A stretch of DNA of 64,000 nucleotides. It comes from Fictibacillus phosphorivorans. GTDB lineage: Bacteria; Bacillota; Bacilli; Bacillales; Fictibacillaceae. Below the pieces are notes generated by a model, which saw only the letters and a list, made by a program, of their open reading frames with translations, was not told the DNA's origin and searched no databases. This document shows, piece by piece, positions 1-64,000 of this stretch. The stretch is taken from assembly GCF_001629705.1 (NCBI RefSeq), contig NZ_CP015378.1, forward strand, positions 1,984,001-2,048,000, given 5' to 3'. A program made the position numbers and the translations under genes. Position 1 is the stretch's first letter. Each line of letters opens with the position of its first letter.

Positions 1-447
1 ACAGGTGGTGGAGGCTGGGGCCCAGTCACTACTCCGGTCCTAATGGCAAAACAAGATCTAACAACCAGAAAAGTGATCGGTTCTGTAGATACCAGCGAAT
101 TTGCAGTAGCTGTATCTGCATCAATCGGTTTCTTTGTCGCCCTTGGTTGGGAACAAGTTGAATGGCTTTGGGTCGGAGCTTTAATGCTTGGAGGAGTAAT
201 TGCTGCTCCTATTGCTGCGTGGCTTGTCCGTCTTATACCCTCACACATACTAGGGGTCTTAGTCGGAGGGCTCATCATTATTACTAACATAAGAACTCTT
301 CTTCATACTCTTGGTATACCCAACAAGATGTTGTTCTCGATCTACTTTGTACTTGCTGCTTTTTGGGCGGTCGGGATTATCTATGCGGTCAAAAGCAATC
401 CGGAAAATAAAAATCCAAAATTTTTGAAAAATTCTGTTGACTATTGA
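1..447 (+). CDS. TauE/SafE-family sulfite/anion exporter, C-terminal part (5' end outside window)
   Basis: Open from the first base in frame with the ATG at 43, so this is the C-terminal part of a longer gene. The first residues read TGGGGWGPVTTP, the glycine-rich GGGWGP motif of the TauE/SafE (YfcA, DUF81) permease family, which moves sulfite, sulfonates or related anions. About three hydrophobic membrane segments follow (roughly residues 35-55, 65-85 and 110-130), then a short charged tail ending FLKNSVDY. The stop is 45 bases before an S-box riboswitch, which fits a sulfur-metabolism neighbourhood. Substrate is inferred from family and context only. Confidence 0.8.
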   Translation, partial: TGGGGWGPVTTPVLMAKQDLTTRKVIGSVDTSEFAVAVSASIGFFVALGWEQVEWLWVGALMLGGVIAAPIAAWLVRLIPSHILGVLVGGLIIITNIRTLLHTLGIPNKMLFSIYFVLAAFWAVGIIYAVKSNPENKNPKFLKNSVDY

Positions 448-489
448 TTATGAGCTATGTATTATAAATCTTAATTCAATATTCTAATC

Positions 490-647
490 TTCTTATCCAG
501 AGAGGCTGAGGGACTGACCCTATGAAGCCCGGCAACCAGCGGAAACGCATGGTGCTAATTTCAGCAGAACAATCATTGTTCTGAAAGATGAGACTTCGAT
601 CGGGTGAAATCATCGGGACCTCTTCTTTTGGAAGAGGTCTTTTTTTC
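490..647 (+). ncRNA. SAM (S-box) riboswitch with intrinsic terminator
   Basis: Carries the S-box hallmarks in order: an AGAGG start helix (501-), the GGACTGACCCTATGAAGCC block, CCCGGCAACC, and the closing GGGTG helix near 602. It ends in a GC-rich hairpin (617-625 pairing with 631-639) followed by a T run (640-646). S-boxes bind S-adenosylmethionine and terminate transcription when it is plentiful. The regulated gene is metY, 65 bases downstream. Confidence 0.95.
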
Positions 648-711
648 TGGGATAAGTTGAAACTGAATGAGATTGGATATAAAAATATTAATGTTGAGGA
701 GAGATTTCAAA

Positions 712-2025
712 ATGACTGATCAAAATCCAAAAAGACAGTACGGGTTTGAAACGATTTCATTACACGAGGGTCAAAAAGTAGATCCTACTACAGGAGCTCG
801 AGCAGTTCCGATTTACCAAACTACTTCGTATCAGTTTAACTCTACGGAACATGCAGCTAACTTATTTGCGCTAAAAGAATTTGGGAACATCTACACGCGA
901 TTGATGAATCCGACTCAAGACGCTTTTGAGCAGACAATCGCTAAATTAGAAGGCGGAGTTGGTGCACTTGCCCTTTCATCTGGTCAGGCTGCCATTACAA
1001 ATGCCATATTTAATATCGCTGGCTCTGGTGATGAGATCGTTGCTTCTACCTCTCTATATGGTGGAACGTATAACCTGTTCTCTGTCACTCTCCCTAAGCT
1101 CGGTATTCATACACAATTTGCTGAGATTGATAACCTTCAATCGTTTAAAGATGCTATAACTGAAAAAACAAAAGCCGTTTACATCGAAACCATCGGCAAT
1201 CCAAAAATCGATGTTGCAGATATTCAATCCATTGCTGATATCGCACATGACGCAGGGGTTCCTCTTATAGTGGATAATACATTGGCAACGCCTTACCTTT
1301 GTCGTCCGATCGAGCATGGAGCGGATATCGTTGTGCACTCTGCAACAAAGTTCATTGGTGGACATGGTACATCAGTCGGTGGTGTAATCATTGATTCTGG
1401 GAAATTTGATTGGAGCAATGGTAAGTTCCCTGGGCTGACTGAGCCAGATCCAAGCTATAAAGGAATCGTGTATACGGATGCTTTTGGTCCGCTTGCTTAT
1501 ATTCTAAAAGCTCGCGTGCAGTTGCTGCGAGACTTAGGATCTTCCATCGCACCGTTCAATTCGTTCTTATTCATTCAAGGGCTTGAAACGTTGGCTCTTC
1601 GTATTGAAAGACACGTTGAAAATACACTTAAAGTAGCGAAGTTCTTAGAAAACCATCCATCCGTTGACTGGGTAAACTATGCAGGGCTACCTAGCAGTCC
1701 TTATTATGATTTAGCTCAAAAATATTTGCCTAAAGGAGCTGGTGCGATTCTTACGTTTGGTGTTAAAGGCGGTGTTGAGGAAGGTAAGAAATTGATCGAA
1801 AACGTTAGTATCTTCTCCCACCTGGCGAACGTTGGAGATTCCAAATCGCTAATCATCCACCCTGCTAGCACAACACACCAGCAGTTATCAGAAGAAGAAC
1901 AAAGAAAATCTGGCGTGAGTCCAGAATTAATTCGTCTTTCAATCGGAATTGAAACCGTAGACGATCTGATCTATGACTTAGATCACGCATTAAAAGCAAT
2001 CTCTCTTTCTCCTACTGGATTGTAA
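712..2025 (+). CDS. metY: O-acetylhomoserine sulfhydrylase / aminocarboxypropyltransferase
   Basis: 437 residues, the usual length for MetY of the Cys/Met PLP-enzyme family. It joins sulfide or methanethiol to O-acetyl-L-homoserine to give homocysteine or methionine in the cytoplasm. The opening ([19 protein letters not shown]) and the PLP-lysine block [18 protein letters not shown] (Schiff-base lysine in SATK) are typical, as is the C-terminal [10 protein letters not shown]...[11 protein letters not shown]. An upstream in-frame ATG at 667 exists, but the GAGGAGA ribosome site lies just before 712, so 712 is preferred. It sits directly under the S-box and should be repressed by SAM. Followed by its own terminator, so a single-gene unit. 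Confidence 0.93.
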
Positions 2026-2040
2026 AATATACACACGCAG

Positions 2041-2073
2041 GCTGTTCAAAATAATTCTTTGAACAGCTTTTTT
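2041..2073 (+). terminator. Rho-independent terminator after metY
   Basis: GCTGTTCAAA pairs with TTTGAACAGC across a short loop and is followed by a T run. Confidence 0.85.
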
Positions 2074-2212
2074 GTTGCAAGGACATTTCTTCTGTTAACA
2101 GCGAACATCTAAAACGGATACCAACTATTAATAGAAGCGAAAACAGCTTTGTAATAAATCAGTTTCTACTTACAAATACTAAAGGTATTAAATTTTAGAA
2201 TGAGGGCTCATA

Positions 2213-3001
2213 ATGTTTACCACTATAAGAGTGATTGTTTTGATGTTCTTATATCACATTCTTTTTCTCACACCTAAAGTAGATGCTGGTGTTGTAAATC
2301 GTTTTGAAGTTGAAAAGTATGGAGATGTGATCTGGGAAGTTCCTTCAAAAAAGAAACAAGTTGCGATTACATTTGACGATGGACCAGACCCGGTATACAC
2401 TTCTCAGATCCTAGATGTTCTTAAAAAGGAAGGCGTTCATGCTACATTCTTTCTTATCGGAAAAAGGGTTGAAAAGTACCCAGAGATTGTTAAAAGAGAA
2501 CTAAAAGAAGGACATGAAATCGGAAACCATACGTATAATCATCCAAGTTTCCACACAATTTCAAGGCATAAAGTAGTAGTTGAAACTAGAAAGACTGAGC
2601 ATCTTCTAGATCCTGCTCATCATTCAGATTACATAAAATTGTTTCGACCTCCAGGTGGGACGGTTACAGAGAACAGTTTAAAAATCTTAAAAAAAGAGGG
2701 ATATAAAGTTATCCTATGGTCTTGGCATCAAGATCCACGTGATTGGACGAATCCAGGATCTGAAAGGATCGCTAGACACATCCTAACGAATTTAAAAAAC
2801 GGAGATATTATTCTTTTGCATGATTCTGGCGGTAATAGAAGTCAAACCGTTGCTGCATTAAAGATCATCCTTCCTAGACTAAAAGAAATGGGTTATGAAA
2901 TTGTCACGGTTGATGAACTATTAAAGATGCACCCCCGATACAATGAGTTTCACGGTACTGATATGAAGAAGAAAGAAGAAGTACCATTATTACTTGAATA
3001 A
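2213..3001 (+). CDS. Secreted polysaccharide deacetylase (NodB domain)
   Basis: 262 residues with an N-terminal hydrophobic signal or anchor (about 5-25). The NodB/CE4 metal-dependent deacetylase motifs appear in order: TFDDGP at 53-58 (catalytic and metal Asp), HTYNHP at 106-111 (metal His), RPPGG at 145-149, a DPRDW block near 174-178 and LHDSGG at 202-207. The family removes acetyl groups from peptidoglycan or chitin-like glycans outside the membrane; Bacillus members act on spore cortex or wall. The motifs are intact, so it should be active. The exact substrate cannot be read. Single-gene unit between two terminators. Confidence 0.85.
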   Translation: MFTTIRVIVLMFLYHILFLTPKVDAGVVNRFEVEKYGDVIWEVPSKKKQVAITFDDGPDPVYTSQILDVLKKEGVHATFFLIGKRVEKYPEIVKRELKEGHEIGNHTYNHPSFHTISRHKVVVETRKTEHLLDPAHHSDYIKLFRPPGGTVTENSLKILKKEGYKVILWSWHQDPRDWTNPGSERIARHILTNLKNGDIILLHDSGGNRSQTVAALKIILPRLKEMGYEIVTVDELLKMHPRYNEFHGTDMKKKEEVPLLLE

Positions 3002-3006
3002 ATAAT

Positions 3007-3041
3007 GAAAAGAACAATTTATTAAATGAATTGTTCTTTTC
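3007..3041 (+). terminator. Terminator after the deacetylase gene
   Basis: AAAAGAACAATT pairs with AATTGTTCTTTT around an 8-10 base loop. Confidence 0.8.
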
Positions 3042-3105
3042 TATTTTAATGACTTCGCTCCTCCCTTTTATCAAACGCTTGGCAACTATTTGTTTTTAAC
3101 GATAA

Positions 3106-3159
3106 ATAAAAGCGCTTGCATTTTATGATCACTGTACTATAATACTTGTATACAAGTAT
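3106..3159 (+). promoter_or_regulatory. gnt promoter with cre site and GntR operator
   Basis: A -35 TTGCAT (3116-3121) and -10 TATAAT (3138-3143) are 16 bases apart. A 15-base sequence at 3106-3120 matches the CcpA cre consensus WTGNAANCGNWNNCW at all but one position and overlaps the -35. A perfect 18-bp palindrome ATACTTGTATACAAGTAT (3142-3159) starts inside the -10; it matches the gluconate-operon operator of B. subtilis. Expected control: repression by GntR relieved by gluconate, plus catabolite repression. Confidence 0.88.
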
Positions 3160-3184
3160 ACTCGTTCTACAAAAGGAGGTTATT

Positions 3185-3919
3185 ATGCTGAACGATACTA
3201 ATGATTTTCTTTATCCTGAAAAGTGGCTTTCTAAAGCTTCCACTGGAGAACGTGTCGCATGTGAGTTGAGAATGAGGATCATTTCGGGACTCATTGAAAG
3301 CGGTACCACTCTATCTGAAAATAAATTAGCTGCTGAATACCATGTAAGCCGCTCTCCTATAAGAGAAGCACTTAAGGTTCTATCAAATGAAAACTTAATT
3401 CGGTTAGAGCGTATGGGTGCAGTTGTGGTCGGATTAACAGAAAAAGAAATAGAAGAAATTTATGATGTTCGCCTACTTATTGAGACGTTTGTGTTTGAAC
3501 GATTGGTTAAAATCGATACCACTCAAGTAGTTAGAGAACTCACAAAAATTTTAGAGATGATGCAGATCGCTAAAAAGTACAAAGATGCTGATGAGTTTGC
3601 ATTTCAAGATGTCTTGTTTCATGAAACAATCATTCGTTCGATTAACCATTCGTATATCACCATGATCTGGAACAACACGAAGCCAGTTATGGAAAGCTTC
3701 ATTTTATTATCCATGCGCATGCATTTTAACGAAAAATACGATGACCTTTCTCGAATCATGAAAAACCATGAACTCTACATTGATGCAATCTCTTCAAAAA
3801 ATAGAGAAATCATGATTCAATCCCTTCATCAAAATTTTGATGATGTTCAAGGAAAAGTAGACGATTTATGGATGTCACAGCAATTGCTATCGAAAGCAAG
3901 AGAGCAAGAAAAGGAGTAA
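3185..3919 (+). CDS. gntR: Gluconate operon repressor, GntR family
   Basis: 244 residues, matching the 243-residue B. subtilis GntR. The N-terminal winged helix (about 10-80) contains LAAEYHVSRSPIREALKVL, the recognition region of the FadR subfamily; the C-terminal all-helical FCD-type domain binds the effector (gluconate in the known homologue). The ORF opens farther upstream at 3146, but that would start inside the operator. AAAGGAGG at 3173-3179 places the start at 3185. First gene of gntR-gntK-gntP, five bases before gntK, and itself under the operator, so autoregulated. Confidence 0.92.
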   Translation: MLNDTNDFLYPEKWLSKASTGERVACELRMRIISGLIESGTTLSENKLAAEYHVSRSPIREALKVLSNENLIRLERMGAVVVGLTEKEIEEIYDVRLLIETFVFERLVKIDTTQVVRELTKILEMMQIAKKYKDADEFAFQDVLFHETIIRSINHSYITMIWNNTKPVMESFILLSMRMHFNEKYDDLSRIMKNHELYIDAISSKNREIMIQSLHQNFDDVQGKVDDLWMSQQLLSKAREQEKE

Positions 3920-3923
3920 ATCA

Positions 3924-5501
3924 ATGACAGATATCGACAGTACACAACATAGAAAAAGCTATATGGTAGGAGTCGACATCGGAACTACAAGTACTAAAGC
4001 AGTATTATTCAACGAGAAAGGTGAAGTTCTTTCACAGGAGAACATCGGGTATCCGCTTCACACGCCTGACATTTCTACTGCGGTACAAAACCCAGAGGAA
4101 ATTTTCCAGACAGTTTTGCAAACCCTTACAAATGTTGTTAAGAAATCTGATATACCTTCTAAAGCTATCTCCTTCATTTCATTTAGCTCTGCGATGCATA
4201 GCGTGATTGCAATGGATGAAAACGATAATCCATTAACACCCTGCATCACTTGGGCAGATAATCGTAGTGAAGCTTGGGCACGAAAGATAAAAATGGAATT
4301 TAACGGGCATGAGATCTATGAACGAACAGGTACTCCTATCCATCCAATGAGTCCATTAAGTAAAATCGCTTGGATTGTAAATGATCAGCCTGAAATCGGA
4401 GCAAGAGCAAAAAAGTATATAGGAATTAAAGAGTTCATCTTCCATCGCTTATTCAATGAATATGTTGTCGATCATTCTCTCGCCTCAGCCATGGGGCTCA
4501 TGAATCTAAAAAATCTGGAATGGGATGAAGAGGCTTTACGTGTTGCTGGGATTAATCGAGACCAACTCTCTACCTTAGTTCCAACAACTACGATTTTCAA
4601 TCATTGTCAATTGGATATTGCAAAACAGATTGGAATCGATCCAAAGACTCCATTTATTATTGGTGCGAGTGATGGAGTGTTATCAAACCTTGGAGTTGAT
4701 GCGATTGGTAAGGGTGAGATCGCAGTAACCATTGGTACAAGCGGCGCTATTCGTACAATAATTGATAAACCACAAACAGATGAAAAAGGAAGAATTTTTT
4801 GTTATGCCTTAACAGAGAACCATTGGGTCATCGGTGGCCCGGTAAATAACGGTGGTGTAGTCCTGCGTTGGATTCGCGATGAATTCGCTGCCTCAGAACT
4901 CGAAACAGCAAAGCGATTAGGAATCGATCCATATGAAATCCTTACAAAAATAGCCGAACGTGTTCGACCAGGAGCGGATGGTTTATTGTTTCATCCCTAC
5001 CTCGCTGGTGAACGTGCTCCACTTTGGAATTCAGATGTTCGAGGCTCATTCTTCGGTCTAACGTTGTCTCATAAAAAAGAACATATGATCAGAGCTGCAC
5101 TGGAAGGGGTGATTTATAACCTTTATACCGTGTATCTAGCATTGGTCGAATGTATGGATGAACCGGTAACCCGAATTCAAGCGACCGGTGGCTTTGCTCG
5201 ATCAGAAACATGGCGTCAGATGATGTCGGACATTTTTGATACAGAGTTAGCCGTTCCTGAAGTTTACGAAAGTTCTTGCTTAGGGGCATGTATTCTTGGA
5301 TTGTATGCAACAGGAAGAATAGAATCGTTCGAAGCAGCTTCAAACATGGTTGGGAGCACCTACACTCATACTCCAAATGAAGACGCGGTAAAAGAATATA
5401 GAGAATTGTTACCCATCTTTATTAGTCTATCTAGAAAACTAGAAGAAGATTATTCACGTATTGCAGCGTATCAAAGAAGTTTGATTCATAGAGAAAATTA
5501 G
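3924..5501 (+). CDS. gntK: Gluconate kinase, FGGY family
   Basis: 525 residues (B. subtilis GntK is about 513). FGGY carbohydrate kinase: N-terminal ATPase fold with VGVDIGTTSTKAVLFNEKGE (about 15-34), the central TIGTSGAIR phosphate loop, and the C-terminal signature ATGGFARSETWRQMMSDIF. Phosphorylates cytoplasmic gluconate to 6-phosphogluconate with ATP. AAGGAG precedes the ATG. It lies between gntR and gntP in one operon. No gntZ (6-phosphogluconate dehydrogenase) follows, unlike the B. subtilis gntRKPZ order. Confidence 0.93.
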   Translation: MTDIDSTQHRKSYMVGVDIGTTSTKAVLFNEKGEVLSQENIGYPLHTPDISTAVQNPEEIFQTVLQTLTNVVKKSDIPSKAISFISFSSAMHSVIAMDENDNPLTPCITWADNRSEAWARKIKMEFNGHEIYERTGTPIHPMSPLSKIAWIVNDQPEIGARAKKYIGIKEFIFHRLFNEYVVDHSLASAMGLMNLKNLEWDEEALRVAGINRDQLSTLVPTTTIFNHCQLDIAKQIGIDPKTPFIIGASDGVLSNLGVDAIGKGEIAVTIGTSGAIRTIIDKPQTDEKGRIFCYALTENHWVIGGPVNNGGVVLRWIRDEFAASELETAKRLGIDPYEILTKIAERVRPGADGLLFHPYLAGERAPLWNSDVRGSFFGLTLSHKKEHMIRAALEGVIYNLYTVYLALVECMDEPVTRIQATGGFARSETWRQMMSDIFDTELAVPEVYESSCLGACILGLYATGRIESFEAASNMVGSTYTHTPNEDAVKEYRELLPIFISLSRKLEEDYSRIAAYQRSLIHREN

Positions 5502-5518
5502 TATCAGGGGGATTTATC

Positions 5519-6865
5519 ATGCCATTATTTATCGTAGCTTGTGGAATTTTAGCATTGTTAGTATTAATCATGTATTTCAAGTTAAACACATTTATTTCTT
5601 TGATCATCGTATCATTCGGTGTTGCATTAGCATTAGGTATGCCACTTGGAGAAATCGTAAAATCCATTGAAGCAGGTCTTGGTGGAACGCTCGGGCATTT
5701 GGCGTTAATCTTTGGTTTAGGCGCAATGTTAGGTAAACTGATCGCTGATGCTGGCGGTGCTCAACGAATTGCCATTACACTGATCGAGAAGTTCGGTGAA
5801 AAGAAAATTCAATGGGCGATTGTTGTTGCTTCATTTATTATTGGTATCGCTTTATTCTTTGAAGTAGGTCTTGTATTGTTAATTCCAATCGTATTTGCCA
5901 TTTCAAAACAATTACGCGTTTCCATTCTTTATCTAGGTATTCCAATGGTAGCGGCTCTTTCTGTAACGCACGGATTCTTGCCTCCTCACCCAGGTCCAAC
6001 GGTAATTGCAGGTGAATATGGTGCGAATATTGGTGAAGTTTTACTTTATGGATTCATCATTGCGATTCCAACTGTTATTCTAGCTGGACCCGTGTTTACG
6101 AAAATTGCAAAAAAGATTGTACCAGACTCATTTAACAAAACAGGAAATATTGCTTCATTAGGCGAACAAAAAGTTTTTAAATTAGAAGATACACCTTCTT
6201 TTGGTATCTCAGTGTTTACAGCGATGCTTCCAGTTATTTTGATGTCGATTGCTACGGTGATCACACTTATTCAAAACACGATGGGGATCGATGACTCAAA
6301 GACATTTGAAATTATCCGTTTTGTTGGTGACGCTTCTACTTCCATGTTGATCTCATTACTAGTAGCTGTTTATACGATGGGATTAGCAAGAAAAATTCCA
6401 ATTACAACGGTTATGGACTCATGTACGACAGCTATCACACATATCGGAATGATGCTGTTAATTATTGGTGGAGGTGGAGCCTTCAAACAAGTATTAATCA
6501 ACGGTGGTGTTGGTGATTATGTAGCTGAATTGTTCAAAGATACTACATTTTCTCCAATCTTGTTAGCTTGGATCATTGCAGCCATCCTTCGAATCTCTTT
6601 AGGGTCTGCGACAGTTGCTGCATTAACAACAGCAGGACTAGTTATTCCACTATTAGGTCAGACCGATGTCAATCTTGCGTTAGTCGTTTTAGCTACAGGT
6701 GCTGGTAGTTTAATAGCATCACATGTGAACGATGCTGGTTTCTGGATGTTCAAAGAATATTTTGGTTTAAGTATGAAAGAAACCTTTGCAACTTGGACTT
6801 TATTAGAGACCATTATCTCAGTTGCTGGTCTAGGCTTTATCTTGCTATTAAATTTGTTTGTATAA
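5519..6865 (+). CDS. gntP: Gluconate:H+ symporter, GntP family
   Basis: 448 residues of highly hydrophobic sequence with about 12-13 membrane segments, the standard size for GntP permeases. Family motifs include GLGGTLGHLALIFGLGAMLGK near 55-75, HGFLPPHPGPT near 150, and the C-terminal SHVNDAGFWMFKEYF. Imports gluconate by proton symport. GGGGGA ribosome site before the ATG; 17 bases after gntK. The operon ends in a strong terminator immediately downstream. Confidence 0.93.
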   Translation: MPLFIVACGILALLVLIMYFKLNTFISLIIVSFGVALALGMPLGEIVKSIEAGLGGTLGHLALIFGLGAMLGKLIADAGGAQRIAITLIEKFGEKKIQWAIVVASFIIGIALFFEVGLVLLIPIVFAISKQLRVSILYLGIPMVAALSVTHGFLPPHPGPTVIAGEYGANIGEVLLYGFIIAIPTVILAGPVFTKIAKKIVPDSFNKTGNIASLGEQKVFKLEDTPSFGISVFTAMLPVILMSIATVITLIQNTMGIDDSKTFEIIRFVGDASTSMLISLLVAVYTMGLARKIPITTVMDSCTTAITHIGMMLLIIGGGGAFKQVLINGGVGDYVAELFKDTTFSPILLAWIIAAILRISLGSATVAALTTAGLVIPLLGQTDVNLALVVLATGAGSLIASHVNDAGFWMFKEYFGLSMKETFATWTLLETIISVAGLGFILLLNLFV

Positions 6866-6869
6866 ATCA

Positions 6870-6910
6870 AAAAAGATCCCTATCGACATAATTTCGATAG
6901 GGATCTTTTT
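6870..6910. terminator. Bidirectional terminator between gntP and the peptidase gene
   Basis: A 17-bp near-perfect stem (AAAAAGATCCCTATCGA / its complement) with A and T runs on both sides serves the convergent genes. Confidence 0.9.
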
Positions 6911-6928
6911 GTGTAGTTTCTTATCATT

Positions 6929-7990
6929 TTAAGCTAACTGAATATTAAATTCCTCTAAAAGATCTTTAAACGCTGGCCGTTCATTCCCATCTCTACCGCT
7001 AACATGTGAAGCCGTTACAAGCGAGTTTAACACCGCTTCCTCTGTTGCTTCACCAACTGCTCTAAAAGCAAGATCTAAATCTTCTTCATGAATCGTAGGA
7101 ATGGTAGTGATATGCTTTGGTTTAAAGTGAGGAATCTTTGTTGCTGTTGAAAAACCAATCACCACTTCCCCACTTCCATGAGTAATAAATGAACCCGTTC
7201 TTGATAACCCGAGTACTGACCTTTTAATAATTCGATTTAGCTGTCTTTCGGAAACCGGAAGATCGGTTGCAACAATAATCATCACAGATCCTTTGTCTTT
7301 TTCTTCCCACGATTTTAGCAAAGCTTCCTTTAATTCTTGTCCGATCGCTCTACCATTTATCTGTAAGTCGCTCAGTATACCAAAGTTTGATAAAACAAGT
7401 ATGCCTATCGTATACATCTGCTGGTCGATTGAAAAACACCGAGAAGCCGTTCCAATGCCACCTTTTAACGAATAACAAAGCATACCTGTCCCTGCTCCAA
7501 CACTGCCTTCTATTACATGCTTCCCTGCATTTTGTAGTGCTTCTACTACATGATGTTTCTCTATAAATTGTGCTCTTACATCATTTAATAACATGTCATT
7601 GCATTCCCCAACAATAGGATTTACCGTTCCAGTTGTTCTTCCGATTTCTGGATTTCGTTCTAACATATATGCCATTAATGCATCAGAAGCCGTGCCGATA
7701 CTCAATGTGTTCGTAAGTATAATAGGCGTTTCCAAGACACCTAGTTCTTTCATCTGAATGGTTCCCATTGTTTTTCCAAACCCATTGATCACATAACTTG
7801 AAGCGATCAGTTTCTCCATAAATGTATTTCCTTCATGAGGAATGATAGCGGTAACCCCTGTTTGACAATTTCCTTCGCTTAGTGTCACGTGTCCTACTGA
7901 AACCCCTACTACATCTGTAATCGAGTTATTCTGACCGGTCTCAAGCTTCCCGATCTTCACACCAAAATCTCGAATTCTTTTTTGTTGCAT
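6929..7990 (-). CDS. P1 family peptidase (DmpA/BapA-type aminopeptidase)
   Basis: 353 residues. DmpA-like N-terminal-nucleophile hydrolases cleave themselves before a serine and act as aminopeptidases or esterases. Seen here: ITDVVGVSVGHVT, TGVTAI, the GSVGAGTGM and FKGG-like SLKGGIGTAS blocks, then DKGSVMIIVATDLP, where the Ser (about residue 235) is the expected autocleavage nucleophile. The ORF extends 19 codons upstream, but GAGAGGTG before the ATG at 7990 sets this start and leaves a 22-base gap from the MerR stop. Probably co-transcribed with the MerR gene. Substrate unknown. Confidence 0.87.
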   Translation of the reverse strand: MQQKRIRDFGVKIGKLETGQNNSITDVVGVSVGHVTLSEGNCQTGVTAIIPHEGNTFMEKLIASSYVINGFGKTMGTIQMKELGVLETPIILTNTLSIGTASDALMAYMLERNPEIGRTTGTVNPIVGECNDMLLNDVRAQFIEKHHVVEALQNAGKHVIEGSVGAGTGMLCYSLKGGIGTASRCFSIDQQMYTIGILVLSNFGILSDLQINGRAIGQELKEALLKSWEEKDKGSVMIIVATDLPVSERQLNRIIKRSVLGLSRTGSFITHGSGEVVIGFSTATKIPHFKPKHITTIPTIHEEDLDLAFRAVGEATEEAVLNSLVTASHVSGRDGNERPAFKDLLEEFNIQLA

Positions 7991-8012
7991 GTATGTAACA
8001 CCTCTCAATGGT

Positions 8013-8381
8013 TTAGGTGATATCTCTTTTTTGCATATGTTCTTCATAAGTTGCTATCTTTTTGCGCAACATATCATCAATATCTATTAATACTTGTATT
8101 TGTTTCTGAACATGATCTTGATGATTCTTTAACAAACCCAACCTCTTTTGACTGGTATGATCTCCTTGTACGAATAATGAAGCATATTCTTTGATCTGAG
8201 CAAGCGGCATTTTAGTTTCTTTGAGTTTTATGACAAATCCCAGCCATTGTAAATGAGATTCAGAATAACGTCGATCTCCATTCTCTGTTCGTTCTGGTGT
8301 GATAATCTTTTCTTTTTCATAAAATCGCAGTGTATGAGTCGTTACGTTAAGCAGCTTTGCAACTTCTCCAATGGAATACAT
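8013..8381 (-). CDS. MerR family regulator (AdhR/NmlR-like)
   Basis: 122 residues. The N-terminal winged helix YSIGEVAKLLNVTTHTLRFYEKEKII with DRRYSESHLQWL is diagnostic of MerR; a coiled-coil dimer helix fills residues 80-120. There are no Cys residues, so it is not a typical metal or NmlR thiol sensor. A TTG two codons upstream is possible, but GGGGTG suits the ATG at 8381. Divergent from a dehydrogenase gene across a MerR-type promoter and followed by the P1 peptidase gene. Confidence 0.88.
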   Translation of the reverse strand: MYSIGEVAKLLNVTTHTLRFYEKEKIITPERTENGDRRYSESHLQWLGFVIKLKETKMPLAQIKEYASLFVQGDHTSQKRLGLLKNHQDHVQKQIQVLIDIDDMLRKKIATYEEHMQKRDIT

Positions 8382-8411
8382 ATTCAATCACCCCAACTGT
8401 TATCTAGTTCC

Positions 8412-8442
8412 TTGACTTAGAGTTTACTCTAATCAGTATAAT
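8412..8442 (+). promoter_or_regulatory. MerR-type promoter with 19-bp spacer and operator dyad
   Basis: -35 TTGACT (8412-8417) and -10 TATAAT (8437-8442) are 19 bases apart instead of 17. The spacer carries TTAGAGT-TT-ACTCTAA (8417-8432), a perfect 7-2-7 dyad. MerR proteins twist such overlong promoters into an active shape. It points at the dehydrogenase gene. Confidence 0.85.
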
Positions 8443-8489
8443 AAAACACAAGAACAATTACCAAAACATTTATTTAAGGAGTGACAAGA

Positions 8490-9251
8490 ATGAAATACAC
8501 CGTCATCACAGGAGCAAGCTCAGGTATTGGATATGAAACGGCACTTGCATTTGCCGCTAGAGGTAAGAATCTAATAATTGCAGCTCGAAGAACAGAGGAA
8601 TTAGAGCAACTGAAATCAAACGTGCTCTCTCAGTATCCAGAATTGGATGTTGTGGTACAAACCGTTGATCTATCTATAATTTCGAATGCACATGATTTCT
8701 ACGAAAGTCTTAAGAAATATGAAATTGAAACTTGGATTAACAATGCAGGCTTCGGGAACTTTGCTTCGGTTGGAGAACAAAAATTAGATAAGATTGAAGC
8801 AATGCTTCACTTAAATATTGAAGCATTAACCGTTCTTTCTTCACTTTACGTTAGAGATTATGGGAATGTGGAAGGAACACAGCTTATCAACATCTCATCT
8901 GGTGGAGGCTACACGATCGTTGCGGATGCTGTAACTTATTGTGCATCCAAATTTTATGTGAGTGCCTTTACAGAAGGACTCGCACAGGAATTAAAAGGTA
9001 AAGGACAGGCTATGCAAGCAAAAGTATTGGCTCCGGCCGCTACTGAGACGGAATTTGCGAAACGTTCCATGGATCTTGAGAACTTTCAATACGAAGGAAC
9101 CGTTCCAAAATTTCATACAAGTAAAGAGATGGCTGAATTCTTACTTAATTTATACGATAGTGAGAAAGTAGTGGGCATCGTTGATGGTGAAACTTATGAA
9201 TTTCATTTAAAAGACCCAATCTATCCCTATGCTGCAAGACAAAGAAAATAG
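8490..9251 (+). CDS. Short-chain dehydrogenase/reductase
   Basis: 253 residues, classical SDR length. TGASSGIG (NAD(P) loop, residues 6-13) with basic residues AARRTEE after strand 2, suggesting NADPH; NNAG near 87; catalytic Ser in INISSGGG and the YxxxK pair in YCASKFY. Oxidoreductase of unknown carbonyl or alcohol substrate. AAGGAG places the start at the ATG at 8490 rather than the GTG three codons earlier. The MerR-type promoter upstream suggests induction by an electrophile or aldehyde-like signal, by analogy with AdhR-type systems (inference). Confidence 0.88.
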   Translation: MKYTVITGASSGIGYETALAFAARGKNLIIAARRTEELEQLKSNVLSQYPELDVVVQTVDLSIISNAHDFYESLKKYEIETWINNAGFGNFASVGEQKLDKIEAMLHLNIEALTVLSSLYVRDYGNVEGTQLINISSGGGYTIVADAVTYCASKFYVSAFTEGLAQELKGKGQAMQAKVLAPAATETEFAKRSMDLENFQYEGTVPKFHTSKEMAEFLLNLYDSEKVVGIVDGETYEFHLKDPIYPYAARQRK

Positions 9252-9322
9252 TCATAATACCTCGGTGACATTATGATAAACTGTTGAAGTAGATGAAGAA
9301 GACTCCTGTTGGAGGTATCACT

Positions 9323-9502
9323 ATGTATACCAGTGAAATAAGAAAAAAAAATCATGATCGTAAAAATGTGAATACTACATTGAGCCAATCCCTATACACT
9401 GAAATTAAGGCATTAGCTAAGAAGCTTGATAGACCAGCGAATGAATTAATTGAAGAAGGTATGGTTCATGTGCTGAATCAGTATAAGAAGAACAATAAAT
9501 GA
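9323..9502 (+). CDS. Small ribbon-helix-helix protein
   Basis: 59 residues: KKNHDRKNVNTTLSQSLYTEIKALAKKLDRPANELIEEGMVHVL has the strand-helix-helix pattern of CopG/Arc DNA-binding proteins (strand NVNTTLS, two amphipathic helices). GGAGG at 9311-9315 sets the ATG at 9323. It may regulate its own unit; no antitoxin partner toxin gene is adjacent. Ends at a strong terminator. Confidence 0.7.
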   Translation: MYTSEIRKKNHDRKNVNTTLSQSLYTEIKALAKKLDRPANELIEEGMVHVLNQYKKNNK

Positions 9503-9508
9503 AACACG

Positions 9509-9542
9509 AAAACGCACGGGAATGATCCTGTGCGTTTTTTTT
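9509..9542 (+). terminator. Terminator after the RHH gene
   Basis: ACGCACGGGA pairs with TCCTGTGCGT (one G-U) and is followed by eight T. Confidence 0.85.
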
Positions 9543-9616
9543 ATTTCGACTTAAAATTCACTAAGTTGGATAAAAAGAATAATGTAGTTAAAACGCTCTA
9601 TTGGGATGTGACACAA

Positions 9617-10324
9617 GTGAACCCTTATTTTGATATAATCATTCGATCTGTAGTTGCTTTTTTATCTATATTCCTTGCTGCTCGGATTTTGGGAAAACAA
9701 ACCGTATCTAGAATGACGATTTTTGACTTTATCGCAGTTGTTACACTCGGTTCTGTTACTGCGAACTTAGCGTTTGCTCTAGAAGTAAAAGCACGTTACA
9801 TCTTTCTTGTGTTATTGATCTTTGTTCTTTTAATCTATCTCTCAGCCTTTATTTCTTTAAAGAGTAAACGAGCTCGAAAGTATGTGGCTGGAGATCCAAC
9901 AGTAGTGATCGAGAACGGGAAAATATTAGAAAATAACATGAAGAAAATGCGTTATACACTTGATTATTTAAATCAACAGCTTCGGCAGAAAGATATCTTT
10001 TCGATCGATGATGTTGATTATGCCCTCGTTGAAAATAACGGCCTTCTCTCTGTGAAGAAAAAAGAAGAACTTCTTACTGTCACACGTAAAGATTTACATA
10101 TCGTAAAAGAAGATGTGAAGCTCCCTATAGAGTTGATGATGGATGGAGAAATTCTACAGAACAACTTAAAAGAAAATAACATTTCTAAAGAGTGGCTACT
10201 ACTAGAGCTGAAGAAACGTAATCTTACAGTTGAAAGTGTCGTATACGCATTACTTACTAGCAGCAATAAACTTTATATAGACACACAAGATGATAGATTA
10301 CACTCGCCTTTGGATATAGAGTGA
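9617..10324 (+). CDS. DUF421 (YetF/YkjA/YcaP) membrane protein
   Basis: About 235 residues, the size of B. subtilis YetF. Three N-terminal membrane segments (about 5-25, 35-55, 60-80) contain LGKQTVSRMTIFDFIAVVTLGSV, a DUF421 hallmark; the cytoplasmic half has GDPTVVIENGKIL and the linked YetF repeats. The function of the family is poorly known; spore or cell-envelope roles have been suggested. The start is uncertain: the GTG at 9617 gives the normal N-terminus, but its ribosome site is weak. The frame is open further upstream into the preceding terminator. Confidence 0.8.
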   Translation: MNPYFDIIIRSVVAFLSIFLAARILGKQTVSRMTIFDFIAVVTLGSVTANLAFALEVKARYIFLVLLIFVLLIYLSAFISLKSKRARKYVAGDPTVVIENGKILENNMKKMRYTLDYLNQQLRQKDIFSIDDVDYALVENNGLLSVKKKEELLTVTRKDLHIVKEDVKLPIELMMDGEILQNNLKENNISKEWLLLELKKRNLTVESVVYALLTSSNKLYIDTQDDRLHSPLDIE

Positions 10325-10349
10325 GAAGTCTTGTATCGAAACAAGGTTT

Positions 10350-10691
10350 TTATTGCTTAGACATGTCAATTATCCGTATAGGATTTCCAGAATCATCTGT
10401 GAAAATAGCATATCGTCCAGGCGGAATATCACAAGGCTCTTTTACAAAATTTAGAGCCTCTTGATTCGATGTAAAATACGCATCTACGTTATCCACCAAA
10501 AATACGCTCCCTGGACCAAACTCACGTTCAACCTCATCATCTTCTAGTAGGATTTGAGTATCAGTGTTTGCTTTAAATGCTACGGTATGATTCCCTTCCC
10601 TCCAAGCTTCTTCCATTCCTAAAATATCCCTGTAAAAAGCAACAGCACTTTTCATATCTTTAACGGGTTGAGAATGAAAAACTAATTTCAT
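10350..10691 (-). CDS. VOC (glyoxalase/bleomycin-resistance) superfamily protein
   Basis: 113 residues, single VOC module pair: MKLVFHSQPVKDMKSAVAFYRDILGMEEAWREG at the N-terminus and IFTDDSGNPIRIID at the C-terminus are typical. May bind a metal or small molecule; no assay-level function can be read. Divergent from a TetR gene with a shared palindrome, so likely its target. Confidence 0.82.
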   Translation of the reverse strand: MKLVFHSQPVKDMKSAVAFYRDILGMEEAWREGNHTVAFKANTDTQILLEDDEVEREFGPGSVFLVDNVDAYFTSNQEALNFVKEPCDIPPGRYAIFTDDSGNPIRIIDMSKQ

Positions 10692-10729
10692 AATTCCGTT
10701 CCTCCTATACCATATTTTTACACATAAAT

Positions 10730-10743
10730 GATTTACGTAAATC
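10730..10743. promoter_or_regulatory. Candidate TetR operator
   Basis: Perfect 14-bp palindrome GATTTACGTAAATC in the short space between the divergent VOC and TetR genes; a related half-site CATTTACG follows at about 10750-10757. Confidence 0.6.
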
Positions 10744-10786
10744 GTAATTCATTTACGCATCCGTGTCAATATGTTATATTGTGAGC

Positions 10787-11296
10787 ATGAAATCAAATAT
10801 TCCAATTCCCAGTTCTGCAAGGGAGAAAATTCTACAAGAAGCCATTTTAGCTTTCGGTACACAAGGATATGAAAAAGTGAATGTTCAACAACTGGCTCAA
10901 AATATAGGGGTAACAACGGGGGCTTTATACCATCACTTTGGAAATAAATTAGAATTGTATAAAGTTGTTCGTGAGGAGATCGAAAGGAGAATTACGAGTA
11001 GAATGGAGGCTGCTTCTGAAGTCCATGAAGATCCCCTGGAATCTCTAAAATCATCTATGATTATTGGGTTTAATGCTGCTGTTAAGTTAAATGTTTGTAC
11101 ATTATTATGTGAACCAGACTTTAGTTTAAATGAAGATCTTGTTGCCAAGCTTTTTCAAGAAATACTAAATGAAAATATACCAGGTATTGAAGTGCTTCTC
11201 TCTTCTCTTTGGCGAGCGGCGTTAAAAAATGTTTCAAATGGTATGTCTCCTACCGAAGCTAAAAATGCTTTGATTTGGTTAATTGAAAAATTGTAA
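10787..11296 (+). CDS. TetR family regulator
   Basis: 169 residues. N-terminal HTH: REKILQEAILAFGTQGYEKVNVQQLAQNIGVTTGALYHHFGNKLELY (about 10-57) is a textbook TetR DNA-binding domain; the rest is a divergent helical ligand domain. ATG at 10787 chosen; GTG codons at 10763 and 10781 are in frame. A TATATT (10775-10780) just before the start hints at a very short or absent leader. Divergent from the VOC gene, which it probably represses. Confidence 0.83.
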   Translation: MKSNIPIPSSAREKILQEAILAFGTQGYEKVNVQQLAQNIGVTTGALYHHFGNKLELYKVVREEIERRITSRMEAASEVHEDPLESLKSSMIIGFNAAVKLNVCTLLCEPDFSLNEDLVAKLFQEILNENIPGIEVLLSSLWRAALKNVSNGMSPTEAKNALIWLIEKL

Positions 11297-11311
11297 TATC
11301 TGTTCTAGTAC

Positions 11312-11345
11312 AAAAAAAAGAGACTATACAAAGTCTCTTTTTTTA
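11312..11345. terminator. Bidirectional terminator
   Basis: AAAAGAGACT / AGTCTCTTTT with A and T runs, between convergent tetR-like and msrA genes. Confidence 0.85.
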
Positions 11346-11371
11346 GTTAACATAATAATATTACAGTTATC

Positions 11372-11896
11372 TTATTTCCAGTTCTGCTGAATGAAAGTAT
11401 CTCTACCGGATGTTTCTCGTTCTTCTTTATAAGCTTTTGGATTCTTCTTATAGAAATCTTGATGATACTCTTCCGCTTCATAAAACACACTAGCTGGTAG
11501 TATTTCTGTAACAATTGGTTTTTTAAATTTCCCGCTATCTTCTAATTTCATTAAAGATTGTTCAGCAAGTTCTTTTTGCTTCTCATTGTGATAAAAGATT
11601 GCAGTTGTATATTGACTACCCCGATCGATAAACTGACCCCCATCATCCGTTGGATCAATTTGTGGCCAATACAGGTCTAACAATTTTTGATAAGGAAAAA
11701 CCTCTGGATCGAAAGTAATTTGGACAGCTTCACGATGCCCGGTCTTCCCTGTTTTAATCTGTTCATAAGATGGATTTTCAAGTTCTCCACCCGTGTACCC
11801 AGATACAATACCATGAATTCCAGGAAGTTCATCGAAAGGTTTTACCATACACCAGAAACAACCTCCTGCAAAAGTTGCAAGTTCTTTATTACTCAC
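11372..11896 (-). CDS. msrA: Peptide-methionine (S)-S-oxide reductase
   Basis: 174 residues, full-length MsrA without a fused MsrB. Catalytic GCFWC at residues 12-16 with nucleophile Cys13; then GYTGG, GHREAVQITFDP and the EEYHQDFYKKNP motif. Repairs oxidised methionine in proteins using thioredoxin. GTG start preceded by AGGAGG. Single-gene unit. Confidence 0.93.
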   Translation of the reverse strand: MSNKELATFAGGCFWCMVKPFDELPGIHGIVSGYTGGELENPSYEQIKTGKTGHREAVQITFDPEVFPYQKLLDLYWPQIDPTDDGGQFIDRGSQYTTAIFYHNEKQKELAEQSLMKLEDSGKFKKPIVTEILPASVFYEAEEYHQDFYKKNPKAYKEERETSGRDTFIQQNWK

Positions 11897-11979
11897 CCTT
11901 ATTCCTCCTAAAACAAACTTATTTCTTAAAAAGATTTTATCGTGTTAAACAGAAAAAGAACAGAGATTGCACTCCTATG

Positions 11980-12010
11980 TTCATAGGATAACCCCTAAGT
12001 TTCATACATT
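11980..12010 (+). promoter_or_regulatory. Candidate sigma-E-type sporulation promoter
   Basis: CATACATT at 12003-12010 fits the sigma-E -10 consensus CATACANT; TTCATA at 11980-11985 resembles its -35 at suitable spacing (about 15 bases). It lies just before the sporulenol synthase gene. Confidence 0.5.
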
Positions 12011-12033
12011 GTAAACACTATGGATAAAGTGCG

Positions 12034-13875
12034 GTGAGGAATTTGAACATAAAAAAGAAGATAGAATCAGAAATTTATAAACGTTGTAATAAACTCCTTT
12101 CCCAACAAGAAGCGAATGGTACTTGGTGTTATTGCTTTGAGAATTCTCTAATCACAGATGCCTATATGCTCATTTTGTTACGAACAATCGACTATAAGAA
12201 TGAAAGCCTTATAAAACGAATAGCAGAAAGAATTCTTTCCAAACAGTCTCAAGACGGTTTATGGCGTTTATATCCTGATGAGGAACCTGCAAACTTGTCT
12301 GCGACCATACAAGCTTACACGGCTCTTTTGTATTCACAGTCCCTCACACAAACAGAAGAATCACTACTACACGCCAAACACTTCATTATTAATAATGGAG
12401 GATTAAAGAATGCAGATCTTCTCACTAAAGTTTTTTTAGCCATGAACGGTTTATATCACTGGCCAGATTTGCCTATCGACCCTGCCATTCTCTTTTCACT
12501 TCCCCAAACATCGCCCATCAATCGTTATGATATCAGTAGTTACGCGAGAGCTCACTTTGCTCCTGTCATGTTAATGATTGAAGGAAAAAAGAAGCTTACA
12601 TCTAGCTATACGTCAGATCTATCTGGAATTTTTGGAATAGCAGAGCAAGGATCTAACATTGAAGATTGGATCAATCTATTCTCAATGTTGAATATAAGAG
12701 ACTCTTACATGAATACGAAGAAAGAAAATATTCTTTCTTATATTCAATATCATATTGAGCCGGATGGTACACTTCTTAGCTATGCACTAACAACCATTTT
12801 TATGGTATATGGTTTACTTTCTAATGGTGTTGATCGTTCATCAACCATTATTCAAAATGCACTGAGTGGTTTGATGAAAATGTTTTGCGAGATAGATGGA
12901 ACGATACATTTACAGAACTCCCCTTCTACCACTTGGGATACCTCTCTCATTCTCTATACATTGTTAGAAGCGGGTCTTCCTCATACTAACCCACAAATAC
13001 TAAAAGGAGCTAGATTTCTTCTCTCTCAGCAACAATATAAGTATGGAGACTGGACGGTTCATAATCCAGATTCACTTCCTGGTGGCTGGGGCTTTTCTAT
13101 AGGTAACACACAGCATCCTGATATTGACGATACGCAAGTAGCACTCCGATCGATCGCACGATACTGTCGCACATCTTCTTCCTATTATTCTAGTTATGAG
13201 AAAGGGTTGTCATGGCTCTTGTCCATGCAGAACGATGATGGCGGGTGGGCAGCATTTGAGAAGAACACAAATCGTTATTTGATTGGCAGTCTTCCGATTA
13301 AGCATGCAAAAGATGCGCTGATTGATCCGTCCACACCAGATCTAACAGGCAGAACATTAGAGCTTTTAGGCAGTTTTCATGGATTGAATCAGAATCACCA
13401 CTCTATCAAAAAAGGTGTGAACTGGCTGCTTTCCAATCAAGAAGCCAATGGTTCTTGGTATGGACGATGGGGAGTTTGTTATATTTATGGAACGTGGGCT
13501 GCCGTTACAGGCTTACAATCGTGTGGAGTTCGTGAAAATGAAAGAGCCCTTCAAAAAGCAAGGAAGTGGCTCATATCGATTCAAAACGTAGATGGTGGTT
13601 GGGGCGAGTCCTGTGAAAGTGATTCAAAGAGAACATATGTCAGTTTAAATAAAAGTACACCTTCTCAAACGGCTTGGGCACTTAATGCGCTAACTTCTAT
13701 ATCCGATCAACCCACATCAGAAATGGAGGAAGCTGTCTCGTGGTTGCTAACTAAACAAGAAGCCAGCTATCCAACAGGAGCTGGCTTACCTGGTGCATTC
13801 TATATTCGTTATCACAGTTATGAGCACATTTGGCCATTGCTTGCACTTACCCACTATTATAAAAAATACTATTGA
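12034..13875 (+). CDS. sqhC: Sporulenol synthase / squalene-hopene-cyclase-like terpene cyclase
   Basis: 613 residues, close to B. subtilis SqhC (632). Class II terpene cyclase of two alpha/alpha barrels; the protonating DxDD motif is D363-I-D-D366, followed by TQVALRS. Several QW motifs are visible (QSQDGLW, QNDDGGW, QEANGSW, QNVDGGW), with WYGRWGVCYIYGTW near the C-terminus. In B. subtilis it cyclises tetraprenyl-curcumene to sporulenol, a spore lipid. The start is unclear: GTG at 12034 (weak site) or TTG at 12043. The gene overlaps the convergent gerB-type gene by 7 bases. Confidence 0.9.
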   Translation: MRNLNIKKKIESEIYKRCNKLLSQQEANGTWCYCFENSLITDAYMLILLRTIDYKNESLIKRIAERILSKQSQDGLWRLYPDEEPANLSATIQAYTALLYSQSLTQTEESLLHAKHFIINNGGLKNADLLTKVFLAMNGLYHWPDLPIDPAILFSLPQTSPINRYDISSYARAHFAPVMLMIEGKKKLTSSYTSDLSGIFGIAEQGSNIEDWINLFSMLNIRDSYMNTKKENILSYIQYHIEPDGTLLSYALTTIFMVYGLLSNGVDRSSTIIQNALSGLMKMFCEIDGTIHLQNSPSTTWDTSLILYTLLEAGLPHTNPQILKGARFLLSQQQYKYGDWTVHNPDSLPGGWGFSIGNTQHPDIDDTQVALRSIARYCRTSSSYYSSYEKGLSWLLSMQNDDGGWAAFEKNTNRYLIGSLPIKHAKDALIDPSTPDLTGRTLELLGSFHGLNQNHHSIKKGVNWLLSNQEANGSWYGRWGVCYIYGTWAAVTGLQSCGVRENERALQKARKWLISIQNVDGGWGESCESDSKRTYVSLNKSTPSQTAWALNALTSISDQPTSEMEEAVSWLLTKQEASYPTGAGLPGAFYIRYHSYEHIWPLLALTHYYKKYY

Positions 13876-14984
13876 GATGAATTTTCTGAATGTTGATCGA
13901 TATCCTTATCTTTTTTCCGTAAAATGCCTAGACCTAATACAACAAATAAGAGCAGATATAAGGTAAACCACCATAGCGTCCAATTTCGTCCTACAAAATC
14001 TGTGAATTCCATAGTATTCGTATGAATATGGTTGCTCATTGCCCATATTAGCAATCCAGCAGGCAGTAAGAATGAATGATAATTTGGGAATTTTGATAGA
14101 TGCTGTAATCCTTTTAATGCTGTAAAGAGACAGATCACGATCTTAACAAGAATTCCAAATATCCATACTACTCCTATAATGACCTCTACCCTTTCAAAAA
14201 TGTTGATGATTGAAATATCTCTCATCAACTCATATGTAGGATAACTTTGACGTTTGACCATGTACGCTCCTTCTACACCTACAGCAATAAATACAGTTAA
14301 AATGAGAGCACTTCCACCAAATAAGATTCCAGATAGATAGTTTTTTGAGAGTTTGTCTTTGTTTTTCACATATGTGAGAACACTTCCTAACAGAATGATC
14401 TCAATAAAAGGAAATCCCGTTGTCGTATATGCACCTTGAGATATTTTTAATAAGCCTTGTTCAAAATAAGGCTGCAGATGTGAAAATCTGAACTGATTGG
14501 TAGTAAGTGCTAATGAACAAATGAAAAAGAGAATCATAAAAGGGGTTAAAAATTCATTAACTCGCCCAATATTATTCAATCCATAAAAGCAAGAATATAC
14601 AGCAAGTAAGATGATCATAATCTGAAATGTCCAAGGACTTGACTCTGGAATGACGTTCGAAATCATAAAGTTACTAAGATTTCGAACGACATATGAAGCT
14701 AAATGAAGAGCATAAAAGATGATAAGGATATTTAATATCGTCCCTACCACCTTCCCCCCGGCTACTTCGGTAATTCGGAAGATAGAGCGAAAATGGTATC
14801 GTTTCAGAATCAAAATCCAAATTACATTTAAGCACAAACCGATTATAACTGCGAAAAACATAGAAATCCATGCATCCTGCTCAGAGAAAAACGCAGTTAA
14901 GTTAGGTGCCATCAACAATGAACTTCCCATTATAAAACTGATTACGATTAAAACAAGCTGCCATCGATTTATAGTATGGTTCAT
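13869..14984 (-). CDS. Spore germinant receptor B subunit (GerAB/GerKB permease family)
   Basis: 371 residues with about ten membrane segments, of the amino acid-polyamine-organocation type found in germinant receptors, where it holds the ligand pocket in the spore inner membrane. Opening TINRWQLVLIVISFIMGSSLL is typical. GGAGG ribosome site lies in the last codons of the preceding small gene, so the two are translationally coupled. Last gene of the A-C-D-B operon. Ligand unknown. Confidence 0.9.
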   Translation of the reverse strand: MNHTINRWQLVLIVISFIMGSSLLMAPNLTAFFSEQDAWISMFFAVIIGLCLNVIWILILKRYHFRSIFRITEVAGGKVVGTILNILIIFYALHLASYVVRNLSNFMISNVIPESSPWTFQIMIILLAVYSCFYGLNNIGRVNEFLTPFMILFFICSLALTTNQFRFSHLQPYFEQGLLKISQGAYTTTGFPFIEIILLGSVLTYVKNKDKLSKNYLSGILFGGSALILTVFIAVGVEGAYMVKRQSYPTYELMRDISIINIFERVEVIIGVVWIFGILVKIVICLFTALKGLQHLSKFPNYHSFLLPAGLLIWAMSNHIHTNTMEFTDFVGRNWTLWWFTLYLLLFVVLGLGILRKKDKDIDQHSENSSQ

Positions 14985-14986
14985 GT

Positions 14987-15145
14987 TTATCCTCCAAACA
15001 TCAGTTTATATAGTGGTGAATATAATGCATTTATCCAATCTGTAAAAGGAAGCCATTTTCGATTAGAGAGAAAAGTTGCCATGTTTATCATTGAGAAGAT
15101 CCAAAAGACAGTAAGTGTTATTCGATAGGATTTATTTTTGCTCAT
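14987..15145 (-). CDS. Small germinant-receptor D-type subunit (52 aa)
   Basis: Small gene between the C and B subunit genes: starts MSKNKSYRITLTVFWIFSMI and ends WINALYSPLYKLMFGG. One clear hydrophobic helix (about 9-26) and a second short amphipathic stretch. Starts with ATG 14 bases inside the end of the C gene, after GGTGG, and its stop is 2 bases before the B start. Position and character fit the short membrane D subunits known in some ger operons; sequence identity was not tested. Confidence 0.7.
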   Translation of the reverse strand: MSKNKSYRITLTVFWIFSMINMATFLSNRKWLPFTDWINALYSPLYKLMFGG

Positions 15146-16343
15146 GGATCGTTTCCACCCTTGCTCCTACAGATTCAAGTTTTATAGATACATTTGTTTC
15201 AAATTCAACATTAGAAAACTCTTCATCCCACTTTTCTTTGTATATCTTCCAAACTTTTGGATCTTTATTGTAAAGTAACTTACCAAATCCAAAAACATCT
15301 GTTTTTTTATCCTGCGCCTTTTCCACAGTACTTTTTATATGTCTTGCTAATGCTTGGTTTACTCCTTTCTCCATCTGTAAAAGAGTATTAGGGTCACCAA
15401 CATCGACTGCGCATGTTACTTCCTGTAAGATCGCTTTTCCATTAACATTAACAACATATTTCAATTTACCGTTTTCAATATGAACCTTCGTTTTTGAGTC
15501 AACGTCTTTTACCATAAAACCAACATTACCTTTTTGACTATCGCATTTGTGACTTAAAATGAAGATGTCCTTCACTTTTTGATTGATTATTGACCAACCT
15601 CTCGTTTGATCGTTATTCAACCAAGCCACCATTTTATCTTTTTTGAACACAGCCAATCCCGATATTCGATAGGTCTTATCATTTGCATTAATATTTTCTA
15701 AATTGGCGGTATCTCCTTGACCGTCACTGATCTTTACAATCTCTACCCCTTGAATGACGGGATCCCTAAATTCTCCATACCGCCATCGAACAACGTCCTT
15801 TTCTTTAATACCTTCAGAAATTCCTGTTGAAGACGAAGCTAACATTACCCTATTTCTTAATGACTCTCCAGGGTTCTTAAAAATCGGAGTATACATTGAA
15901 AGAATATCTTTTGCAGTTGAATTCTTAGCAACAAACATAATGATATTGTCTCGGACTTCATGATTTCTTTCCATAAAATCAAAGAGTGGAGCAATGCCTT
16001 TTCTTCTAGCGTATTTTTCACCTATAACAACACTTGTAATATGTGAAAAAAGTAATTTTCGAGGGAGTATATTTCTCCCTTTTTCAACCGCATCATAAAG
16101 GGTTTCACCTTCCACAGTATACGTATAGACTGATCCTCCAGATCCACCCGACGGTGCACCACCTTGTCCTCCTGCTGTGCCTCCAGGATTCACCACTTGA
16201 AAATGAACAATCGTTTTATCTTTTTTGTAATCCACACCTATCGAGGAAACGATTAGTAGTTCATTAAGTTCTATTCTGCCCGCACACCCAGATAAAACGA
16301 ATGTAAAAGAGAAGATAACAGCTATTAATTTCCATCTTCTCAT
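15132..16343 (-). CDS. Spore germinant receptor C subunit, lipoprotein (GerC/GerKC)
   Basis: 403 residues from the ATG at 16343, whose ATGA overlaps the stop of the A gene; an earlier in-frame ATG at 16358 lacks a ribosome site. Signal peptide with lipobox LSGC, lipidated Cys20. Opening GRIELNELLIVSSIGVDYKKD is typical of Ger(x)C proteins; conserved blocks IQGVEIVKISDG and AVFKKDKMVAWLNN follow. Anchored on the outer face of the spore inner membrane as part of the receptor complex. Confidence 0.9.
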   Translation of the reverse strand: MRRWKLIAVIFSFTFVLSGCAGRIELNELLIVSSIGVDYKKDKTIVHFQVVNPGGTAGGQGGAPSGGSGGSVYTYTVEGETLYDAVEKGRNILPRKLLFSHITSVVIGEKYARRKGIAPLFDFMERNHEVRDNIIMFVAKNSTAKDILSMYTPIFKNPGESLRNRVMLASSSTGISEGIKEKDVVRWRYGEFRDPVIQGVEIVKISDGQGDTANLENINANDKTYRISGLAVFKKDKMVAWLNNDQTRGWSIINQKVKDIFILSHKCDSQKGNVGFMVKDVDSKTKVHIENGKLKYVVNVNGKAILQEVTCAVDVGDPNTLLQMEKGVNQALARHIKSTVEKAQDKKTDVFGFGKLLYNKDPKVWKIYKEKWDEEFSNVEFETNVSIKLESVGARVETIHEQK

Positions 16344-17842
16344 GATTTTTTTACCCATTTTCTATGCAGCTTCGTTTGTGTCCACCATAAGGGCAGGCGT
16401 AATAAACTGTCTTTTTGTTTTCCACTTTGAAAAGGGGCTAATGGGGTAAAGTATGGTCTTCCCATCGATGTTAATGAACATAGATGGATCAAAAGGCCGA
16501 TCATGAAAAATATCATTCCAAAAATGCCTGTTGTGGCTGCTAGAATCATCAAAACGAATCGCAACAACCGTGCAGCACCACTAAAACCATAGTATGGTGA
16601 AACGAAACTGGAAATAGCTGTTAATGATACTACGATTACGATTGCAGGTGAAACGAGGCCTGCCGCAACAGCTGATTCTCCGATAACAATGGCTCCTACA
16701 ATGGAAACCGCTGAACCGATGGGACGCGGCATTCGAATACCCGCTTCACGAAGAATTTCGAAGATGGTTTCCATAACAAGTGCTTCAACAAAAGCTGGAA
16801 AAGGTACACCTTCCCTTTGAGCCGCTAAACTGACTAACAGGTTTGTAGGAATCAACTCTTGATGAAAAGTTGTAACTGCGATATAAGCAGCTGGTAGAGC
16901 AAGCGATATCATGAACGCTATTACACGGATCACACGAATGAAACTCGAAAGATCGAAGTGATGATAATAATCTTCAGCGGCTTGAAAAAACGAAATAAAT
17001 GTTGTCGGCGTGATCAGAACGAATGGTGTCCCTTCGAACATGATCACAACATTTCCTTCAGACAAGGCAGCCGCTGCTACATCTGGTCGTTCAGTAGATT
17101 GAAAAGTAGGAAACGGAGAGTATCCGTTCTCATCGATCAACTCTTCAAGCATGCCACTTTCAAAGATTTTATCCGTATTCAAATTCGATACCCTACTTAT
17201 TACTTCTTGTAAGACGTCTTGATCTACCTGGCTTTCTAGGTATGAAACTAATATTGTTGTTTTTGTAATCTTTCCTACTTCAAAAGGCATAAAACGCAAA
17301 GTAGGATTTGAGATTCTGCGTCTGAGCAAGGTTGTATTGGTCTGTAGAGTTTCAATAAATCCTTCACGTGGTCCTCTTACCATCGTTTGTGCCTCAGGTT
17401 CCTCTACACCTCGTGTCTCCCAAGTTTCAAGAGGAATAGAATAAGCCTCATTCATGCCATCAACGAAGATTATAACGTTCCCTTTTAAAACGGGAGTAAT
17501 AATTAAATCGAAGTGAGGACAAGGACTTATCATGGCGGAAATTTCTGTTTGATGAATAAGTTCATTAGGCTTTAACGAATTAAGATCAGTTTGTGACCTT
17601 TTTATCGGTTCAATGATAGATAGTTCTAACTGTTGTTTATTGATTAAGCCTTCAATATAACAAATCCCAAATGGAACAGGCATCTCTAAGAACTCAACGA
17701 TTTTTACATCGATGCTCTTTCCAAGAATATTCTTTATCTCAGTTAAATTCTTCTTTAGATCAGAGGATACATGAAGATGATCGTAATTTTCAGTTGATGA
17801 GGTTGAATCATGACGTTTTCTTTTGAAAAATTGCTGGCTCAT
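16340..17842 (-). CDS. Spore germinant receptor A subunit (GerA/GerKA)
   Basis: 500 residues, usual for GerA-type subunits. Large N-terminal soluble domain (1-250), then four to five membrane helices (about 285-450). Typical blocks: YIEGLINK, VDGMNEAYSIPLETW, RGPREGFIETLQTNTTLLRRRI and REGVPFPAFVEALVMETIFEILREAGIRMPRPIG. First gene of the operon, with AAAGGGG before its ATG. Together with C, D and B it would form one germinant receptor. Confidence 0.93.
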   Translation of the reverse strand: MSQQFFKRKRHDSTSSTENYDHLHVSSDLKKNLTEIKNILGKSIDVKIVEFLEMPVPFGICYIEGLINKQQLELSIIEPIKRSQTDLNSLKPNELIHQTEISAMISPCPHFDLIITPVLKGNVIIFVDGMNEAYSIPLETWETRGVEEPEAQTMVRGPREGFIETLQTNTTLLRRRISNPTLRFMPFEVGKITKTTILVSYLESQVDQDVLQEVISRVSNLNTDKIFESGMLEELIDENGYSPFPTFQSTERPDVAAAALSEGNVVIMFEGTPFVLITPTTFISFFQAAEDYYHHFDLSSFIRVIRVIAFMISLALPAAYIAVTTFHQELIPTNLLVSLAAQREGVPFPAFVEALVMETIFEILREAGIRMPRPIGSAVSIVGAIVIGESAVAAGLVSPAIVIVVSLTAISSFVSPYYGFSGAARLLRFVLMILAATTGIFGMIFFMIGLLIHLCSLTSMGRPYFTPLAPFQSGKQKDSLLRLPLWWTQTKLHRKWVKKS

Positions 17843-17992
17843 CTCTTTTCCCCTTTCTAAATAATTGATGTTCTCAGCTTTTGTAACTCTCTTCTGTTTT
17901 ATGCAATCACAAAAAAACCTGGATGTTCAGTCAGGCGCTTTTAAAGCAATAGATTTTGGCATAGGCATGAAACTCTTTTTTCTTCATATATT

Positions 17993-18025
17993 TGGTAATA
18001 CCACATTCAGTTATTGGTATTACCA
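17993..18025. promoter_or_regulatory. Candidate operator pair of the FadR-type regulator
   Basis: TGGTAATACCA (17993-18003) and its reverse complement TGGTATTACCA (18015-18025), centres 22 bases apart, lie just before the regulator start: GntR/FadR-like TGGTNNNACCA sites. Confidence 0.65.
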
Positions 18026-18048
18026 GCAGAAAAGAGGTGTAACTCGTT

Positions 18049-18747
18049 TTGAAAACAAGATCTTCAGATATTGTAGGACGGCAGATTATCCAGTCCATAA
18101 TTGAGGGAAAAATAGGCATCCATGAATCAATGCCGTCTGAAAGAGAATTGTCTTCCCGTTTTAATGTAGGAAGACCAACAGTTAGAGAGGCATTGCAACG
18201 ATTAGAACGAGATGGTTGGATCACTATACACAAGGGTGTCCCAGCCACAGTAAATAATTATTGGAAACAAGGAAACTTAATGACAATCGTGGATATGCTG
18301 CAACTTGAAGATGAGATTCCAGGTGGTTTCATTGAACATATGCTCGAACTTAGAATTTCCTTAACTCCAGCTTATATCAAGGATGCAGCTGAGCATAACC
18401 GGCTAAAATTAATCGCTTTGTTCTCATCATTGGATGAATTAAGTGATAAACCTCATTCTTATGCCATTTTTGATTGGAACTTGCAGCATGATATGGCTCA
18501 GTTATCTCCAAACCCCATATATCGCTTGATTTTAAATAGCTTTAATGACCTTTATCATAGAATGGCACTACAATACTTTGAAAACCCCTCACACCGATTA
18601 ATTTCTAAACGATACTACTTTGCTCTTTTGGATTCAATATGGAATGGAGACATTGAAGGAACTGAAAAGATAGCTCGATCGATGATGAAAACCAGCTTAC
18701 AGCTTTGGAAGAAACAGATGAACGGAGGAGAAATACATGAAGAGTAA
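18049..18747 (+). CDS. GntR/FadR family regulator
   Basis: 232 residues. Winged helix with SMPSERELSSRFNVGRPTVREALQRLERDGWITIHKG (about 27-63), then an all-helical domain resembling fatty-acid-responsive FadR (IFDWNLQHDMAQLSPNPIYRLILNSF). Starts with TTG after AAAGAGGTG. It overlaps the following membrane hydroxylase gene by 11 bases, so the two are translationally coupled, and two inverted TGGTAATACCA sites upstream suggest autoregulation. A role in lipid control is inferred from the partner gene. Confidence 0.85.
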   Translation: MKTRSSDIVGRQIIQSIIEGKIGIHESMPSERELSSRFNVGRPTVREALQRLERDGWITIHKGVPATVNNYWKQGNLMTIVDMLQLEDEIPGGFIEHMLELRISLTPAYIKDAAEHNRLKLIALFSSLDELSDKPHSYAIFDWNLQHDMAQLSPNPIYRLILNSFNDLYHRMALQYFENPSHRLISKRYYFALLDSIWNGDIEGTEKIARSMMKTSLQLWKKQMNGGEIHEE

Positions 18748-19351
18748 AGGAATGTATGGCGATTTTTTCTTGCATATTGATATCTTAATAATGATGTTGA
18801 TTTTTATAGCAATGAATAGCTACTTATTTACAACGAAAATTACAATTAATGTCTTATTGTTCTTCCCTCTAGGTATCTTAATTTACATGTTCAGCGAATA
18901 CCTCACACATCGTTATTTCTTTCATATTAAAGCACCTAAAAATACATTTTTGTTCAAACTAATAAAAAGATTGCATTATGATCATCACAAAAAGCCAAAT
19001 GATTTGAAATTATTGTTTTTGCCCATTTGGTATAGCGTTCCTAGCCTCTTTCTTTTATCCACTCTTCTTTTTTTCAGCACACGGTCTATCCCATACACCT
19101 TGTCTTTTGCAAGCGGTCTTATGTTTATGTTTTTCATCTACGAATGGAAACATTATGTGGCACACCGTCCGCTGAAGCCTAAGACCAGATTTGGAAGATG
19201 GATTAAAAAAACACATACCTTACATCATTATAAGAACGAGAACTATTGGTATGGTGTTTCTACTCCTTTTATCGATGTCTTATTCGGGACGTTAAAAGAT
19301 GAGAAAGAGGTGGAATTGAGTGCTACTGCGAAAGATTTAGAAGATCGATAG
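18737..19351 (+). CDS. Sterol desaturase / fatty acid hydroxylase superfamily membrane protein
   Basis: 204 residues, four hydrophobic segments. Carries the di-iron histidine boxes of the family: HRYFFH (58-63), HYDHH (80-84), HYVAH (139-143) and HTLHHYKNENYWYGVSTP (160-177). Members hydroxylate or desaturate lipids in the membrane using oxygen. All histidines are present. Coupled to the FadR-type gene upstream; its own GGAGAA site lies in that gene. Substrate not readable. Confidence 0.86.
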   Translation: MKSKGMYGDFFLHIDILIMMLIFIAMNSYLFTTKITINVLLFFPLGILIYMFSEYLTHRYFFHIKAPKNTFLFKLIKRLHYDHHKKPNDLKLLFLPIWYSVPSLFLLSTLLFFSTRSIPYTLSFASGLMFMFFIYEWKHYVAHRPLKPKTRFGRWIKKTHTLHHYKNENYWYGVSTPFIDVLFGTLKDEKEVELSATAKDLEDR

Positions 19352-19365
19352 TAAGGAAGAAATAG

Positions 19366-19404
19366 AAAAGTCCAACTAAGCTTTGGCATTAATTGGACTT
19401 TAAT
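19366..19404. terminator. Bidirectional terminator
   Basis: AAAGTCCAA (19367-19375) pairs with TTGGACTTT (19393-19401) between convergent genes. Confidence 0.75.
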
Positions 19405-19410
19405 CATTTT

Positions 19411-19971
19411 TTATGCGTTCAACTGTATTTCTCTTAACTTTTGACGTTGCTCATCCGGCCACCATGCTCCGCAATCATCAGAGACTACACATACGGAACA
19501 TTTTTCAAGATCATATACCTTCATACCACTGATTGGTGGTGAATAGAGGTGAAGTGTGACAAGATCGCTTTTCTTTTGTGCTTTCATCTTATGAATCCCT
19601 TTTTTAGGTGCGTAAAAAATTTGGTCTTTATCATGAGTCTTTGTAAATAACTCAGAAGGCAATCCATTTTCTTTAATCTCATACACAGTATTTTCGGAGC
19701 AACCACTAAGCACTTTAATCCAGCCTTGAGAAGATCCGTGATCATGTGGAGCACACTCTAACTGAGACCAATTCATTACCAAAAGTTCTACATCTTCGTT
19801 TTGATATAAAAGCTTTCTATAATAAGGTTTATTCTTTGAGGACTTCAGTTCTGTTTCGATATCTTTAAGATCAATATCTAATGACAAAAGGGCTGTCTTG
19901 AGATCTTGTTTTGAAGGATTGCTATTGATTGAATCTAGATTATTCAATGATTTAAGTATCGTCTTCAACAC
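19411..19971 (-). CDS. Cysteine dioxygenase
   Basis: 186 residues, cupin fold. Iron ligands H76 and H78 in PHDHGSS and H127 in KGIHKM; the HLYSPP motif (H141, Y143) supplies the catalytic His-Tyr pair. Oxidises L-cysteine to cysteine sulfinate in the cytoplasm. The tail CVVSDDCGAWWPDEQ resembles B. subtilis YubC. Start GTG at 19971 after GGAGG; the next codon TTG is an alternative. Single-gene unit. Confidence 0.88.
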   Translation of the reverse strand: MLKTILKSLNNLDSINSNPSKQDLKTALLSLDIDLKDIETELKSSKNKPYYRKLLYQNEDVELLVMNWSQLECAPHDHGSSQGWIKVLSGCSENTVYEIKENGLPSELFTKTHDKDQIFYAPKKGIHKMKAQKKSDLVTLHLYSPPISGMKVYDLEKCSVCVVSDDCGAWWPDEQRQKLREIQLNA

Positions 19972-20082
19972 GTTACCTCCTTCTAAAGTGTTTAATTATT
20001 AGATGAAATAGAGTGAAGCGCCACTTTAATTGTATGAACAAATACTCGTCACTTATGTAAATAAAAAGACATTTACCCAAAT

Positions 20083-20116
20083 AAAAAAACCATCTAGCAT
20101 TAGCTAAACGGTTGAA
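20083..20116 (-). terminator. Terminator of the amidase gene
   Basis: On the minus strand AACCGTTTAGC pairs imperfectly with GCTAGATGGTT and is followed by T7. Confidence 0.65.
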
Positions 20117-20128
20117 GTATCGCAGTTT

Positions 20129-21622
20129 TTAAAATAATGGATTTTGTCTTACATCTATCCAATGGTCCGATTGTTCAAGTTCTCCAGCCATTTTCAGCAA
20201 CAAACTCTCCTGACCTCGAGCCGCCATGAACTGTACTCCGATCGGAAGTCCCTCTCCTGTAAGATGAAGTGGAACACTCATAGCCGGCTGACCAGTTAGA
20301 TTCGCTAATTGGGTAAAAGGAGTTCGAGCCAAATTTTTTCTAGCGATCTGATCGACGATTCCAGCCTTCTTTAATAATCTACTAAGCCCTATCTGACCGA
20401 TAGTACGAATAAGAAATTGTTCTGAAGTGGTTGGCTGAAGCTCTCCAATCTTTGCCGGGGGAAAAGCCGTCGTGGGTGTTATGTAAATATCATAAGTCTC
20501 ATGAAAGGTCTCCATCTGGAGAGCGGCTTTATCCCATTCTCTTATACTGAGTACAAATTCTTCTGCTGAAGTTGCTTTTCCGATCAAACCTAGCAGCCAA
20601 GTAGAAGGTTCTACATCCTTGTATGTCGCTTTCCGACCTAGAATACTTTCCAGTGACGTTATAGTGGCAGCAGTTTCTCCAAAGTACATCATAAGATAAC
20701 TTTTCACTAACTTATATCCATCAACAGGAGCATCTACTTCTTCCACGTGATGTCCCATAGTCTCTAATAATTTTGCAGATTTGATAACGGCATCTCGACA
20801 TTCAGGATGAACTTCAGTTCCAATGGGAGAAGAGATAGAATAAGCAATTCTTAACTTTCGAGTCAAAGGAGTGCTAGCCGCATTAAGAAAACTGCCTTCA
20901 AAACTAGGCGTATGGAAGGCACCTGCTTTTTCATGGCCTTGCAATTGATCAAGCAAGGCTGCACTATCTCTAACAGTTCGGGTTATGACGTGTTCAGTTG
21001 ATGCACCTTGCCATGAGCGGCCAAGATTTGGTCCGACTGGGGTCCTACCTCTTGTTGGTTTTAATCCGAACAAGCCACAATAAGATGCTGGAATCCGAAT
21101 AGAACCTCCACCATCGTTCGCACCCGCAAATGGAACCATACCAGAAGCGACTGCTGCAGCTGAACCTCCACTTGATCCCCCTGGTGTATGGTTCAGATTC
21201 CACGGATTTCGAGTAGGTCCATATTGAACAGGTTCTGTATAAGCTACTAAAGCAAATTCCGGCACGTTTGTTTGTCCGAGAATTAAAACGCCTGCTTTTC
21301 GTAATCTTCTTACATATTCAGAATCCGTTTTTGCCCGGTAAGAAAGGAAAGCTTTCGAGCCTGCCGTAATCGGTTCTCCTTCCATCTCTTGAGAAATATT
21401 CTTCAATAGAGTTGGTACACCTGCAAACAAGCCATTTTGTTCATCTGTGGTCATTACTCGAGCCTTTTCATACATCATGTTAATAACCGCGTTAATTTTC
21501 GGATTTAATGTATCAATTCTTTTAATAGACTCTTCAACTAATTCAATGGGCTGAACTTCTTTTTTTCTAACCAACTCAGCAAGTCCTAACCCATCATAAT
21601 CTTCGTAATTGAATCCTATCAT
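20129..21622 (-). CDS. Amidase signature family enzyme
   Basis: 497 residues. Ser-cisSer-Lys triad is visible: K74 in PTLLKNIS, cis-Ser in [11 protein letters not shown] (about 147-157) and nucleophile S174 in [12 protein letters not shown]-terminal [11 protein letters not shown] and GLPIGVQFM complete the signature. Hydrolyses amide bonds of unknown substrate; not GatA, because no gatC or gatB is nearby and the context is a single gene. AGGAG before the ATG. Confidence 0.9.
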
Positions 21623-21708
21623 CTACTCCACTCCTAAAACTTTGATGAGAATGCTTTACAAAATCATTATTTAATAAAATATGTGCACCTCGTGGAGTTG
21701 AAGTAATC

Positions 21709-21942
21709 TTATGATTTTCGTTCATTACCCCTTTTAAAATTGCCCGTTATTTTAGCCATAATTAACTGTTCTGCCATCTCACTTTCAGCAGTTCTTATGC
21801 GATTTAAAAACTTTTCAGCTTCCTTTCCTTTAAGAATTTTTACTTGTTTTCCGTAATAATCTATAAATACGTTTTGATCCTTTGTTTCTCGATAACTAAA
21901 AGGTTTCTCTTCCAAACGATTTCTTTTATCAATATGTTCCAT
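21709..21942 (-). CDS. Small charged hypothetical protein (77 aa)
   Basis: Begins MEHIDKRNRLEEKPFSYRET and ends KRGNERKS; hydrophilic, with predicted helix at 37-65. AGGTGACGAG site before the ATG supports translation. I do not recognise the family. Stands alone between the amidase and EcsC genes. Confidence 0.6.
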   Translation of the reverse strand: MEHIDKRNRLEEKPFSYRETKDQNVFIDYYGKQVKILKGKEAEKFLNRIRTAESEMAEQLIMAKITGNFKRGNERKS

Positions 21943-22069
21943 TTTCTCGTCACCTGCTTACGTTCTACTATTTACATATATTACTTTTGTGTATTACATG
22001 TACTTTCCACATCCATGTTCATTAGTCCTTCAAAACGGAATTATGTTTACAAGTTGTATGAATTTGATC

Positions 22070-22111
22070 AAAAAAAGACATTTCTTTAATCTTTAAGAAT
22101 GTCTTTTTTAT
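22070..22111 (-). terminator. Terminator of the EcsC-family gene
   Basis: AAAAAGACATT pairs with AATGTCTTTTT around a loop of about 20 bases containing a further short CTT/AAG pair. Confidence 0.75.
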
Positions 22112-22120
22112 CTATTCTAT

Positions 22121-22948
22121 CTACTTCGATTCAATAATAGATTTGGGCGTAGTATCACTCTTTAACCGTTCTACTATTCTTCTTTTTTGGTAAAGCATGG
22201 TTCCTGTTTCTGCAAGGTCATTGATCATGGATCGATTCGCAAATGCGCCAAAGATAATTCCTGCAATAGGTACCATCTGAAATAGCTTTTTCCAGCCAAA
22301 TGATTCTGTAAATGTTAAAGTGACTTCGCGCCAACCTTGAATTTGAGAAATAACTTCTCTTGATTTCATTTCGTCCTCACTAATTGCGGCAAGGTCATTA
22401 AGAATCGCTTCTTTACCTACATAATCAGACGTAGAGAACTGAAGGCATTTTAGGATATAGACTCGTTCTTCTTTATCGTTTGGATCATACCCATGTATGA
22501 TTGCGATCTCTTGTAAGGTCTTTAAAGAGATTGCTAATATAGCAGGAATATCAATCGCTAGGGTAAAGATGCCACCAATTCCAGTGCTAGCCCCTTGTAG
22601 GGTAGCAGCACTTTTTCGTTTGTTTGCTAATTCTAAAGAAACGTTCTTCATTTCTTCAACGGGTATTGTTTTAAAATCTGCTAACTCATGAATTATCCTA
22701 CCCGTTTGTTTTTCGTAGAACTGAAAAACAGATTTCTCTTTGGTTAGATATTGACCGCCGTTTTGTATGTACCCACCAATTTCATCGAGAAGTGTACCAA
22801 TCTTATTTTGAATAAACTTTGGTGTCACTTTATCTAGCACCTTGAACGGAAGCCGAGTAATGCGCTCCCAGAACCACAAGCCTTTTTGATCTTTTTCCCA
22901 TTTTTCGATCTGTTGTAGTTCTTTCAATAAAAATTCTTTTGATTCCAT
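22121..22948 (-). CDS. EcsC family protein
   Basis: 275 residues. EcsC domain features: NKRKSAATLQGASTGIGGIFTLAIDIPAILAISLKTLQEIA (about 110-150) and IPAILAI glycine-rich amphipathic helices that likely touch the membrane; YILKCLQFSTSDYVGKEA follows. EcsC is the third gene of the ecs ABC-transporter operon in B. subtilis, but this is a stand-alone paralogue with no transporter genes beside it. Function unknown. Confidence 0.82.
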   Translation of the reverse strand: MESKEFLLKELQQIEKWEKDQKGLWFWERITRLPFKVLDKVTPKFIQNKIGTLLDEIGGYIQNGGQYLTKEKSVFQFYEKQTGRIIHELADFKTIPVEEMKNVSLELANKRKSAATLQGASTGIGGIFTLAIDIPAILAISLKTLQEIAIIHGYDPNDKEERVYILKCLQFSTSDYVGKEAILNDLAAISEDEMKSREVISQIQGWREVTLTFTESFGWKKLFQMVPIAGIIFGAFANRSMINDLAETGTMLYQKRRIVERLKSDTTPKSIIESK

Positions 22949-23015
22949 CGTTCTTCATCCTATCTATATTTTCATACCTCTTTTACGCTTTGTGCAGAAT
23001 TTAGTTTCAACCCGT

Positions 23016-23052
23016 GAAAAACCGTCTAGAACCAAGTTCTAGACGGTTTTTC
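23016..23052 (-). terminator. Terminator of the PfpI-family gene
   Basis: Perfect 15-bp stem AAAACCGTCTAGAAC / its complement with T run. Confidence 0.9.
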
Positions 23053-23061
23053 TATCAATAG

Positions 23062-23577
23062 TTATTGTTGTAGCGTTTTTAAGGATTCGCGAATAAAAGC
23101 TGGAATGTCTTCTGGTTGGCGACTTGTTACAAGATTACCCCCGCACACCACTACTTCTTCATCCTTAACTTTAGCTCCAGCATTCTTTAAATCCACATGA
23201 ATGGATTTATACCCTGTAATGTGTCTACCATTTAATACCTCAGCGGAAATTAAGAGTTGCGGTCCATGACAGATTGCAAATACGGGCTTCCCTTCATCAG
23301 CAAAATGCTTCGTGAACTGTACGAACTGATCATCACCTCTTAAAATATCAGGCGAGAATCCACCAGGAATAAAAAGCGCGTCATACTCTTCAGGTGACAC
23401 TTCCGAGATTGCAGCATTCGTAGTTACTTGTGCTTCCTTTTGCTTTCCTTCAAGTGTTGCCCCTTTTTCTGATCCGATCACGGTTACCTCATGGCCAGCT
23501 TCACGAAACGCTTTTGCTGGATCCGTATATTCTACATCTTCAAACATGTTTGCGAGTACTGTTGCAATTTTAGCCAT
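23062..23577 (-). CDS. DJ-1/PfpI family protein (general stress protein 18-like)
   Basis: 171 residues. Nucleophile elbow AICHGPQLLIS with Cys103-His104; FEDVEY near 12-17 and PGGFSPD near 71-77 are conserved. The family includes deglycase/protease-like stress proteins such as B. subtilis YraA and YfkM. Cytoplasmic. GAGGAG before the ATG. Confidence 0.88.
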   Translation of the reverse strand: MAKIATVLANMFEDVEYTDPAKAFREAGHEVTVIGSEKGATLEGKQKEAQVTTNAAISEVSPEEYDALFIPGGFSPDILRGDDQFVQFTKHFADEGKPVFAICHGPQLLISAEVLNGRHITGYKSIHVDLKNAGAKVKDEEVVVCGGNLVTSRQPEDIPAFIRESLKTLQQ

Positions 23578-23661
23578 TATTTAACCACTCCTCAATTTTG
23601 TGTGTACATTTGTTGTATTACCATTGAGGAAGTAAATTAAACCCTTTTTTAAGTTCATGTC

Positions 23662-24168
23662 TTAAAATAAAGATACAATATAGAGATGAATCATCAATAC
23701 AGCGGCTATTAATCCTAGTAACGAGGCAATGTTTGTTTCGGTTTTAGATCCTGTTTTCGTGTAGAAAGGAAAACGAAATCGAATGGGCAGCGGATAAAGA
23801 AGCTGAATACCTCTAGACGTTGCAGCATCCAAAACCAGATGTGAAAGCACCCCTACCACTAAACCGATGCTTAAAGATTCTTCCAATCGCCAGTCTATCC
23901 ATTGCGGCAATAAAAATAATAATAAGATCATAATCCAACTATGTGTGACAGTACGATGACCAAATGTCTTAGAAATTGTTTTTGAAAGAAGAACCGTTTT
24001 CTTTCCTAAATAGGATCCAGGGTGGCAAAGATCTGGTAGCAAACTGCCAAGAACAGCAGCACCAAAAAAAGTCAGCTCATGCTGCAGAGTCTCCGGAGGC
24101 AAATCGGTAAATGCTTTATAAGCAGCCCCTGCTACAACCCCTCCAAGTAAATGTGTGTTGCTCTTCAT
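23662..24168 (-). CDS. YdjM-type membrane-bound metal-dependent hydrolase family protein
   Basis: 168 residues with several membrane helices and conserved metal-type motifs: THLLGG at the N-terminus, GSLLPDLCHPGSYLG (about 41-55), GHRTVTHSW (71-79) and SHLVLDAATSRGI. DUF457/YdjM proteins are often LexA-controlled, but no LexA box is evident here. Catalytic role unproven in the family. Confidence 0.83.
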   Translation of the reverse strand: MKSNTHLLGGVVAGAAYKAFTDLPPETLQHELTFFGAAVLGSLLPDLCHPGSYLGKKTVLLSKTISKTFGHRTVTHSWIMILLLFLLPQWIDWRLEESLSIGLVVGVLSHLVLDAATSRGIQLLYPLPIRFRFPFYTKTGSKTETNIASLLGLIAAVLMIHLYIVSLF

Positions 24169-24298
24169 GTTATGTATCTCTCATTTCTCTGGTTGTGTAC
24201 TTTTCCTGTTGTTTTTTCTTTCTTTTCATTTACAAGTTAAAGAAGTTCTTATCAAAAGGTTGAAGATCTTAATATTTTTTTATGTGCTTCATTGATAA

Positions 24299-24427
24299 GT
24301 TGATCGTAGTGCAAGGTACGAGACTCCTATGGGACGAGCGGTCAGGTGGAGACTCTTAATGGCGCAAAGCGGCAGGAGGCTCACCGCACGCCCCATGGAA
24401 AGCGAGTATCCTGGAACGAAGATCAAC
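24299..24427. repeat. 129-bp palindromic-ended intergenic repeat element
   Basis: Bounded by GTTGATC and its exact complement GATCAAC. The inside is GC-rich (GACTCCTATGGGACGAGCGG ... GTGAGCCTCC on the other strand), unlike the AT-rich surroundings, and can fold on itself. It resembles the structured repeats scattered between Bacillaceae genes. The 64-codon open frame read across it on the minus strand is not a real gene. Confidence 0.7.
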
Positions 24428-24486
24428 CACTTCCACGAACTGCGAAGTTTCAAACTTCCAAAGAAAGAACAAAAGAGCAGCAAGCG

Positions 24487-26931
24487 CTACTCTTTTGTTT
24501 GATCGGTTGAAACCAATGATTTAATTCGAGTAATAGGACCCGTTTCCCCCGTATCCACAACAAACGATCCATTGTTATATCGATCAGCTGGCTTATAGTT
24601 CACTGCTGAAATCGTTTCAACTTTTCCTGAACTTGTTTCTAAGACAAACTGTATGTCATCGGCTGTAATTAACTTCATACCTACAATACGATGAGGGTTC
24701 GATTTTAATTCTCTTACCATCACAAGACCACGTTTAGCACGTGATGTTTTTTCAAATTCTGAAATCTTCATCTTTTTAAGCGCCCCACGCTGTGTGGCAA
24801 TAACAACTTGTGCCTTCTCAGGATCTTCTGGTAGCGCAAATCCGCTAACCACATGGTCACCAGCTTTTAAGTTAATTCCTTTAACTCCAGAAGCTCTTTG
24901 TCCAACAATTGAGATCTCTTCTTCAGCAAACCATAGTCCCAATCCAAAATGTGTCGTTATGAAAACATCTTGTTGACCGTTCGTTAATGAAACGTCAACA
25001 ACTTCATCATCTGCTTTTAATTTTACGGCCATAAGTGGACGGTTATATCGAGTGGCCTTATAAGACTTAAGTTCTGTTTTCTTAGCCATACCTTGCTTTG
25101 TAAAGAAGATGAGGTATTGATTCTCTGCAAACTCTTTGATCGGGTATGCTTTAATCAATCTTTCATCCTTATCTAGACCAACAAGGCTCGCTAAGTGTTG
25201 CCCCATGTCCTTCCAGCGGATCTCTGGCATCTCATATACTGGCAGGTAGACGTAGTTTCCTTTGTTCGTGAACATGAGAAGGGTTTCTGTTGTGTTGAGC
25301 TGAGACGCCATCAGGAGAGAATCTGTATCTTTCATGCCTGGCGGTTCACCATTTGAAGCACTGTATGAACGAACACTAGAGCGTTTTACATAGCCATCTT
25401 CTGTAACAGTCACCATAACATCTTCAGACGGTATCATGACTTCCATGTCGATCTTAATCTCTTCGATTTCTGCTTCAATGATTGTACGGCGTGGATCAGC
25501 GTATTTCTTCTGAACCTCAGCCATCTCTTTTTTGATCACGTTGAACAGCTTTTTCTCGCTGTCTAACAAGGAACGCAGATACGTAATTTTTTTCGCTAAT
25601 TCCTCAGCTTCCGATTGAAGCGTCGTGATATCTGTATTCGTTAAACGATACAACTGTAAAGTAACAATTGCTTCAGCTTGTAGTTCTGTAAACTGAAACT
25701 TTTCAATGATGTTGTCTTTTGCATTTCGTTTATCTTTAGAAGCACGGATCGTTTCAATCACTTCGTCTAGGATGGAAATCGCTTTGATCAAACCTTCAAC
25801 GATGTGTGAACGTTCTTCTGCTTTTCTTAAATCATAACGTGTTCTGCGAGTAACAACTTCTTTTTGATGCTGAATATAAGAATGAAGAATCGCCTTCAGA
25901 CCCATTAGTTTCGGTGTTTTATTATGAATCGCTACCATGTTGTAGTTGTAAGAGACTTGAAGATCGGTATTTTTAAAGAAATAGTTTAGAATTCCTTCTG
26001 CATTCCCGTCCTTACGAAGCTCGATCACGATTCTTAGACCTGTTCGATCTGTCTCATCGCGGATTTCAGCGATACCATCTACTTTTTTATCTAAACGCAA
26101 TTCATCCATGCGCTTAACGAGATTTGCTTTGTTCACTTCAAAAGGAACTTCAGTAATGACGATCTGCTGGCGACCGCCTTTTAAGCTTTCAATCTCCGTT
26201 TTTGCACGAATGATAAAGCGGCCTTTTCCTGTTTCAAACGCCTTCTTAATGCCATCAAGACCTTGAACGATTCCGCCAGTTGGAAAATCAGGTCCTTTAA
26301 TCACGGTCATTAATTCTTCAAGAGAAACATCAGGGTTATCAATCTGCATCGTAACCGCATCGATTACTTCACCTAGATGATGTGGCGGTATATCTGTCGC
26401 ATAACCAGCAGAGATACCTGTTGATCCATTGACTAATAGATTAGGATAACGACTTGGCAATACGACCGGTTCTTCGGTTGTATCATCAAAGTTTGGTGCG
26501 AATTCTACGGTTTCTTTATCAATATCACGGAGCAGTTCAGAAGCGATTGCAGATAGCCTAGCTTCTGTATAACGCATGGCAGCTGCAGGGTCTCCATCAA
26601 TGCTACCGTTGTTACCGTGCATCTGAATCAGGACATTTCTTACTTTCCAGTCCTGACTCATACGAACCATTGCTTCATAAACGGAGGAATCACCATGTGG
26701 GTGATAGTTACCGATTACGTTACCGACCGTTTTTGCTGATTTTCTGTAAGGTTTCTCGTTCGTGTTTCCTTCTGCGAACATTGCATATAAAATACGGCGC
26801 TGAACGGGCTTCAGGCCGTCTCTTGCATCAGGTAATGCACGCTCCTGAATGATGTATTTACTGTATCTTCCGAAGCGGTCGCCGATTACGTCTTCTAACG
26901 GCAGCTCTCTAAATTTCTCAAGCAGTGACAA
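24487..26931 (-). CDS. parC: DNA topoisomerase IV subunit A
   Basis: 814 residues. Starts SLLEKFRELPLEDVIGDRFG; catalytic Tyr121 in AMRYTEARLS; C-terminal beta-pinwheel with YKPADRYNNGSF. Forms the heterotetramer that decatenates chromosomes. QRDR reads HPHGDSSVYEA (Ser82, Glu86), the quinolone-sensitive form. TTG start after GAGGAGG, 13 bases behind parE, so one operon. ParC rather than GyrA is supported by the parE-parC order and lack of the GyrA box. Confidence 0.95.
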   Translation of the reverse strand: MSLLEKFRELPLEDVIGDRFGRYSKYIIQERALPDARDGLKPVQRRILYAMFAEGNTNEKPYRKSAKTVGNVIGNYHPHGDSSVYEAMVRMSQDWKVRNVLIQMHGNNGSIDGDPAAAMRYTEARLSAIASELLRDIDKETVEFAPNFDDTTEEPVVLPSRYPNLLVNGSTGISAGYATDIPPHHLGEVIDAVTMQIDNPDVSLEELMTVIKGPDFPTGGIVQGLDGIKKAFETGKGRFIIRAKTEIESLKGGRQQIVITEVPFEVNKANLVKRMDELRLDKKVDGIAEIRDETDRTGLRIVIELRKDGNAEGILNYFFKNTDLQVSYNYNMVAIHNKTPKLMGLKAILHSYIQHQKEVVTRRTRYDLRKAEERSHIVEGLIKAISILDEVIETIRASKDKRNAKDNIIEKFQFTELQAEAIVTLQLYRLTNTDITTLQSEAEELAKKITYLRSLLDSEKKLFNVIKKEMAEVQKKYADPRRTIIEAEIEEIKIDMEVMIPSEDVMVTVTEDGYVKRSSVRSYSASNGEPPGMKDTDSLLMASQLNTTETLLMFTNKGNYVYLPVYEMPEIRWKDMGQHLASLVGLDKDERLIKAYPIKEFAENQYLIFFTKQGMAKKTELKSYKATRYNRPLMAVKLKADDEVVDVSLTNGQQDVFITTHFGLGLWFAEEEISIVGQRASGVKGINLKAGDHVVSGFALPEDPEKAQVVIATQRGALKKMKISEFEKTSRAKRGLVMVRELKSNPHRIVGMKLITADDIQFVLETSSGKVETISAVNYKPADRYNNGSFVVDTGETGPITRIKSLVSTDQTKE

Positions 26932-26944
26932 TCTTTAAACCTCC

Positions 26945-28906
26945 TCAGAATGCTGACAAGTTCTCGTTATCTAGTATGTTCGTTTCTTCGTTTATGCCAA
27001 AAGCAACGTGTTCTTCGATCCACTTTCGTCGTGGCTCTACTTTATCTCCCATTAGGACAGATACACGTTTTTCAGCACGGGCTGCGTCATCAATTCTTAC
27101 TCGGATCAACGTACGTGTGTCAGGATCCATCGTTGTTTCCCATAATTGATCAGCATTCATCTCACCTAGACCTTTATAGCGTTGGATGATGTAGCCTTTT
27201 CCGATCTTTTTCTGTGCTTCTCTAAGCTCGTCTTCATCCCAAGCATATTCGATGACTTCTTTCTTACCAGTCCCTTTGCTTACTTTGTAAAGTGGAGGAA
27301 GTGCGATGAACACTTTTCCTTCTTCAATAAGCGGCTTCATGTATCGATAGAAAAAAGTGAGTAATAAAACTTGAATGTGTGCACCATCTGTATCTGCATC
27401 AGTCATGATTACAATCTTATCGTAGTTCACATCTTTTAATGTGAAATCAGAGCCCACTCCAGCTCCAATCGCATGAATGATTGTGTTGATCTCTTCGTTC
27501 TTGAAGATATCAGCAAGCTTTGCTTTTTCTGTGTTGATTACTTTTCCTCGTAGTGGAAGGATCGCCTGGAATTTACGGTCTCGCCCTTGCTTAGCTGAAC
27601 CTCCTGCAGAATCACCCTCTACAAGATAAAGTTCATTTCGTTCTGGATTCTTTGATGTAGCAGGAGTTAATTTACCGCTTAACATCGAATCCTTACGTTT
27701 GTTCTTTTTACCGTTACGAGCATCTTCACGTGCTTTACGTGCTGCTTCACGTGCTTGTGCGGCTTTAATACTTTTACGGATGAGCATTTCACTAATTGCA
27801 GGATTTTCCTCAAGGAAATACGCTAACTTAACAGCTACGACCGCATCCACAGCAGAACGTGCTTCACTTGTTCCTAGTTTACTCTTCGTTTGCCCTTCAA
27901 ATTGCAGAAATTCTTCGGGAATACGAACGGAAACAACAGCTGTTAAACCTTCTCGGATATCAGATCCATCTAAGTTTTTATCTTTTTCTTTTAACATGTT
28001 CGTCTTTCGAGCGTATTCGTTAATGCTTCGAGTGATAGCCGTTTTTGCGCCCGATTCATGCGTTCCGCCATCTTTTGTTCGAACGTTATTTACGAACGAT
28101 AATACGTTTTCTGCATATCCATCATTGTATTGAAACGCAAAATCCACTTCGATCTCGTTCTGTATACCTTCAAAACTTACAACAGTGTGCAGAGAGTCTT
28201 TATCTTCGTTCAAGTATTTTACGAACGCTTCAAGACCAGTATCAAACTGAAACTCGTCTTTTTCACCATTACGTGCATCTTCAAGTACGATTTTGATTCC
28301 TTTTAACAGGAAAGCTGCTTCACGTAATCGTTCGCTTAATGTTTCATAGTTATAGTTGATCGTCGAAAACATGGTTGGATCTGGTTTGAAATGGACGGTC
28401 GTTCCAGACTTGCGTGTATTTCCGATCACTTCTAAGGTTGTTTCAGGTTTTCCGCCATTCTCAAAACGTTGACGATACGTCTTGCCGTCACGATGGATTG
28501 TTACTTCTAACCATTCAGATAAAGCGTTAACTACTGATGCCCCTACACCATGCAATCCTCCAGATGTTTTGTAACCGCCTTGACCGAACTTACCACCCGC
28601 GTGAAGGACTGTAAAAATGATTTCAGGAGTTGGTTTTCCGAGTTTGTGCATACCTGTTGGCATACCACGCCCATCATCGGATACCGAAACACTATTATCT
28701 TTGTGAATTTTCACGTGTATGTAATCACCGAATCCGCCTAAAGCTTCATCAACAGCGTTATCTACAATCTCATAAACGAGGTGATGCAATCCTCTAGCAT
28801 CCGTACTTCCAATATACATACCTGGACGCTTTCGAACGGCTTCTAAACCTTCGAGCACCTGTATGGCATCATCGTTATACTCCATTAATGACTTATTACT
28901 AGCCAA
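26945..28906 (-). CDS. parE: DNA topoisomerase IV subunit B
   Basis: 653 residues. GHKL ATPase: YEIVDNAVDEALGG, DDGRGMPTG, HAGGKFGQGGYKTSGGLHGVG; Toprim EGDSAGGSAKQGRDR and DADTDGAHI. Supplies ATP hydrolysis for topoisomerase IV. TTG start with AAAGGAGC upstream. First gene of parE-parC. Confidence 0.95.
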   Translation of the reverse strand: MASNKSLMEYNDDAIQVLEGLEAVRKRPGMYIGSTDARGLHHLVYEIVDNAVDEALGGFGDYIHVKIHKDNSVSVSDDGRGMPTGMHKLGKPTPEIIFTVLHAGGKFGQGGYKTSGGLHGVGASVVNALSEWLEVTIHRDGKTYRQRFENGGKPETTLEVIGNTRKSGTTVHFKPDPTMFSTINYNYETLSERLREAAFLLKGIKIVLEDARNGEKDEFQFDTGLEAFVKYLNEDKDSLHTVVSFEGIQNEIEVDFAFQYNDGYAENVLSFVNNVRTKDGGTHESGAKTAITRSINEYARKTNMLKEKDKNLDGSDIREGLTAVVSVRIPEEFLQFEGQTKSKLGTSEARSAVDAVVAVKLAYFLEENPAISEMLIRKSIKAAQAREAARKAREDARNGKKNKRKDSMLSGKLTPATSKNPERNELYLVEGDSAGGSAKQGRDRKFQAILPLRGKVINTEKAKLADIFKNEEINTIIHAIGAGVGSDFTLKDVNYDKIVIMTDADTDGAHIQVLLLTFFYRYMKPLIEEGKVFIALPPLYKVSKGTGKKEVIEYAWDEDELREAQKKIGKGYIIQRYKGLGEMNADQLWETTMDPDTRTLIRVRIDDAARAEKRVSVLMGDKVEPRRKWIEEHVAFGINEETNILDNENLSAF

Positions 28907-29082
28907 GTTGTGTTGCTCCTTTCGCGTTGCTGCAGTACTACTATAATAGCAGAACGTTTGTTTCTATACTACTGTTGTCTGTATATTCTCCTCTTATTTC
29001 TCGGTAAATCGACTGAAAACCTTTAGTGTCGAAAAGAATATTTTTTAATAAAAAAGTGACATTTCTAGATAGCATGGGAAAA

Positions 29083-29107
29083 CCACCCGTATGATTGCGG
29101 GTGGTTC
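29083..29107 (-). terminator. Terminator of the CoA-binding protein gene
   Basis: AACCACCCG / CGGGTGGTT stem with a 7-8 base loop just past the stop codon. Confidence 0.7.
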
Positions 29108-29111
29108 ATTA

Positions 29112-29519
29112 CTACCGTATCATAGCATGTTCCACTTTAATGCACTTATCCATAATATAAGGAATCGTCGCACTTTGCAAAATCTCTTCTGCTTCTGCAC
29201 TGTAAAGTCCTAACTGTGCCCAAAAGAAACCTGCTTTAATTTTTGCTGCCGATCGAGCAACTTCCGGTAAATACTCACTGCGTCTAAATACGTTAACAAT
29301 ATCAACATGACCATCAATTTCTTCGAGCGTTGCAAACGCTTTTTGCCCTAAAACTTCTGAGACATTAGGATTAACGGGAATGATCTCGTAACCGGCATTC
29401 TGCATATACTCTGAAACCATGTAGGACGTGCGAAAAGGTTGATCAGATAGTCCGACTACAGCAATGCGTTTTCTTAATTTTAAAAGGTTCTGGATATCTT
29501 GTGTCGTTGCAGCTCCCAT
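29112..29519 (-). CDS. CoA-binding domain protein (YccU-like)
   Basis: 135 residues, a single Rossmann-type CoA_binding_2 domain: KRIAVVGLSDQPFRTSYMVSEYMQNAGYEIIPVNPN, then VDIVNVFRRSEYLPEV and FWAQLGLYS. Binds CoA in homologues; role unknown. GGAGGAG before the ATG. Lies between parE and the M32 peptidase as its own unit. Confidence 0.87.
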   Translation of the reverse strand: MGAATTQDIQNLLKLRKRIAVVGLSDQPFRTSYMVSEYMQNAGYEIIPVNPNVSEVLGQKAFATLEEIDGHVDIVNVFRRSEYLPEVARSAAKIKAGFFWAQLGLYSAEAEEILQSATIPYIMDKCIKVEHAMIR

Positions 29520-29710
29520 GAATATCTCCTCCTAGTGTCTTTTTATATAGTTTTAGACAAAATCTGTACAAATGAAACATTTTCATAAAGAAAACTTGGC
29601 TGATGCCAAGCTTTTCGAGACAGCCTTAGTTAAACTTTTACGATGACTTTTACTTGTCGCTACGTCTCAACTCTTCCTAAAAAACAGGTTGCATCTTCTT
29701 TTTATGTAAA

Positions 29711-29755
29711 AAAACCGGCGTTCTCGATCAATACATTCGAGACGAGCCCGCCGGT
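29711..29755 (-). terminator. Terminator of the M32 carboxypeptidase gene
   Basis: ACCGGCG / CGCCGGT closes an extended hairpin that also contains CTCG / CGAG arms, followed by T7 on the minus strand. Confidence 0.85.
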
Positions 29756-29764
29756 AGGATGTGA

Positions 29765-31285
29765 TTAGTTCTCTAAGCGGTAAATATCACTGTATTTCTT
29801 TTCAAAATAAGCGATCAGGTGATCCGGATTCAGTCCCTCACCTGTTACGTCTTTTAAGATTTCAATCGGTTTCTTCATTTTTCCATATTGGTGAACGTTC
29901 TTCGTTAGCCACTCTTTGATCGGCAGAAGGTTACCAGATTCCATAAGAGCATCAAAATCAGGTATATCCTTCAGCATCGCATGTTTTAGCTGTGCAGCAT
30001 AAATGTAGCCTAGAGCATAGGATGGGAAGTAACCAAAGCTTCCACCTGACCAATGTACATCCTGAAGCACACCTTCTGCATCATTCTTAGGTGTTACACC
30101 GATATACTCCTGCATTTTCTCATTCCAGATTCGCGGAAGGTCTTTAACTTCGATCTCATCATTAAACAAACCTTTTTCAATTTCATAACGAACAATAACA
30201 TGAAGTGGGTATGTCATCTCATCAGCTTCGATACGAATAAGTGAAGGCTCTACCACGTTGATAGAACGATAGAAATCTTCCAGCTCTACACCGTTAAACT
30301 GGGAACCAGAAACCGTCTTAAGCATGCTGTACTGATTCTTCCAGAAACCAAAGTGACGACCTACAAAGTTCTCCCAGAACAGAGATTGAGATTCGTGAAT
30401 CCCCATAGATGTACCTGTAGCAAGAGGTGTCCCTACTAGCTCATTTGAAATATTTTGCTCATAAAGTGCATGTCCACCTTCATGGATGGTTCCGAATACA
30501 GCCGTACGGAAATCATTCTCGTCATACTTTGTTGTTACACGAACGTCTCCAGGATTCAATCCGATCGCAAACGGATGAACGGTTTCATCCAAACGACCTG
30601 AATCGAAATCATAACCCATGTCTTTTAAAACATGTAAACTGAAATCTTTTTGTTTTTCTTTCGGAAAATGCTCGAATAAAAACTTTGTATCAGGTTGACC
30701 TGCATCTTTTACTTTCTGAAGCAATGGTACGATTCGATCGCGTAGTTTTGAGAAGGTCTCATCTAAAATCTCAACAGTAACTCCTGGCTCATACATATCT
30801 AGAAGTGTATTGTACTTATTCCCTTCATAGCCCCAATAACCGATAAATTTCTTATTGAAATCAACAAGCTTTTCTAAATACGGCTGGAATAAGGAGAAGT
30901 CATTGGCGTTCTTGGCTTCTTCCCATACTGTTTCTGCTTTTGATTGAAGAATAACGTATTCTTTAAATTCTGCTGGAGGAATCTTTGCGTTACGCTCATA
31001 ATCTTTTTTCACTTCTTGTAACGTTTTTTTCGTAACATCAGACAAAGAGTTCTGTACATCTGACTTAGAAAGTTCTTCGATGTAATTCTTCATTTCTTCA
31101 GACGTAGACATCGCAAATACATCAGAGGATAATGTTCCTATCACTTCAGAACGTTGTTCAACACCTTTTTTAGGTGCGCCTGTACGAAGATCCCAATACA
31201 TGAGGCCGATTGCTTCATTAATGTGGACCATCTTTTTTACATATTCTAAAAATTCTTTTTCAACAGTTACTTTTGTTTGTGTCAT
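29765..31285 (-). CDS. M32 family metallo-carboxypeptidase (Taq carboxypeptidase type)
   Basis: 506 residues, matching B. subtilis YpwA. Zinc motif HEGGH at 268-272, HPFAIGLNPGDVRVTT (237-252), ESQSLFWENFVGR, IRIEADEMTYPLH and GYIYAAQ are all family blocks. Removes C-terminal residues from peptides in the cytoplasm; needs a divalent metal. GGGATGG before the ATG. Confidence 0.93.
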   Translation of the reverse strand: MTQTKVTVEKEFLEYVKKMVHINEAIGLMYWDLRTGAPKKGVEQRSEVIGTLSSDVFAMSTSEEMKNYIEELSKSDVQNSLSDVTKKTLQEVKKDYERNAKIPPAEFKEYVILQSKAETVWEEAKNANDFSLFQPYLEKLVDFNKKFIGYWGYEGNKYNTLLDMYEPGVTVEILDETFSKLRDRIVPLLQKVKDAGQPDTKFLFEHFPKEKQKDFSLHVLKDMGYDFDSGRLDETVHPFAIGLNPGDVRVTTKYDENDFRTAVFGTIHEGGHALYEQNISNELVGTPLATGTSMGIHESQSLFWENFVGRHFGFWKNQYSMLKTVSGSQFNGVELEDFYRSINVVEPSLIRIEADEMTYPLHVIVRYEIEKGLFNDEIEVKDLPRIWNEKMQEYIGVTPKNDAEGVLQDVHWSGGSFGYFPSYALGYIYAAQLKHAMLKDIPDFDALMESGNLLPIKEWLTKNVHQYGKMKKPIEILKDVTGEGLNPDHLIAYFEKKYSDIYRLEN

Positions 31286-31386
31286 TATTGCTCCATCCCT
31301 TCACGGTTTCATGATTTCATTAAAAACATACCGCTATAAGAATTCGTGACGCAATAAAAAAGTCCTGCTGGTCTATTTTATTTTTT

Positions 31387-31566
31387 CTAAAATTCTTCCT
31401 TGAATAGTTCAGCATACGTTGCAAAAGACGGGTCAATATTGTTAACATGACCGATGGATTGATGAAGAACACTTTGGATTTCAACTTTGTGATGATCTTC
31501 CAGATGTGGTTGGAGGTTCTGTAATGCTTTTTGAATGCTATCTAAATGGTTAAATTGAGAGTACAT
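31387..31566 (-). CDS. Small hypothetical protein (59 aa)
   Basis: Starts MYSQFNHLDSIQKALQNL and ends AELFKEEF; an amphipathic, likely helical protein. Start at the ATG at 31566 with AGGCAGG upstream. Chromosomal side of the prophage junction. Family not recognised. Confidence 0.6.
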   Translation of the reverse strand: MYSQFNHLDSIQKALQNLQPHLEDHHKVEIQSVLHQSIGHVNNIDPSFATYAELFKEEF

Positions 31567-31821
31567 AGAAATAACCTGCCTTTAATTTAATAGTTAGGCA
31601 TAGTATGTACGCGTTTATTAGGTCTTTAAACTTTTGTTTTAGTATTTGGTGGTGAAGTCTTTATATAATTGAAAAATATAGTAGCGAGTAGGTGTAATAT
31701 TTTTCAATTTTGACTTAAAATTTGTTTATTACTCTGTTTTTGAAGAAAAAAATATTAAAATGCGTACGGTACGTGAAATTATTTTAGTTTAATACTATTA
31801 GTCTTATGGTTCACATTAAAA

Positions 31822-31850
31822 AAGGCTGACTCATTCAAAAAGTCAGCCTT
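31822..31850. terminator. Terminator-like hairpin
   Basis: AAGGCTGAC / GTCAGCCTT with an 11-base loop and flanking A/T runs, downstream (minus strand) of the 21-bp repeat tract. Confidence 0.75.
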
Positions 31851-31871
31851 CCTTATCGTTTTTGGTAGTTG

Positions 31872-31976
31872 AATCCAAAAGTTTTCTACTGTAATCCATA
31901 AATTTAATAGCTCAATCCACGAGTTTTGCTTCTCAATCCACAAATTTCGGGCTTTTATCCGCGAGTCTACAATCTT
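31872..31976. repeat. Five tandem 21-bp degenerate repeats
   Basis: Five units of exactly 21 bases, each starting (A/T)ATCC on the plus strand. Read on the minus strand they encode seven-residue units beginning Trp-Ile (WIEKQNS, WIELLNL, WITVENF, WIQLPKT). The open frame 31779-31982 has a GTG start without a ribosome site, so I treat the tract as a repeat and not as a proven gene. Confidence 0.65.
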
Positions 31977-32019
31977 CGACACTCACAGCTACCCGCACCA
32001 TATGTTTAAAATACACTCA

Positions 32020-32148
32020 TTAGCTCTGATGTTGTCTAGGCGGACGTTTTCCAAAGTATTGATAATAGTCGGTCTTCAGATCACCGTTGGGGTAATGGAT
32101 AAAATATTCAGTGCTATCAACGTTCTTTATATTATGTAGAGTTAGTTT
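32020..32148 (-). pseudogene. 3' fragment of a host gene at the prophage junction
   Basis: An open frame without a start codon encodes VDSTEYFIHYPNGDLK then TDYYQYFGKRPPRQHQS and stops at 32020. It reads like a normal coding C-terminus but is cut upstream by a stop (32149-32151) and by AT-rich phage-like DNA. The best reading is the remnant of a gene disrupted by prophage insertion, with the other part beyond the right end of the window. Parent gene not recognised. Confidence 0.5.
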
Positions 32149-32236
32149 TCACATTACTTTTCTATTGAATTCCTTCTATTATAATATGGTAGATTAACTT
32201 AGTAAAGTGGATTTCCTACCATAAAATACCAGAACA

Positions 32237-32262
32237 GAAAAACTGCCCTTTCGGACAGCTTA
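32237..32262 (-). terminator. Terminator of the last minus-strand phage unit
   Basis: On the minus strand CTGTCC-GAAA-GGGCAG (one U-G) followed by T5. Confidence 0.75.
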
Positions 32263-32511
32263 CTCATCTTCACCAAACACGCTTATGTTATCAGTCTCAA
32301 ATGTATGTACTTTCGGCATTATCACACTACCGTTAGTTGAGACTATCGTTAACAAAATTTGTTGAATTGCTTGTTCATCGATAAGGGAGAGAACCTTTTC
32401 TAAAGCTCTCTTCTCATCTTCACCAGACACCATCAAAGATAAAGTTGTATTTAAATCAACGAACACTTCAAAGTTTTGCTCGACTTTTACTTCCTTATTA
32501 ACTGTTAACAT
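32260..32511 (-). CDS. Hypothetical phage-end protein (83 aa)
   Basis: Starts MLTVNKEVKVEQNFEVFVDL; ends NISVFGEDE. Acidic, alpha/beta in appearance. ATG at 32511 chosen because GGGGGAA lies 6 bases before it. Follows the 65-aa gene closely. No family recognised; by position it is a terminal accessory gene of the prophage. Confidence 0.55.
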   Translation of the reverse strand: MLTVNKEVKVEQNFEVFVDLNTTLSLMVSGEDEKRALEKVLSLIDEQAIQQILLTIVSTNGSVIMPKVHTFETDNISVFGEDE

Positions 32512-32533
32512 TATAATTCCCCCAAAGTTCAAA

Positions 32534-32731
32534 TTAGTTTTTATTAGCTAACTCTTCAAACATACTCACAAATGTTCCTACTGTTAGCCAGCCAGCATCT
32601 GAAAGCCACATTATTGATCCATCTTCATCTTTTGTAAGTTTTCTACCAAGTGCTTTCTCTAAAGAAGTTTTCATGTCATGATAAGAAAGTTTTTCATCAA
32701 AGTACTTTCTCCACTTAGCAGGTCTATTCAT
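32534..32731 (-). CDS. Hypothetical protein (65 aa)
   Basis: MNRPAKWRKYFDEKLSYHDM at the start, then helical, with WLSDAGWLTVGTFVSMF. AGAGGTG site inside the end of the preceding 34-codon ORF, whose stop is one base away, so translation is coupled. Family not recognised. Confidence 0.55.
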   Translation of the reverse strand: MNRPAKWRKYFDEKLSYHDMKTSLEKALGRKLTKDEDGSIMWLSDAGWLTVGTFVSMFEELANKN

Positions 32732-32732
32732 T

Positions 32733-32837
32733 TTAAACTACACCTCTTTCTGACTTTTGAATTGTGTGTAATCCAACTATCATTAAGAATCTTTGGTGCT
32801 TGGTTAATTTAATCCAATCTCCAACTCTAATTAACAT
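32733..32837 (-). CDS. 34-aa coupled ORF
   Basis: Begins MLIRVGDWIKLTKHQRFLMI and ends QKSERGVV. AAGGATG site 9 bases before the ATG and a stop one base before the next ATG make it a credible coupled small gene. Function unknown. Confidence 0.45.
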   Translation of the reverse strand: MLIRVGDWIKLTKHQRFLMIVGLHTIQKSERGVV

Positions 32838-32850
32838 CGTTTATTCATCC

Positions 32851-32947
32851 TTTCTAAATATTTCTTTAAGTTTCTAAAGATAGAATAAACCATATAAATT
32901 TTATTGTCAACTATATTTATAAAAATATATTTGCTTTTCTAAAGATA
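32851..32947. promoter_or_regulatory. Repeated TTTCTAAAGATA sites between divergent genes
   Basis: Exact TTTCTAAAGATA at 32871-32882 and 32936-32947, and a variant TTTCTAAATATT from 32851. They lie between the minus-strand small genes and the plus-strand Xre gene and are candidate operators for it. A TATAAT is at 32951-32956. Confidence 0.5.
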
Positions 32948-32991
32948 TGATATAATCAACTAAAGACATTTAAATTGAAGGAGAATGAAAG

Positions 32992-33204
32992 ATGATTACT
33001 TTTGCGCCACTAGCAGCTACATTACATAGAAAACAAATTAGCAAAACTGAACTTCAAAAAGGTATTAAGACTTCTTCGGCTACAATTGCAAAGATTAGTA
33101 AGGATGAGTATGTATCAATGAAAATACTTGATGACATTTGTAACTACTTAGATTGCGAAATTACAGAAGTAATATCTCATTTAAAAGAAAAAGACTCTCA
33201 ATGA
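32992..33204 (+). CDS. Cro/CI (Xre)-type HTH regulator (70 aa)
   Basis: A compact helix-turn-helix protein: ATLHRKQISKTELQKGIKTSSATIAKISKDEYVSMKILDDICNYLDCEITEVISH covers all five helices of the Xre domain, with the turn at about 22-42. AAGGAG before the ATG. Divergently placed and flanked by repeated TCTAAAGA sites. Too small to be a cleavable CI repressor; likely a Cro-like or YozG-like switch protein. Confidence 0.8.
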   Translation: MITFAPLAATLHRKQISKTELQKGIKTSSATIAKISKDEYVSMKILDDICNYLDCEITEVISHLKEKDSQ

Positions 33205-33228
33205 GGGTCTTTTCTACTTTACTTTTTA

Positions 33229-33406
33229 CTATTCGATTGTTTCTTTTTTTAATGCTTTTCTAATACCCTCTTTCAATTCATCTACGGATTTAGTGCTCAA
33301 GCATTCTCTAAGTCCTCATATGTTTTATTACCAGTGTGCGTGAAAGTAAAATTAAACCCACCAGCACTTGTCTTATAATCCTTATGAATATTGAATCTTT
33401 AGCCTG
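33229..33406 (-). pseudogene. Frameshifted paralogue of the adjacent 82-aa gene
   Basis: One frame reads KDYKTSAGGFNFTFTHTGNK then TYEDLENA and stops; shifting frame by one base continues LSTKSVDELKEGIRKALKK then ETIE and stop. The first part copies SKGGFNFTFIYTNEKTY of the neighbouring upstream protein. A single-base deletion near 33300 explains the break. Confidence 0.6.
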
Positions 33407-33556
33407 ATCTTTTTTTTCCACTTCAATCAGTTCTGCAATATCAACATTCTTAAAACATTCTTCTACATACTCACCATAAGTTTTCTCGTTGGTATAAATG
33501 AATGTAAAGTTAAAGCCGCCTTTTGAGACTTTATCTTCATTATTGTTATTTGTCAT
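33308..33556 (-). CDS. Hypothetical phage protein with GGFNFTF module, possibly truncated
   Basis: 82 residues starting MTNNNNEDKVSKGGFNFTFI. Its last third (FIRIIRQVLVGLILLSRTLVIKHMRT) is the out-of-frame reading of the paralogous copy downstream, so the natural C-terminus has probably been lost. GGGAGG site before the ATG, in a small inverted repeat. Function unknown. Confidence 0.5.
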   Translation of the reverse strand: MTNNNNEDKVSKGGFNFTFIYTNEKTYGEYVEECFKNVDIAELIEVEKKDQAKDSIFIRIIRQVLVGLILLSRTLVIKHMRT

Positions 33557-33608
33557 TATAATACCTCCCAGTTATATATCGGGAAAGTACAAATTATATA
33601 AACAATAA

Positions 33609-33640
33609 AAACCACCAAGAAGATTGATTCTTAGTGGTTT
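33609..33640. terminator. Terminator-like hairpin
   Basis: AACCACCAAGAA pairs with TTCTTAGTGGTT (one mismatch) in the 100 bases between two minus-strand genes. Confidence 0.65.
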
Positions 33641-33656
33641 AATCTTGCCTATATAT

Positions 33657-33731
33657 TTATTTACGTTTTTCTGAGTTGTCAAAGATTTCTTCAATAAGCT
33701 CGTCTTTGTTATTAACTTTACACCTTTTCAC
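33657..33731 (-). CDS. Possible 24-aa ORF overlapping upstream stop
   Basis: GTG at 33731 overlaps the TGA of the upstream gene (GTGA) and opens a frame reading MKRCKVNNKDELIEEIFDNS plus EKRK. Overlap suggests coupling; no separate ribosome site. Low confidence. Confidence 0.25.
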   Translation of the reverse strand: MKRCKVNNKDELIEEIFDNSEKRK

Positions 33732-34036
33732 TTCTTTTTATTTAGTGGTTCAATAATGAGCTTATGTTTTAGAATTTCTTCACCCTCTGGAAACAATTGA
33801 AATTCATTGTAACTATATTCAAAAGGTTCTTCTTCCCATTCAATTTTTGTAACTTGAAATAAAGAGTATGTTGTTTTACCTATTGTTAAAAATCCATTAA
33901 CGTGAATTTTACCATCATTTAAGTCTTCCCATAGCTTCTGAGAATAATCGGATGATAATTCAACTTTTTCTTTATTAGAAAAGTGCATTCTTGCTACTCT
34001 GCTGACTTTATTGTCTTTAAGATCATCTGTTTTCAT
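33728..34036 (-). CDS. Hypothetical phage protein (102 aa)
   Basis: Starts MKTDDLKDNKVSRVARMHFS and ends LIIEPLNKKK. Soluble, mixed charge. GAGGAGGG site before the ATG lies in an inverted repeat (34043-34049 with 34066-34073). First gene of the leftmost minus-strand cluster. Family not recognised. Confidence 0.6.
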   Translation of the reverse strand: MKTDDLKDNKVSRVARMHFSNKEKVELSSDYSQKLWEDLNDGKIHVNGFLTIGKTTYSLFQVTKIEWEEEPFEYSYNEFQLFPEGEEILKHKLIIEPLNKKK

Positions 34037-34190
34037 AATAACCCTCCTCGTTTCTTGATATATATGAGGTAGGTTTATCCAAATATGTTAAAGTACTGAA
34101 TACTTACTTAAAAATATTTACATAATTTGTTTTATTTGGTACAAAGATGTTGGATGAATCTTATTTAAAAATGTAAATTAGAAGGGACAA

Positions 34191-34505
34191 ATGAATATGT
34201 GGCAGAAAGTGTTATTTAAATGTGTGTGGATTGTTGCCTTTGTGGGTGCGTATTTTATCGTAACCAGTACTATTGATTACTTTAAGAAGAATGCAGAACC
34301 CGCAGATACAGAACCTAAGATAAGTATTGAAGAACTAGAGGATCGAATAATTGATTTAGAAGCAGAACTTGAGGAAACTAAATCAGAATATGACTTTTTA
34401 TCATCAGAGAATGATGAGTTGAGGGAATCAATAGAAGAACATACAAGTTCCTTAGAAGAAGTTGATACAAGAGTGAGTGATATTGAATGGGCGATATTTG
34501 AGTAA
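34191..34505 (+). CDS. Membrane-anchored coiled-coil protein (104 aa)
   Basis: One N-terminal membrane helix (about 6-27, VLFKCVWIVAFVGAYFIVTS) then a long acidic coiled coil (about 45-100, ISIEELEDRIIDLEAELEET and onward). AGAAGGGAC site before the ATG. On the plus strand, against the phage transcription direction, as the first of three small genes in a probable cargo island. A cell-surface or inner-face scaffold role is only a guess. Confidence 0.6.
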   Translation: MNMWQKVLFKCVWIVAFVGAYFIVTSTIDYFKKNAEPADTEPKISIEELEDRIIDLEAELEETKSEYDFLSSENDELRESIEEHTSSLEEVDTRVSDIEWAIFE

Positions 34506-34582
34506 GGTGAGATATATTAACTCTATCTTAATATGTTAACATAAGAACAAATGTTCCTGAAATTTGAAAGGTTGGTTATCTT

Positions 34583-34786
34583 ATGGAGTATGACATTATG
34601 TTCGCGGTTAAAAATAATGGAGCAAGAAAAGTAACATTAATGCAATTTTCTAAAGCTAGGATGGTTACAATAGAAATTCCTACTGAATTAGAATCTGAAG
34701 AAATTGATAAAGAACTTAAAGATGTAATTTTAAAAAACATGGAAAAGATTAATTCAGGTTATTATGATTATACTGGCACTCATTGA
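34583..34786 (+). CDS. Hypothetical protein (67 aa)
   Basis: MEYDIMFAVKNNGARKVTLM opening, then a beta-rich stretch and acidic helix; AAAGGTTGG before the ATG. Lies 22 bases before the GIY-YIG gene, so probably in one unit with it. Not recognised. Confidence 0.55.
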   Translation: MEYDIMFAVKNNGARKVTLMQFSKARMVTIEIPTELESEEIDKELKDVILKNMEKINSGYYDYTGTH

Positions 34787-34807
34787 TTTATTGAAAGGTG
34801 ATTATAT

Positions 34808-35548
34808 ATGCTAACAGAAGAAGAACGAAATTGGGCAAGTCAGATTTTGAGCGATAATGACCCTTTTGAAATCTCTCCATCATATTTTCATAAGAAAAAA
34901 ACTGAATTCGAAAGAAACAAAAATAAAGAAATTGTGAGAAAAGAATTAGATGGTTTAAGAAAAAAAATGATAACTGTAACTCCTGAAGAGTTAATTGAAT
35001 TAAAAAATAAAACCGCTAGGGAAAGTAAAGGAATAGCAAATTTAAAAGGGATTTATATTATCTATAATAGCTCGAAAAACATTTACTATATTGGACAAGC
35101 AGAAAGGGTTTTTGAGAGGGCATTCAACCATTTTGTTTTTGAAAAAGGGAATCCAATAATATTCGAGGATTATAAAAAGAAAGATAGATTTAGTATTAGT
35201 TTTATTCCTTTGGAAGATACTTCATTTAAAACTTTAAATGATTTAGAAGATAATGCTATAAGAGCTTACAACTCGTTAATTCCAAATGGCTATAACAGAA
35301 ATCCAGGGAATATATTGGATAAACCAATATTTAAAAATGACTCAGACAAAGAAGTTGCTGAATTACTTTTAAATAGAATAAAAGACACAGAAGTCTTTAG
35401 AGGGCTTACCAATAAAAGAAAGAGACTAAATTTCATACTCGACTTATTAGCTAATCTTGAATTACCTCGCAATATTGGTTTTGCTTTTAACTTTGTCGAA
35501 TTAATAAAAGAGTACCAAAAAACTAATAAGCAAATGAATCAAAAATAA
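34808..35548 (+). CDS. GIY-YIG nuclease-like protein (246 aa)
   Basis: A charged helical N-terminal extension (1-75) precedes a GIY-YIG domain: KGIYIIY (G81-I-Y83), NIYYIGQ (Y94-I-G96), R104 in ERAFNHF, and E147 in NDLEDNAIRAYNSLIPNGYN. All four family hallmarks are present, so it may cut DNA. The C-terminal third (FRGLTNKRKRLNFILDLLANL) is helical. GAAAGGTG before the ATG. Plus strand, between the lysis genes and the prophage end. Could be a homing-type, restriction-type or defence nuclease; undecided. Confidence 0.72.
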   Translation: MLTEEERNWASQILSDNDPFEISPSYFHKKKTEFERNKNKEIVRKELDGLRKKMITVTPEELIELKNKTARESKGIANLKGIYIIYNSSKNIYYIGQAERVFERAFNHFVFEKGNPIIFEDYKKKDRFSISFIPLEDTSFKTLNDLEDNAIRAYNSLIPNGYNRNPGNILDKPIFKNDSDKEVAELLLNRIKDTEVFRGLTNKRKRLNFILDLLANLELPRNIGFAFNFVELIKEYQKTNKQMNQK

Positions 35549-35564
35549 ATGTAATATACAGAGT

Positions 35565-35598
35565 AAAAGCCTACTTTAATCGAATGGAGTAGGCTTTT
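35565..35598. terminator. Bidirectional terminator
   Basis: AAAAGCCTACT / AGTAGGCTTTT, a perfect 11-bp stem between convergent GIY-YIG and endolysin genes. Confidence 0.9.
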
Positions 35599-35603
35599 AT
35601 ATA

Positions 35604-36278
35604 TTACAAATTCTCAATACTTACCTTGTATCCACGTTCTTTAAAGTCTTTAGCCAAAGATTCAGCGTTAACATCATTTGTTTCAATAATCAATTTAACT
35701 TGTTTCTTAACAACTACTTTCTTAATTGGTTGAGCTGCGGTTTTAATTCTGTTATGAAACTTCGTAAAAGAACCATCACGTTTCAAAATTACACGGGGAC
35801 AAAATTTACCTGAGTAAGATTGGTGAGGCTTAACTTTCATCACATCAATCTTAATTAATTCCATTAGATGAACTGTTAAAGCAATTGCGTTCTCTTCAGC
35901 TTGAGCATAGTCTTTTTGATCAACGTGTTCACAAATCTCAATACCGATTGCATTCTTATTACCTGACTTTGCTCCAGACCCATCTCCTGTATGCCACGCT
36001 GGTTCATCAAGTGGAATATGCTGATAGATAAAGTCTTCGTCTACTGAGAAATGCCATGAAGCGTAACCAGTTTTTGCTACAGGAAGTTTTGATTGGTTAT
36101 GTATATATGTATTATGTGCTTTGGCATTTGCACCACGACCACTGTTTCCAGTGTTATGAATAGCGATTTCAGTCGGGTTCATAACTCCACCTGGACGAAT
36201 TTCAGGATTACCTTTATCAACAATGTCTACAATAACTTGAGCTTTCCCTAATTGTTTTACTGTTAGTGCTTTAATCAT
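35604..36278 (-). CDS. Endolysin, N-acetylmuramoyl-L-alanine amidase (Amidase_2)
   Basis: 224 residues. Zinc amidase domain of the T7/PGRP type: IAIHNTG (first metal His), ASWHFSVDEDFIYQHIPLDEPAWHTGDG, IGIEIC with catalytic Glu, and KPHQSYSGKFCPRVIL (second His and Cys ligand). The C-terminal part (VKLIIETNDVNAESLAKDFKERGYKVSIEN) resembles a short SPOR-like wall-binding repeat. Releases phage by cutting peptidoglycan. Start at 36278 overlaps the holin end by 8 bases with GGTGA upstream; the frame is open a further 16 codons. Confidence 0.9.
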   Translation of the reverse strand: MIKALTVKQLGKAQVIVDIVDKGNPEIRPGGVMNPTEIAIHNTGNSGRGANAKAHNTYIHNQSKLPVAKTGYASWHFSVDEDFIYQHIPLDEPAWHTGDGSGAKSGNKNAIGIEICEHVDQKDYAQAEENAIALTVHLMELIKIDVMKVKPHQSYSGKFCPRVILKRDGSFTKFHNRIKTAAQPIKKVVVKKQVKLIIETNDVNAESLAKDFKERGYKVSIENL

Positions 36279-36459
36279 ATTTATCACCATTACTTTGACT
36301 AGGATTTGATACAATACCTGCTGCAATTAATATAGCTAGTAAAGCATTAACGTACTGAGTGTATTTTTCAGGTGCAAGTAATCCCATATCATTCACGAAT
36401 AGTCCGATTAGCGCAAAAAAAGCTATCCATAACGGATAACTCTTGAATTTATTTTTCAT
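36271..36459 (-). CDS. Phage holin
   Basis: 62 residues with two membrane helices (about 10-26 and 37-50) separated by a short turn and a hydrophilic tail SNPSQSNGDKYD, as in phi-LC3-type small holins. Makes the membrane lesion that lets the endolysin out. Directly between XhlA and endolysin genes. Confidence 0.85.
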   Translation of the reverse strand: MKNKFKSYPLWIAFFALIGLFVNDMGLLAPEKYTQYVNALLAILIAAGIVSNPSQSNGDKYD

Positions 36460-36472
36460 TTATAGCACTCCC

Positions 36473-36757
36473 CTATTTAAAGTACATGACTAAGCCTATA
36501 ACGATTGATACTCCCAATGAGATATAAGCTGGTACAAGTGCAAAGTTACTCCGTTTATCTAACTTTGCTTCTTTTAAATCCTCTCTTACATTCTGGATTT
36601 CTTTATCTCTACTGCGAAACATTTCATCTGCCTCTACACGAGTTAAAAAGTTTGTTTGCCAAGCATCAAATTTAGCTTCTAATCTCAGCATTACTTGACC
36701 CATTGACTCTAGTTGAGTTTCAAGTTTAGCCAATCTTTCTAGATCTTTTGATTCCAT
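36473..36757 (-). CDS. XhlA-like hemolysin/lysis protein
   Basis: 94 residues: N-terminal coiled coil (LERLAKLETQLESMGQVMLR) and one C-terminal membrane helix (LVPAYISLGVSIVIGLVMYF), the XhlA pattern. Works with the holin in Bacillus PBSX-type lysis cassettes. GAAGGTG precedes the ATG at 36757; a GTG three codons earlier is an alternative. Confidence 0.82.
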   Translation of the reverse strand: MESKDLERLAKLETQLESMGQVMLRLEAKFDAWQTNFLTRVEADEMFRSRDKEIQNVREDLKEAKLDKRSNFALVPAYISLGVSIVIGLVMYFK

Positions 36758-36781
36758 TGTTAACACCTTCTTTCCACATAT

Positions 36782-36809
36782 AAAAAAGCCCTAATTAAAT
36801 TAGGACTTT
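36782..36809 (-). terminator. Terminator-like hairpin
   Basis: AAGCCCTAATT with AATTTAATTAGGACTTT-type complement; weak, one or two mismatches. Confidence 0.45.
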
Positions 36810-36817
36810 CATAATTC

Positions 36818-37231
36818 TTATTGAGTCTTTTTCATTTCTTTTAAAGCGACTATCTTTAAAGCTTCTAGTTCTTCTTTAGAGAGTTTTGATTTTAAATCTT
36901 GGTATATTTCTTCTTTCTCTGAAGTAGTTAAACCTTCCCTTACCTTATCACGCATTTCTACCATTTCATTTACAGAGTATTTCTTAGAAACAACTTTCAT
37001 TGCTTCTTCCTTGGTTGTAAATGGCAGGTTTTCAGGAGGTTCTTCGTTAGCTTCGATATATTTCTTAATCTGAGGGTCACTAAGTAACTTATTTACCTCT
37101 TCTTCATTTGCAACTAATGTGTTAGAAACTTGATCCATTACTTTATCTGACGCATAATCCATTGCATAGTTATAACCTACAAAACCTAATCCCACTAAAA
37201 TTAAGAGAAACCATAATATCCATTTGAACAT
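36818..37231 (-). CDS. Membrane-anchored hypothetical protein (137 aa)
   Basis: One N-terminal membrane helix (WILWFLLILVGLGFVGYNYA) followed by a helical, charged domain with YSVNEMVEMRDKVREGLTTS and a KSKLSKEELEALKIVALKEM tail. GATGGTGAT before the ATG. Lies between tail-tip and lysis genes; not recognised as structural. Could be a moron. Confidence 0.6.
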   Translation of the reverse strand: MFKWILWFLLILVGLGFVGYNYAMDYASDKVMDQVSNTLVANEEEVNKLLSDPQIKKYIEANEEPPENLPFTTKEEAMKVVSKKYSVNEMVEMRDKVREGLTTSEKEEIYQDLKSKLSKEELEALKIVALKEMKKTQ

Positions 37232-37300
37232 AATATCACCATCTTTTAAAAGTTACTTAATGTGTAACATAAAACAACTACTTTTAAAAGTATAATAAAA

Positions 37301-38440
37301 TTATTTTCTTACTTCAGCTGAAGTTTGTTTTAATTCTTGTTTAATACGATTAATGAGCGTAGGACGGGATTGACCAAAAGTAGCTTCTAATTGGTAACCA
37401 GAAGGTTCTAACACCTCTTTAACCTCAGTTATCCTTGAATTTAAGGTAACTCCCCATTTTCTATTTTGAACGGTTACAATGTCACCTAAATTCCAATCTT
37501 TTTCATACACAAAAGGACCATTTGTTAATATCTGTGCTTCAAATGTTGATTCATTAGAATGCTCTAATAAATCTTGTTCGGCTCTTTCAGTGAGTTGAGC
37601 AATAATTTCAGATTCAGGAATTTGAACTTCATTGTCATCAACCTCATTTACATCCCTGGCATCAATAAAAGTTTCAATTCTATCCAAACCTATTCCAGAT
37701 CCAACCTCAATTATTCTACGGTTTACACCTTCACCTTGTCCTGCTGAGTAGGCAACATTTTTATAATTCAAATCAGAGTCCACATATTCAGCAGATTGAA
37801 TATTGTCAAAGTCTACACTGAATATTACTGGTGGATTTATAGATTGATTAGTTGTTAAGTCTCTACCTTCAATAACATCAAAATCTAACTTCTTTGTTTG
37901 TGTGTTTACTTTTATCTCCCATCCAAGACCTGAAGAAATTGATAATGTCTCTAACTCTTCAGAAATATTCTTGAATCTGCTCTGCAAAGATAACTGAGTA
38001 CCACGATTTAAGTTTGCAGATAAACTAAGCAAGTCTATTTTTCTATAAGGATCAACAGGGTCAATGAAATGATTATCTATGTAGTGCTTCATTACTGTCT
38101 CAGCGTTTCCACTTTTTCTATCGTGAGATGTATCAGGCGGAGGAATAGTTATCCTTTGACTTGTAATATGCTGCAATGAATAACCTTTAATAAACCATTG
38201 TTCTTCTCCATCTTCATTTAACTCAATTTGTCTATGCTTTATAATACCTGCTCTGTGTTTAGATCCACCAAGCAATAAGATGTTATTCTTAATAAGCCTT
38301 TCAGTGTGTTTTTTGTTGGGGTTTATACGAAACTCAAACTCGCCAACCTTATGAAATCTGCTAACAAAGATTAGTGATTCATAATCATCAATCTCAGCCA
38401 AAAGTTCTAATTGACTATTTAAAATCCTTATTGGCTTCAA
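37301..38440 (-). CDS. Siphovirus ReqiPepy6 Gp37-like tail protein
   Basis: 379 residues. N-terminus KPIRILNSQLELLAEIDDYESL with VGEFEFRI, and the C-terminal GDIVTVQN...ITEVKEV...YQLEATFGQSRPTL, are characteristic of the Gp37-like/Tal tail-tip family, which attaches to Dit and often contacts the receptor. TTG start after GGAGGG. Unusually it lies downstream of the fibre genes and small ORFs and not right after Dit. Confidence 0.82.
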   Translation of the reverse strand: MKPIRILNSQLELLAEIDDYESLIFVSRFHKVGEFEFRINPNKKHTERLIKNNILLLGGSKHRAGIIKHRQIELNEDGEEQWFIKGYSLQHITSQRITIPPPDTSHDRKSGNAETVMKHYIDNHFIDPVDPYRKIDLLSLSANLNRGTQLSLQSRFKNISEELETLSISSGLGWEIKVNTQTKKLDFDVIEGRDLTTNQSINPPVIFSVDFDNIQSAEYVDSDLNYKNVAYSAGQGEGVNRRIIEVGSGIGLDRIETFIDARDVNEVDDNEVQIPESEIIAQLTERAEQDLLEHSNESTFEAQILTNGPFVYEKDWNLGDIVTVQNRKWGVTLNSRITEVKEVLEPSGYQLEATFGQSRPTLINRIKQELKQTSAEVRK

Positions 38441-38485
38441 ATAATCCCTCCTTCCATAAAAAAAGAGGACTAGAATTAGCCCTCA

Positions 38486-38779
38486 TCACTTTTTAAAATT
38501 AAAGGTTGCTAATAAATTTCCTAAAGCCTCAAGTAATGCCAAAACAATAGAAGTGTAAATCAAATTGGAAGAAAGCATTAATGCGCCAACTTTAACCTCT
38601 TCATTTTTTTCAAACAACAAATCGTTTGTTATTCCAAGATGTTCTGATTTTAATGTTACTGCCCCATAATAATTAAATTCAGCATAAACAAACAAAGCTA
38701 GTAATAAATAGCCACCGAATTTCAAAAGATTTAAATAGTAATTTATAAGTTTCACAAAAGACTCTCCAATCCAAAACAT
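38486..38779 (-). CDS. Membrane protein (97 aa), hypothetical
   Basis: Two or three hydrophobic segments (about 7-34, 68-90) separated by a charged stretch NDLLFEKNEEVKVG. Weak ribosome site AGGTT. Inserted between tail genes; perhaps a moron such as a superinfection-exclusion protein, but there is no motif to support this. Confidence 0.5.
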   Translation of the reverse strand: MFWIGESFVKLINYYLNLLKFGGYLLLALFVYAEFNYYGAVTLKSEHLGITNDLLFEKNEEVKVGALMLSSNLIYTSIVLALLEALGNLLATFNFKK

Positions 38780-38884
38780 TATTATTAACCTAAATTAATA
38801 TCGTTCACTTTTTAATAATTGTTAGATTGGATAATAATTAGGAACTCAAATTGTTGTCTCAGATGATACAAGTGCGGAACCTTA

Positions 38885-39178
38885 TTATGTTCTTGATTGC
38901 AACATATAAAGTTTGTCCAAGTATTCCAAGTGTTCTTTTCTTTTTGATGGCTCAAGATCATCAATAAGTTTTCTAATCATAGCTCGTTGCTCTAATACTA
39001 TTTCAGATAAATCACTTCTTTTTAATCTTTGAAGTGCTGATTTAGTAATAAGAAATTCATCACTATAACCCATGTACTCTAACAATAACTTTTGAAGCCG
39101 ATCATGTTTATCGGTTTGATTTTTCAAAAACTTAAAATGCGATTTCTGGATATTTATTGTTTCATCATTATCTTTCAT
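38885..39178 (-). CDS. Hypothetical helical protein (97 aa)
   Basis: Highly charged and helical, MKDNDETINIQKSHFKFLKN at the start, ending KLYMLQSRT. GAGGTGG ribosome site lies in a hairpin arm (39188-39192 with 39218-39222). Not recognised. Confidence 0.55.
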   Translation of the reverse strand: MKDNDETINIQKSHFKFLKNQTDKHDRLQKLLLEYMGYSDEFLITKSALQRLKRSDLSEIVLEQRAMIRKLIDDLEPSKRKEHLEYLDKLYMLQSRT

Positions 39179-39187
39179 AAAAATACC

Positions 39188-39222
39188 ACCTCAGGATAAT
39201 TATACCTAAAAGATTACGAGGT
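39188..39222 (-). promoter_or_regulatory. Ribosome-site hairpin before the 97-aa gene
   Basis: On the minus strand ACCTC (39222-39218) pairs with GAGGT (39192-39188), the Shine-Dalgarno of the gene starting at 39178. Confidence 0.5.
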
Positions 39223-39298
39223 TGTCTTGTCACATGAGTATACACTTAGTTCCTTTAGTGCAAAATGGGCATAAAAAATACGCCTTCAACGGCGTTTG

Positions 39299-39424
39299 TT
39301 ATTGTGCTAATTCTCCAAGCTCTAGAGCTTCAAGTTCAGCTTTTACTTGCGGTTGTAATGTTGATGGTACTTGGCTATAAGTTTTATAACCGCGTACGAT
39401 AAGCGTTACGTATACAGTTACCAT
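39299..39424 (-). CDS. CD1375/XkdX-like small phage protein (41 aa)
   Basis: Starts MVTVYVTLIVRGYKTYSQVP and ends ALELGELAQ. The short VTVY..LI..G.KT...VP pattern is typical of XkdX/CD1375-type proteins next to tail-fibre genes. AAGGAGGTGG decides the ATG at 39424 over upstream starts. Second of two tandem paralogues. Confidence 0.7.
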   Translation of the reverse strand: MVTVYVTLIVRGYKTYSQVPSTLQPQVKAELEALELGELAQ

Positions 39425-39464
39425 ATCTATGTCCACCTCCTTCCAAAGAAGGTATGCAATCATC

Positions 39465-39593
39465 TTAATTAGCTGCAGTAGTTTCATTATCTAGTAGGTC
39501 TTGGACTTCTGCTCTGTGGATCTCTGGCACCTGTTCAATAGTCTTTGCTCCTGCCTTAATAAGCTTGTAATAGATAGTTACCATGTTAGACAT
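39465..39593 (-). CDS. CD1375/XkdX-like small phage protein, first paralogue (42 aa)
   Basis: MSNMVTIYYKLIKAGAKTIE then QVPEIHRAEVQDLLDN; shares VTIYY.LI..G.KT...VP with the next protein. Its ATG overlaps the upstream stop (TAATG), so it is translationally coupled. Confidence 0.65.
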   Translation of the reverse strand: MSNMVTIYYKLIKAGAKTIEQVPEIHRAEVQDLLDNETTAAN

Positions 39594-39907
39594 TAAGCGC
39601 CACCTCCAAGAATCATTTCATAAAGTTCTGTAATGGCTAACATATTTGAAACATTATCTTCTTTGGAAACAGTAAGTTCCGCTTCCAATTGCTGTATTTT
39701 TTCCTCAGGTGTAAACGGACGATCCTCATACTCGTAATAAAGAGTTTTATTAGTAGTGTCGTATTTGAGGATAGCCCTTTTCCCAAAAATGACCTCTTCC
39801 CCAGGTATTGTTCCGTCATATAATTTACCTTCATCATTAGAGTCGTTGCTTTTTACTGTAATATACACAACTTCGTCTTTTGAATTTGTTGTTAAAACTA
39901 GTGTCAT
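39593..39907 (-). CDS. Phage tail-region protein, XkdW-like position (104 aa)
   Basis: Beta-rich N-terminal half (MTLVLTTNSKDEVVYITVKS, FGKRAILKYD) and a C-terminal coiled coil (FTPEEKIQQLEAELTVSK) ending in GGGA. Position between fibre protein and XkdX-like proteins matches XkdW-type genes; sequence assignment is tentative. Confidence 0.6.
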   Translation of the reverse strand: MTLVLTTNSKDEVVYITVKSNDSNDEGKLYDGTIPGEEVIFGKRAILKYDTTNKTLYYEYEDRPFTPEEKIQQLEAELTVSKEDNVSNMLAITELYEMILGGGA

Positions 39908-39908
39908 A

Positions 39909-40937
39909 TTATTTACCTCCTGTATATAAGAAGTGTGGGTTTGGAAGTACAGTACCTACCCCTGTGTTATAAACTGATCTTACTAAATGTGTACCATCTT
40001 CATAACATGAAGCAATGAGCTCAATAAAACAGGAAGCAATTATGTTAGATTCTATAGTTCCGAGAGCTGTATTCACTATAGAAGTGCTATAAGTCTGGGT
40101 ATCACTTTGTACCCCTAAATATGCTTTTGTTTTATTTTTATCATAAGCTACTACCCCGTACACTCCACTTCTAGACGCTATCAAAGTGCCCACTGTTTTA
40201 TTAGAAATATCTAAATTGTATGAACCAGCGTAGCCCGTATTACTACAACCTATTATTCTATTGTCAGAAGAAACAAAGCCACTATAAACATTGTTTAGCG
40301 ACGGTGTATTTACAGACTTAAATGTCTTAGCAGTCAAATCATAAACAACAGTGTATGGTCCATCAGTACCCACTACTAATAAACCGTTTACTTCACCATA
40401 GATATACGATGGGCTATAACTTAGGGTGTAATAGATCTCCCATAAGATTCCGTTAGCATCAAATTTGTATAATCGATTTGTATTAGAAAGAACATAAGCA
40501 TAACTCTCATCAGGACTAACTAATACGGAGTAGATACGATTAGCATTGCCGGTGGGTGGATAAATTTCTGTCCATGTGCCATTTAATATATCTAGACGTA
40601 TATATCTAGGATTAGTTCCATCCCCAAAAATGGTATGGTAGAAAAGATAGTTCCCCATTATAAAACCCCTAGTTCTCATATCGCTAGGTATAGTAAACGA
40701 TGAATTAGCTGGGTGCGCTAAGCTAGATCTAATCAAGGTCTGATTCTTTTTGTTCACGATATATACTCTGCCGTTCCAGAAGAAAGCATAATATTTCTTA
40801 TTCATAGCTAAAGGAGTCGGTGCTGAATAGGAAATTCCATTTCTTATTGATCCAGTGTTAGCGTAATAAATTGGAGGTAATGGTAATTCTGTTGATACCC
40901 CTCCAAAACTTCCGCCATGCTCTTTAATATCAATCAT
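39909..40937 (-). CDS. Putative tail fibre / receptor-binding beta-propeller protein
   Basis: About 342 residues of repeating short strands with YVLSNTNRLYKFDANG-type blades, RYIRLDILNGTW and TVVYDLTAKTF, suggesting a beta-propeller. N-terminal IDIKEHGGSFGG may join the fibre. GAGGTG before the ATG at 40937. Likely the host-contacting variable protein. Start overlaps the preceding gene. Confidence 0.6.
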   Translation of the reverse strand: MIDIKEHGGSFGGVSTELPLPPIYYANTGSIRNGISYSAPTPLAMNKKYYAFFWNGRVYIVNKKNQTLIRSSLAHPANSSFTIPSDMRTRGFIMGNYLFYHTIFGDGTNPRYIRLDILNGTWTEIYPPTGNANRIYSVLVSPDESYAYVLSNTNRLYKFDANGILWEIYYTLSYSPSYIYGEVNGLLVVGTDGPYTVVYDLTAKTFKSVNTPSLNNVYSGFVSSDNRIIGCSNTGYAGSYNLDISNKTVGTLIASRSGVYGVVAYDKNKTKAYLGVQSDTQTYSTSIVNTALGTIESNIIASCFIELIASCYEDGTHLVRSVYNTGVGTVLPNPHFLYTGGK

Positions 40938-40939
40938 AA

Positions 40940-41866
40940 TCACACCTCACTTATCAAAACGCCATCAGCATCATAAGTCAGAGTAAGGTTGGTTGTTTTT
41001 TCGACTGTCATACCATTTAGCCCATAATAGGTAATATTTCGTGTCGTATAGTTTGGAGACGTTCCTCCACTTAAAATAGATCGGACAGCAAGCTTATCAT
41101 CAGATCGCTTATATTCAATGGTCGTAAAAATTCCATTCGCGTCTTTGCCTGATTTATAAACTCTAAAGTCAGTCTGTTCAACTTTTTTTCTTGCGCCATC
41201 TGGCGTTTCTTTGGCATTCCAGTCTGTCCGTTCCTGTCCGGTAATATGTGACACACCATTTGCTTTATGTGCAGCAAACTCACTTGCAGAAGCAAACCCC
41301 TCTGATTGTATACCTTCCATAAATGAATCCCATTCTGTTTGAAATTGACTTGTAGGAATACTAATCAATGAATACACTAATCCACATAAATTCTCATCTA
41401 ATCTTTCATCAATTAAATCAGCAGGATTTAAAGTTGAAGTATTTGCTCTAACTCTAATTTGAGCTAAGGAAAGTTCATAAATGAATTCATCTCGCTGCAA
41501 TGTTGGTGCAACTGGCGTTGCAGAAGCAGTACCTTGTAACACAAACAATTTAATAAAGCGACTCTGATTCCGTTTATCTAATCGCAATACAATACGATCA
41601 ATACGGTCTAAAGTCGCTTCTGGTAATGCATGTGTGAGATACAAATCACTTGTATTCTCATATCCATATCCATCTATAATGGCTTTACCTGCTTCAACGT
41701 ACGTTCTTAAATCCGTTCCTTCACACTTAACTTCTAAAGCAGGAATGTTGTCAGTATGTAATAATCCTGAGCTTAATACATTGCCGAAATAGTCGGCAAA
41801 ATCACTAGCTTGATATGTTCTTAAATCTCCAGGTGCAGAGTTAAAAAACTTTGATATTTCAGCCAT
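40940..41866 (-). CDS. Phage tail/baseplate protein with fibre-type motif
   Basis: 308 residues. N-terminus MAEISKFFNSAPGDLRTYQA with ADYFGNVLSSGLL is common in siphovirus baseplate upper proteins; the middle HKANGVSHITGQERTDWNAK is a short collagen-like/fibre linker seen in many tail fibres. C-terminus beta-rich. AAAGG places the start at the fourth codon of the open frame (41866). Confidence 0.68.
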   Translation of the reverse strand: MAEISKFFNSAPGDLRTYQASDFADYFGNVLSSGLLHTDNIPALEVKCEGTDLRTYVEAGKAIIDGYGYENTSDLYLTHALPEATLDRIDRIVLRLDKRNQSRFIKLFVLQGTASATPVAPTLQRDEFIYELSLAQIRVRANTSTLNPADLIDERLDENLCGLVYSLISIPTSQFQTEWDSFMEGIQSEGFASASEFAAHKANGVSHITGQERTDWNAKETPDGARKKVEQTDFRVYKSGKDANGIFTTIEYKRSDDKLAVRSILSGGTSPNYTTRNITYYGLNGMTVEKTTNLTLTYDADGVLISEV

Positions 41867-41880
41867 TTTTTTCATCCTTT

Positions 41881-42732
41881 CTATACAGCGTTATATAATT
41901 TGCTGTATCTTATATTTACAATTGCTCCTTGTATATCACTGTCTGCTGAATATTCGATAATGTTCTCTCCGATAGCAAGTTTAAAGAATGTACTATCTAA
42001 ATCAATCCAGTTGAATACATTCGTAACTGTTCCATCAGGTGAAACAAACTCAACTGTTTTCCTTCCATCAGTAGTATCAACTCTCATGAATTCACCTTCA
42101 TTTAAAGTTTGATTTACTTTAATAAACTCACCAGTTGTTATATTTGTAATGATTGGATTTGTAGCAGCTCCATAGAACTCTATATAAATAGGTGCAGGAG
42201 CATCACCATCGTTTATTATTGTTCTTTGATCACGTTGAATCCCCATTTCAAAAATACCCTCAAAGGGAAATTGAAATAGAGGTTCAAAAGTAGGTTCCTC
42301 AGTAATTGATGTTGATTTCCAATAAGGTGAAGGACACAGAAAAGTAAGCATACATCTTTGATGCCGATTTCCTCTGTTTTCACCATCAGGAAAAACTGGA
42401 ACACTTTCAGCTACAGCATCTATTTCTCTAATTAAGTATCCATTGTCATATCTTAAAGTACCTTTTCCAAGCTTCGGATTTGTTACCCTTGAAAACTCTC
42501 TACGTCTCTCAGATAGTTGTTTATAATTTAATCCTTTGATAATGAATTCAATTTCTACAAATCTTTCATTTAGGATTGTTTGAATTAAAGTACTTCCATC
42601 TTGGAAAGGTGATTTTTGAGTTTGATTATCCGCTCCTACATCACCTAATCCATTTACAGAAACCAATGAAAAAGAGACTCCATCGAATTTAATAGAGTCT
42701 CCATTGGCATTTATAAAAGTTAATGTTTCCAT
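41881..42732 (-). CDS. Distal tail protein (Dit), phage tail family
   Basis: 283 residues. N-terminal METLTFINANGDSIKFDGVS and the LNERFVEIEFIIKGLNYKQL block followed by CPSPYWKS belong to the phage_tail/Dit (SPP1 gp19.1-like) family, the hub linking tail tube to tip. Begins one base after the tape-measure stop. Confidence 0.85.
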   Translation of the reverse strand: METLTFINANGDSIKFDGVSFSLVSVNGLGDVGADNQTQKSPFQDGSTLIQTILNERFVEIEFIIKGLNYKQLSERRREFSRVTNPKLGKGTLRYDNGYLIREIDAVAESVPVFPDGENRGNRHQRCMLTFLCPSPYWKSTSITEEPTFEPLFQFPFEGIFEMGIQRDQRTIINDGDAPAPIYIEFYGAATNPIITNITTGEFIKVNQTLNEGEFMRVDTTDGRKTVEFVSPDGTVTNVFNWIDLDSTFFKLAIGENIIEYSADSDIQGAIVNIRYSKLYNAV

Positions 42733-44892
42733 TTAAAACCCCCAGTCCATTGCTAAACGTTTACTTGCTTGTAATTGTTTTCGTGCTGTCTCGGATGGAG
42801 AAAGAGCTTTTGGACTGTTAATCGTGATGTTTTGAACTATACCGCTTCTACCTGATGACGAACTTGAAGAATCAGATGCTCCACCTTGTATGTTTGGTAA
42901 TTGAAGGACATCAGTTAATAAACCTTTAATAATTGGCATACCTTTGGAAATACTATCTCCAATCGGACCCGCAAAATCTAGTTTATCTAAGTCACTCAAT
43001 GGACCCGTTTTTGCAGGTGAAAACGGTAAGAAATCTCTTGCTTTTGATGCAATTTCTTCCATCTCTTTAAGCACTTTACCTGCTGCTGCTTTAATTCCAC
43101 TAGCCATCATATCAATTAACCCTTTTCCTGCATTAAAGAAAGTAGTTCCCAATCCTGTAATAAATGAAACTACGTTATCGAAACCAGATGTAACTACATT
43201 TTTCACTCCATTTATTCCAGTAGTAAAGATAGATTTTGCTGTATTCCAGATACCCGAAAACAATGTTCTCAAAGTTGAACCAAATGCAGAAATTCCTCTT
43301 GTGATACCACCGATAAAGGTAATTTGCACAAAGCCAAGAATAAACTGAACAGCTCCCGAAAGAATTTGTTTAGAAGCCTCCCAAACACCTTTCCAATCCC
43401 CAGTAAACAATGCAGAGAAAAACTTAATTACTCCAAGTATAATGTCTATTGCACCTGATATAGTCATTTTTATAGCATTCCACGTTGAAATTACCAGTGC
43501 CTTTGCAACTGGGAAAACAACTTGTAGAATTGCTCCGATTGCTTTAACTGCAACCTCTACTACCTTAGAAATGACTGACCAAACGTTTTTCCCAGCTTGT
43601 AATATCTGTTGTCCGTTTTGATCCCAAAAAGCTTTAACTTGAGCCATTTTACTCTGTATAAATTTATAAATTGCATCGATTGCTGGTTTAATTGCGTTAT
43701 TGTAAACATAATTCCATGCAGTAAGTGTGGCACTTTTTATACCTTCCCAAACAGAAATTACCTCATCTTTGAACCAAGTAGTCTTAGTCCAGAGCATGTA
43801 TAATGCTCCTCCAACTGCTACAATTGCTGCTGCGACAACTGCTGCTGTAGCTGCAACAGAAAGGAACCCTATTAAAAAAGGACTAATTACAAGCCATAAA
43901 GCTGAGAAGGCTGCTGTAAGCCCGCCAGTCAACCCGATTCCTACCGCAAGAGGTGCAAGCAATATGAGAAGTCCAACGAACAGATAAGCAAACCAAGATA
44001 CTGCTGCACTTAATTCTGGATTCAACTGACTAAAAGTAGCCCATAACTCGGCAACCTTATTTATTCCTAATACAATTGCACCCATTACTTTATCCCAAGA
44101 TTCAATGAATGGTAGTAATGCTGTATTTAGAGTACTTCCTAAAGTGCTTAATGATGTACTAAGTTCTGTAAATCCATTATTTTCTGCCATCTTAGCTAAA
44201 CCTACATTAATTCCAACAAATGCAATTCCAGCTAATAAAGCTAAAGATGCAGTACGCAACAAACCAGTATTAATCATACGAGTCATATCTAATAACTCTT
44301 TCATGTTTGCACTGGGACCCAGTTGTTTAAGTGCCAATACAGTTGCATTACCTTTTCTTGCAACACCTTCTAAACTGCTACCAATCTTTAATAATCCATT
44401 ATTAACTGTGTAAAGGGGATTTCCCATTCGTTCAAAATTAGCTGCGATCTTCTCACTTTGACCACTCCTTGCTAACATTTGTCCTACACCTTGTATAAAG
44501 GATTGTTTCATGAAATCATTGTTTTTTAGCATGTTTTCAGTTACTTTTTTATGTCGTTTCCCCAGTTCTTCAACTTCAGACATAAATTCTTGATTTGTAC
44601 CCTTGTAATCATTCATACTTTTACCAAGTTTGAAGAATCCATATTCGACTTCTACCATATCTTGCTTAAACGGTTGTAAACTTGCACTTGCTTGAGTGTA
44701 CGCTGATTTCATTTCATCACTCATGAGTTTCCATTTACCAGATAATCCTGTTACACTTTGACCCATATCTTTTGCTACAGATGAAACATTCGAACCCATT
44801 TTTTTGAAATCTGTTTGTACTTGTTTCGTACTTTTTTCTAAACCAGAGGTGTCAGCACCGATTTTCACCATCATTTCGGCAATAGTTGCCAT
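42733..44892 (-). CDS. Tail tape measure protein
   Basis: 719 residues. Helical N-terminus with VKIGADTSGLEKSTKQVQTD, repeated hydrophobic/TM-like segments in the middle (about 290-360), Trp-rich repeats (ISTWNAIKMTI, TLFSGIWNTAKSIFTTG) and the C-terminal FLPFSPAKTGPLSDL signature. Fixes tail length and helps DNA entry. At the usual ~0.15 nm per residue the tail would be about 110 nm (inference). Confidence 0.92.
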   Translation of the reverse strand: MATIAEMMVKIGADTSGLEKSTKQVQTDFKKMGSNVSSVAKDMGQSVTGLSGKWKLMSDEMKSAYTQASASLQPFKQDMVEVEYGFFKLGKSMNDYKGTNQEFMSEVEELGKRHKKVTENMLKNNDFMKQSFIQGVGQMLARSGQSEKIAANFERMGNPLYTVNNGLLKIGSSLEGVARKGNATVLALKQLGPSANMKELLDMTRMINTGLLRTASLALLAGIAFVGINVGLAKMAENNGFTELSTSLSTLGSTLNTALLPFIESWDKVMGAIVLGINKVAELWATFSQLNPELSAAVSWFAYLFVGLLILLAPLAVGIGLTGGLTAAFSALWLVISPFLIGFLSVAATAAVVAAAIVAVGGALYMLWTKTTWFKDEVISVWEGIKSATLTAWNYVYNNAIKPAIDAIYKFIQSKMAQVKAFWDQNGQQILQAGKNVWSVISKVVEVAVKAIGAILQVVFPVAKALVISTWNAIKMTISGAIDIILGVIKFFSALFTGDWKGVWEASKQILSGAVQFILGFVQITFIGGITRGISAFGSTLRTLFSGIWNTAKSIFTTGINGVKNVVTSGFDNVVSFITGLGTTFFNAGKGLIDMMASGIKAAAGKVLKEMEEIASKARDFLPFSPAKTGPLSDLDKLDFAGPIGDSISKGMPIIKGLLTDVLQLPNIQGGASDSSSSSSGRSGIVQNITINSPKALSPSETARKQLQASKRLAMDWGF

Positions 44893-44899
44893 TACTTAC

Positions 44900-45193
44900 T
44901 CACCCCATTTCCCTTTCTAACTCTTGAACAATGTTCTTACTTTCTTCAGCATTTGTTTTCTTCTTCTCTTTTTTCTGTTTTAAGTTAAATGCTTTTACAG
45001 GATCTAGAGGTTTCTTATGTTGAGCTGACATGATTGTTCTAGCATGAACAGCCATCATTGAACGTTGGTATTTATCCCGCCATTCAAACCCTTCTACTAG
45101 TTCCATAAATTCACGGTGAGTTAATTTACCTAATTCATCATGGGATAAATTTAAGGGACCAAACGCTAATTGTTTGATCCCTTCCCAATCCAT
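44900..45193 (-). CDS. Tail assembly chaperone T-type ORF (reached by -1 frameshift)
   Basis: 97 residues starting MDWEGIKQLAFGPLNLSHDE; charged C-terminus NLKQKKEKKKTNAEESKN. Position right before the tape-measure gene and a continuous -1 frame from the upstream ORF identify it as the second half of a G-T chaperone. The joined product would be about 218 residues. It may also start independently at its ATG, although upstream GGG is a poor site. Confidence 0.8.
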   Translation of the reverse strand: MDWEGIKQLAFGPLNLSHDELGKLTHREFMELVEGFEWRDKYQRSMMAVHARTIMSAQHKKPLDPVKAFNLKQKKEKKKTNAEESKNIVQELEREMG

Positions 45194-45211
45194 CCCTTTA
45201 TTTAGTTTGGG
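45155..45211 (-). promoter_or_regulatory. Programmed -1 frameshift site with downstream hairpin
   Basis: Canonical X-XXY-YYZ heptamer CCCAAAC occupies 45211-45205, in phase (C CCA AAC) and immediately before the TAA of the G ORF. After a -1 slip the frame reads L-N-K-G and runs into the downstream ORF at its ATG. A 10-bp hairpin GGGATCAAAC / GTTTGGTCCC (45181-45172 with 45164-45155, one G-U, 7-base loop) starts 23 bases after the slip site. Confidence 0.85.
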
Positions 45212-45555
45212 TTCTGTATTTCCTCATCTTCTGGAATTTCAACTTCATCCCCAAGTAGTTTTGAAAGGTTTAATGCTTTCATGATTGGTTTAAAAAGCGA
45301 TTCCATTGATTCACCATTTTCAATCGCTTCACCTAACATATTACCTACTCTTTGGGGAGTAATTCCGTGCTCTTTCCACTTCAGTCCGAATGTATAGAAG
45401 ATACGAAGAGTATTAAAACCCATTTGTTCTTCAGTCAAAATTGCACTAATACCTTTACCGTAAAACGCTTCTAAATCAGAAACAGAATTATAATCAAATC
45501 TTAATAGCTTTGTTTTACCATCTAATTCAACTTGCACATATTTTTGTAAGGTCAT
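45202..45555 (-). CDS. Tail assembly chaperone G-type protein
   Basis: 117 residues, MTLQKYVQVELDGKTKLLRF, then FDYNSVSDLEAFYGKGISAI; acidic tail EIPEDEEIQNPN. Typical of the Gp13/G-type tail chaperones located between tail tube and tape measure. Coats the tape measure during tail assembly. Ends at the frameshift site described separately. Confidence 0.82.
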   Translation of the reverse strand: MTLQKYVQVELDGKTKLLRFDYNSVSDLEAFYGKGISAILTEEQMGFNTLRIFYTFGLKWKEHGITPQRVGNMLGEAIENGESMESLFKPIMKALNLSKLLGDEVEIPEDEEIQNPN

Positions 45556-45574
45556 TTTTTAATTCCTCCAATTT

Positions 45575-45979
45575 TTAAGCTGCTGGTGCAGTTAATTTAC
45601 CTGTTCCTTGTAATGAAACGCTGTATGTAACTTCGGCATCGTAAGAACCTTCAAATTCTGCCGATGTAACTAAAGCCATTCCTTCTTCAGTTGCAACGCC
45701 TTCTTCTTGCATACGAACTTTTATCTTTTGCTTATTACGGATAGCATCCTTTAATTCTTGATATCCAGCATCATCTTTTACATACACACCATCTGCATCA
45801 ATAGTCCATCCGTAAAAACCATAATCATACTCGAATGCACCTTGAGAATCCTTTGATGTAATATCAATTGTTTCGCTTTCTTCTGCCAAAGTTGCATTCC
45901 TCTGTCCAGCAACTGCTGCCCAAACTGGTACTGCATCTGTACCTGTATTAACCATTAATAAAATATCTACTCCACGCAT
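45575..45979 (-). CDS. Major tail tube protein (TP901-1 family)
   Basis: 134 residues. MRGVDILLMVNTGTDAVPVW, GQRNATLAEESETIDITSKD and DYGFYGWTIDADGVYV form the TP901-1-type tail-tube signature. Polymerises into the non-contractile tail tube. Confidence 0.88.
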   Translation of the reverse strand: MRGVDILLMVNTGTDAVPVWAAVAGQRNATLAEESETIDITSKDSQGAFEYDYGFYGWTIDADGVYVKDDAGYQELKDAIRNKQKIKVRMQEEGVATEEGMALVTSAEFEGSYDAEVTYSVSLQGTGKLTAPAA

Positions 45980-45990
45980 TATATAGCCCC

Positions 45991-46395
45991 CTATAGGTTT
46001 CTAATTTTAAATCTGTACCGCATTACACCATGCCTAGTAATATCATCAGGATCACTAAGCACTTCCATAAACTCTAATTGTGTAAACTCCACTAAAAAAC
46101 CACCATCCAATGATAGTGGTTGAGTAAGAGCGTTTATTATCAAATTCATAATTTCTATTGCTTCTTTTTTACCTTTATAACGTGACCAAACATGTATTGT
46201 ATGTGTTAACTCTTCTCCATACCATGTACCTGTTGACCAATTGTTGACTGTATCCCCATTTCCAAGCGTAACGTATGGAAAGACAGTATTTTCATCTACC
46301 GCATCATAAACACCAGTTATTTTTGCTGCTAATTGTATATCATTAGACAGTCTATTATAAATGGCAGTTTGTAAGCTTAGTATTGCGGTTTTCAT
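45991..46395 (-). CDS. Tail completion/terminator protein (DUF3168)
   Basis: 134 residues; MKTAILSLQTAIYNRLSNDI with PYVTLGNGDTVNNWSTGT and THTIHVWSRYKGKKEA are DUF3168 blocks. Caps the tail tube. Overlaps the upstream HK97 gp10-like gene by 4 bases. Confidence 0.82.
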   Translation of the reverse strand: MKTAILSLQTAIYNRLSNDIQLAAKITGVYDAVDENTVFPYVTLGNGDTVNNWSTGTWYGEELTHTIHVWSRYKGKKEAIEIMNLIINALTQPLSLDGGFLVEFTQLEFMEVLSDPDDITRHGVMRYRFKIRNL

Positions 46396-46823
46396 TTTAC
46401 ATCCCTCAATGCTTCAGCTAATTTACTCTTATATTCAGGGATTTCTTGTTCATAAGCAGGAAATAGAAATGGTTGTGCTTTAGTTCCTGGATGTTTAACT
46501 TCTTTTCCATATATTTGTTTCCCGTCACTTAGAGTACTAGAGTCCTTGGTTGAAATTGTTCTTGGTGCTGTTCCAAATTCAACATGAGGAGCATATTCTT
46601 CATTTGTTCCTATTTCTGCACTCATTTCATCTGGTGCAAGATCAATCCCAATACTTCTTTTCAAAGTACCTGACTTTACTGGTGTTCTTTGTTTAGCATT
46701 GGCTTGAATTTTTAGAGCAGTATCTTTAACAATATTACTTACATCTGTCTTTTTGTTTATCTCATAATCTTTGATATTATTAATTAATGCCTCAAGTCCT
46801 TTTAACTCAAAATCAATCTTCAT
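46392..46823 (-). CDS. HK97 gp10-type head-tail protein
   Basis: 143 residues. GLEALINNIKDYEINKK, QANAKQRTPVKSGTLKRSI and YAPHVEFGTAPRTI are hallmarks of the HK97-gp10 putative head-tail joining family. Overlaps both neighbours by 4 bases, indicating coupled translation. Confidence 0.87.
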   Translation of the reverse strand: MKIDFELKGLEALINNIKDYEINKKTDVSNIVKDTALKIQANAKQRTPVKSGTLKRSIGIDLAPDEMSAEIGTNEEYAPHVEFGTAPRTISTKDSSTLSDGKQIYGKEVKHPGTKAQPFLFPAYEQEIPEYKSKLAEALRDVK

Positions 46824-47137
46824 TGACTTACCTCGCTAACACACAACAGACATAACACTTCTTCTAAACCACCTTGATCAATCGGAGCATCAATTTTAAG
46901 AATTTTACCGTTATAGTTAATCCTAAATTTAAAATTAATTTCACTGTCAAAATCCATGAATATTTTGTAATTAATCTTGGATTGTATTTGTTGTGCAAGA
47001 AAATACTTACTTCCACTCAAAGGCTGTACTAAAGCTTCGACTACTTTAAATGTAGCCCAATCTTCTGTGAAGCCACCTGAGCCATCAGGAATTTTTGTTT
47101 TTTGTTGGAATATAATTGTGTGAGGGTACTCATTCAT
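46820..47137 (-). CDS. Head closure protein (SPP1 gp16-like)
   Basis: 105 residues: PHTIIFQQKTKIPDGSGGFT-EDW is the standard head-closure opening. Seals the connector after DNA packaging. Overlaps neighbours by 4 bases. Confidence 0.85.
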   Translation of the reverse strand: MNEYPHTIIFQQKTKIPDGSGGFTEDWATFKVVEALVQPLSGSKYFLAQQIQSKINYKIFMDFDSEINFKFRINYNGKILKIDAPIDQGGLEEVLCLLCVSEVSQ

Positions 47138-47442
47138 ACTTTGATCCTCAAATAAGGCTGTAGTAACTTGAGTATAGACTGAGGGAAATCAGTATCATAA
47201 GAATATGAGACTTCACCAAAAGAACGAGAAGATTGACCTGATTTATTCATGTTGTATTCAATCATTTTAGCAAGTGCAATTTTTGCCCCACCTTTTAATA
47301 CAACATTTCCATTTTCATCAGTGAAAGTATTGTTACTGTACTCTTGAATGAATTCAATGAACAAAGGGATAGAAGTTTGAATGTAAAAATCATGTTTGGA
47401 ATTAGTGATGCCTAAAATATCTTTGACTTCTTGTGTATCCAT
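47134..47442 (-). CDS. Head-tail connector protein (gp6/gp15-like)
   Basis: 102 residues, helical: QEVKDILGITNSKHDFYIQT, SIPLFIEFIQEYSNNTF, ALAKMIEYNMNKSGQSSRSF, matching the phage gp6-like connector family. Adapter ring below the portal. Confidence 0.82.
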   Translation of the reverse strand: MDTQEVKDILGITNSKHDFYIQTSIPLFIEFIQEYSNNTFTDENGNVVLKGGAKIALAKMIEYNMNKSGQSSRSFGEVSYSYDTDFPQSILKLLQPYLRIKV

Positions 47443-47450
47443 TTCATCAC

Positions 47451-47627
47451 CTATTTCTTAACAGGTTTCTTTTTGGATTGTTCAGGTTTTTCATCCTTCA
47501 CAGTTTCCTTAATAGATTTTTTCGGTTCAGCGACTTCTTCATAATTAGAATCCGCTTTACAACGTTTAATATGATCTACATGAGTAACTTCCCAAATAAG
47601 ACCTGTTTCTTTATTTTTAATAAACAT
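47451..47627 (-). CDS. Small phage head-region protein (58 aa)
   Basis: Starts MFIKNKETGLIWEVTHVDHI and ends with a Lys-rich tail (SKKKPVKK). GAGGTGATTTG before the ATG at 47627. Short proteins of this type often sit between capsid and connector genes in siphoviruses of Firmicutes; function unknown. Confidence 0.65.
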   Translation of the reverse strand: MFIKNKETGLIWEVTHVDHIKRCKADSNYEEVAEPKKSIKETVKDEKPEQSKKKPVKK

Positions 47628-47680
47628 CAAATCACCTCATTAAAAAAGAGAAGGGAATTAACCCTTCTCCAAGTATGTAT

Positions 47681-48493
47681 TTAAGCTACTGTTGCTGTAA
47701 GTACTGCAAGTGCCTCAGGACGAAGTACAGAAGAACCGTAAACAGTAAGACCACGAACACCGTCAGCAAAAGCATTTTCAAGACGCATAGCTTCTACTTG
47801 ATCGATTTGCTTGCCGAAACCGATTGCTTCTTTGTGTAGTGCCATGATCTTCTTCTTACCAGCAGCTTGAGACAACTCTTCAGATACAACAATCTGCAGC
47901 CCATTGATCTTTTGACCTTCAACAACACCATTTTCAAGAACAACTGGTGAACGAGTGAAACGGTCATCTTTAGAAAGAAGTCCTAGAACATCAGAATCAA
48001 TAACACAGAAACGGTCAGCTTTCGGAACTTTCTTCTTGTTCAATTTAGTACCAAGATCAACGATAGAGTCATAAACATTTGCTTTAGTCAATGCGATTGG
48101 AGTAGTATCGTTTCCGATAACATTGTCAGCGTGAGCACCAGTGAACAAACCAAGAACATAGCTATCAGTTGTTTCTTGTAGGCTAATTGCTGCACCGTTT
48201 ACATGTGGTTGCATTAATTCGCCAGCAGCTTGAACTGCATCGACATCGTCAACTTGAATTGAGAAATATTTCTTTTGATTCATAAGGATATCAACAGAAG
48301 TTGTGTTAACAGTATCCCATGCAACAGAACCAGCATAGTCCTTAATTGTTACGTCAGTAGCTTTGTTGAAAGTAATTGTATTACCTGCAATTTTAGTAGG
48401 AAGAGTAGTAATAAGTTCTGCAATTGCTCCTTTGTTGTATTTTGTTAATAGTTTTGCTTCCCAAACTTGTGGAATAAAAGATGTTACTGCCAT
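47681..48493 (-). CDS. Major capsid protein (HK97 fold, P22-coat-like family)
   Basis: 270 residues. TSFIPQVWEAKLLTKYNKGA at the start, DAVQAAGELMQ, RFCVIDSDVLGLLSKDDRF, and C-terminal VRGLTVYGSSVLRPEALAVL are typical of the phage coat family associated with DUF4355 scaffolds. Forms the capsid shell. AGGTG site lies in an inverted repeat (48501-48508 with 48538-48544). Confidence 0.88.
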   Translation of the reverse strand: MAVTSFIPQVWEAKLLTKYNKGAIAELITTLPTKIAGNTITFNKATDVTIKDYAGSVAWDTVNTTSVDILMNQKKYFSIQVDDVDAVQAAGELMQPHVNGAAISLQETTDSYVLGLFTGAHADNVIGNDTTPIALTKANVYDSIVDLGTKLNKKKVPKADRFCVIDSDVLGLLSKDDRFTRSPVVLENGVVEGQKINGLQIVVSEELSQAAGKKKIMALHKEAIGFGKQIDQVEAMRLENAFADGVRGLTVYGSSVLRPEALAVLTATVA

Positions 48494-48566
48494 ATTAAAT
48501 CACCTATACCTTTTCATTTTTTATATTTATAGTGCTTCTTTTACGTCTAGCCTGAAAGACAAATAC

Positions 48567-49178
48567 TTATCCTTTTAACACATCGTCTAATAATTTTGGA
48601 TCTAGTTTTGCAATTTCTTCAGTAGACATGTTCTTTAATTGATCCATAGTAATAACACTTGGATTGCCGCCTCCTGGAGGAGTGTAAGAGCCTTTTAATC
48701 TGTCTTCAACTTGAGCTTTAACATAATCATTCATAGCAGTTTCAAATTGCCCTAAATTTGCAAGCGTCCTTTCTTCATCCTGACCAATAAAGAAATCAAT
48801 CAATGATGTAGGAATTTTCTTATCACCAGCAACTGTTAGAGCTTTATTTTTAAGTGACTCTCTTACTTTTTCATTTTGCATTTTCTCAAGATCAGCTCTT
48901 AATTTATCAAGCTCAATTTGTTCTGGAGTTTTATCTGGATTACGTTTCTTAATCTCTACAGAAATAATCTTCTCAAGATTGTTAGTTTTCCAAGTATCTA
49001 AACCTTTTGAAAAATGCTTATCCTTTTCAGAATCAATCCATTTACGGGCATCATCGTTTTCAATTACAAACTTTTGCACCTCATCAACGCCAAATTGCTT
49101 AAAACCCTGAAGATATGCACTCACTTCTTCTTGCCCTTTGTTCTCATCTAAAAACTTCTTAATTTCTTCTAAATTCAT
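48567..49178 (-). CDS. Capsid scaffolding protein (DUF4355)
   Basis: 203 residues, mostly helical and charged: DEVQKFVIENDDARKWIDSE-KDKHFSKGLDTWK, then GDKKIPTSLIDFFIG. This is the DUF4355 scaffold pattern, directly upstream of the capsid gene. AAGGAG before the ATG. Confidence 0.85.
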   Translation of the reverse strand: MNLEEIKKFLDENKGQEEVSAYLQGFKQFGVDEVQKFVIENDDARKWIDSEKDKHFSKGLDTWKTNNLEKIISVEIKKRNPDKTPEQIELDKLRADLEKMQNEKVRESLKNKALTVAGDKKIPTSLIDFFIGQDEERTLANLGQFETAMNDYVKAQVEDRLKGSYTPPGGGNPSVITMDQLKNMSTEEIAKLDPKLLDDVLKG

Positions 49179-49268
49179 CTTTTCATTTCTCCTTGTGCCC
49201 TTTTAACGCATAGCCCTAAAAGTGCAAGTATTTTTGCAAAATAAATACACCTCAAAATAGGTGCTTAC

Positions 49269-50150
49269 TTAAAATCTTTTATGTTTCAACCATTCTTCAT
49301 AATTGGAATAATTTATTAAAGGCTTAACTCTGTCTTCATTCTTGATATTTTCCTTTTGCACAGTAGGTTTCCAACCATCCACAACAGGAATAATATCAGA
49401 CCTACAACCAACATGAGAATCTTCTGGAATATTCGGATGCTTTCCAAACTCATATATCCTACCGTCATGCTCACGACAGTATTTACTTGTTTTCTTATCA
49501 AGTGTTGCGTCAAACATTACCTTTTTAACCTTCATTTGCTCATACACTTGATCCTGAGCTTGCTTATGAACCCTTGCGACCTCATTAAATATCAATCTTT
49601 CAGACTCGTAAGTTGATACTCCAAATATCCGCTTTACTTCTTTAGCAAGTTTCTTAGGATCGGTACCATTTATTAATGCTTGTTCTACACTATATCTAAC
49701 TTGTTTGACTAACTTCTTTTTGTTCTTCCAAATACGATCAGAAAACATTTCTTCCTTAACAGGAGTATTGACGATTGCTTTCATTTCGTTTGACTTTAGT
49801 GGTTTAACATCAATCGGTTTATCCTGACCTGATTCCATAATAAAAGCTGTACGATAATAAGATTCAGAAGCAGTTTCATTTAATATCTTAGTTGTTACTT
49901 CGATATCCTTCTTACCTAACTCTTTTACTTGTTTAAGAAGTGTTTTATCAAGTTTCTTGAGTAACTTATAACGCTGCTTCTTAGAAACTGATAATTTACC
50001 ATCCACAATGTACGATAATAACATAGAGTTAATATCTTTTTGTACTATTCCAAAGGACGATTTAAAGAGTTTTAATAGTTCATTAATGTTTTCAGTTACT
50101 AACTGTTCAATTAATGTACGTAAGAGTTGTAAATACTTATTCAACTGCAT
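49269..50150 (-). CDS. Minor capsid / head morphogenesis protein (Mu F, SPP1 gp7-like)
   Basis: 293 residues. C-terminal Phage_Mu_F signature: TLDKKTSKYCREHDGRIYEF with HVGCRSDIIPVV (conserved Cys-His-Asp and Cys). Binds portal and enters the head. Overlaps the portal gene by 14 bases. Confidence 0.85.
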   Translation of the reverse strand: MQLNKYLQLLRTLIEQLVTENINELLKLFKSSFGIVQKDINSMLLSYIVDGKLSVSKKQRYKLLKKLDKTLLKQVKELGKKDIEVTTKILNETASESYYRTAFIMESGQDKPIDVKPLKSNEMKAIVNTPVKEEMFSDRIWKNKKKLVKQVRYSVEQALINGTDPKKLAKEVKRIFGVSTYESERLIFNEVARVHKQAQDQVYEQMKVKKVMFDATLDKKTSKYCREHDGRIYEFGKHPNIPEDSHVGCRSDIIPVVDGWKPTVQKENIKNEDRVKPLINYSNYEEWLKHKRF

Positions 50151-51414
50151 CTAAATCAACTTCTTGATCCATCATTGATTCTCTTTCCTTCAAATACTTT
50201 TGGTACTCTAAAGAAGGATTCTCAACGAACGGGAATAGTGAGTAGAGAGTTTCTAAAGGAAAAATATCCTTTAGTTTTGATGCAATATCAGCTAAATGTA
50301 ACAAGTCGGTAGGTGTATTTAGTGTGAATTTCTGCTTTATTAAACGATAATCGTAATCAATATTCTCTTTAATCTTTAGTATGTAGAAATAATCCTTCAA
50401 TCTGGATTTAATACATTGTTCAAGCATCGTGTGGATCATTGTACATTTGTTAGATAGAGTGATTAATCTTCCAGCCAAGGCTGATCCACTTGTATTGCTC
50501 TGCATCTTCTCGTTTGTATCAATATGAGATGCTTGTTTGTATAGATTTTCTTTAATTTCTTTCAACGTGCTATTTGCAAATGCATCTGGAAGATTCTTAA
50601 TTAAATAGTCTATTTCTGCACCTTGTTGAAGTTGAATTACTCCTTTTTCATTCATTGCAGCAATATCTTCATCTTTTTCAAATTTTGTACCTATTACTTT
50701 AAGGAATGCAGTACGGAAATCTGAAAGTTCATTAACCATATTAGAAATGGTTAAATTGTAACTGTCGATGAGATCTTTAATATCATCTAACATACTTTTT
50801 CGCTCAGTGTTTGCTTCTACAACTTTAACTGGAACCGTTAGGAATGCATGCTGACTATCGCCAAGTTTCTTAAGTTCTTTACCATCAACTTCAAAATGCC
50901 AAACAACCTTATTCGGTAAGTAAACATCAACAAATTCTTTCTTTGAAAACTGGTTCTCTACATAATGATGCATTGCAAGTTGAATTGTACTATCAGCATC
51001 GTTACCTTCCAGCACATAGCAATTCAATGGAGTAAGAACTGAAGATTTAAACTCATTTCCCTTTAAATAACGTAATTCATAAGCATAACCGAATGTGTTA
51101 GTTTTTAGCATCAATTTTTGGTTGTGTACTTTTTCCCACGTTGAAAAATCGGTATCAATACGGTCTATGTGTTCCTTATTACCTTGTTTATCTATGTAAT
51201 TAACGGGATTACTCAGAGAATAAGCTAGTTCATCATGTAGAAACTTCTTAAACCAGTTCACTACAATCTTAGTATTAGCTCGATTTTTAGAGAAAGTGTA
51301 ATTAGATAAGATGTCGTGTTTACCATCATAATAACGTTGATACTTTTCTTTCTCTTTTTGCTGTAATCTAAATGCTTCAAAACACTTGTTTAATAAATCT
51401 TGTGTAGTTTCCAT
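50137..51414 (-). CDS. Portal protein (SPP1 gp6-like)
   Basis: 425 residues. YYDGKHDILSNYTFSKNRAN-TKIVVNWFKKFLHDELAYSL is the usual SPP1-type portal start, followed by SALAGRLITLSNKC. Forms the dodecameric DNA gate at the capsid vertex. AAGGGG before the ATG; 15 bases after terL. Confidence 0.9.
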   Translation of the reverse strand: METTQDLLNKCFEAFRLQQKEKEKYQRYYDGKHDILSNYTFSKNRANTKIVVNWFKKFLHDELAYSLSNPVNYIDKQGNKEHIDRIDTDFSTWEKVHNQKLMLKTNTFGYAYELRYLKGNEFKSSVLTPLNCYVLEGNDADSTIQLAMHHYVENQFSKKEFVDVYLPNKVVWHFEVDGKELKKLGDSQHAFLTVPVKVVEANTERKSMLDDIKDLIDSYNLTISNMVNELSDFRTAFLKVIGTKFEKDEDIAAMNEKGVIQLQQGAEIDYLIKNLPDAFANSTLKEIKENLYKQASHIDTNEKMQSNTSGSALAGRLITLSNKCTMIHTMLEQCIKSRLKDYFYILKIKENIDYDYRLIKQKFTLNTPTDLLHLADIASKLKDIFPLETLYSLFPFVENPSLEYQKYLKERESMMDQEVDLDAVE

Positions 51415-51429
51415 TAATTCACCCCTTCC

Positions 51430-53094
51430 TTATAAGCCTAAAGCTGATCTGCTGAAAAGTTTAATTGGTTGAAATACATTAATATCATCAATATTTGCAT
51501 CAAACATTTCTACAGAGTCAATCGCATCATCATGTCCAATCTTAGACCCTTGATAATCAAGAATTTGTGATGTAAATTCTTCATCTTCTTCACAAAAAAT
51601 GATAAAGCCATTGTTGACTTTACCAGCGATTGAACGTATTCGATTTTCCTTGTTGCTATATTGTCTTTTTTCAGATACATCAATGTTACGTTTCCTTAGT
51701 TTTGGATCGACTTCAATCAATTTCTTTAATTCTGCTTCAAATCTACCCTGGAAAGTGTTCTTTTCAATTAGAACATGAGTAACATCTTCATAATCCCTCA
51801 GTAAACTTAAAACCTCAGTAATAGAATCATCAAATTCTTTCTTATAGATAAGTCCTTTTCTGACATACCTATGACCAGTGTTAGTCTTAGAACCTAAACA
51901 TACTGCTGAATAGTCATTTCTATCACCGATTTCAACAGCACAATCAACTGTAATCATCGTTTTTTCAAACTCTAATTCTTCCACTTCCTTACGCTTCATC
52001 TTTTTGATGTTAAAGAAACACTTGCTACCTGTTAACAAAGTAGCATCATTCATCATTTCCTGTTTGAATGAAACTGGATCACTAAAATATTTAATTGCCA
52101 TTTCTAAAGGATGCCATTTATCTTCCCATAGTACAGGAAACTTCATCTTTCCCTCGTTTTCATCGTAATAAATCTTAGAATCCGCTTCAGCATAAGTATT
52201 CTTATTGTCATAATATATTTCTTTGAACCTTTTCCAATATTCATTAGAAAACATTTCATCAATATCATCAACTAAGACAGCTCTACCAATAATTGATTTG
52301 TATTGTGGATCTTTGAGTAAAGAAGAAATAAAGCAATCAGAAGCCAACACAGTGCCACTGATAATAAACTTAGTTCCTGCTTTAATCTTCTTACCATCAC
52401 GATATACAGGTTCATCACCAGCAAACAAGATGTCTTTACGATATACTTCCATCTTCTTTTTCTTAGCTTCATCTGTAAGAACATCTGTTAAACCTTGAGT
52501 GTCATCCAAATATACATGCGTTGGACGTTTTCCCATGTGCTTTTTACCACGAATAGAAGAAGTAGATGATAAGGCGAGTATTTTTACATTATTAGTAAAG
52601 TGTATCTCGTTTTTATTTACAGTGAATCGCTTAGAATCAATCAATTTACCAAATGAATGTTGAATAAATGGATTCTCTTCAAATTGTTTTCTAACATCAA
52701 AGATAAACTCTTGAGCATCTGCTTCAGTCTTACCTATAATGACTTGAAAAAAAGCACCGTAACATACCTGGTGAACTGAAGTTGCGAATGTAGAAATGGT
52801 TGTCTTGGCAAACCCTCTTGGGAGACAGAGAATCATCTTATCTACTGTATCTTTAATTACACATTCAGATAATAACTTCCAACATTCAAGATGAGTTGGT
52901 GAGAGTTTACGTGCAAGGTTATTTGGTTTAGGAATGAATGTATCCTGTAGATAGTAAGTACAAAAGAAGGATAAATCCTTACGTCCTAATTCAGATGCAA
53001 GTGAGTTAGATCCAAATAAGTAATCGTGTTTATCTTGCTGCGATTTATGTTGATTGTGTTCAATGAGTTGCAATGCTTTTTCTTTACCGAACAT
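51430..53094 (-). CDS. terL: Terminase large subunit
   Basis: 554 residues. ATPase: Walker A-like LPRGFAKTT (91-99), Walker B VYLDDTQG; nuclease: ITVDCAVEIGDRNDYSAV with Asp, VLIEKNTFQ, and GHDDAIDSV near the end. Packages DNA with the small subunit. The start at 53094 lacks a strong ribosome site in the first bases upstream. Confidence 0.93.
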   Translation of the reverse strand: MFGKEKALQLIEHNQHKSQQDKHDYLFGSNSLASELGRKDLSFFCTYYLQDTFIPKPNNLARKLSPTHLECWKLLSECVIKDTVDKMILCLPRGFAKTTISTFATSVHQVCYGAFFQVIIGKTEADAQEFIFDVRKQFEENPFIQHSFGKLIDSKRFTVNKNEIHFTNNVKILALSSTSSIRGKKHMGKRPTHVYLDDTQGLTDVLTDEAKKKKMEVYRKDILFAGDEPVYRDGKKIKAGTKFIISGTVLASDCFISSLLKDPQYKSIIGRAVLVDDIDEMFSNEYWKRFKEIYYDNKNTYAEADSKIYYDENEGKMKFPVLWEDKWHPLEMAIKYFSDPVSFKQEMMNDATLLTGSKCFFNIKKMKRKEVEELEFEKTMITVDCAVEIGDRNDYSAVCLGSKTNTGHRYVRKGLIYKKEFDDSITEVLSLLRDYEDVTHVLIEKNTFQGRFEAELKKLIEVDPKLRKRNIDVSEKRQYSNKENRIRSIAGKVNNGFIIFCEEDEEFTSQILDYQGSKIGHDDAIDSVEMFDANIDDINVFQPIKLFSRSALGL

Positions 53095-53221
53095 CCTAGA
53101 TAGATAGTTTGCCAGGAGCCGGAGATTTTCTTTAGTATGAATTAATTCAGTTGATATGAGTTACACTCCTAACCTTGAAAGGTATAAAAATTTTATAAAA
53201 AATTCTCTCTATAATTGTGAT

Positions 53222-53259
53222 TGGCTCTGACCCTGCTAGGATTAGAACCTACCCTACCA
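53222..53259 (-). other. tRNA 3'-end-like fragment (T-arm plus CCA end)
   Basis: Minus strand reads GGTAGGGTAGGTTCTAATCC then TAGCAGGGTCAGAGCCA. GGTTCTAATCC differs by one base from the conserved GGTTCRANTCC T-loop, it has a 4-bp T-stem, and it ends in CCA. There is no matching 5' acceptor, D arm or anticodon arm upstream, so it is not a functional tRNA. It may be an att-like remnant. Confidence 0.45.
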
Positions 53260-53263
53260 CAAA

Positions 53264-53289
53264 TAAAAAAGACCATCATAATAGATAGT
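53264..53289 (-). terminator. Terminator after the recombinase gene
   Basis: GACTATC-tattat-GATGGTC (one U-G) followed by T6 on the minus strand. Confidence 0.75.
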
Positions 53290-53291
53290 CT

Positions 53292-53843
53292 TTAGAGTAC
53301 AAAATTATTTAGATCCTCTTCTATTTCTTCTTCAGTAATACCAATGTATCTAAATGTTACTTCTGGCTTCGTATGATTTAATATATACTGCAACTTTGCT
53401 ACATCTTTGGTTTGTTTATAGAACCAGTATCCAAATGTTTTACGCATTGTATGTGTGCCGATACCTTCAGTAATATCCACCATCTCAGCAGCCTTATTTA
53501 ACTGTCTGTATGCTTGTGTTGAAGTGATAGGCTTATCACCTTTACGACTAGGAAACAACCAAACGGAATTAACAGTATCAATGTAGTTTTGTACTTCATC
53601 ATAGATGTTGGATAGTTGGATAGTTCTTATCTTATCAGTCTTTCCTTCTTGAATAACTAACTTCTTCTTTCTTTTTAGATCAGATACTTTCAACTTTAGT
53701 AAATCACCTACACGCAATCCTGTATTGATTCCAATGAGGAAAAGAATATAATCACGTTGACCACAGTATTTTTGTAAGCTCCATTTCATGTCTTCAACTA
53801 ATTCTTTACTTCTAATTGGTTGTACGTTTTTAATCTGATTCAT
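53292..53843 (-). CDS. Tyrosine recombinase, catalytic-domain only
   Basis: 183 residues with all catalytic residues: R44 in TGLRVGDLL, K68 in EGKTDK, H131 and R134 in HTMRKTFG, H157 in LNHTKP and nucleophile Y166 in TFRYIG. Lacks the usual N-terminal core-binding domain, as do several short Firmicutes phage recombinases. AAAGGGG sets the ATG at 53843. It sits between terS and terL, so it may resolve or process phage DNA and need not be the prophage integrase; the true integrase could be outside the window. Confidence 0.85.
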   Translation of the reverse strand: MNQIKNVQPIRSKELVEDMKWSLQKYCGQRDYILFLIGINTGLRVGDLLKLKVSDLKRKKKLVIQEGKTDKIRTIQLSNIYDEVQNYIDTVNSVWLFPSRKGDKPITSTQAYRQLNKAAEMVDITEGIGTHTMRKTFGYWFYKQTKDVAKLQYILNHTKPEVTFRYIGITEEEIEEDLNNFVL

Positions 53844-53884
53844 TTTACTTACCCCTTTCACCTCAATGAAATCAACGTATTGAA

Positions 53885-53990
53885 TGTACGTTTATTATAA
53901 CTAATTTCATTTTATTGGTAAAATAGGTAAAAGTCAATAAAATCAGCAAAATGAATGTAAGTTAATTAGTAAAAACCTACATTCGTTAAA
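53885..53990. repeat. Repeated GAATGTA(C/A)GTT sites beside the recombinase gene
   Basis: TTGAATGTACGTTTA near 53889, ATGAATGTAAGTTAA near 53951 and an inverted CCTACATTCGTTA near 53978, in an AT-rich stretch between terS and the recombinase. Candidate recombinase or regulator binding sites. Confidence 0.45.
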
Positions 53991-54007
53991 AGAAACATTT
54001 TATCCAA

Positions 54008-54415
54008 TTATTCCTCTACTTCAATCGTATCAAATACCTGCTTAATATCATTGTCGTTAAAGTTGTTACCAGTAGGAGAATCTAGAGCGATTTCCATTTT
54101 ACTAACCGCTTTACCTAATGACTGATCTGCAATATATTTTAATGCGTCCAACCTGACTTTCTCCGACTCTCCGTTCATTGCCAAATTATATATCTCATTG
54201 ACAGTTCTATTAACTTTGCCCATTAAAAAATTCTGTCCCTGAGTTTTCATTTCACGTTTAAGCCTGTCGACTTCCGCAATCATTTCAGGTGACTTTTCCC
54301 ATAACCACAAGGTTCCCCGATTAATTCCTACTTCCATTGCTATATCTTGCTTTTCCATCATTCCACTTGCAATTAAAAATGCTGCATGTTGTTTATTTTG
54401 TGGTAATTCTTTCAC
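54008..54415 (-). CDS. terS: Terminase small subunit-like HTH protein (phBC6A51 family)
   Basis: 135 residues. LPQNKQHAAFLIASGMMEKQ-DIAMEVGINRGTLWLWEKS is a HTH at 5-43, then a helical oligomerisation region. Matches the phBC6A51-type HTH protein that precedes phage terminase large subunits. Recognises the packaging site. Confidence 0.8.
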   Translation of the reverse strand: MKELPQNKQHAAFLIASGMMEKQDIAMEVGINRGTLWLWEKSPEMIAEVDRLKREMKTQGQNFLMGKVNRTVNEIYNLAMNGESEKVRLDALKYIADQSLGKAVSKMEIALDSPTGNNFNDNDIKQVFDTIEVEE

Positions 54416-54455
54416 TATTTCACCCCCAACAATTCAACGTGAATTAGACATTAAA

Positions 54456-54476
54456 AAAACACCCATTACAGGTGTC
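54456..54476 (-). terminator. Terminator upstream of terS
   Basis: ACACCTGTAATGGGTGT hairpin with T7 on the minus strand. Confidence 0.65.
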
Positions 54477-54480
54477 ATAA

Positions 54481-54645
54481 TCACTTCTTAGGCTTCTCAC
54501 CATATTTTTCTACATTATCCAAAACAGCCTTCTGAAACGGTCTAAGATTATCAGTCCTCCATTGTTCCTTATGTTCATCACTACAGAATTCCTTTTGACC
54601 TTTTTCCAATACAACCTTACACTGTTTACATTTCTTTTTAAACAT
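54481..54645 (-). CDS. Zinc-finger microprotein (54 aa)
   Basis: MFKKKCKQCKVVLEKGQKEF then CSDEHKEQWRTD: Cys6, Cys9, Cys21 and His25 form a C-x2-C...C-x3-H zinc knuckle. GGGGG before the ATG. Directly upstream of terS in transcription order; small zinc proteins near terminases may assist packaging or regulate, but this is inference. Confidence 0.65.
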   Translation of the reverse strand: MFKKKCKQCKVVLEKGQKEFCSDEHKEQWRTDNLRPFQKAVLDNVEKYGEKPKK

Positions 54646-54708
54646 ACCAATAACCCCCATTATCCATTTTATCTACCTACGAATATTATCGGTTAGAGGT
54701 TTCATCAT

Positions 54709-54981
54709 TTATCTTTCCAAAAGTGTTACAGTATCAACTATGATCTCATCATCTAAGTGCACAATTCTTTCTTCAAAATACTTAAATTGTCCTTCTAAAT
54801 TCTTTTGAATCTCTTCACAGCTCTCACGAATACTATCAAATACTTCTTCACTTAACCTCTGATCATGCTCAACCCTAGATTGCTGCCACTTTCTTAAACG
54901 CTTATTCTCTTCATGTAAATCAATACACAAGCTGCAAACAAGAGAAAATGCAATTAAAGTGATAATAGTAATAATAAACAC
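54709..54981 (-). CDS. Membrane-anchored coiled-coil protein (90 aa)
   Basis: N-terminal membrane helix (MFIITIITLIAFSLVCSLCI), then a long helical region with ENKRLRKWQQSRVEHDQRLS and FEERIVHLDDEIIV. GTG start after TTGGAG. Not recognised. Resembles small Rz/i-spanin-like or moron proteins only in layout. Confidence 0.5.
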   Translation of the reverse strand: MFIITIITLIAFSLVCSLCIDLHEENKRLRKWQQSRVEHDQRLSEEVFDSIRESCEEIQKNLEGQFKYFEERIVHLDDEIIVDTVTLLER

Positions 54982-55007
54982 TTAATCAACTCCAATTCAT
55001 AATAAAA

Positions 55008-55030
55008 AGCCGCCACAAAGGACAGCTAAA
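55008..55030 (-). terminator. Terminator after the DUF4359-like gene
   Basis: AGCTGTCC-tttgt-GGCGGCT imperfect hairpin followed by T5. Confidence 0.6.
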
Positions 55031-55036
55031 TATTTA

Positions 55037-55453
55037 TTAAGATTGTATTTCATTCTTCTCTTCATCAATTTCATCTTTAGAAATCATTTTCCTAACCACT
55101 CTAAGAAGGATTAACATAAGCAAAATAGTCCCACAGAATCCCACAACAGTATCTAAATTTATATTAACTGAGCCAATTGGAAAGAAGTTATCAAATAGAC
55201 CAATAAAATTAATATCCTTACCATCTACACCTGGTAAAGTATAGATTGAAAAGATTACATAATTCTGTGATTCTGTAACTATTTCTGCGGTTTTCTCTGC
55301 AAATAAATAAGCAGCAACTTCTTCAATAAAACCTTCACTTTTGTTAAGAGCTAGACCTTCTGCAAAAATTACAAACTCCGTTTTATCAGGATTTGTAATA
55401 GCCATCATAATAAGTATGCCAACTATGATAAGTACTTTTTTCAAAATCTCCAC
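55037..55453 (-). CDS. DUF4359-like membrane protein (138 aa)
   Basis: Membrane helix at 5-20, then the short motif ITNPDKTEFVIFAEG resembling DUF4359 domains, a luminal-type region, and a second membrane helix (VVGFCGTILLMLILLRVVRK). GTG start (TTG alternative); GGGGTGGAG site in a hairpin with 55475-55483. Function unknown; possible envelope moron. Confidence 0.55.
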   Translation of the reverse strand: MEILKKVLIIVGILIMMAITNPDKTEFVIFAEGLALNKSEGFIEEVAAYLFAEKTAEIVTESQNYVIFSIYTLPGVDGKDINFIGLFDNFFPIGSVNINLDTVVGFCGTILLMLILLRVVRKMISKDEIDEEKNEIQS

Positions 55454-55513
55454 CCCTTTTGCTTTTTATTTCTACAAAAGGTGATGTTTTCCTTTAGAAT
55501 TGAAAGTTCCACT

Positions 55514-55711
55514 TTATAGCGTATTCATCCACCACATTAATCCTATTGTCCAACTAACACCCAATATTAACAATGTCACTTGCTTAGGTAGTTTCCTTGT
55601 CATAATGACTACAACTAAAGAAATCACAACAAATATAATTAATAAAATAAATATTGGTGCAGCAGGTAGTAAAGTCTCAAGATTTAAAATTTGTACTGGC
55701 TCTTCCATCAT
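55514..55711 (-). CDS. Two-helix membrane protein (65 aa)
   Basis: MMEEPVQILNLETLLPAAPI then two hydrophobic segments (about 16-38, 44-62). GAGGTGAG site fits the ATGATG start and lies in the arm of a perfect 7-bp hairpin (55716-55722 with 55734-55740). The open frame on the opposite strand here is not supported. Unknown function. Confidence 0.6.
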   Translation of the reverse strand: MMEEPVQILNLETLLPAAPIFILLIIFVVISLVVVIMTRKLPKQVTLLILGVSWTIGLMWWMNTL

Positions 55712-55715
55712 CTCA

Positions 55716-55740
55716 CCTCATAATAAATATCGGTATGAGG
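55716..55740 (-). promoter_or_regulatory. Ribosome-site hairpin before the 65-aa membrane protein
   Basis: CCTCATA pairs exactly with TATGAGG around an 11-base loop CCGATATTTAT (minus strand); the 3' arm carries the GAGG of the ribosome site. Confidence 0.6.
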
Positions 55741-55787
55741 TAACTGAGATTCAATATAAAATCACTCAAATTTCTTGATACTTTAAT

Positions 55788-56498
55788 CTACAACTTATTA
55801 TCATAATGTCCTTTTGAAAGTTCATCTTTAATCACGTTTTTCAATTCAATTAACTTTTCATAATTACTATGTATATACTGTCCATCTTCTTCAGTGTAGT
55901 CATCTTGTTCTTTTTTTATTATTTCCATTAGCCTGTATACATTCAAAAATATTTCTTCAAGTAAATTTGATACTCTCTCAGAAAAAAACAAATCATAATT
56001 AAAGCAATAATCGTTTGCAATATTGACCTCTTCAAATATTTCTAATAACTTTGCATCCTTAATCTGTTTCTTTATTTCTTCTAATGAGTCAGGACCCTTT
56101 TCCCAAAGATGCAAAATTAAATCTATCCGTTCAGCAGATATCTTAAATTTTGAAAGATAATCTGTGAATACGTTCTTACTTAATAACAAACCTGTTGGAA
56201 CTGTAGAATGAAAGTAGAAACTTCTAATATTCCTATGCATCCTTAAGATCAAACCGTATAATTCAGGATAGTATTCATGTCTTTTGCTGGAATATAAACC
56301 AAAGTCATGTATTTTTCTTTGATAATCAAATCTAGTATGTTCAGCAATTAAAGACAAATCATGTTTATGATTCTCAAGAGCAGTACTGAAATAGCTATTA
56401 ATCTTACTTTTGATAAGAGCTCTTATAGAAAACAAAAGAACACCAGATAAAACAGATACACTTGCAATATACCCTAATACTTCAAAAATTGTTTTCAT
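55788..56498 (-). CDS. Membrane-anchored helical protein (236 aa)
   Basis: One N-terminal membrane helix (about 8-28), then a cytoplasmic, charged all-helical domain with YQRKIHDFGLYSSKRHEYYP-ELYGLILRMHRNIRS. Such TM-plus-KRHEYYPELY proteins recur in Firmicutes accessory regions. GAGGGGTGG site in a hairpin with 56532-56537. Could be a defence or exclusion protein; no catalytic motif is seen. Confidence 0.6.
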   Translation of the reverse strand: MKTIFEVLGYIASVSVLSGVLLFSIRALIKSKINSYFSTALENHKHDLSLIAEHTRFDYQRKIHDFGLYSSKRHEYYPELYGLILRMHRNIRSFYFHSTVPTGLLLSKNVFTDYLSKFKISAERIDLILHLWEKGPDSLEEIKKQIKDAKLLEIFEEVNIANDYCFNYDLFFSERVSNLLEEIFLNVYRLMEIIKKEQDDYTEEDGQYIHSNYEKLIELKNVIKDELSKGHYDNKL

Positions 56499-56503
56499 CC
56501 ATA

Positions 56504-56537
56504 TCCACCCCTCGACATTATATTGTCAAAAGGTGGA
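56504..56537 (-). promoter_or_regulatory. Ribosome-site hairpin before the 236-aa gene
   Basis: TCCACC (56537-56532) pairs with GGTGGA (56509-56504), and inside it GAC with GTC, around AATATAAT (minus strand). The ribosome site is in the 3' arm. Confidence 0.6.
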
Positions 56538-56588
56538 ATAAATTGCAATATTAAAAGCACCTCCCAAGAAATGAGGTGCTGCTACTTA

Positions 56589-56837
56589 TTAGTAATTTGA
56601 TGAATTTAATTCATTATCGTGCAAATTAGCTTCATCAACTGTCATACTAACTCCAATTGAAACGATTTCTTCTTTTTTGATTCGATATTCGACCCAATTA
56701 CTATCGACAAAGGTATACCATTCACCATTGTTCAGGTTAAGAATATCATTTCCAATTTTGCTTCTATCGTCTTCTTTGATAAAATAAGAAAATGTTTGCC
56801 CGTTAGACAAACCAATAGTAACTTGACGTTCTTCCAT
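56589..56837 (-). CDS. Hypothetical phage protein (82 aa)
   Basis: Starts MEERQVTIGLSNGQTFSYFI; beta-rich core EWYTFVDSNWVEYRIKKEEI. GGGGAGGTG fixes the ATG at 56837 (frame open 8 codons further). Same fold impression as the 89-aa protein at 58327 (short beta-rich, KF/EW, then IIF/IVSIGV), perhaps paralogous. Function unknown. Confidence 0.6.
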   Translation of the reverse strand: MEERQVTIGLSNGQTFSYFIKEDDRSKIGNDILNLNNGEWYTFVDSNWVEYRIKKEEIVSIGVSMTVDEANLHDNELNSSNY

Positions 56838-56884
56838 TCTCCACACCTCCCCTCTCATCAAATAATAAATGAAACAGGAAGATG

Positions 56885-57115
56885 TTATACTACTGTGAAT
56901 ATATCCTTCAGAATTTTACCTTTTACCTCTAAAACAACCCCATTACCAGTTGCATTAAACTTGTTTTTCTCTATCTTAATAAAACCCTTACTACGTAGCT
57001 TATCAATCTCATTACTTATTTTTAAAGTGTTATTATGAAACTCCACATGAAACACACCTTGTTGATTTGCTTCATTTTTCAATTCAGTATATAGCTTCAC
57101 ATTTAGCTTAATCAT
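56885..57115 (-). CDS. Hypothetical protein (76 aa)
   Basis: MIKLNVKLYTELKNEANQQG with IDKLRSKGFIKIEKNKFNAT. Overlaps the previous gene by 4 bases (ATGA-type coupling). Soluble; not recognised. Confidence 0.55.
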   Translation of the reverse strand: MIKLNVKLYTELKNEANQQGVFHVEFHNNTLKISNEIDKLRSKGFIKIEKNKFNATGNGVVLEVKGKILKDIFTVV

Positions 57116-57540
57116 TGTTTTACAATAGTTTCAGATGCTGATGTTTTCTGAATAAGAAGCTTAAAGATGTCTTCAACTTCTTCCGAAAATGATCTTCCCC
57201 AATGTTGATTAGTGTCATTCACACTATTAAATTCAAGTGTTTCTCCAGTAGAAAGAAAAACATTTAAATTTAGAGGCTTATATCTTCCTTCTGTAATCAG
57301 TTCAAAGTTTTTCACTTGATCATAATTAAAAACTCGTATTTTTAAATCTTGATTATTCTCAAAAATAAATATTTGGTTATCCAGAAAAAGATGAGCTTTT
57401 AGTTTCTTATCCGTAAACAAATTTTTAGGATAAAACAGCTTGATATTTTCTTTTTCAACAAACTTATTTATGAAATATATTATTGAAACATCTTCTTCTC
57501 CAGCAAGATCTTCTACAAAGTATTCATAGCTTATTTTCAT
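57112..57540 (-). CDS. Hypothetical protein (142 aa)
   Basis: MKISYEYFVEDLAGEEDVSI, then FYPKNLFTDKKLKAHLFLDN and a C-terminal LSTGETLEFNSVNDTNQHWG-RSFSEEVEDIFKLL. Looks like a PH-like beta fold ending in a helix. GGAGGG site in a strong hairpin (57549-57590). Unknown. Confidence 0.6.
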   Translation of the reverse strand: MKISYEYFVEDLAGEEDVSIIYFINKFVEKENIKLFYPKNLFTDKKLKAHLFLDNQIFIFENNQDLKIRVFNYDQVKNFELITEGRYKPLNLNVFLSTGETLEFNSVNDTNQHWGRSFSEEVEDIFKLLIQKTSASETIVKQ

Positions 57541-57548
57541 TTATATCC

Positions 57549-57590
57549 CTCCAATTTCGTTTGTATATAATTTCCATACGAATATTGGAG
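57549..57590 (-). promoter_or_regulatory. Ribosome-site hairpin before the 142-aa gene
   Basis: CTCCAAT pairs with ATTGGAG exactly, extended by TTCG/CGAA past a bulged A (minus strand). The GGAGGG ribosome site is in the 3' arm. Confidence 0.65.
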
Positions 57591-57609
57591 ATTCCTGCAG
57601 AAATTTAAG

Positions 57610-57798
57610 TTATTTTGTATAAAATTCTAATCTTTCCATAACTATATCCATTATTTCATTTGCTTCTTCTTCAGTTAAACGTTTGTAAATTACACCTGTT
57701 ATAAATCCAATCATAAATAACTCTTTCTGAACAGGAGCTAACCTTTGTTTATAACCCTTCTCAAAACCCTCTAAAGACCAGCTAGCTAATATGAGCAA
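57610..57798 (-). CDS. Hypothetical short ORF, start uncertain
   Basis: 62 codons from a TTG without clear ribosome site; the C-terminal half MIGFITGVIYKRLTEEEANE-IMDIVMERLEFYTK (ATG preceded by AAAGAG) is the more credible coding part. May be a truncated gene. Confidence 0.35.
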   Translation of the reverse strand: MLILASWSLEGFEKGYKQRLAPVQKELFMIGFITGVIYKRLTEEEANEIMDIVMERLEFYTK

Positions 57799-57833
57799 TC
57801 GTCAGCTTGTAGGGAATAATTAATTTCCTTGTG

Positions 57834-58247
57834 TCATTTTTTATTTCTTTCATTTTTTATTTGGGTAAGTAAACTCTTTAAAAAAACAGCTTCTACTCTT
57901 TTTTTCTTTTCTAAAACTGATCCATATAAAATACCTGCTAAGATTCCAGCAGTTAAAAGGAACGCTATCATAGGATGAACAACTCTAGAAAACGCTAATA
58001 AGTATGTAGCCATTAAAGCAACATATGCAGCAAGATATTTAGAATGATCATAATGTGATTCTATAGCTTCGGTTTTAGCGATTGCCAATAACAATACATC
58101 ATCTTCCAGTTCCTTAAGCATAATGAGCCTATCCATTTGTTTTTCAATATCTTTTTCTTCTCTAAATTTTTTCGCGAAAGAATAAAATTCCTTATAATTT
58201 TGACCCAGTATAATTTCACTAAAAATGTTAATTTCATACACCCCCAC
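57834..58247 (-). CDS. Two-TM protein with long helical N-terminus (137 aa)
   Basis: Helical N-terminal 80 residues (EFYSFAKKFREEKDIEKQMD), then two membrane helices (about 72-90, 95-110) and a charged tail. GTG start within the hairpin CCCAC/GTGGG (58243-58264). Layout like small effector or exclusion proteins, but unproven. Confidence 0.55.
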   Translation of the reverse strand: MGVYEINIFSEIILGQNYKEFYSFAKKFREEKDIEKQMDRLIMLKELEDDVLLLAIAKTEAIESHYDHSKYLAAYVALMATYLLAFSRVVHPMIAFLLTAGILAGILYGSVLEKKKRVEAVFLKSLLTQIKNERNKK

Positions 58248-58282
58248 TTAAATATATCGGTGGGAAAATTGGAAAATTTAAA

Positions 58283-58312
58283 AAAGCACCCAGATTAACG
58301 GGATGCTTGTTC
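58283..58312 (-). terminator. Terminator after the 89-aa gene
   Basis: AAGCATCCC / GGGTGCTT hairpin followed by T6 on the minus strand. Confidence 0.7.
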
Positions 58313-58326
58313 ATACAAAAAGGTTA

Positions 58327-58596
58327 TTAATATATTGCCTTTTCTTCGTTCTGGAATTTAAAAATGATTGTTCTTATAGGATTATCTTTATCCTCATAGT
58401 TAATATCAGTATTTACAATTCGTTTCATACCATCATTAAATTTCAATAATGTACCATTAAGATTATGTGCTTCTTCAATTAAATATTTGATACTAAATTC
58501 GGGATTTATTGCTTTAATTTGAGCTTCATTTAAATCCATTTCAACTTTCTTATCTAAGTCATAAAACAAGATATTTACTTTTAATGTCTCTTTCAT
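58327..58596 (-). CDS. Hypothetical phage protein (89 aa)
   Basis: MKETLKVNILFYDLDKKVEM opening and RTIIFKFQNEEKAIY end; soluble alpha/beta. AAGGGAGGTG before the ATG at 58596. Its upstream region forms TCCTG/CAGGA around an AT-rich loop. Not recognised. Confidence 0.6.
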   Translation of the reverse strand: MKETLKVNILFYDLDKKVEMDLNEAQIKAINPEFSIKYLIEEAHNLNGTLLKFNDGMKRIVNTDINYEDKDNPIRTIIFKFQNEEKAIY

Positions 58597-58611
58597 TCTT
58601 AACACCTCCCT

Positions 58612-58642
58612 TCCTGCCGAATACATTATATATTTTACAGGA
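58612..58642 (-). promoter_or_regulatory. Hairpin just upstream of the ribosome site of the 89-aa gene
   Basis: TCCTG (58642-58638) pairs with CAGGA (58616-58612); the loop holds TATATAAT. The GGGAGGTG site follows directly. Confidence 0.5.
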
Positions 58643-58677
58643 TATGACAGATGTCCTTTGTTTTATGTAAAAATTTG

Positions 58678-58848
58678 TTATTTCTTATCACCTAAATATG
58701 CTTCATTAATCCCATTAAGCAACCTGTTCATGAACTCCTCATTGTTCAATAGCCTCTCTATAGAAGAGAAGTCCTTAACTCTGTCTGTACGTACAATCGA
58801 TCTACGCTTCTTCTTAATTTCGTTCTGATCGGTCTTGTTGTTATTCAT
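58678..58848 (-). CDS. Small basic protein (56 aa)
   Basis: MNNNKTDQNEIKKKRRSIVR then TDRVKDFSSIERLLNNEEF; basic N-terminus, helical C-terminus, suggesting a nucleic-acid contact (inference). Starts 3 bases after the preceding stop, so coupled. Confidence 0.55.
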   Translation of the reverse strand: MNNNKTDQNEIKKKRRSIVRTDRVKDFSSIERLLNNEEFMNRLLNGINEAYLGDKK

Positions 58849-58851
58849 AAT

Positions 58852-59004
58852 TTATTTACCTTTACCCAATAACTCGGTATCCTTAGTGTTGTTGTGTACT
58901 TCTAAAATAAGCTTAGTAATTGCTTGATCTAAATTATTCTTTTTCTCTAAATTACATGATTTTTTATAAATAATCTTACCGTCTGTTGGAATATTGCGTA
59001 ACAT
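58852..59004 (-). CDS. Small hypothetical protein (50 aa)
   Basis: MLRNIPTDGKIIYKKSCNLE then KKNNLDQAITKLILEVHNN. GAGGAG lies 11-16 bases before the ATG. Coupled with the 56-aa gene. Unknown. Confidence 0.5.
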   Translation of the reverse strand: MLRNIPTDGKIIYKKSCNLEKKNNLDQAITKLILEVHNNTKDTELLGKGK

Positions 59005-59125
59005 CTACTTCACTGTCTCCTCACTGTTAAATCTTAGATGAAGAGACAGCATAGCACATTTTTAGAATTTAGTCTTACTTACGTAAATTACGCAAAAGTT
59101 ATTGTCTAGGGTATGTATTGTTTAA

Positions 59126-59698
59126 TTAATTCAGTTGCTGGTTATTAACATCAACATGCTTCCAAGTTTTACGTTTTAAAATTAAATAAGCATTAATCCT
59201 TGTCATATCATACTTATCAGCAACGACTGAAGCATATTTAGAAATTGTACCGTCAAAATCTGAGAAGTCTAATAGAATATCAACAATATCATTTTCAGTA
59301 ACTTTACATCTAGGTTTACCCAACCTTTGTTCAGAAAGCCTATCCTTATAATCCAGTGCTTGCGCTGTTCTAGTTCTTAATTCTAGATTATCTGCACTAT
59401 TATCCTCAGGATTTTCATTGCGATGATGTACAGTGAGTCCAATTGATAACCATGAGTTAATCAACATTTGTTGCTTTGCTGCCATGACGATTGCATGAGT
59501 GGTAAATGTTTTCGATCCATTTTCATCGTACAATGTATTCATGTAATAACCAGAATCATTTAAGTTTGACTTTAATTTCTTCAAATATCCTCGTCTAATA
59601 CTATAAATAATACCTTGATCTAAATCCACCCAATAATCACTATAACCTGGTACTCTAGTATATTCCTGCACTAACTTATAATCTAATACATCATTCAT
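59126..59698 (-). CDS. HNH homing-type endonuclease with NUMOD4-like start
   Basis: 190 residues. N-terminal NUMOD4-like GYSDYWVDLDQGIIYSIRRG, central HNH core TTHAIVMAAKQ ... LTVHHRNENPEDNSADNLEL, and a C-terminal helix-turn-helix-like DNA contact region. Free-standing HNH genes of this type move between phage genomes. AAGGAG site in a CCTTA/TAAGG repeat. Catalytic His pair (HH) and Asn are intact. Confidence 0.82.
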   Translation of the reverse strand: MNDVLDYKLVQEYTRVPGYSDYWVDLDQGIIYSIRRGYLKKLKSNLNDSGYYMNTLYDENGSKTFTTHAIVMAAKQQMLINSWLSIGLTVHHRNENPEDNSADNLELRTRTAQALDYKDRLSEQRLGKPRCKVTENDIVDILLDFSDFDGTISKYASVVADKYDMTRINAYLILKRKTWKHVDVNNQQLN

Positions 59699-59750
59699 TT
59701 ATATTCATTCTCCTTAAGATTAATTTGTAAGGTCATAAACCAACAGAAAA

Positions 59751-59776
59751 AGGACTCTGTAAAAACACAGAATCCT
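59751..59776 (-). terminator. Terminator upstream of the HNH gene
   Basis: AGGATTCTGTG / ACAGAGTCCT hairpin with T run on the minus strand. Confidence 0.75.
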
Positions 59777-59954
59777 CTTCATTGATCACCGTCTGAAATT
59801 AATCTCCTGCTACATCACAGGATAAAGAGCGCATCTCACCACTCGAATTTCTCTGTTAAACTTCTATTAAACATCCAAATAATCATGGCTGCTTAATGCA
59901 AATCTAACCGGCTGGTTAACTTTTGTTCCATACCTCCTTTTGAGATTTTCTAGC

Positions 59955-59986
59955 AAAAAAAAAGACACCTACCTAAATGGTGGTGT
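59955..59986 (-). terminator. Terminator next to the repeat array
   Basis: ACACCACC pairs with GGTAGGTGT (one mismatch) and is followed by T9 on the minus strand; it would end any minus-strand transcript of the repeat array. Confidence 0.75.
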
Positions 59987-59997
59987 AGTAGCGTTAA

Positions 59998-60412
59998 ATT
60001 ACCCTTCCTATTACCGATAACGCAAAACTAGTCGTATCAAGGGTTTGAAGGCTGTTCATCGGAAAATTTTAATCAAAGTTTGCGTATCTTGATACTTTTT
60101 AATTTACCCTTCCTATTGTCGAAAGATAAAACCTAGTGCTATCAAGGGTTTGAGCCACATTTTATTTACCTTTTTGATTCAATTTTTGATATTTTTATAT
60201 TTCTCTCCCCTATTGTCGAACCTTTTTAGACACTGAATCCCTTGTGGCTCTAAGAGTTTGAAAATTTCCATCGGAAAAATTTGCTCGTTTTTTGTCATTT
60301 TGCATATTTTGAATTTTACTCTTTCCTATTGCAGATACTTTTACTCAATAGTATCAAGGGTTTCAGGGTTTCCTTTCGGCAAATATTGATCAAAAAGTGC
60401 ATTTTTTTAAGT
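59998..60412. repeat. Four tandem ~105-bp units with conserved bulged-hairpin fold
   Basis: Units share CCTATT (60007, 60112, 60209, 60325; spacing 105, 97, 116), then TATCAAGGGTTT. In each unit an outer stem (ACCCTT/AAGGGT; CTCT/AGAG in unit 3; ACTCTT/AAGGGT in unit 4) encloses a 5' bulge with CCTATT and an inner stem with ~10-base loop: GATAACG/CGTATC, GATA/TATC, TAGACAC/GTG-TCTA, GATACT/AGTATC. Pairing is kept while bases change. A CATCGGAAAA element follows units 1 and 3. The 0.8 kb from 59699 to 60504 holds no credible gene besides this and two terminators. Confidence 0.75.
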
Positions 60413-60504
60413 TTTTTCTTCCTTTAAAGAGTATCCAAGTAAGAAATAGAAAACCGAAAAGCCTTGTTATCATTGCGTTTCTCACTAAGAATGGAACGCT
60501 GAGT

Positions 60505-60942
60505 TTACTTTGTCATCTTCTTATTCTTAAACTTTACTTTTCTCGCTTTTGCCTTTTCTTTCTTTGTATTCTCTTGACAAGATAAACATTTAGCCTGCCT
60601 TTGTTTCGTCACTTCAAATCGGACATTACAATCTGGACAAAGTATGCTATCACCTAGGTTTTTTTTAAGATTAGCAACTAGGACATCTCCAAAGCTGTTC
60701 CATAGCGTTGTCTTATTTTTAGCATTCTTGATACCATACAAATATTCAACCAATACATTTGCAACATACTGTGGATTATTATAAATAGTTAATATTTCTT
60801 CCCTTATATACTGATAAACATAATTGTAGTTCTCTGAACCACCGTGAGATTTATTTATCATAAAACGTTTTTTCTTATCCAGTTCCTCATATTTAGTAAT
60901 GATACGTAAATTTAAATGAACCATATCCAATTCTTTTATCAA
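60505..60942 (-). CDS. Phage protein with C-terminal zinc ribbon (145 aa)
   Basis: Helical N-terminal 90 residues, then CPDCNVRFEVTKQRQAKCLS-CQ, a four-Cys zinc ribbon (C-x2-C ... C-x2-C), and a very basic tail KAKARKVKFKNKK. Likely binds nucleic acid. TTG start after AGGAGG. Lies between the repeat array and the predicted replication gene. Confidence 0.65.
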   Translation of the reverse strand: MIKELDMVHLNLRIITKYEELDKKKRFMINKSHGGSENYNYVYQYIREEILTIYNNPQYVANVLVEYLYGIKNAKNKTTLWNSFGDVLVANLKKNLGDSILCPDCNVRFEVTKQRQAKCLSCQENTKKEKAKARKVKFKNKKMTK

Positions 60943-61002
60943 TTTATATTCCTCCTTATATCTTGAACACCCATTCAGGGTTGTGTTTTTGAAAATGTTA
61001 TA

Positions 61003-61173
61003 TTTTTGCCCTATATAGAATATTGATAATGATTAATAATTTTATATAAAAGTAAAAGGTAAATTAATTTATATTATATGTAGGGTAAATTTGTAACTTA
61101 TTCGTTTAACATTACTCACAGATAAATGTATCTGTATTATAATGTAGGGCAAATTTATAACTTATTCGATTAT
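61003..61173. repeat. Iteron-like direct and inverted repeats
   Basis: TGTAGGG(T/C)AAATTT(G/A)TAAC followed by TTATTCG occurs at 61080-61104 and 61144-61168 (64 bases apart, 2 differences); an inverted partial copy TTTTTGCCCTATAT is at 61004-61017. AT-rich surroundings. Candidate origin iterons or operators for the adjacent protein. Confidence 0.6.
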
Positions 61174-61176
61174 GTA

Positions 61177-62157
61177 TTAAAATGGTAGTTGTTCTATGGG
61201 TATGTTAACTGCTTCAGTCGCTTCCCATTTCTTAATTTCCTCTTCCTTTTCAAACTTCAGCTTTAACAAGTATTCTTTCCGTGGCATTACTTTAATTTTT
61301 TTATATGTGGTAAGTTCGTCAAAAAACAATTCAGAGTCATTAGTTATGTAAGTGTTAGCTTTTCGTTTTTCCTTAATTAACCCTAATGCAAAGAAATCCT
61401 GATTGTGCATACATTGGATCATCTTATACCCTTTCAGTAAGTGAAGATAATTCTTCAATGTCCTTATATTCAATCCTGTTTCTAAAGCTAAGTTCTCGAT
61501 TGATACATCATATCCACCTTCAAATATCTGATTCTTGTATTGAAGGTAAGAGTACAAATAAAATGCTTCGCAGCCTAATTTTTCATTACTCATACAGAAT
61601 AGGAACACCTCAAATGGAATTAAGGTCGTATTATCAATAAAATAAAACGTTCCATCTTCATCATTGTCATCAAATCTGTAGAAAGCCTTCACTGGGAATT
61701 TAATCGTATATTTACGGCTACTCCGATTCTTTACGTATTTCTGCATTTCTACATCAAGATCACTAAGCATTGAAAACTCTAGGTAACCATCTTCAAACAT
61801 TGCGCTTATTGGATAATCCTTAACTGTAGATAAATATCCCATTTCCTCTAGGACACCATTCTTCTTAATTAGATAATCTAATCCTTTAGTCATCTGGTTG
61901 TATCCTAAAATCTCTTTCATACTTATTGTTCCTTCTTTTGTACTGCTTGTGGCTTCTATTATTCCATTATGTTTCGCATATCTATAAAGCCATGTTGCAA
62001 GATAGATATAACAATAAGAAAAGGCCTTATGTGCTGGAGATTTGATGTCATTATTGTTTTTAAGGTCATCAAAAATCTCGTTCGGTATGTAAATCTTGCT
62101 TTCATAACCTGTATCCTCATCAAATTGCAGTAGCTTTATCAATTCTTCACGTTGCAA
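61177..62157 (-). CDS. Putative replication initiator / winged-helix protein (326 aa)
   Basis: Begins QREELIKLLQFDEDTGYESK; the middle has SIENLALETGLNIRTLKNYLHLLKGYKMI, a clear helix-turn-helix (about 243-271). Size, a single central HTH, a TTG start after GGTGAAA, and iteron-like repeats on both sides fit a plasmid- or phage-type replication initiator; a repressor is the alternative. Not assigned to a named Rep family. Confidence 0.5.
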   Translation of the reverse strand: MQREELIKLLQFDEDTGYESKIYIPNEIFDDLKNNNDIKSPAHKAFSYCYIYLATWLYRYAKHNGIIEATSSTKEGTISMKEILGYNQMTKGLDYLIKKNGVLEEMGYLSTVKDYPISAMFEDGYLEFSMLSDLDVEMQKYVKNRSSRKYTIKFPVKAFYRFDDNDEDGTFYFIDNTTLIPFEVFLFCMSNEKLGCEAFYLYSYLQYKNQIFEGGYDVSIENLALETGLNIRTLKNYLHLLKGYKMIQCMHNQDFFALGLIKEKRKANTYITNDSELFFDELTTYKKIKVMPRKEYLLKLKFEKEEEIKKWEATEAVNIPIEQLPF

Positions 62158-62323
62158 TTACGTTTCACCTACCTTTCAACTCTAGATAAAATTAGGGATT
62201 TAAACTGTATTTCTTTTCCATTTACCTACTACTTTTATACACACTTTTGAATAATTTGCTTATATTCCATCTGTTCCATTACTCCCAACTCCTTCCTTTT
62301 CTATCTATTCTTAATATATAACG

Positions 62324-62396
62324 ACTTTTCGAATAAGTATACGATTATAGAGAAGAACTTTAATACTATAAATACAGTATTTATATAGGGTAAAGG
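62324..62396. promoter_or_regulatory. Partial iteron/operator copies upstream of the putative initiator
   Basis: TCGAATAAGT (inverse of ACTTATTCGA) at about 62328-62337 and TATAGGGTAAAGG at about 62384-62396 are the two halves of the 25-bp motif found past the gene end. The 370-base space 62158-62527 shows no gene. Confidence 0.45.
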
Positions 62397-62490
62397 TATA
62401 TATAATTTAGTTCTAATGACCTTTTTATTAATATTTATTCATTTTTATTGCATATTGTCGATAGATGTCGAAAACTTTTTAAGCAAATAA

Positions 62491-62518
62491 AAAACCACTC
62501 ATTAATCTGAGTGGTTTT
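62491..62518 (-). terminator. Terminator of the HEPN-like gene
   Basis: AAAACCACTCA / TGAGTGGTTTT perfect 11-bp stem, 6-base loop. Confidence 0.85.
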
Positions 62519-62527
62519 AAAGTAGTT

Positions 62528-63319
62528 TTAATTAAAAATAAACAGCATGGTAGCAATAACATTGATCAATCTAATAAAATCAATTTTTGTCCATTTAGAA
62601 GGATCGTCTCTTCCGTGTAATATCCAATTCCGATTAATTACTGGTAGTCTATGTTGATCGAAGTCTCTAGTTTTAAACAGGCTGTTTTTGAAGTATTTAT
62701 ATAGAGAAAAACCAGCTATAGCAGTAAATTTTTCTTCGTCTGTAAGAACTGTCTTTTTAAAGTCTTCAACAAGTCTTCCTCCGACCATCCCACTCTTTGA
62801 ATAAAAACTTACCTGTCCCTCAATTACTGTGATTAAAGTAGGAATTGTTGTTTTATATTGATTATTTTCATAAAGTTGGAAGCACTCTTCTAGTAGCATT
62901 CGCCATTTTCTTTCAACTTTTTTTATTAAAGTATCTTTTACTTTTTTATAGTGTTCTTGGTCATTGTAATTATAATAATCTAAGAAATATTGGTCTACAT
63001 CTTTTGGTTTCATTTTTAATAACTCTTCATTAAGATATAATTTCATGTACATCTCACCTGTTAGTGTCCATCCGTAACGGGAATTACTGTTTGTGATTAT
63101 TTTAATACGGTCATAATTAATTTCTGGTAAATTAAACTTCGGCAATTTAATTTCGGGTATTTCGATTTTAGGTATCTCGATAGTGGGAATTTCTAATTTA
63201 GGGATTTCTTTAAGAAATTTCAAATTATTATTTTCATAAGGATTTGTCGCTTTCATTAATTGTTCCATCTGTCTCGTATGTGCATACAGCATATGTTGAA
63301 TATTTTTGTAGATATCCAT
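62528..63319 (-). CDS. HEPN-like protein with proline pentapeptide repeats (263 aa)
   Basis: Residues 38-67 are six tandem pentads of the form (E/K/N)(I/L)Px(I/L/F): EIPKL, EIPTI, EIPKI, EIPEI, KLPKF, NLPEI. The helical C-terminal domain contains INRNWILHGRDDPSKW: R230-x4-H235, the R-x4-6-H motif of HEPN RNases, followed by a final helix. HEPN domains act in abortive infection, toxin-antitoxin and CRISPR ribonucleases. Weak GAAGGTGG site before the ATG. Flanked by own terminator. Confidence 0.6.
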   Translation of the reverse strand: MDIYKNIQHMLYAHTRQMEQLMKATNPYENNNLKFLKEIPKLEIPTIEIPKIEIPEIKLPKFNLPEINYDRIKIITNSNSRYGWTLTGEMYMKLYLNEELLKMKPKDVDQYFLDYYNYNDQEHYKKVKDTLIKKVERKWRMLLEECFQLYENNQYKTTIPTLITVIEGQVSFYSKSGMVGGRLVEDFKKTVLTDEEKFTAIAGFSLYKYFKNSLFKTRDFDQHRLPVINRNWILHGRDDPSKWTKIDFIRLINVIATMLFIFN

Positions 63320-63418
63320 AGTCCACCTTCAACAACTTTTTATTAATATATTAGCTTTATTCCAGTTTTTAAAATAATTTATTACCTAGTTAATAGTCTG
63401 TACGACTAAACTTACAAA

Positions 63419-63667
63419 TTATTTTAGACCTTTATATTGACTCTCATTGTAATATTTACCAAATTCCCTATGCCAAAGTTCAAAAGTATTGTAGAGCTTT
63501 CTTTCTCCATTTTTTATCAGATGAACATACTTATACCCATATTCGTTACCTTTACTGTGACGAGCTCTATTAGTGCGTTTAATAATTATTCTTCCTGTAC
63601 TTGTGATATCATATTGTTCCTCATAACCAGTAATACTTCTTCTTATTTCCGACACTGACAGACACAT
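63419..63667 (-). CDS. NUMOD4-like small protein (82 aa)
   Basis: GYEEQYDITSTGRIIIKRTN, GYKYVHLIKNGERKLYNTFE: NUMOD4-type DNA-contact motif as found at the start of HNH homing enzymes, but with no HNH part, so a truncated remnant or small DNA-binding protein. Start uncertain (ATG 63667 is only one base after AAAGG). Confidence 0.6.
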   Translation of the reverse strand: MCLSVSEIRRSITGYEEQYDITSTGRIIIKRTNRARHSKGNEYGYKYVHLIKNGERKLYNTFELWHREFGKYYNESQYKGLK

Positions 63668-63685
63668 ACCTTTCTCTAATGATTC

Positions 63686-63955
63686 CTATATATTAAATTC
63701 TTTTCTTAGTTCATCAACAGCAGCCATAACGTTATCAAAATCACTTTTACCATCTTGATTCTTATCCGTTGTAATATTAGCAACTAAATGGTAATTTCTA
63801 ACACCATTATATTCCATCATAATGTATATAGCAGGTCTAATATCCTTTCCTTTACCGTCCCAATCCATATAAGAGTATCCTACAATATAGTAAGTATTCT
63901 TTTTCCCATGATTGGCTTGGATCTTAATTTCTTTTACGGGTGTATAAACAGCCAT
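63686..63955 (-). CDS. Hypothetical phage protein (89 aa)
   Basis: Starts MAVYTPVKEIKIQANHGKKN and has a DKNQDGKSDFDNV loop resembling a dockerin/EF-hand-like calcium site. AAGGGGAG fixes the ATG at 63955. Beta-rich; unknown function. Confidence 0.55.
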   Translation of the reverse strand: MAVYTPVKEIKIQANHGKKNTYYIVGYSYMDWDGKGKDIRPAIYIMMEYNGVRNYHLVANITTDKNQDGKSDFDNVMAAVDELRKEFNI

Positions 63956-64000
63956 AAAAACACTCCCCTTTTTAATACTCACTTGCTCTATAACCAGCTT

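Follow-up and report, generated by a model that had tools for sequence, protein, structure and literature searches.

What function is served by four diverged units that recur about 105 bp apart (59998-60412; 318 bp across three steps) in a prophage of Fictibacillus phosphorivorans? Positions refer throughout to the window, which is the whole 64-kb stretch of DNA that was analyzed. The initial annotation took the units for a structured element kept under selection for folding, either as RNA or as extruded DNA. Here we propose, with a probability of roughly 0.55, that the array consists of phased sites for an IHF-type DNA-bending protein, probably of the HU family, near the prophage origin.

The array comprises four units that share a 5' module and a short site

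The four-unit tandem array that had been noticed in the bare letters proved real, with its CCTATT modules starting at 60007, 60112, 60209 and 60325, which corresponds to steps of 105, 97 and 116. In the alignment, this word is identical in the 5' part of all four units. The array occupies the gap between an HNH ORF (59126-59698, minus strand) and a 145-aa ORF on the same strand; three short ORFs on the plus strand (43, 48 and 62 aa) overlap it or its end. The spacing of the units is about ten helical turns. Within the units, the pattern CAAGGG[AT]TT has four matches in the window, all of which lie inside the array, one per unit, with that of unit 3 inverted. Shuffling the array with dinucleotides preserved gave a mean of 0.014 matches and a maximum of 1 (5000 shuffles), and shuffling the whole 64-kb window gave a mean of 1.0 and a maximum of 4 (30 shuffles). 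The word CAAGGGTTT lies 30-31 bases past CCTATT in units 1, 2 and 4, and the minus strand of unit 3 carries CAAGGGATT. The features of the array and its left flank are the following.

59747..59780, minus strand: terminator-like hairpin for minus-strand transcripts (terminator program)
59998..60017, plus strand: 5' module of unit 1, ATTACCCTTCCTATTACCGA (repeat search, alignment)
60030..60048, plus strand: site of unit 1, AGTCGTATCAAGGGTTTGA (exact pattern match; fits WATCAANNNNTTR; A-run immediately 5' by eye)
60101..60122, plus strand: 5' module of unit 2, AATTTACCCTTCCTATTGTCGA (repeat search, inverted repeat I3)
60135..60153, plus strand: site of unit 2, AGTGCTATCAAGGGTTTGA (exact pattern match; fits WATCAANNNNTTR; A-run immediately 5' by eye)
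60203..60219, plus strand: 5' module of unit 3, CTCTCCCCTATTGTCGA (repeat search, alignment)
60236..60244, minus strand: site of unit 3, CAAGGGATT, in the opposite orientation (pattern match)
60318..60335, plus strand: 5' module of unit 4, ACTCTTTCCTATTGCAGA (repeat search, alignment)
60347..60365, plus strand: site of unit 4, AATAGTATCAAGGGTTTCA (2 mismatches to the motif; the purine that closes the IHF consensus is absent)

A further minus-strand terminator, proposed earlier at 59955-59986, is absent from the list of the terminator program but appears by eye as a bulged hairpin with a minus-strand T run. Elsewhere in the window, a SAM riboswitch lies at 490-594 on the plus strand (Rfam RF00162, 86.7 bits).

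Unit 3 has weak relatives in Enterococcus plasmids (BLAST, among the matches listed, E 0.1-2). In L011 (1480-1545) and L012, which are Enterococcus and Lactococcus plasmids, a relative of unit 3, AGACGCTGAATCCCTTGGGGCTC, lies between GGGTATGAAAATCATA repeats. Many of the other Enterococcus records among those listed have a similar match inside the gene for replication initiator protein A.

The site recurs across Bacillota and viral contigs

Searches with the DNA of the whole array gave best E values of 0.2 in phages and 0.1 in plasmids. The motif AGTNNTATCAAGGGTTTGA was reached through these weak matches, which came from phages of streptococci, from satellites and from enterococcal plasmids. 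We found this motif at 36 loci in viral contigs, several of them near-identical, versus 3 loci for a reversed control pattern. In species genomes it was found at 99 loci, which by their titles divide into 70 (71 hits) from Bacillota and 29 from other sources, including two unassigned MAGs. Matches fell inside an open frame of at least 100 aa for 15 of the 71 Bacillota hits, 18 of the 29 others and 13 of the 36 viral loci, which suggests that the Bacillota matches lie mostly outside long frames and that many of the non-Bacillota matches are due to chance. Only 1 of 34 genomes of the family carries the strict motif, namely that of F. phosphorivorans itself, and the array sequence has matches at E <= 0.01 in 7 of 60 related genomes, of which one is its own and six hold short matches.

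When the N4 of the consensus was left free, the 106 matches that were read contained 47 different N4 words, and 81 of the 106 lay in open frames of at least 100 aa; among the distinct words outside such frames, about half have a central GG. A 31-base consensus search, from which 60 of 159 records were listed at even steps, returned many matches that look like chance and are located in S. thermophilus phage genes for tail or structural proteins. Our searches of the open-access literature found no description of the motif, and a letter search with ATCAAGGGTTT returned, by titles, no paper about it. That the site recurs so widely in Bacillota is a stronger and more general result than the reading of the array.

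The site lies beside integrase and primase genes and at tRNA ends

The settings of the site were assessed at 59 non-redundant loci, which remained from 107 Bacillota and viral matches after removal of matches in open frames of at least 300 aa and of matches with flanks more than 80% identical. Their 98 nearest-neighbor proteins (at least 110 aa, within 2 kb) include 12 phage integrases, 8 DUF5906 proteins and 6 D5_N proteins. Among 58 control proteins from non-Bacillota matches, a set that also included ORFs containing the match itself, neither integrase nor DUF5906/D5_N was among the families with at least two members (best 25 of 122 families), and one Rep_1 protein was listed. Pfam placed 8 of 20 hand-picked neighbors among primase-helicase types (DUF5906, D5_N, Pox_D5, VapE-like) and 7 among integrases; ten further neighbor proteins checked singly comprised no integrase and no primase.

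A gene called DNA primase lies near the site in phages phiZJ20091101-1, Wanderer, phiEG37K and QT1 and in the satellites Javan309 and Javan727, and in phage SMP the site follows an unnamed gene that comes after the replication protein. By eye, the site near primase genes is ringed by repeats such as GTAAC or GGTCAACA. Integrase genes adjoin the site in phages LYGO9, IME1323_01 and LFP01. Of the 40 loci scanned with ARAGORN, 9 contain a tRNA or tmRNA gene. In these, the site lies 1 base after the end of one tRNA-Leu gene and directly after another, overlaps the end of tRNA-Pro by 1 base or lies 60 bases after tRNA-Ser; it also lies 18 bases past three tmRNA genes, and two further tmRNA loci are among the nine. 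By eye, the site is found at the 3' ends of groEL and ffh as well. Attachment sites and origins, the locations typical of IHF, are therefore those of the motif generally, with the origin role suggested by the neighboring genes.

Other settings were also observed. RecR accounts for 4 of the 98 neighbor proteins, and in this group near recR no mobile element is demonstrable. In the clostridial-type loci L099, L118, L129 and L137, a 199-aa ORF, which is RecR in L118, precedes the site by about 300-400 bp; by eye, the flanks of the recR group form a longer conserved non-coding stretch, which is also found in L119, L121, L132, L142 and L158. In phage P7132 the site lies near terS, possibly in a packaging (cos) context, and in an SPbeta-type phage it lies beside unnamed genes. 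Both ends of L136, a Metabacillus niabensis contig of 4788 bases, carry the site together with an identical flank, which suggests that the contig is probably a circular plasmid. Locus L293 (568-2224) consists of an HNH gene, a 190-aa recombinase, two sites and then a terS-like gene, and is possibly a cos region.

The site resembles that of IHF

In Gram-negatives, IHF acts at origins and attachment sites, examples being the IHF sites of lambda attP and of iteron origins. To our knowledge, Bacillota have no recognized IHF. The stretch TATCAAGGGTTTG of the motif fits the IHF consensus WATCAANNNNTTR given in PMC4585315. Two of the four units (1 and 2) match this consensus in full, with unit 4 lacking the purine and unit 3 being inverted and diverged. 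According to PMC8421141, most of the strongest IHF sites carry an A-tract to the left of the consensus. The frequency of A across the unselected positions -8 to -4 was 51, 49, 51, 87 and 68% in 47 outside loci (those of the 59 with open frames below 110 aa and full flanks), which therefore show the A-tract of strong IHF sites, as do units 1 and 2 by eye. In the unselected right arm of 23 sites, some of which are surely chance, G is found at position 12 in 14 and at position 13 in 12, T at position 15 in 17, and T or C at position 16 in 20. The right end is thus TY and not strictly TTR, and GG is favored where IHF needs none, which suggests that the protein that reads the site may be another one.

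The host genome encodes three DNABII proteins, none of which reaches any of the equivalog cut-offs for IHF or HU. Their best models are HU-alpha for two and HU-beta for one, and one of them, L183, scores 95.6 bits with IHF-alpha and 97.6 bits with the best HU model, both below cut-off. Because none of the three reaches an IHF cut-off, the HU family is the most likely source of the binder. The site shares with Gram-negative IHF sites the core TATCAA-N4-TT, the upstream A-run, and a position at attachment sites and near replication genes among repeats, whereas it differs in the GG favored within N4, the looser right end, the four phased copies and a host without a protein above the IHF cut-offs. 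A partial parallel is found in the Sin recombinase, for which HU (HBsu) is described as the architectural cofactor and IHF with a cognate site as its substitute (PMC2764113). As in the Sin system, an HU-family bender would work within a nucleoprotein complex here; unlike in that system, where HU is not described as needing a comparable motif (PMC2764113), the motif would place the protein.

The array lies downstream of an initiator-like gene and iterons

On its right side, the array is followed by these features.

60505..60942, minus strand: 145-aa ORF, YonO-related (30-37% identity, best E 7e-15)
60991..61016, minus strand: inverted iteron-like copy (inverted repeat I1; 26 nt with 81% complementarity to copy 2)
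61078..61108, plus strand: iteron copy 1 (family D3; copies 90% identical, 64 apart)
61142..61172, plus strand: iteron copy 2, directly 3' of the initiator-like gene (repeat search)
61177..62157, minus strand: 326-aa initiator-like protein, PHROG 19047 (homology)

A homologue of the 326-aa protein is called 'replication initiator' in one Bacillus phage PJN02 record and 'transcriptional regulator' or 'hypothetical' in others, and the protein has a weak DnaD-like match. It is likely an origin-binding initiator, and its gene lies next to direct repeats, which would suit an iteron origin if the initiator label, taken from that one record and the DnaD-like match, is right. The expected number of chance occurrences of the iteron core pattern in the window is 0.00. 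The array begins about 0.8 kb downstream of the initiator-like gene (units at 0.8-1.2 kb), past the iterons and one small ORF. Over its first 16 nt, the unit 2 5' module shows 88% complementarity to 61076-61091, which lies in iteron copy 1, a presumed initiator site.

Comparable arrangements are found in other phages. In Geobacillus virus E3, a homologous gene is likewise directly followed by two direct and two inverted repeats, but the repeat sequence differs and the 10.8 kb examined hold no site with fewer than 4 mismatches. The other five phages with relatives of the initiator-like gene have no copy of the site with at most 2 mismatches. Thus, around its relatives the gene lacks the site (<=2 mismatches) in six phages, which indicates that the array is not its fixed partner. 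The origin of Streptococcus phage Sfi21 (302 bp, non-coding; NC_000872) lies downstream of a putative primase gene and by eye contains GTAAC-type repeats and AAACC..GGGTTT elements; unlike the present locus, it has no 105-bp array and no copy with at most 2 mismatches, the best having 3 of 13.

The 145-aa ORF corresponds to the C-terminal end of SPbeta-type YonO, which some records annotate as a DNA-directed RNA polymerase. It matches only the last ~110 of the 847 positions of PHROG 8308, as a small gene of its own that contains CxxC pairs. No relative was confirmed when viral contigs were scanned with either the 145-aa or the 326-aa protein. In L019, L020 and L048, a YonO-type gene lies directly upstream of two sites (PHROG 8308 tested in L019 and L020). 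A link between the motif and YonO was considered and dropped, as the 145-aa ORF has no significant match to the L019 protein (E 0.72). Beyond the window lie a XerC/D-like recombinase (L059, 5900-6835) and then ORFs taken for host genes, which by our reading places the end of the prophage there.

A second array of similar period is found in a viral contig

Extra copies of the site with at most 3 mismatches are found at 9 per 85,344 starts within 400 bp of a site, versus 6 per 669,089 starts beyond 1 kb (both strands). In the metagenomic viral contig L291, sites lie at 10234, 10338 and 10440 (steps of 104 and 102), and the unit occurs once more at 11451. This contig has a 5' module of its own, which differs from that of the prophage and recurs at steps of 102 and 103, and we take its layout to be independent of that of the Fictibacillus array. 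By eye, the L291 array lies between structural (capsid-like) and recombinase-like ORFs, with no recognized replication gene adjoining. Pairs of sites are found 123 bp apart in L019, L020 and L048 and 98 bp apart in L293.

A tandem scan of viral contigs returned L288, L289, L290 and L291. By eye, L288 is a duplicated stretch and L289 a coding-like repeat, and L290 adjoins an integrase-like ORF. Among 397 genomes of the order, the tandem pattern is found in three, namely the present one, G388 and G141; in G388 it is a 53-base tandem repeat that looks unrelated.

Folding and other explanations for the array

Selection on folding had been proposed from changes that seem to compensate each other across two stems. 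The complementary segments are present, although the 3' strands of both stems, AAGGGT and TATC, belong in units 1, 2 and 4 to a constant DNA word and lie inside the motif TATCAAGGGTTT. By our reading, the two-sided changes come from unit 3, with its inverted site, and from the two bases preceding TATC. No covariation was found, and RNAalifold, run on a MAFFT alignment of the units that is not structure-aware, returned 0 pairs. The folds at best weakly exceeded shuffles: single-strand DNA folds of separate units gave z from -1.5 to +1.0, and a joint fold test of the four units gave fractions from 0.013 to 0.293, which varied with strand, parameters and shuffle. The best of these fractions, for minus-strand RNA, was 0.013 with the whole unit shuffled and 0.090 with shuffling confined to the 5' half. 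When the window and 23 chosen loci were searched with a sequence model built from the four units, outside loci were matched only over positions 17-51 of 53, mostly 21-51, which is the half that contains the site. No Rfam family reached its gathering score in the array, the nine permissive matches in 59700-60520 all being below it, and promoter-like sites were fewer than in shuffles (4 versus 7.8).

The outcome that the initial annotation had named as refuting its folding claim, namely homologues that keep the sequence but do not covary, was the one observed. In 33 non-redundant outside sites (open frames below 100 aa, AGTCATATCAA fixed and one arm partly fixed, among the matches listed, some surely chance), the arms paired no better than permuted ones, with 2.67 of 6 arm pairs versus 2.81 (p 0.88; p 0.95 with G-T allowed). 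The 27 of these with T at position 15 gave p 0.80, and 0.88 with G-T. A swap test of the motif and its near flank, which is blind to a stem that never varies, gave z from -1.1 to +0.7. Over -40..+30 the same test showed excess pairing (z -3.6 for RNA and -3.3 for DNA), which we ascribe to probable inverted repeats outside the motif. The folds, RNAalifold, the sequence model and the arm covariation led us to reject structured RNA as a candidate.

A structured non-coding RNA of the prophage, transcribed from the minus strand and ended at 59747-59780 (by eye also at 59955-59986), would account for the fraction of 0.013 in the joint test, for the terminator-like site downstream on that strand and for the minus-strand orientation of the larger neighboring ORFs. 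We nevertheless consider it very unlikely, given that the units share no consensus fold and differ in their predicted folds, that the arms of the 33 outside sites do not covary, that no Rfam family was matched at gathering score, and that the part common to the units has the opposite orientation in unit 3 and recurs at tRNA ends, integrases and primases of other elements. Extruded hairpins with the stem AAAYYY/GGGTTT and the loop AGTNNTATCAA could instead serve as single-strand initiation or primase signals in phage replication. Consistent with this idea, pyrimidines are favored opposite GGG (90% at -1, 69% at -2 and 66% at -3), D5/VapE-type primases are often neighbors, and good palindromes exist, such as AAACCCTT/AAGGGTTT in L290 and SPBc2, of which the SPBc2 copy is annotated as a stem_loop. 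However, native arms pair no better than permuted ones (p 0.80-0.95, for AGTCATATCAA sites with one arm partly fixed), the swap test of the motif and near flank showed no excess, and the motif is also found at attachment sites, where priming is not expected, so that we regard the hairpins as unlikely.

The same sites could mark a function other than an origin, such as a centromere-like partition or maintenance site, a packaging site or a recombination site. A centromere would suit the regular spacing, and the capsid-like and recombinase-like ORFs seen by eye near the L291 array, together with the two sites 98 bp apart beside the HNH, recombinase and terS-like genes of L293, are in keeping with such a role. 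However, a ParA-like protein is absent among the nine window proteins tested, and the commonest recognized neighbors of the site are integrases and primase-helicases, which makes this explanation rather unlikely.

Discussion

We favor the reading that the array holds phased sites for a DNA-bending protein near the prophage origin. What was observed is the motif, its recurrence at primase and integrase genes, the iterons, the lack of arm covariation and a second array of similar period; from these we infer the binding protein, the bending and the status of the array as part of a working origin. Of the functions listed in the initial annotation, a replication locus is now the best supported, whereas the inference of folded RNA or extruded DNA did not hold. 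The comparison carries a general lesson, which is that a conserved protein site with partial dyad symmetry can be taken for an RNA fold with covariation as long as the comparison is limited to a few tandem copies.

In the mechanism that we propose, the initiator would bind the iterons and perhaps also the iteron-like 5' module of the units. With a bender on each unit, the DNA would be folded on a single helical face, and the resulting compact nucleoprotein complex would help to open or activate the origin. More broadly, we tentatively suggest, at somewhat less than even odds, that Bacillota hold an equivalent of IHF that consists of the site (A-run, AGTNN, TATCAA, NGGN, TT) and a host architectural protein, both of which phages, satellites and plasmids would use for integration and replication, with the four-fold array of about ten-turn spacing found here and reached separately in another phage.

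If this is correct, then mobile elements of Gram-positive bacteria would share a placed DNA-bending site in the role that IHF has in Gram-negatives, which would give studies of Bacillota integrases and origins a concrete host factor to seek. The motif would also help to locate origins and attachment sites by sequence, and the phased arrays would provide a setting in which to test how a bender acts in repeated copies.
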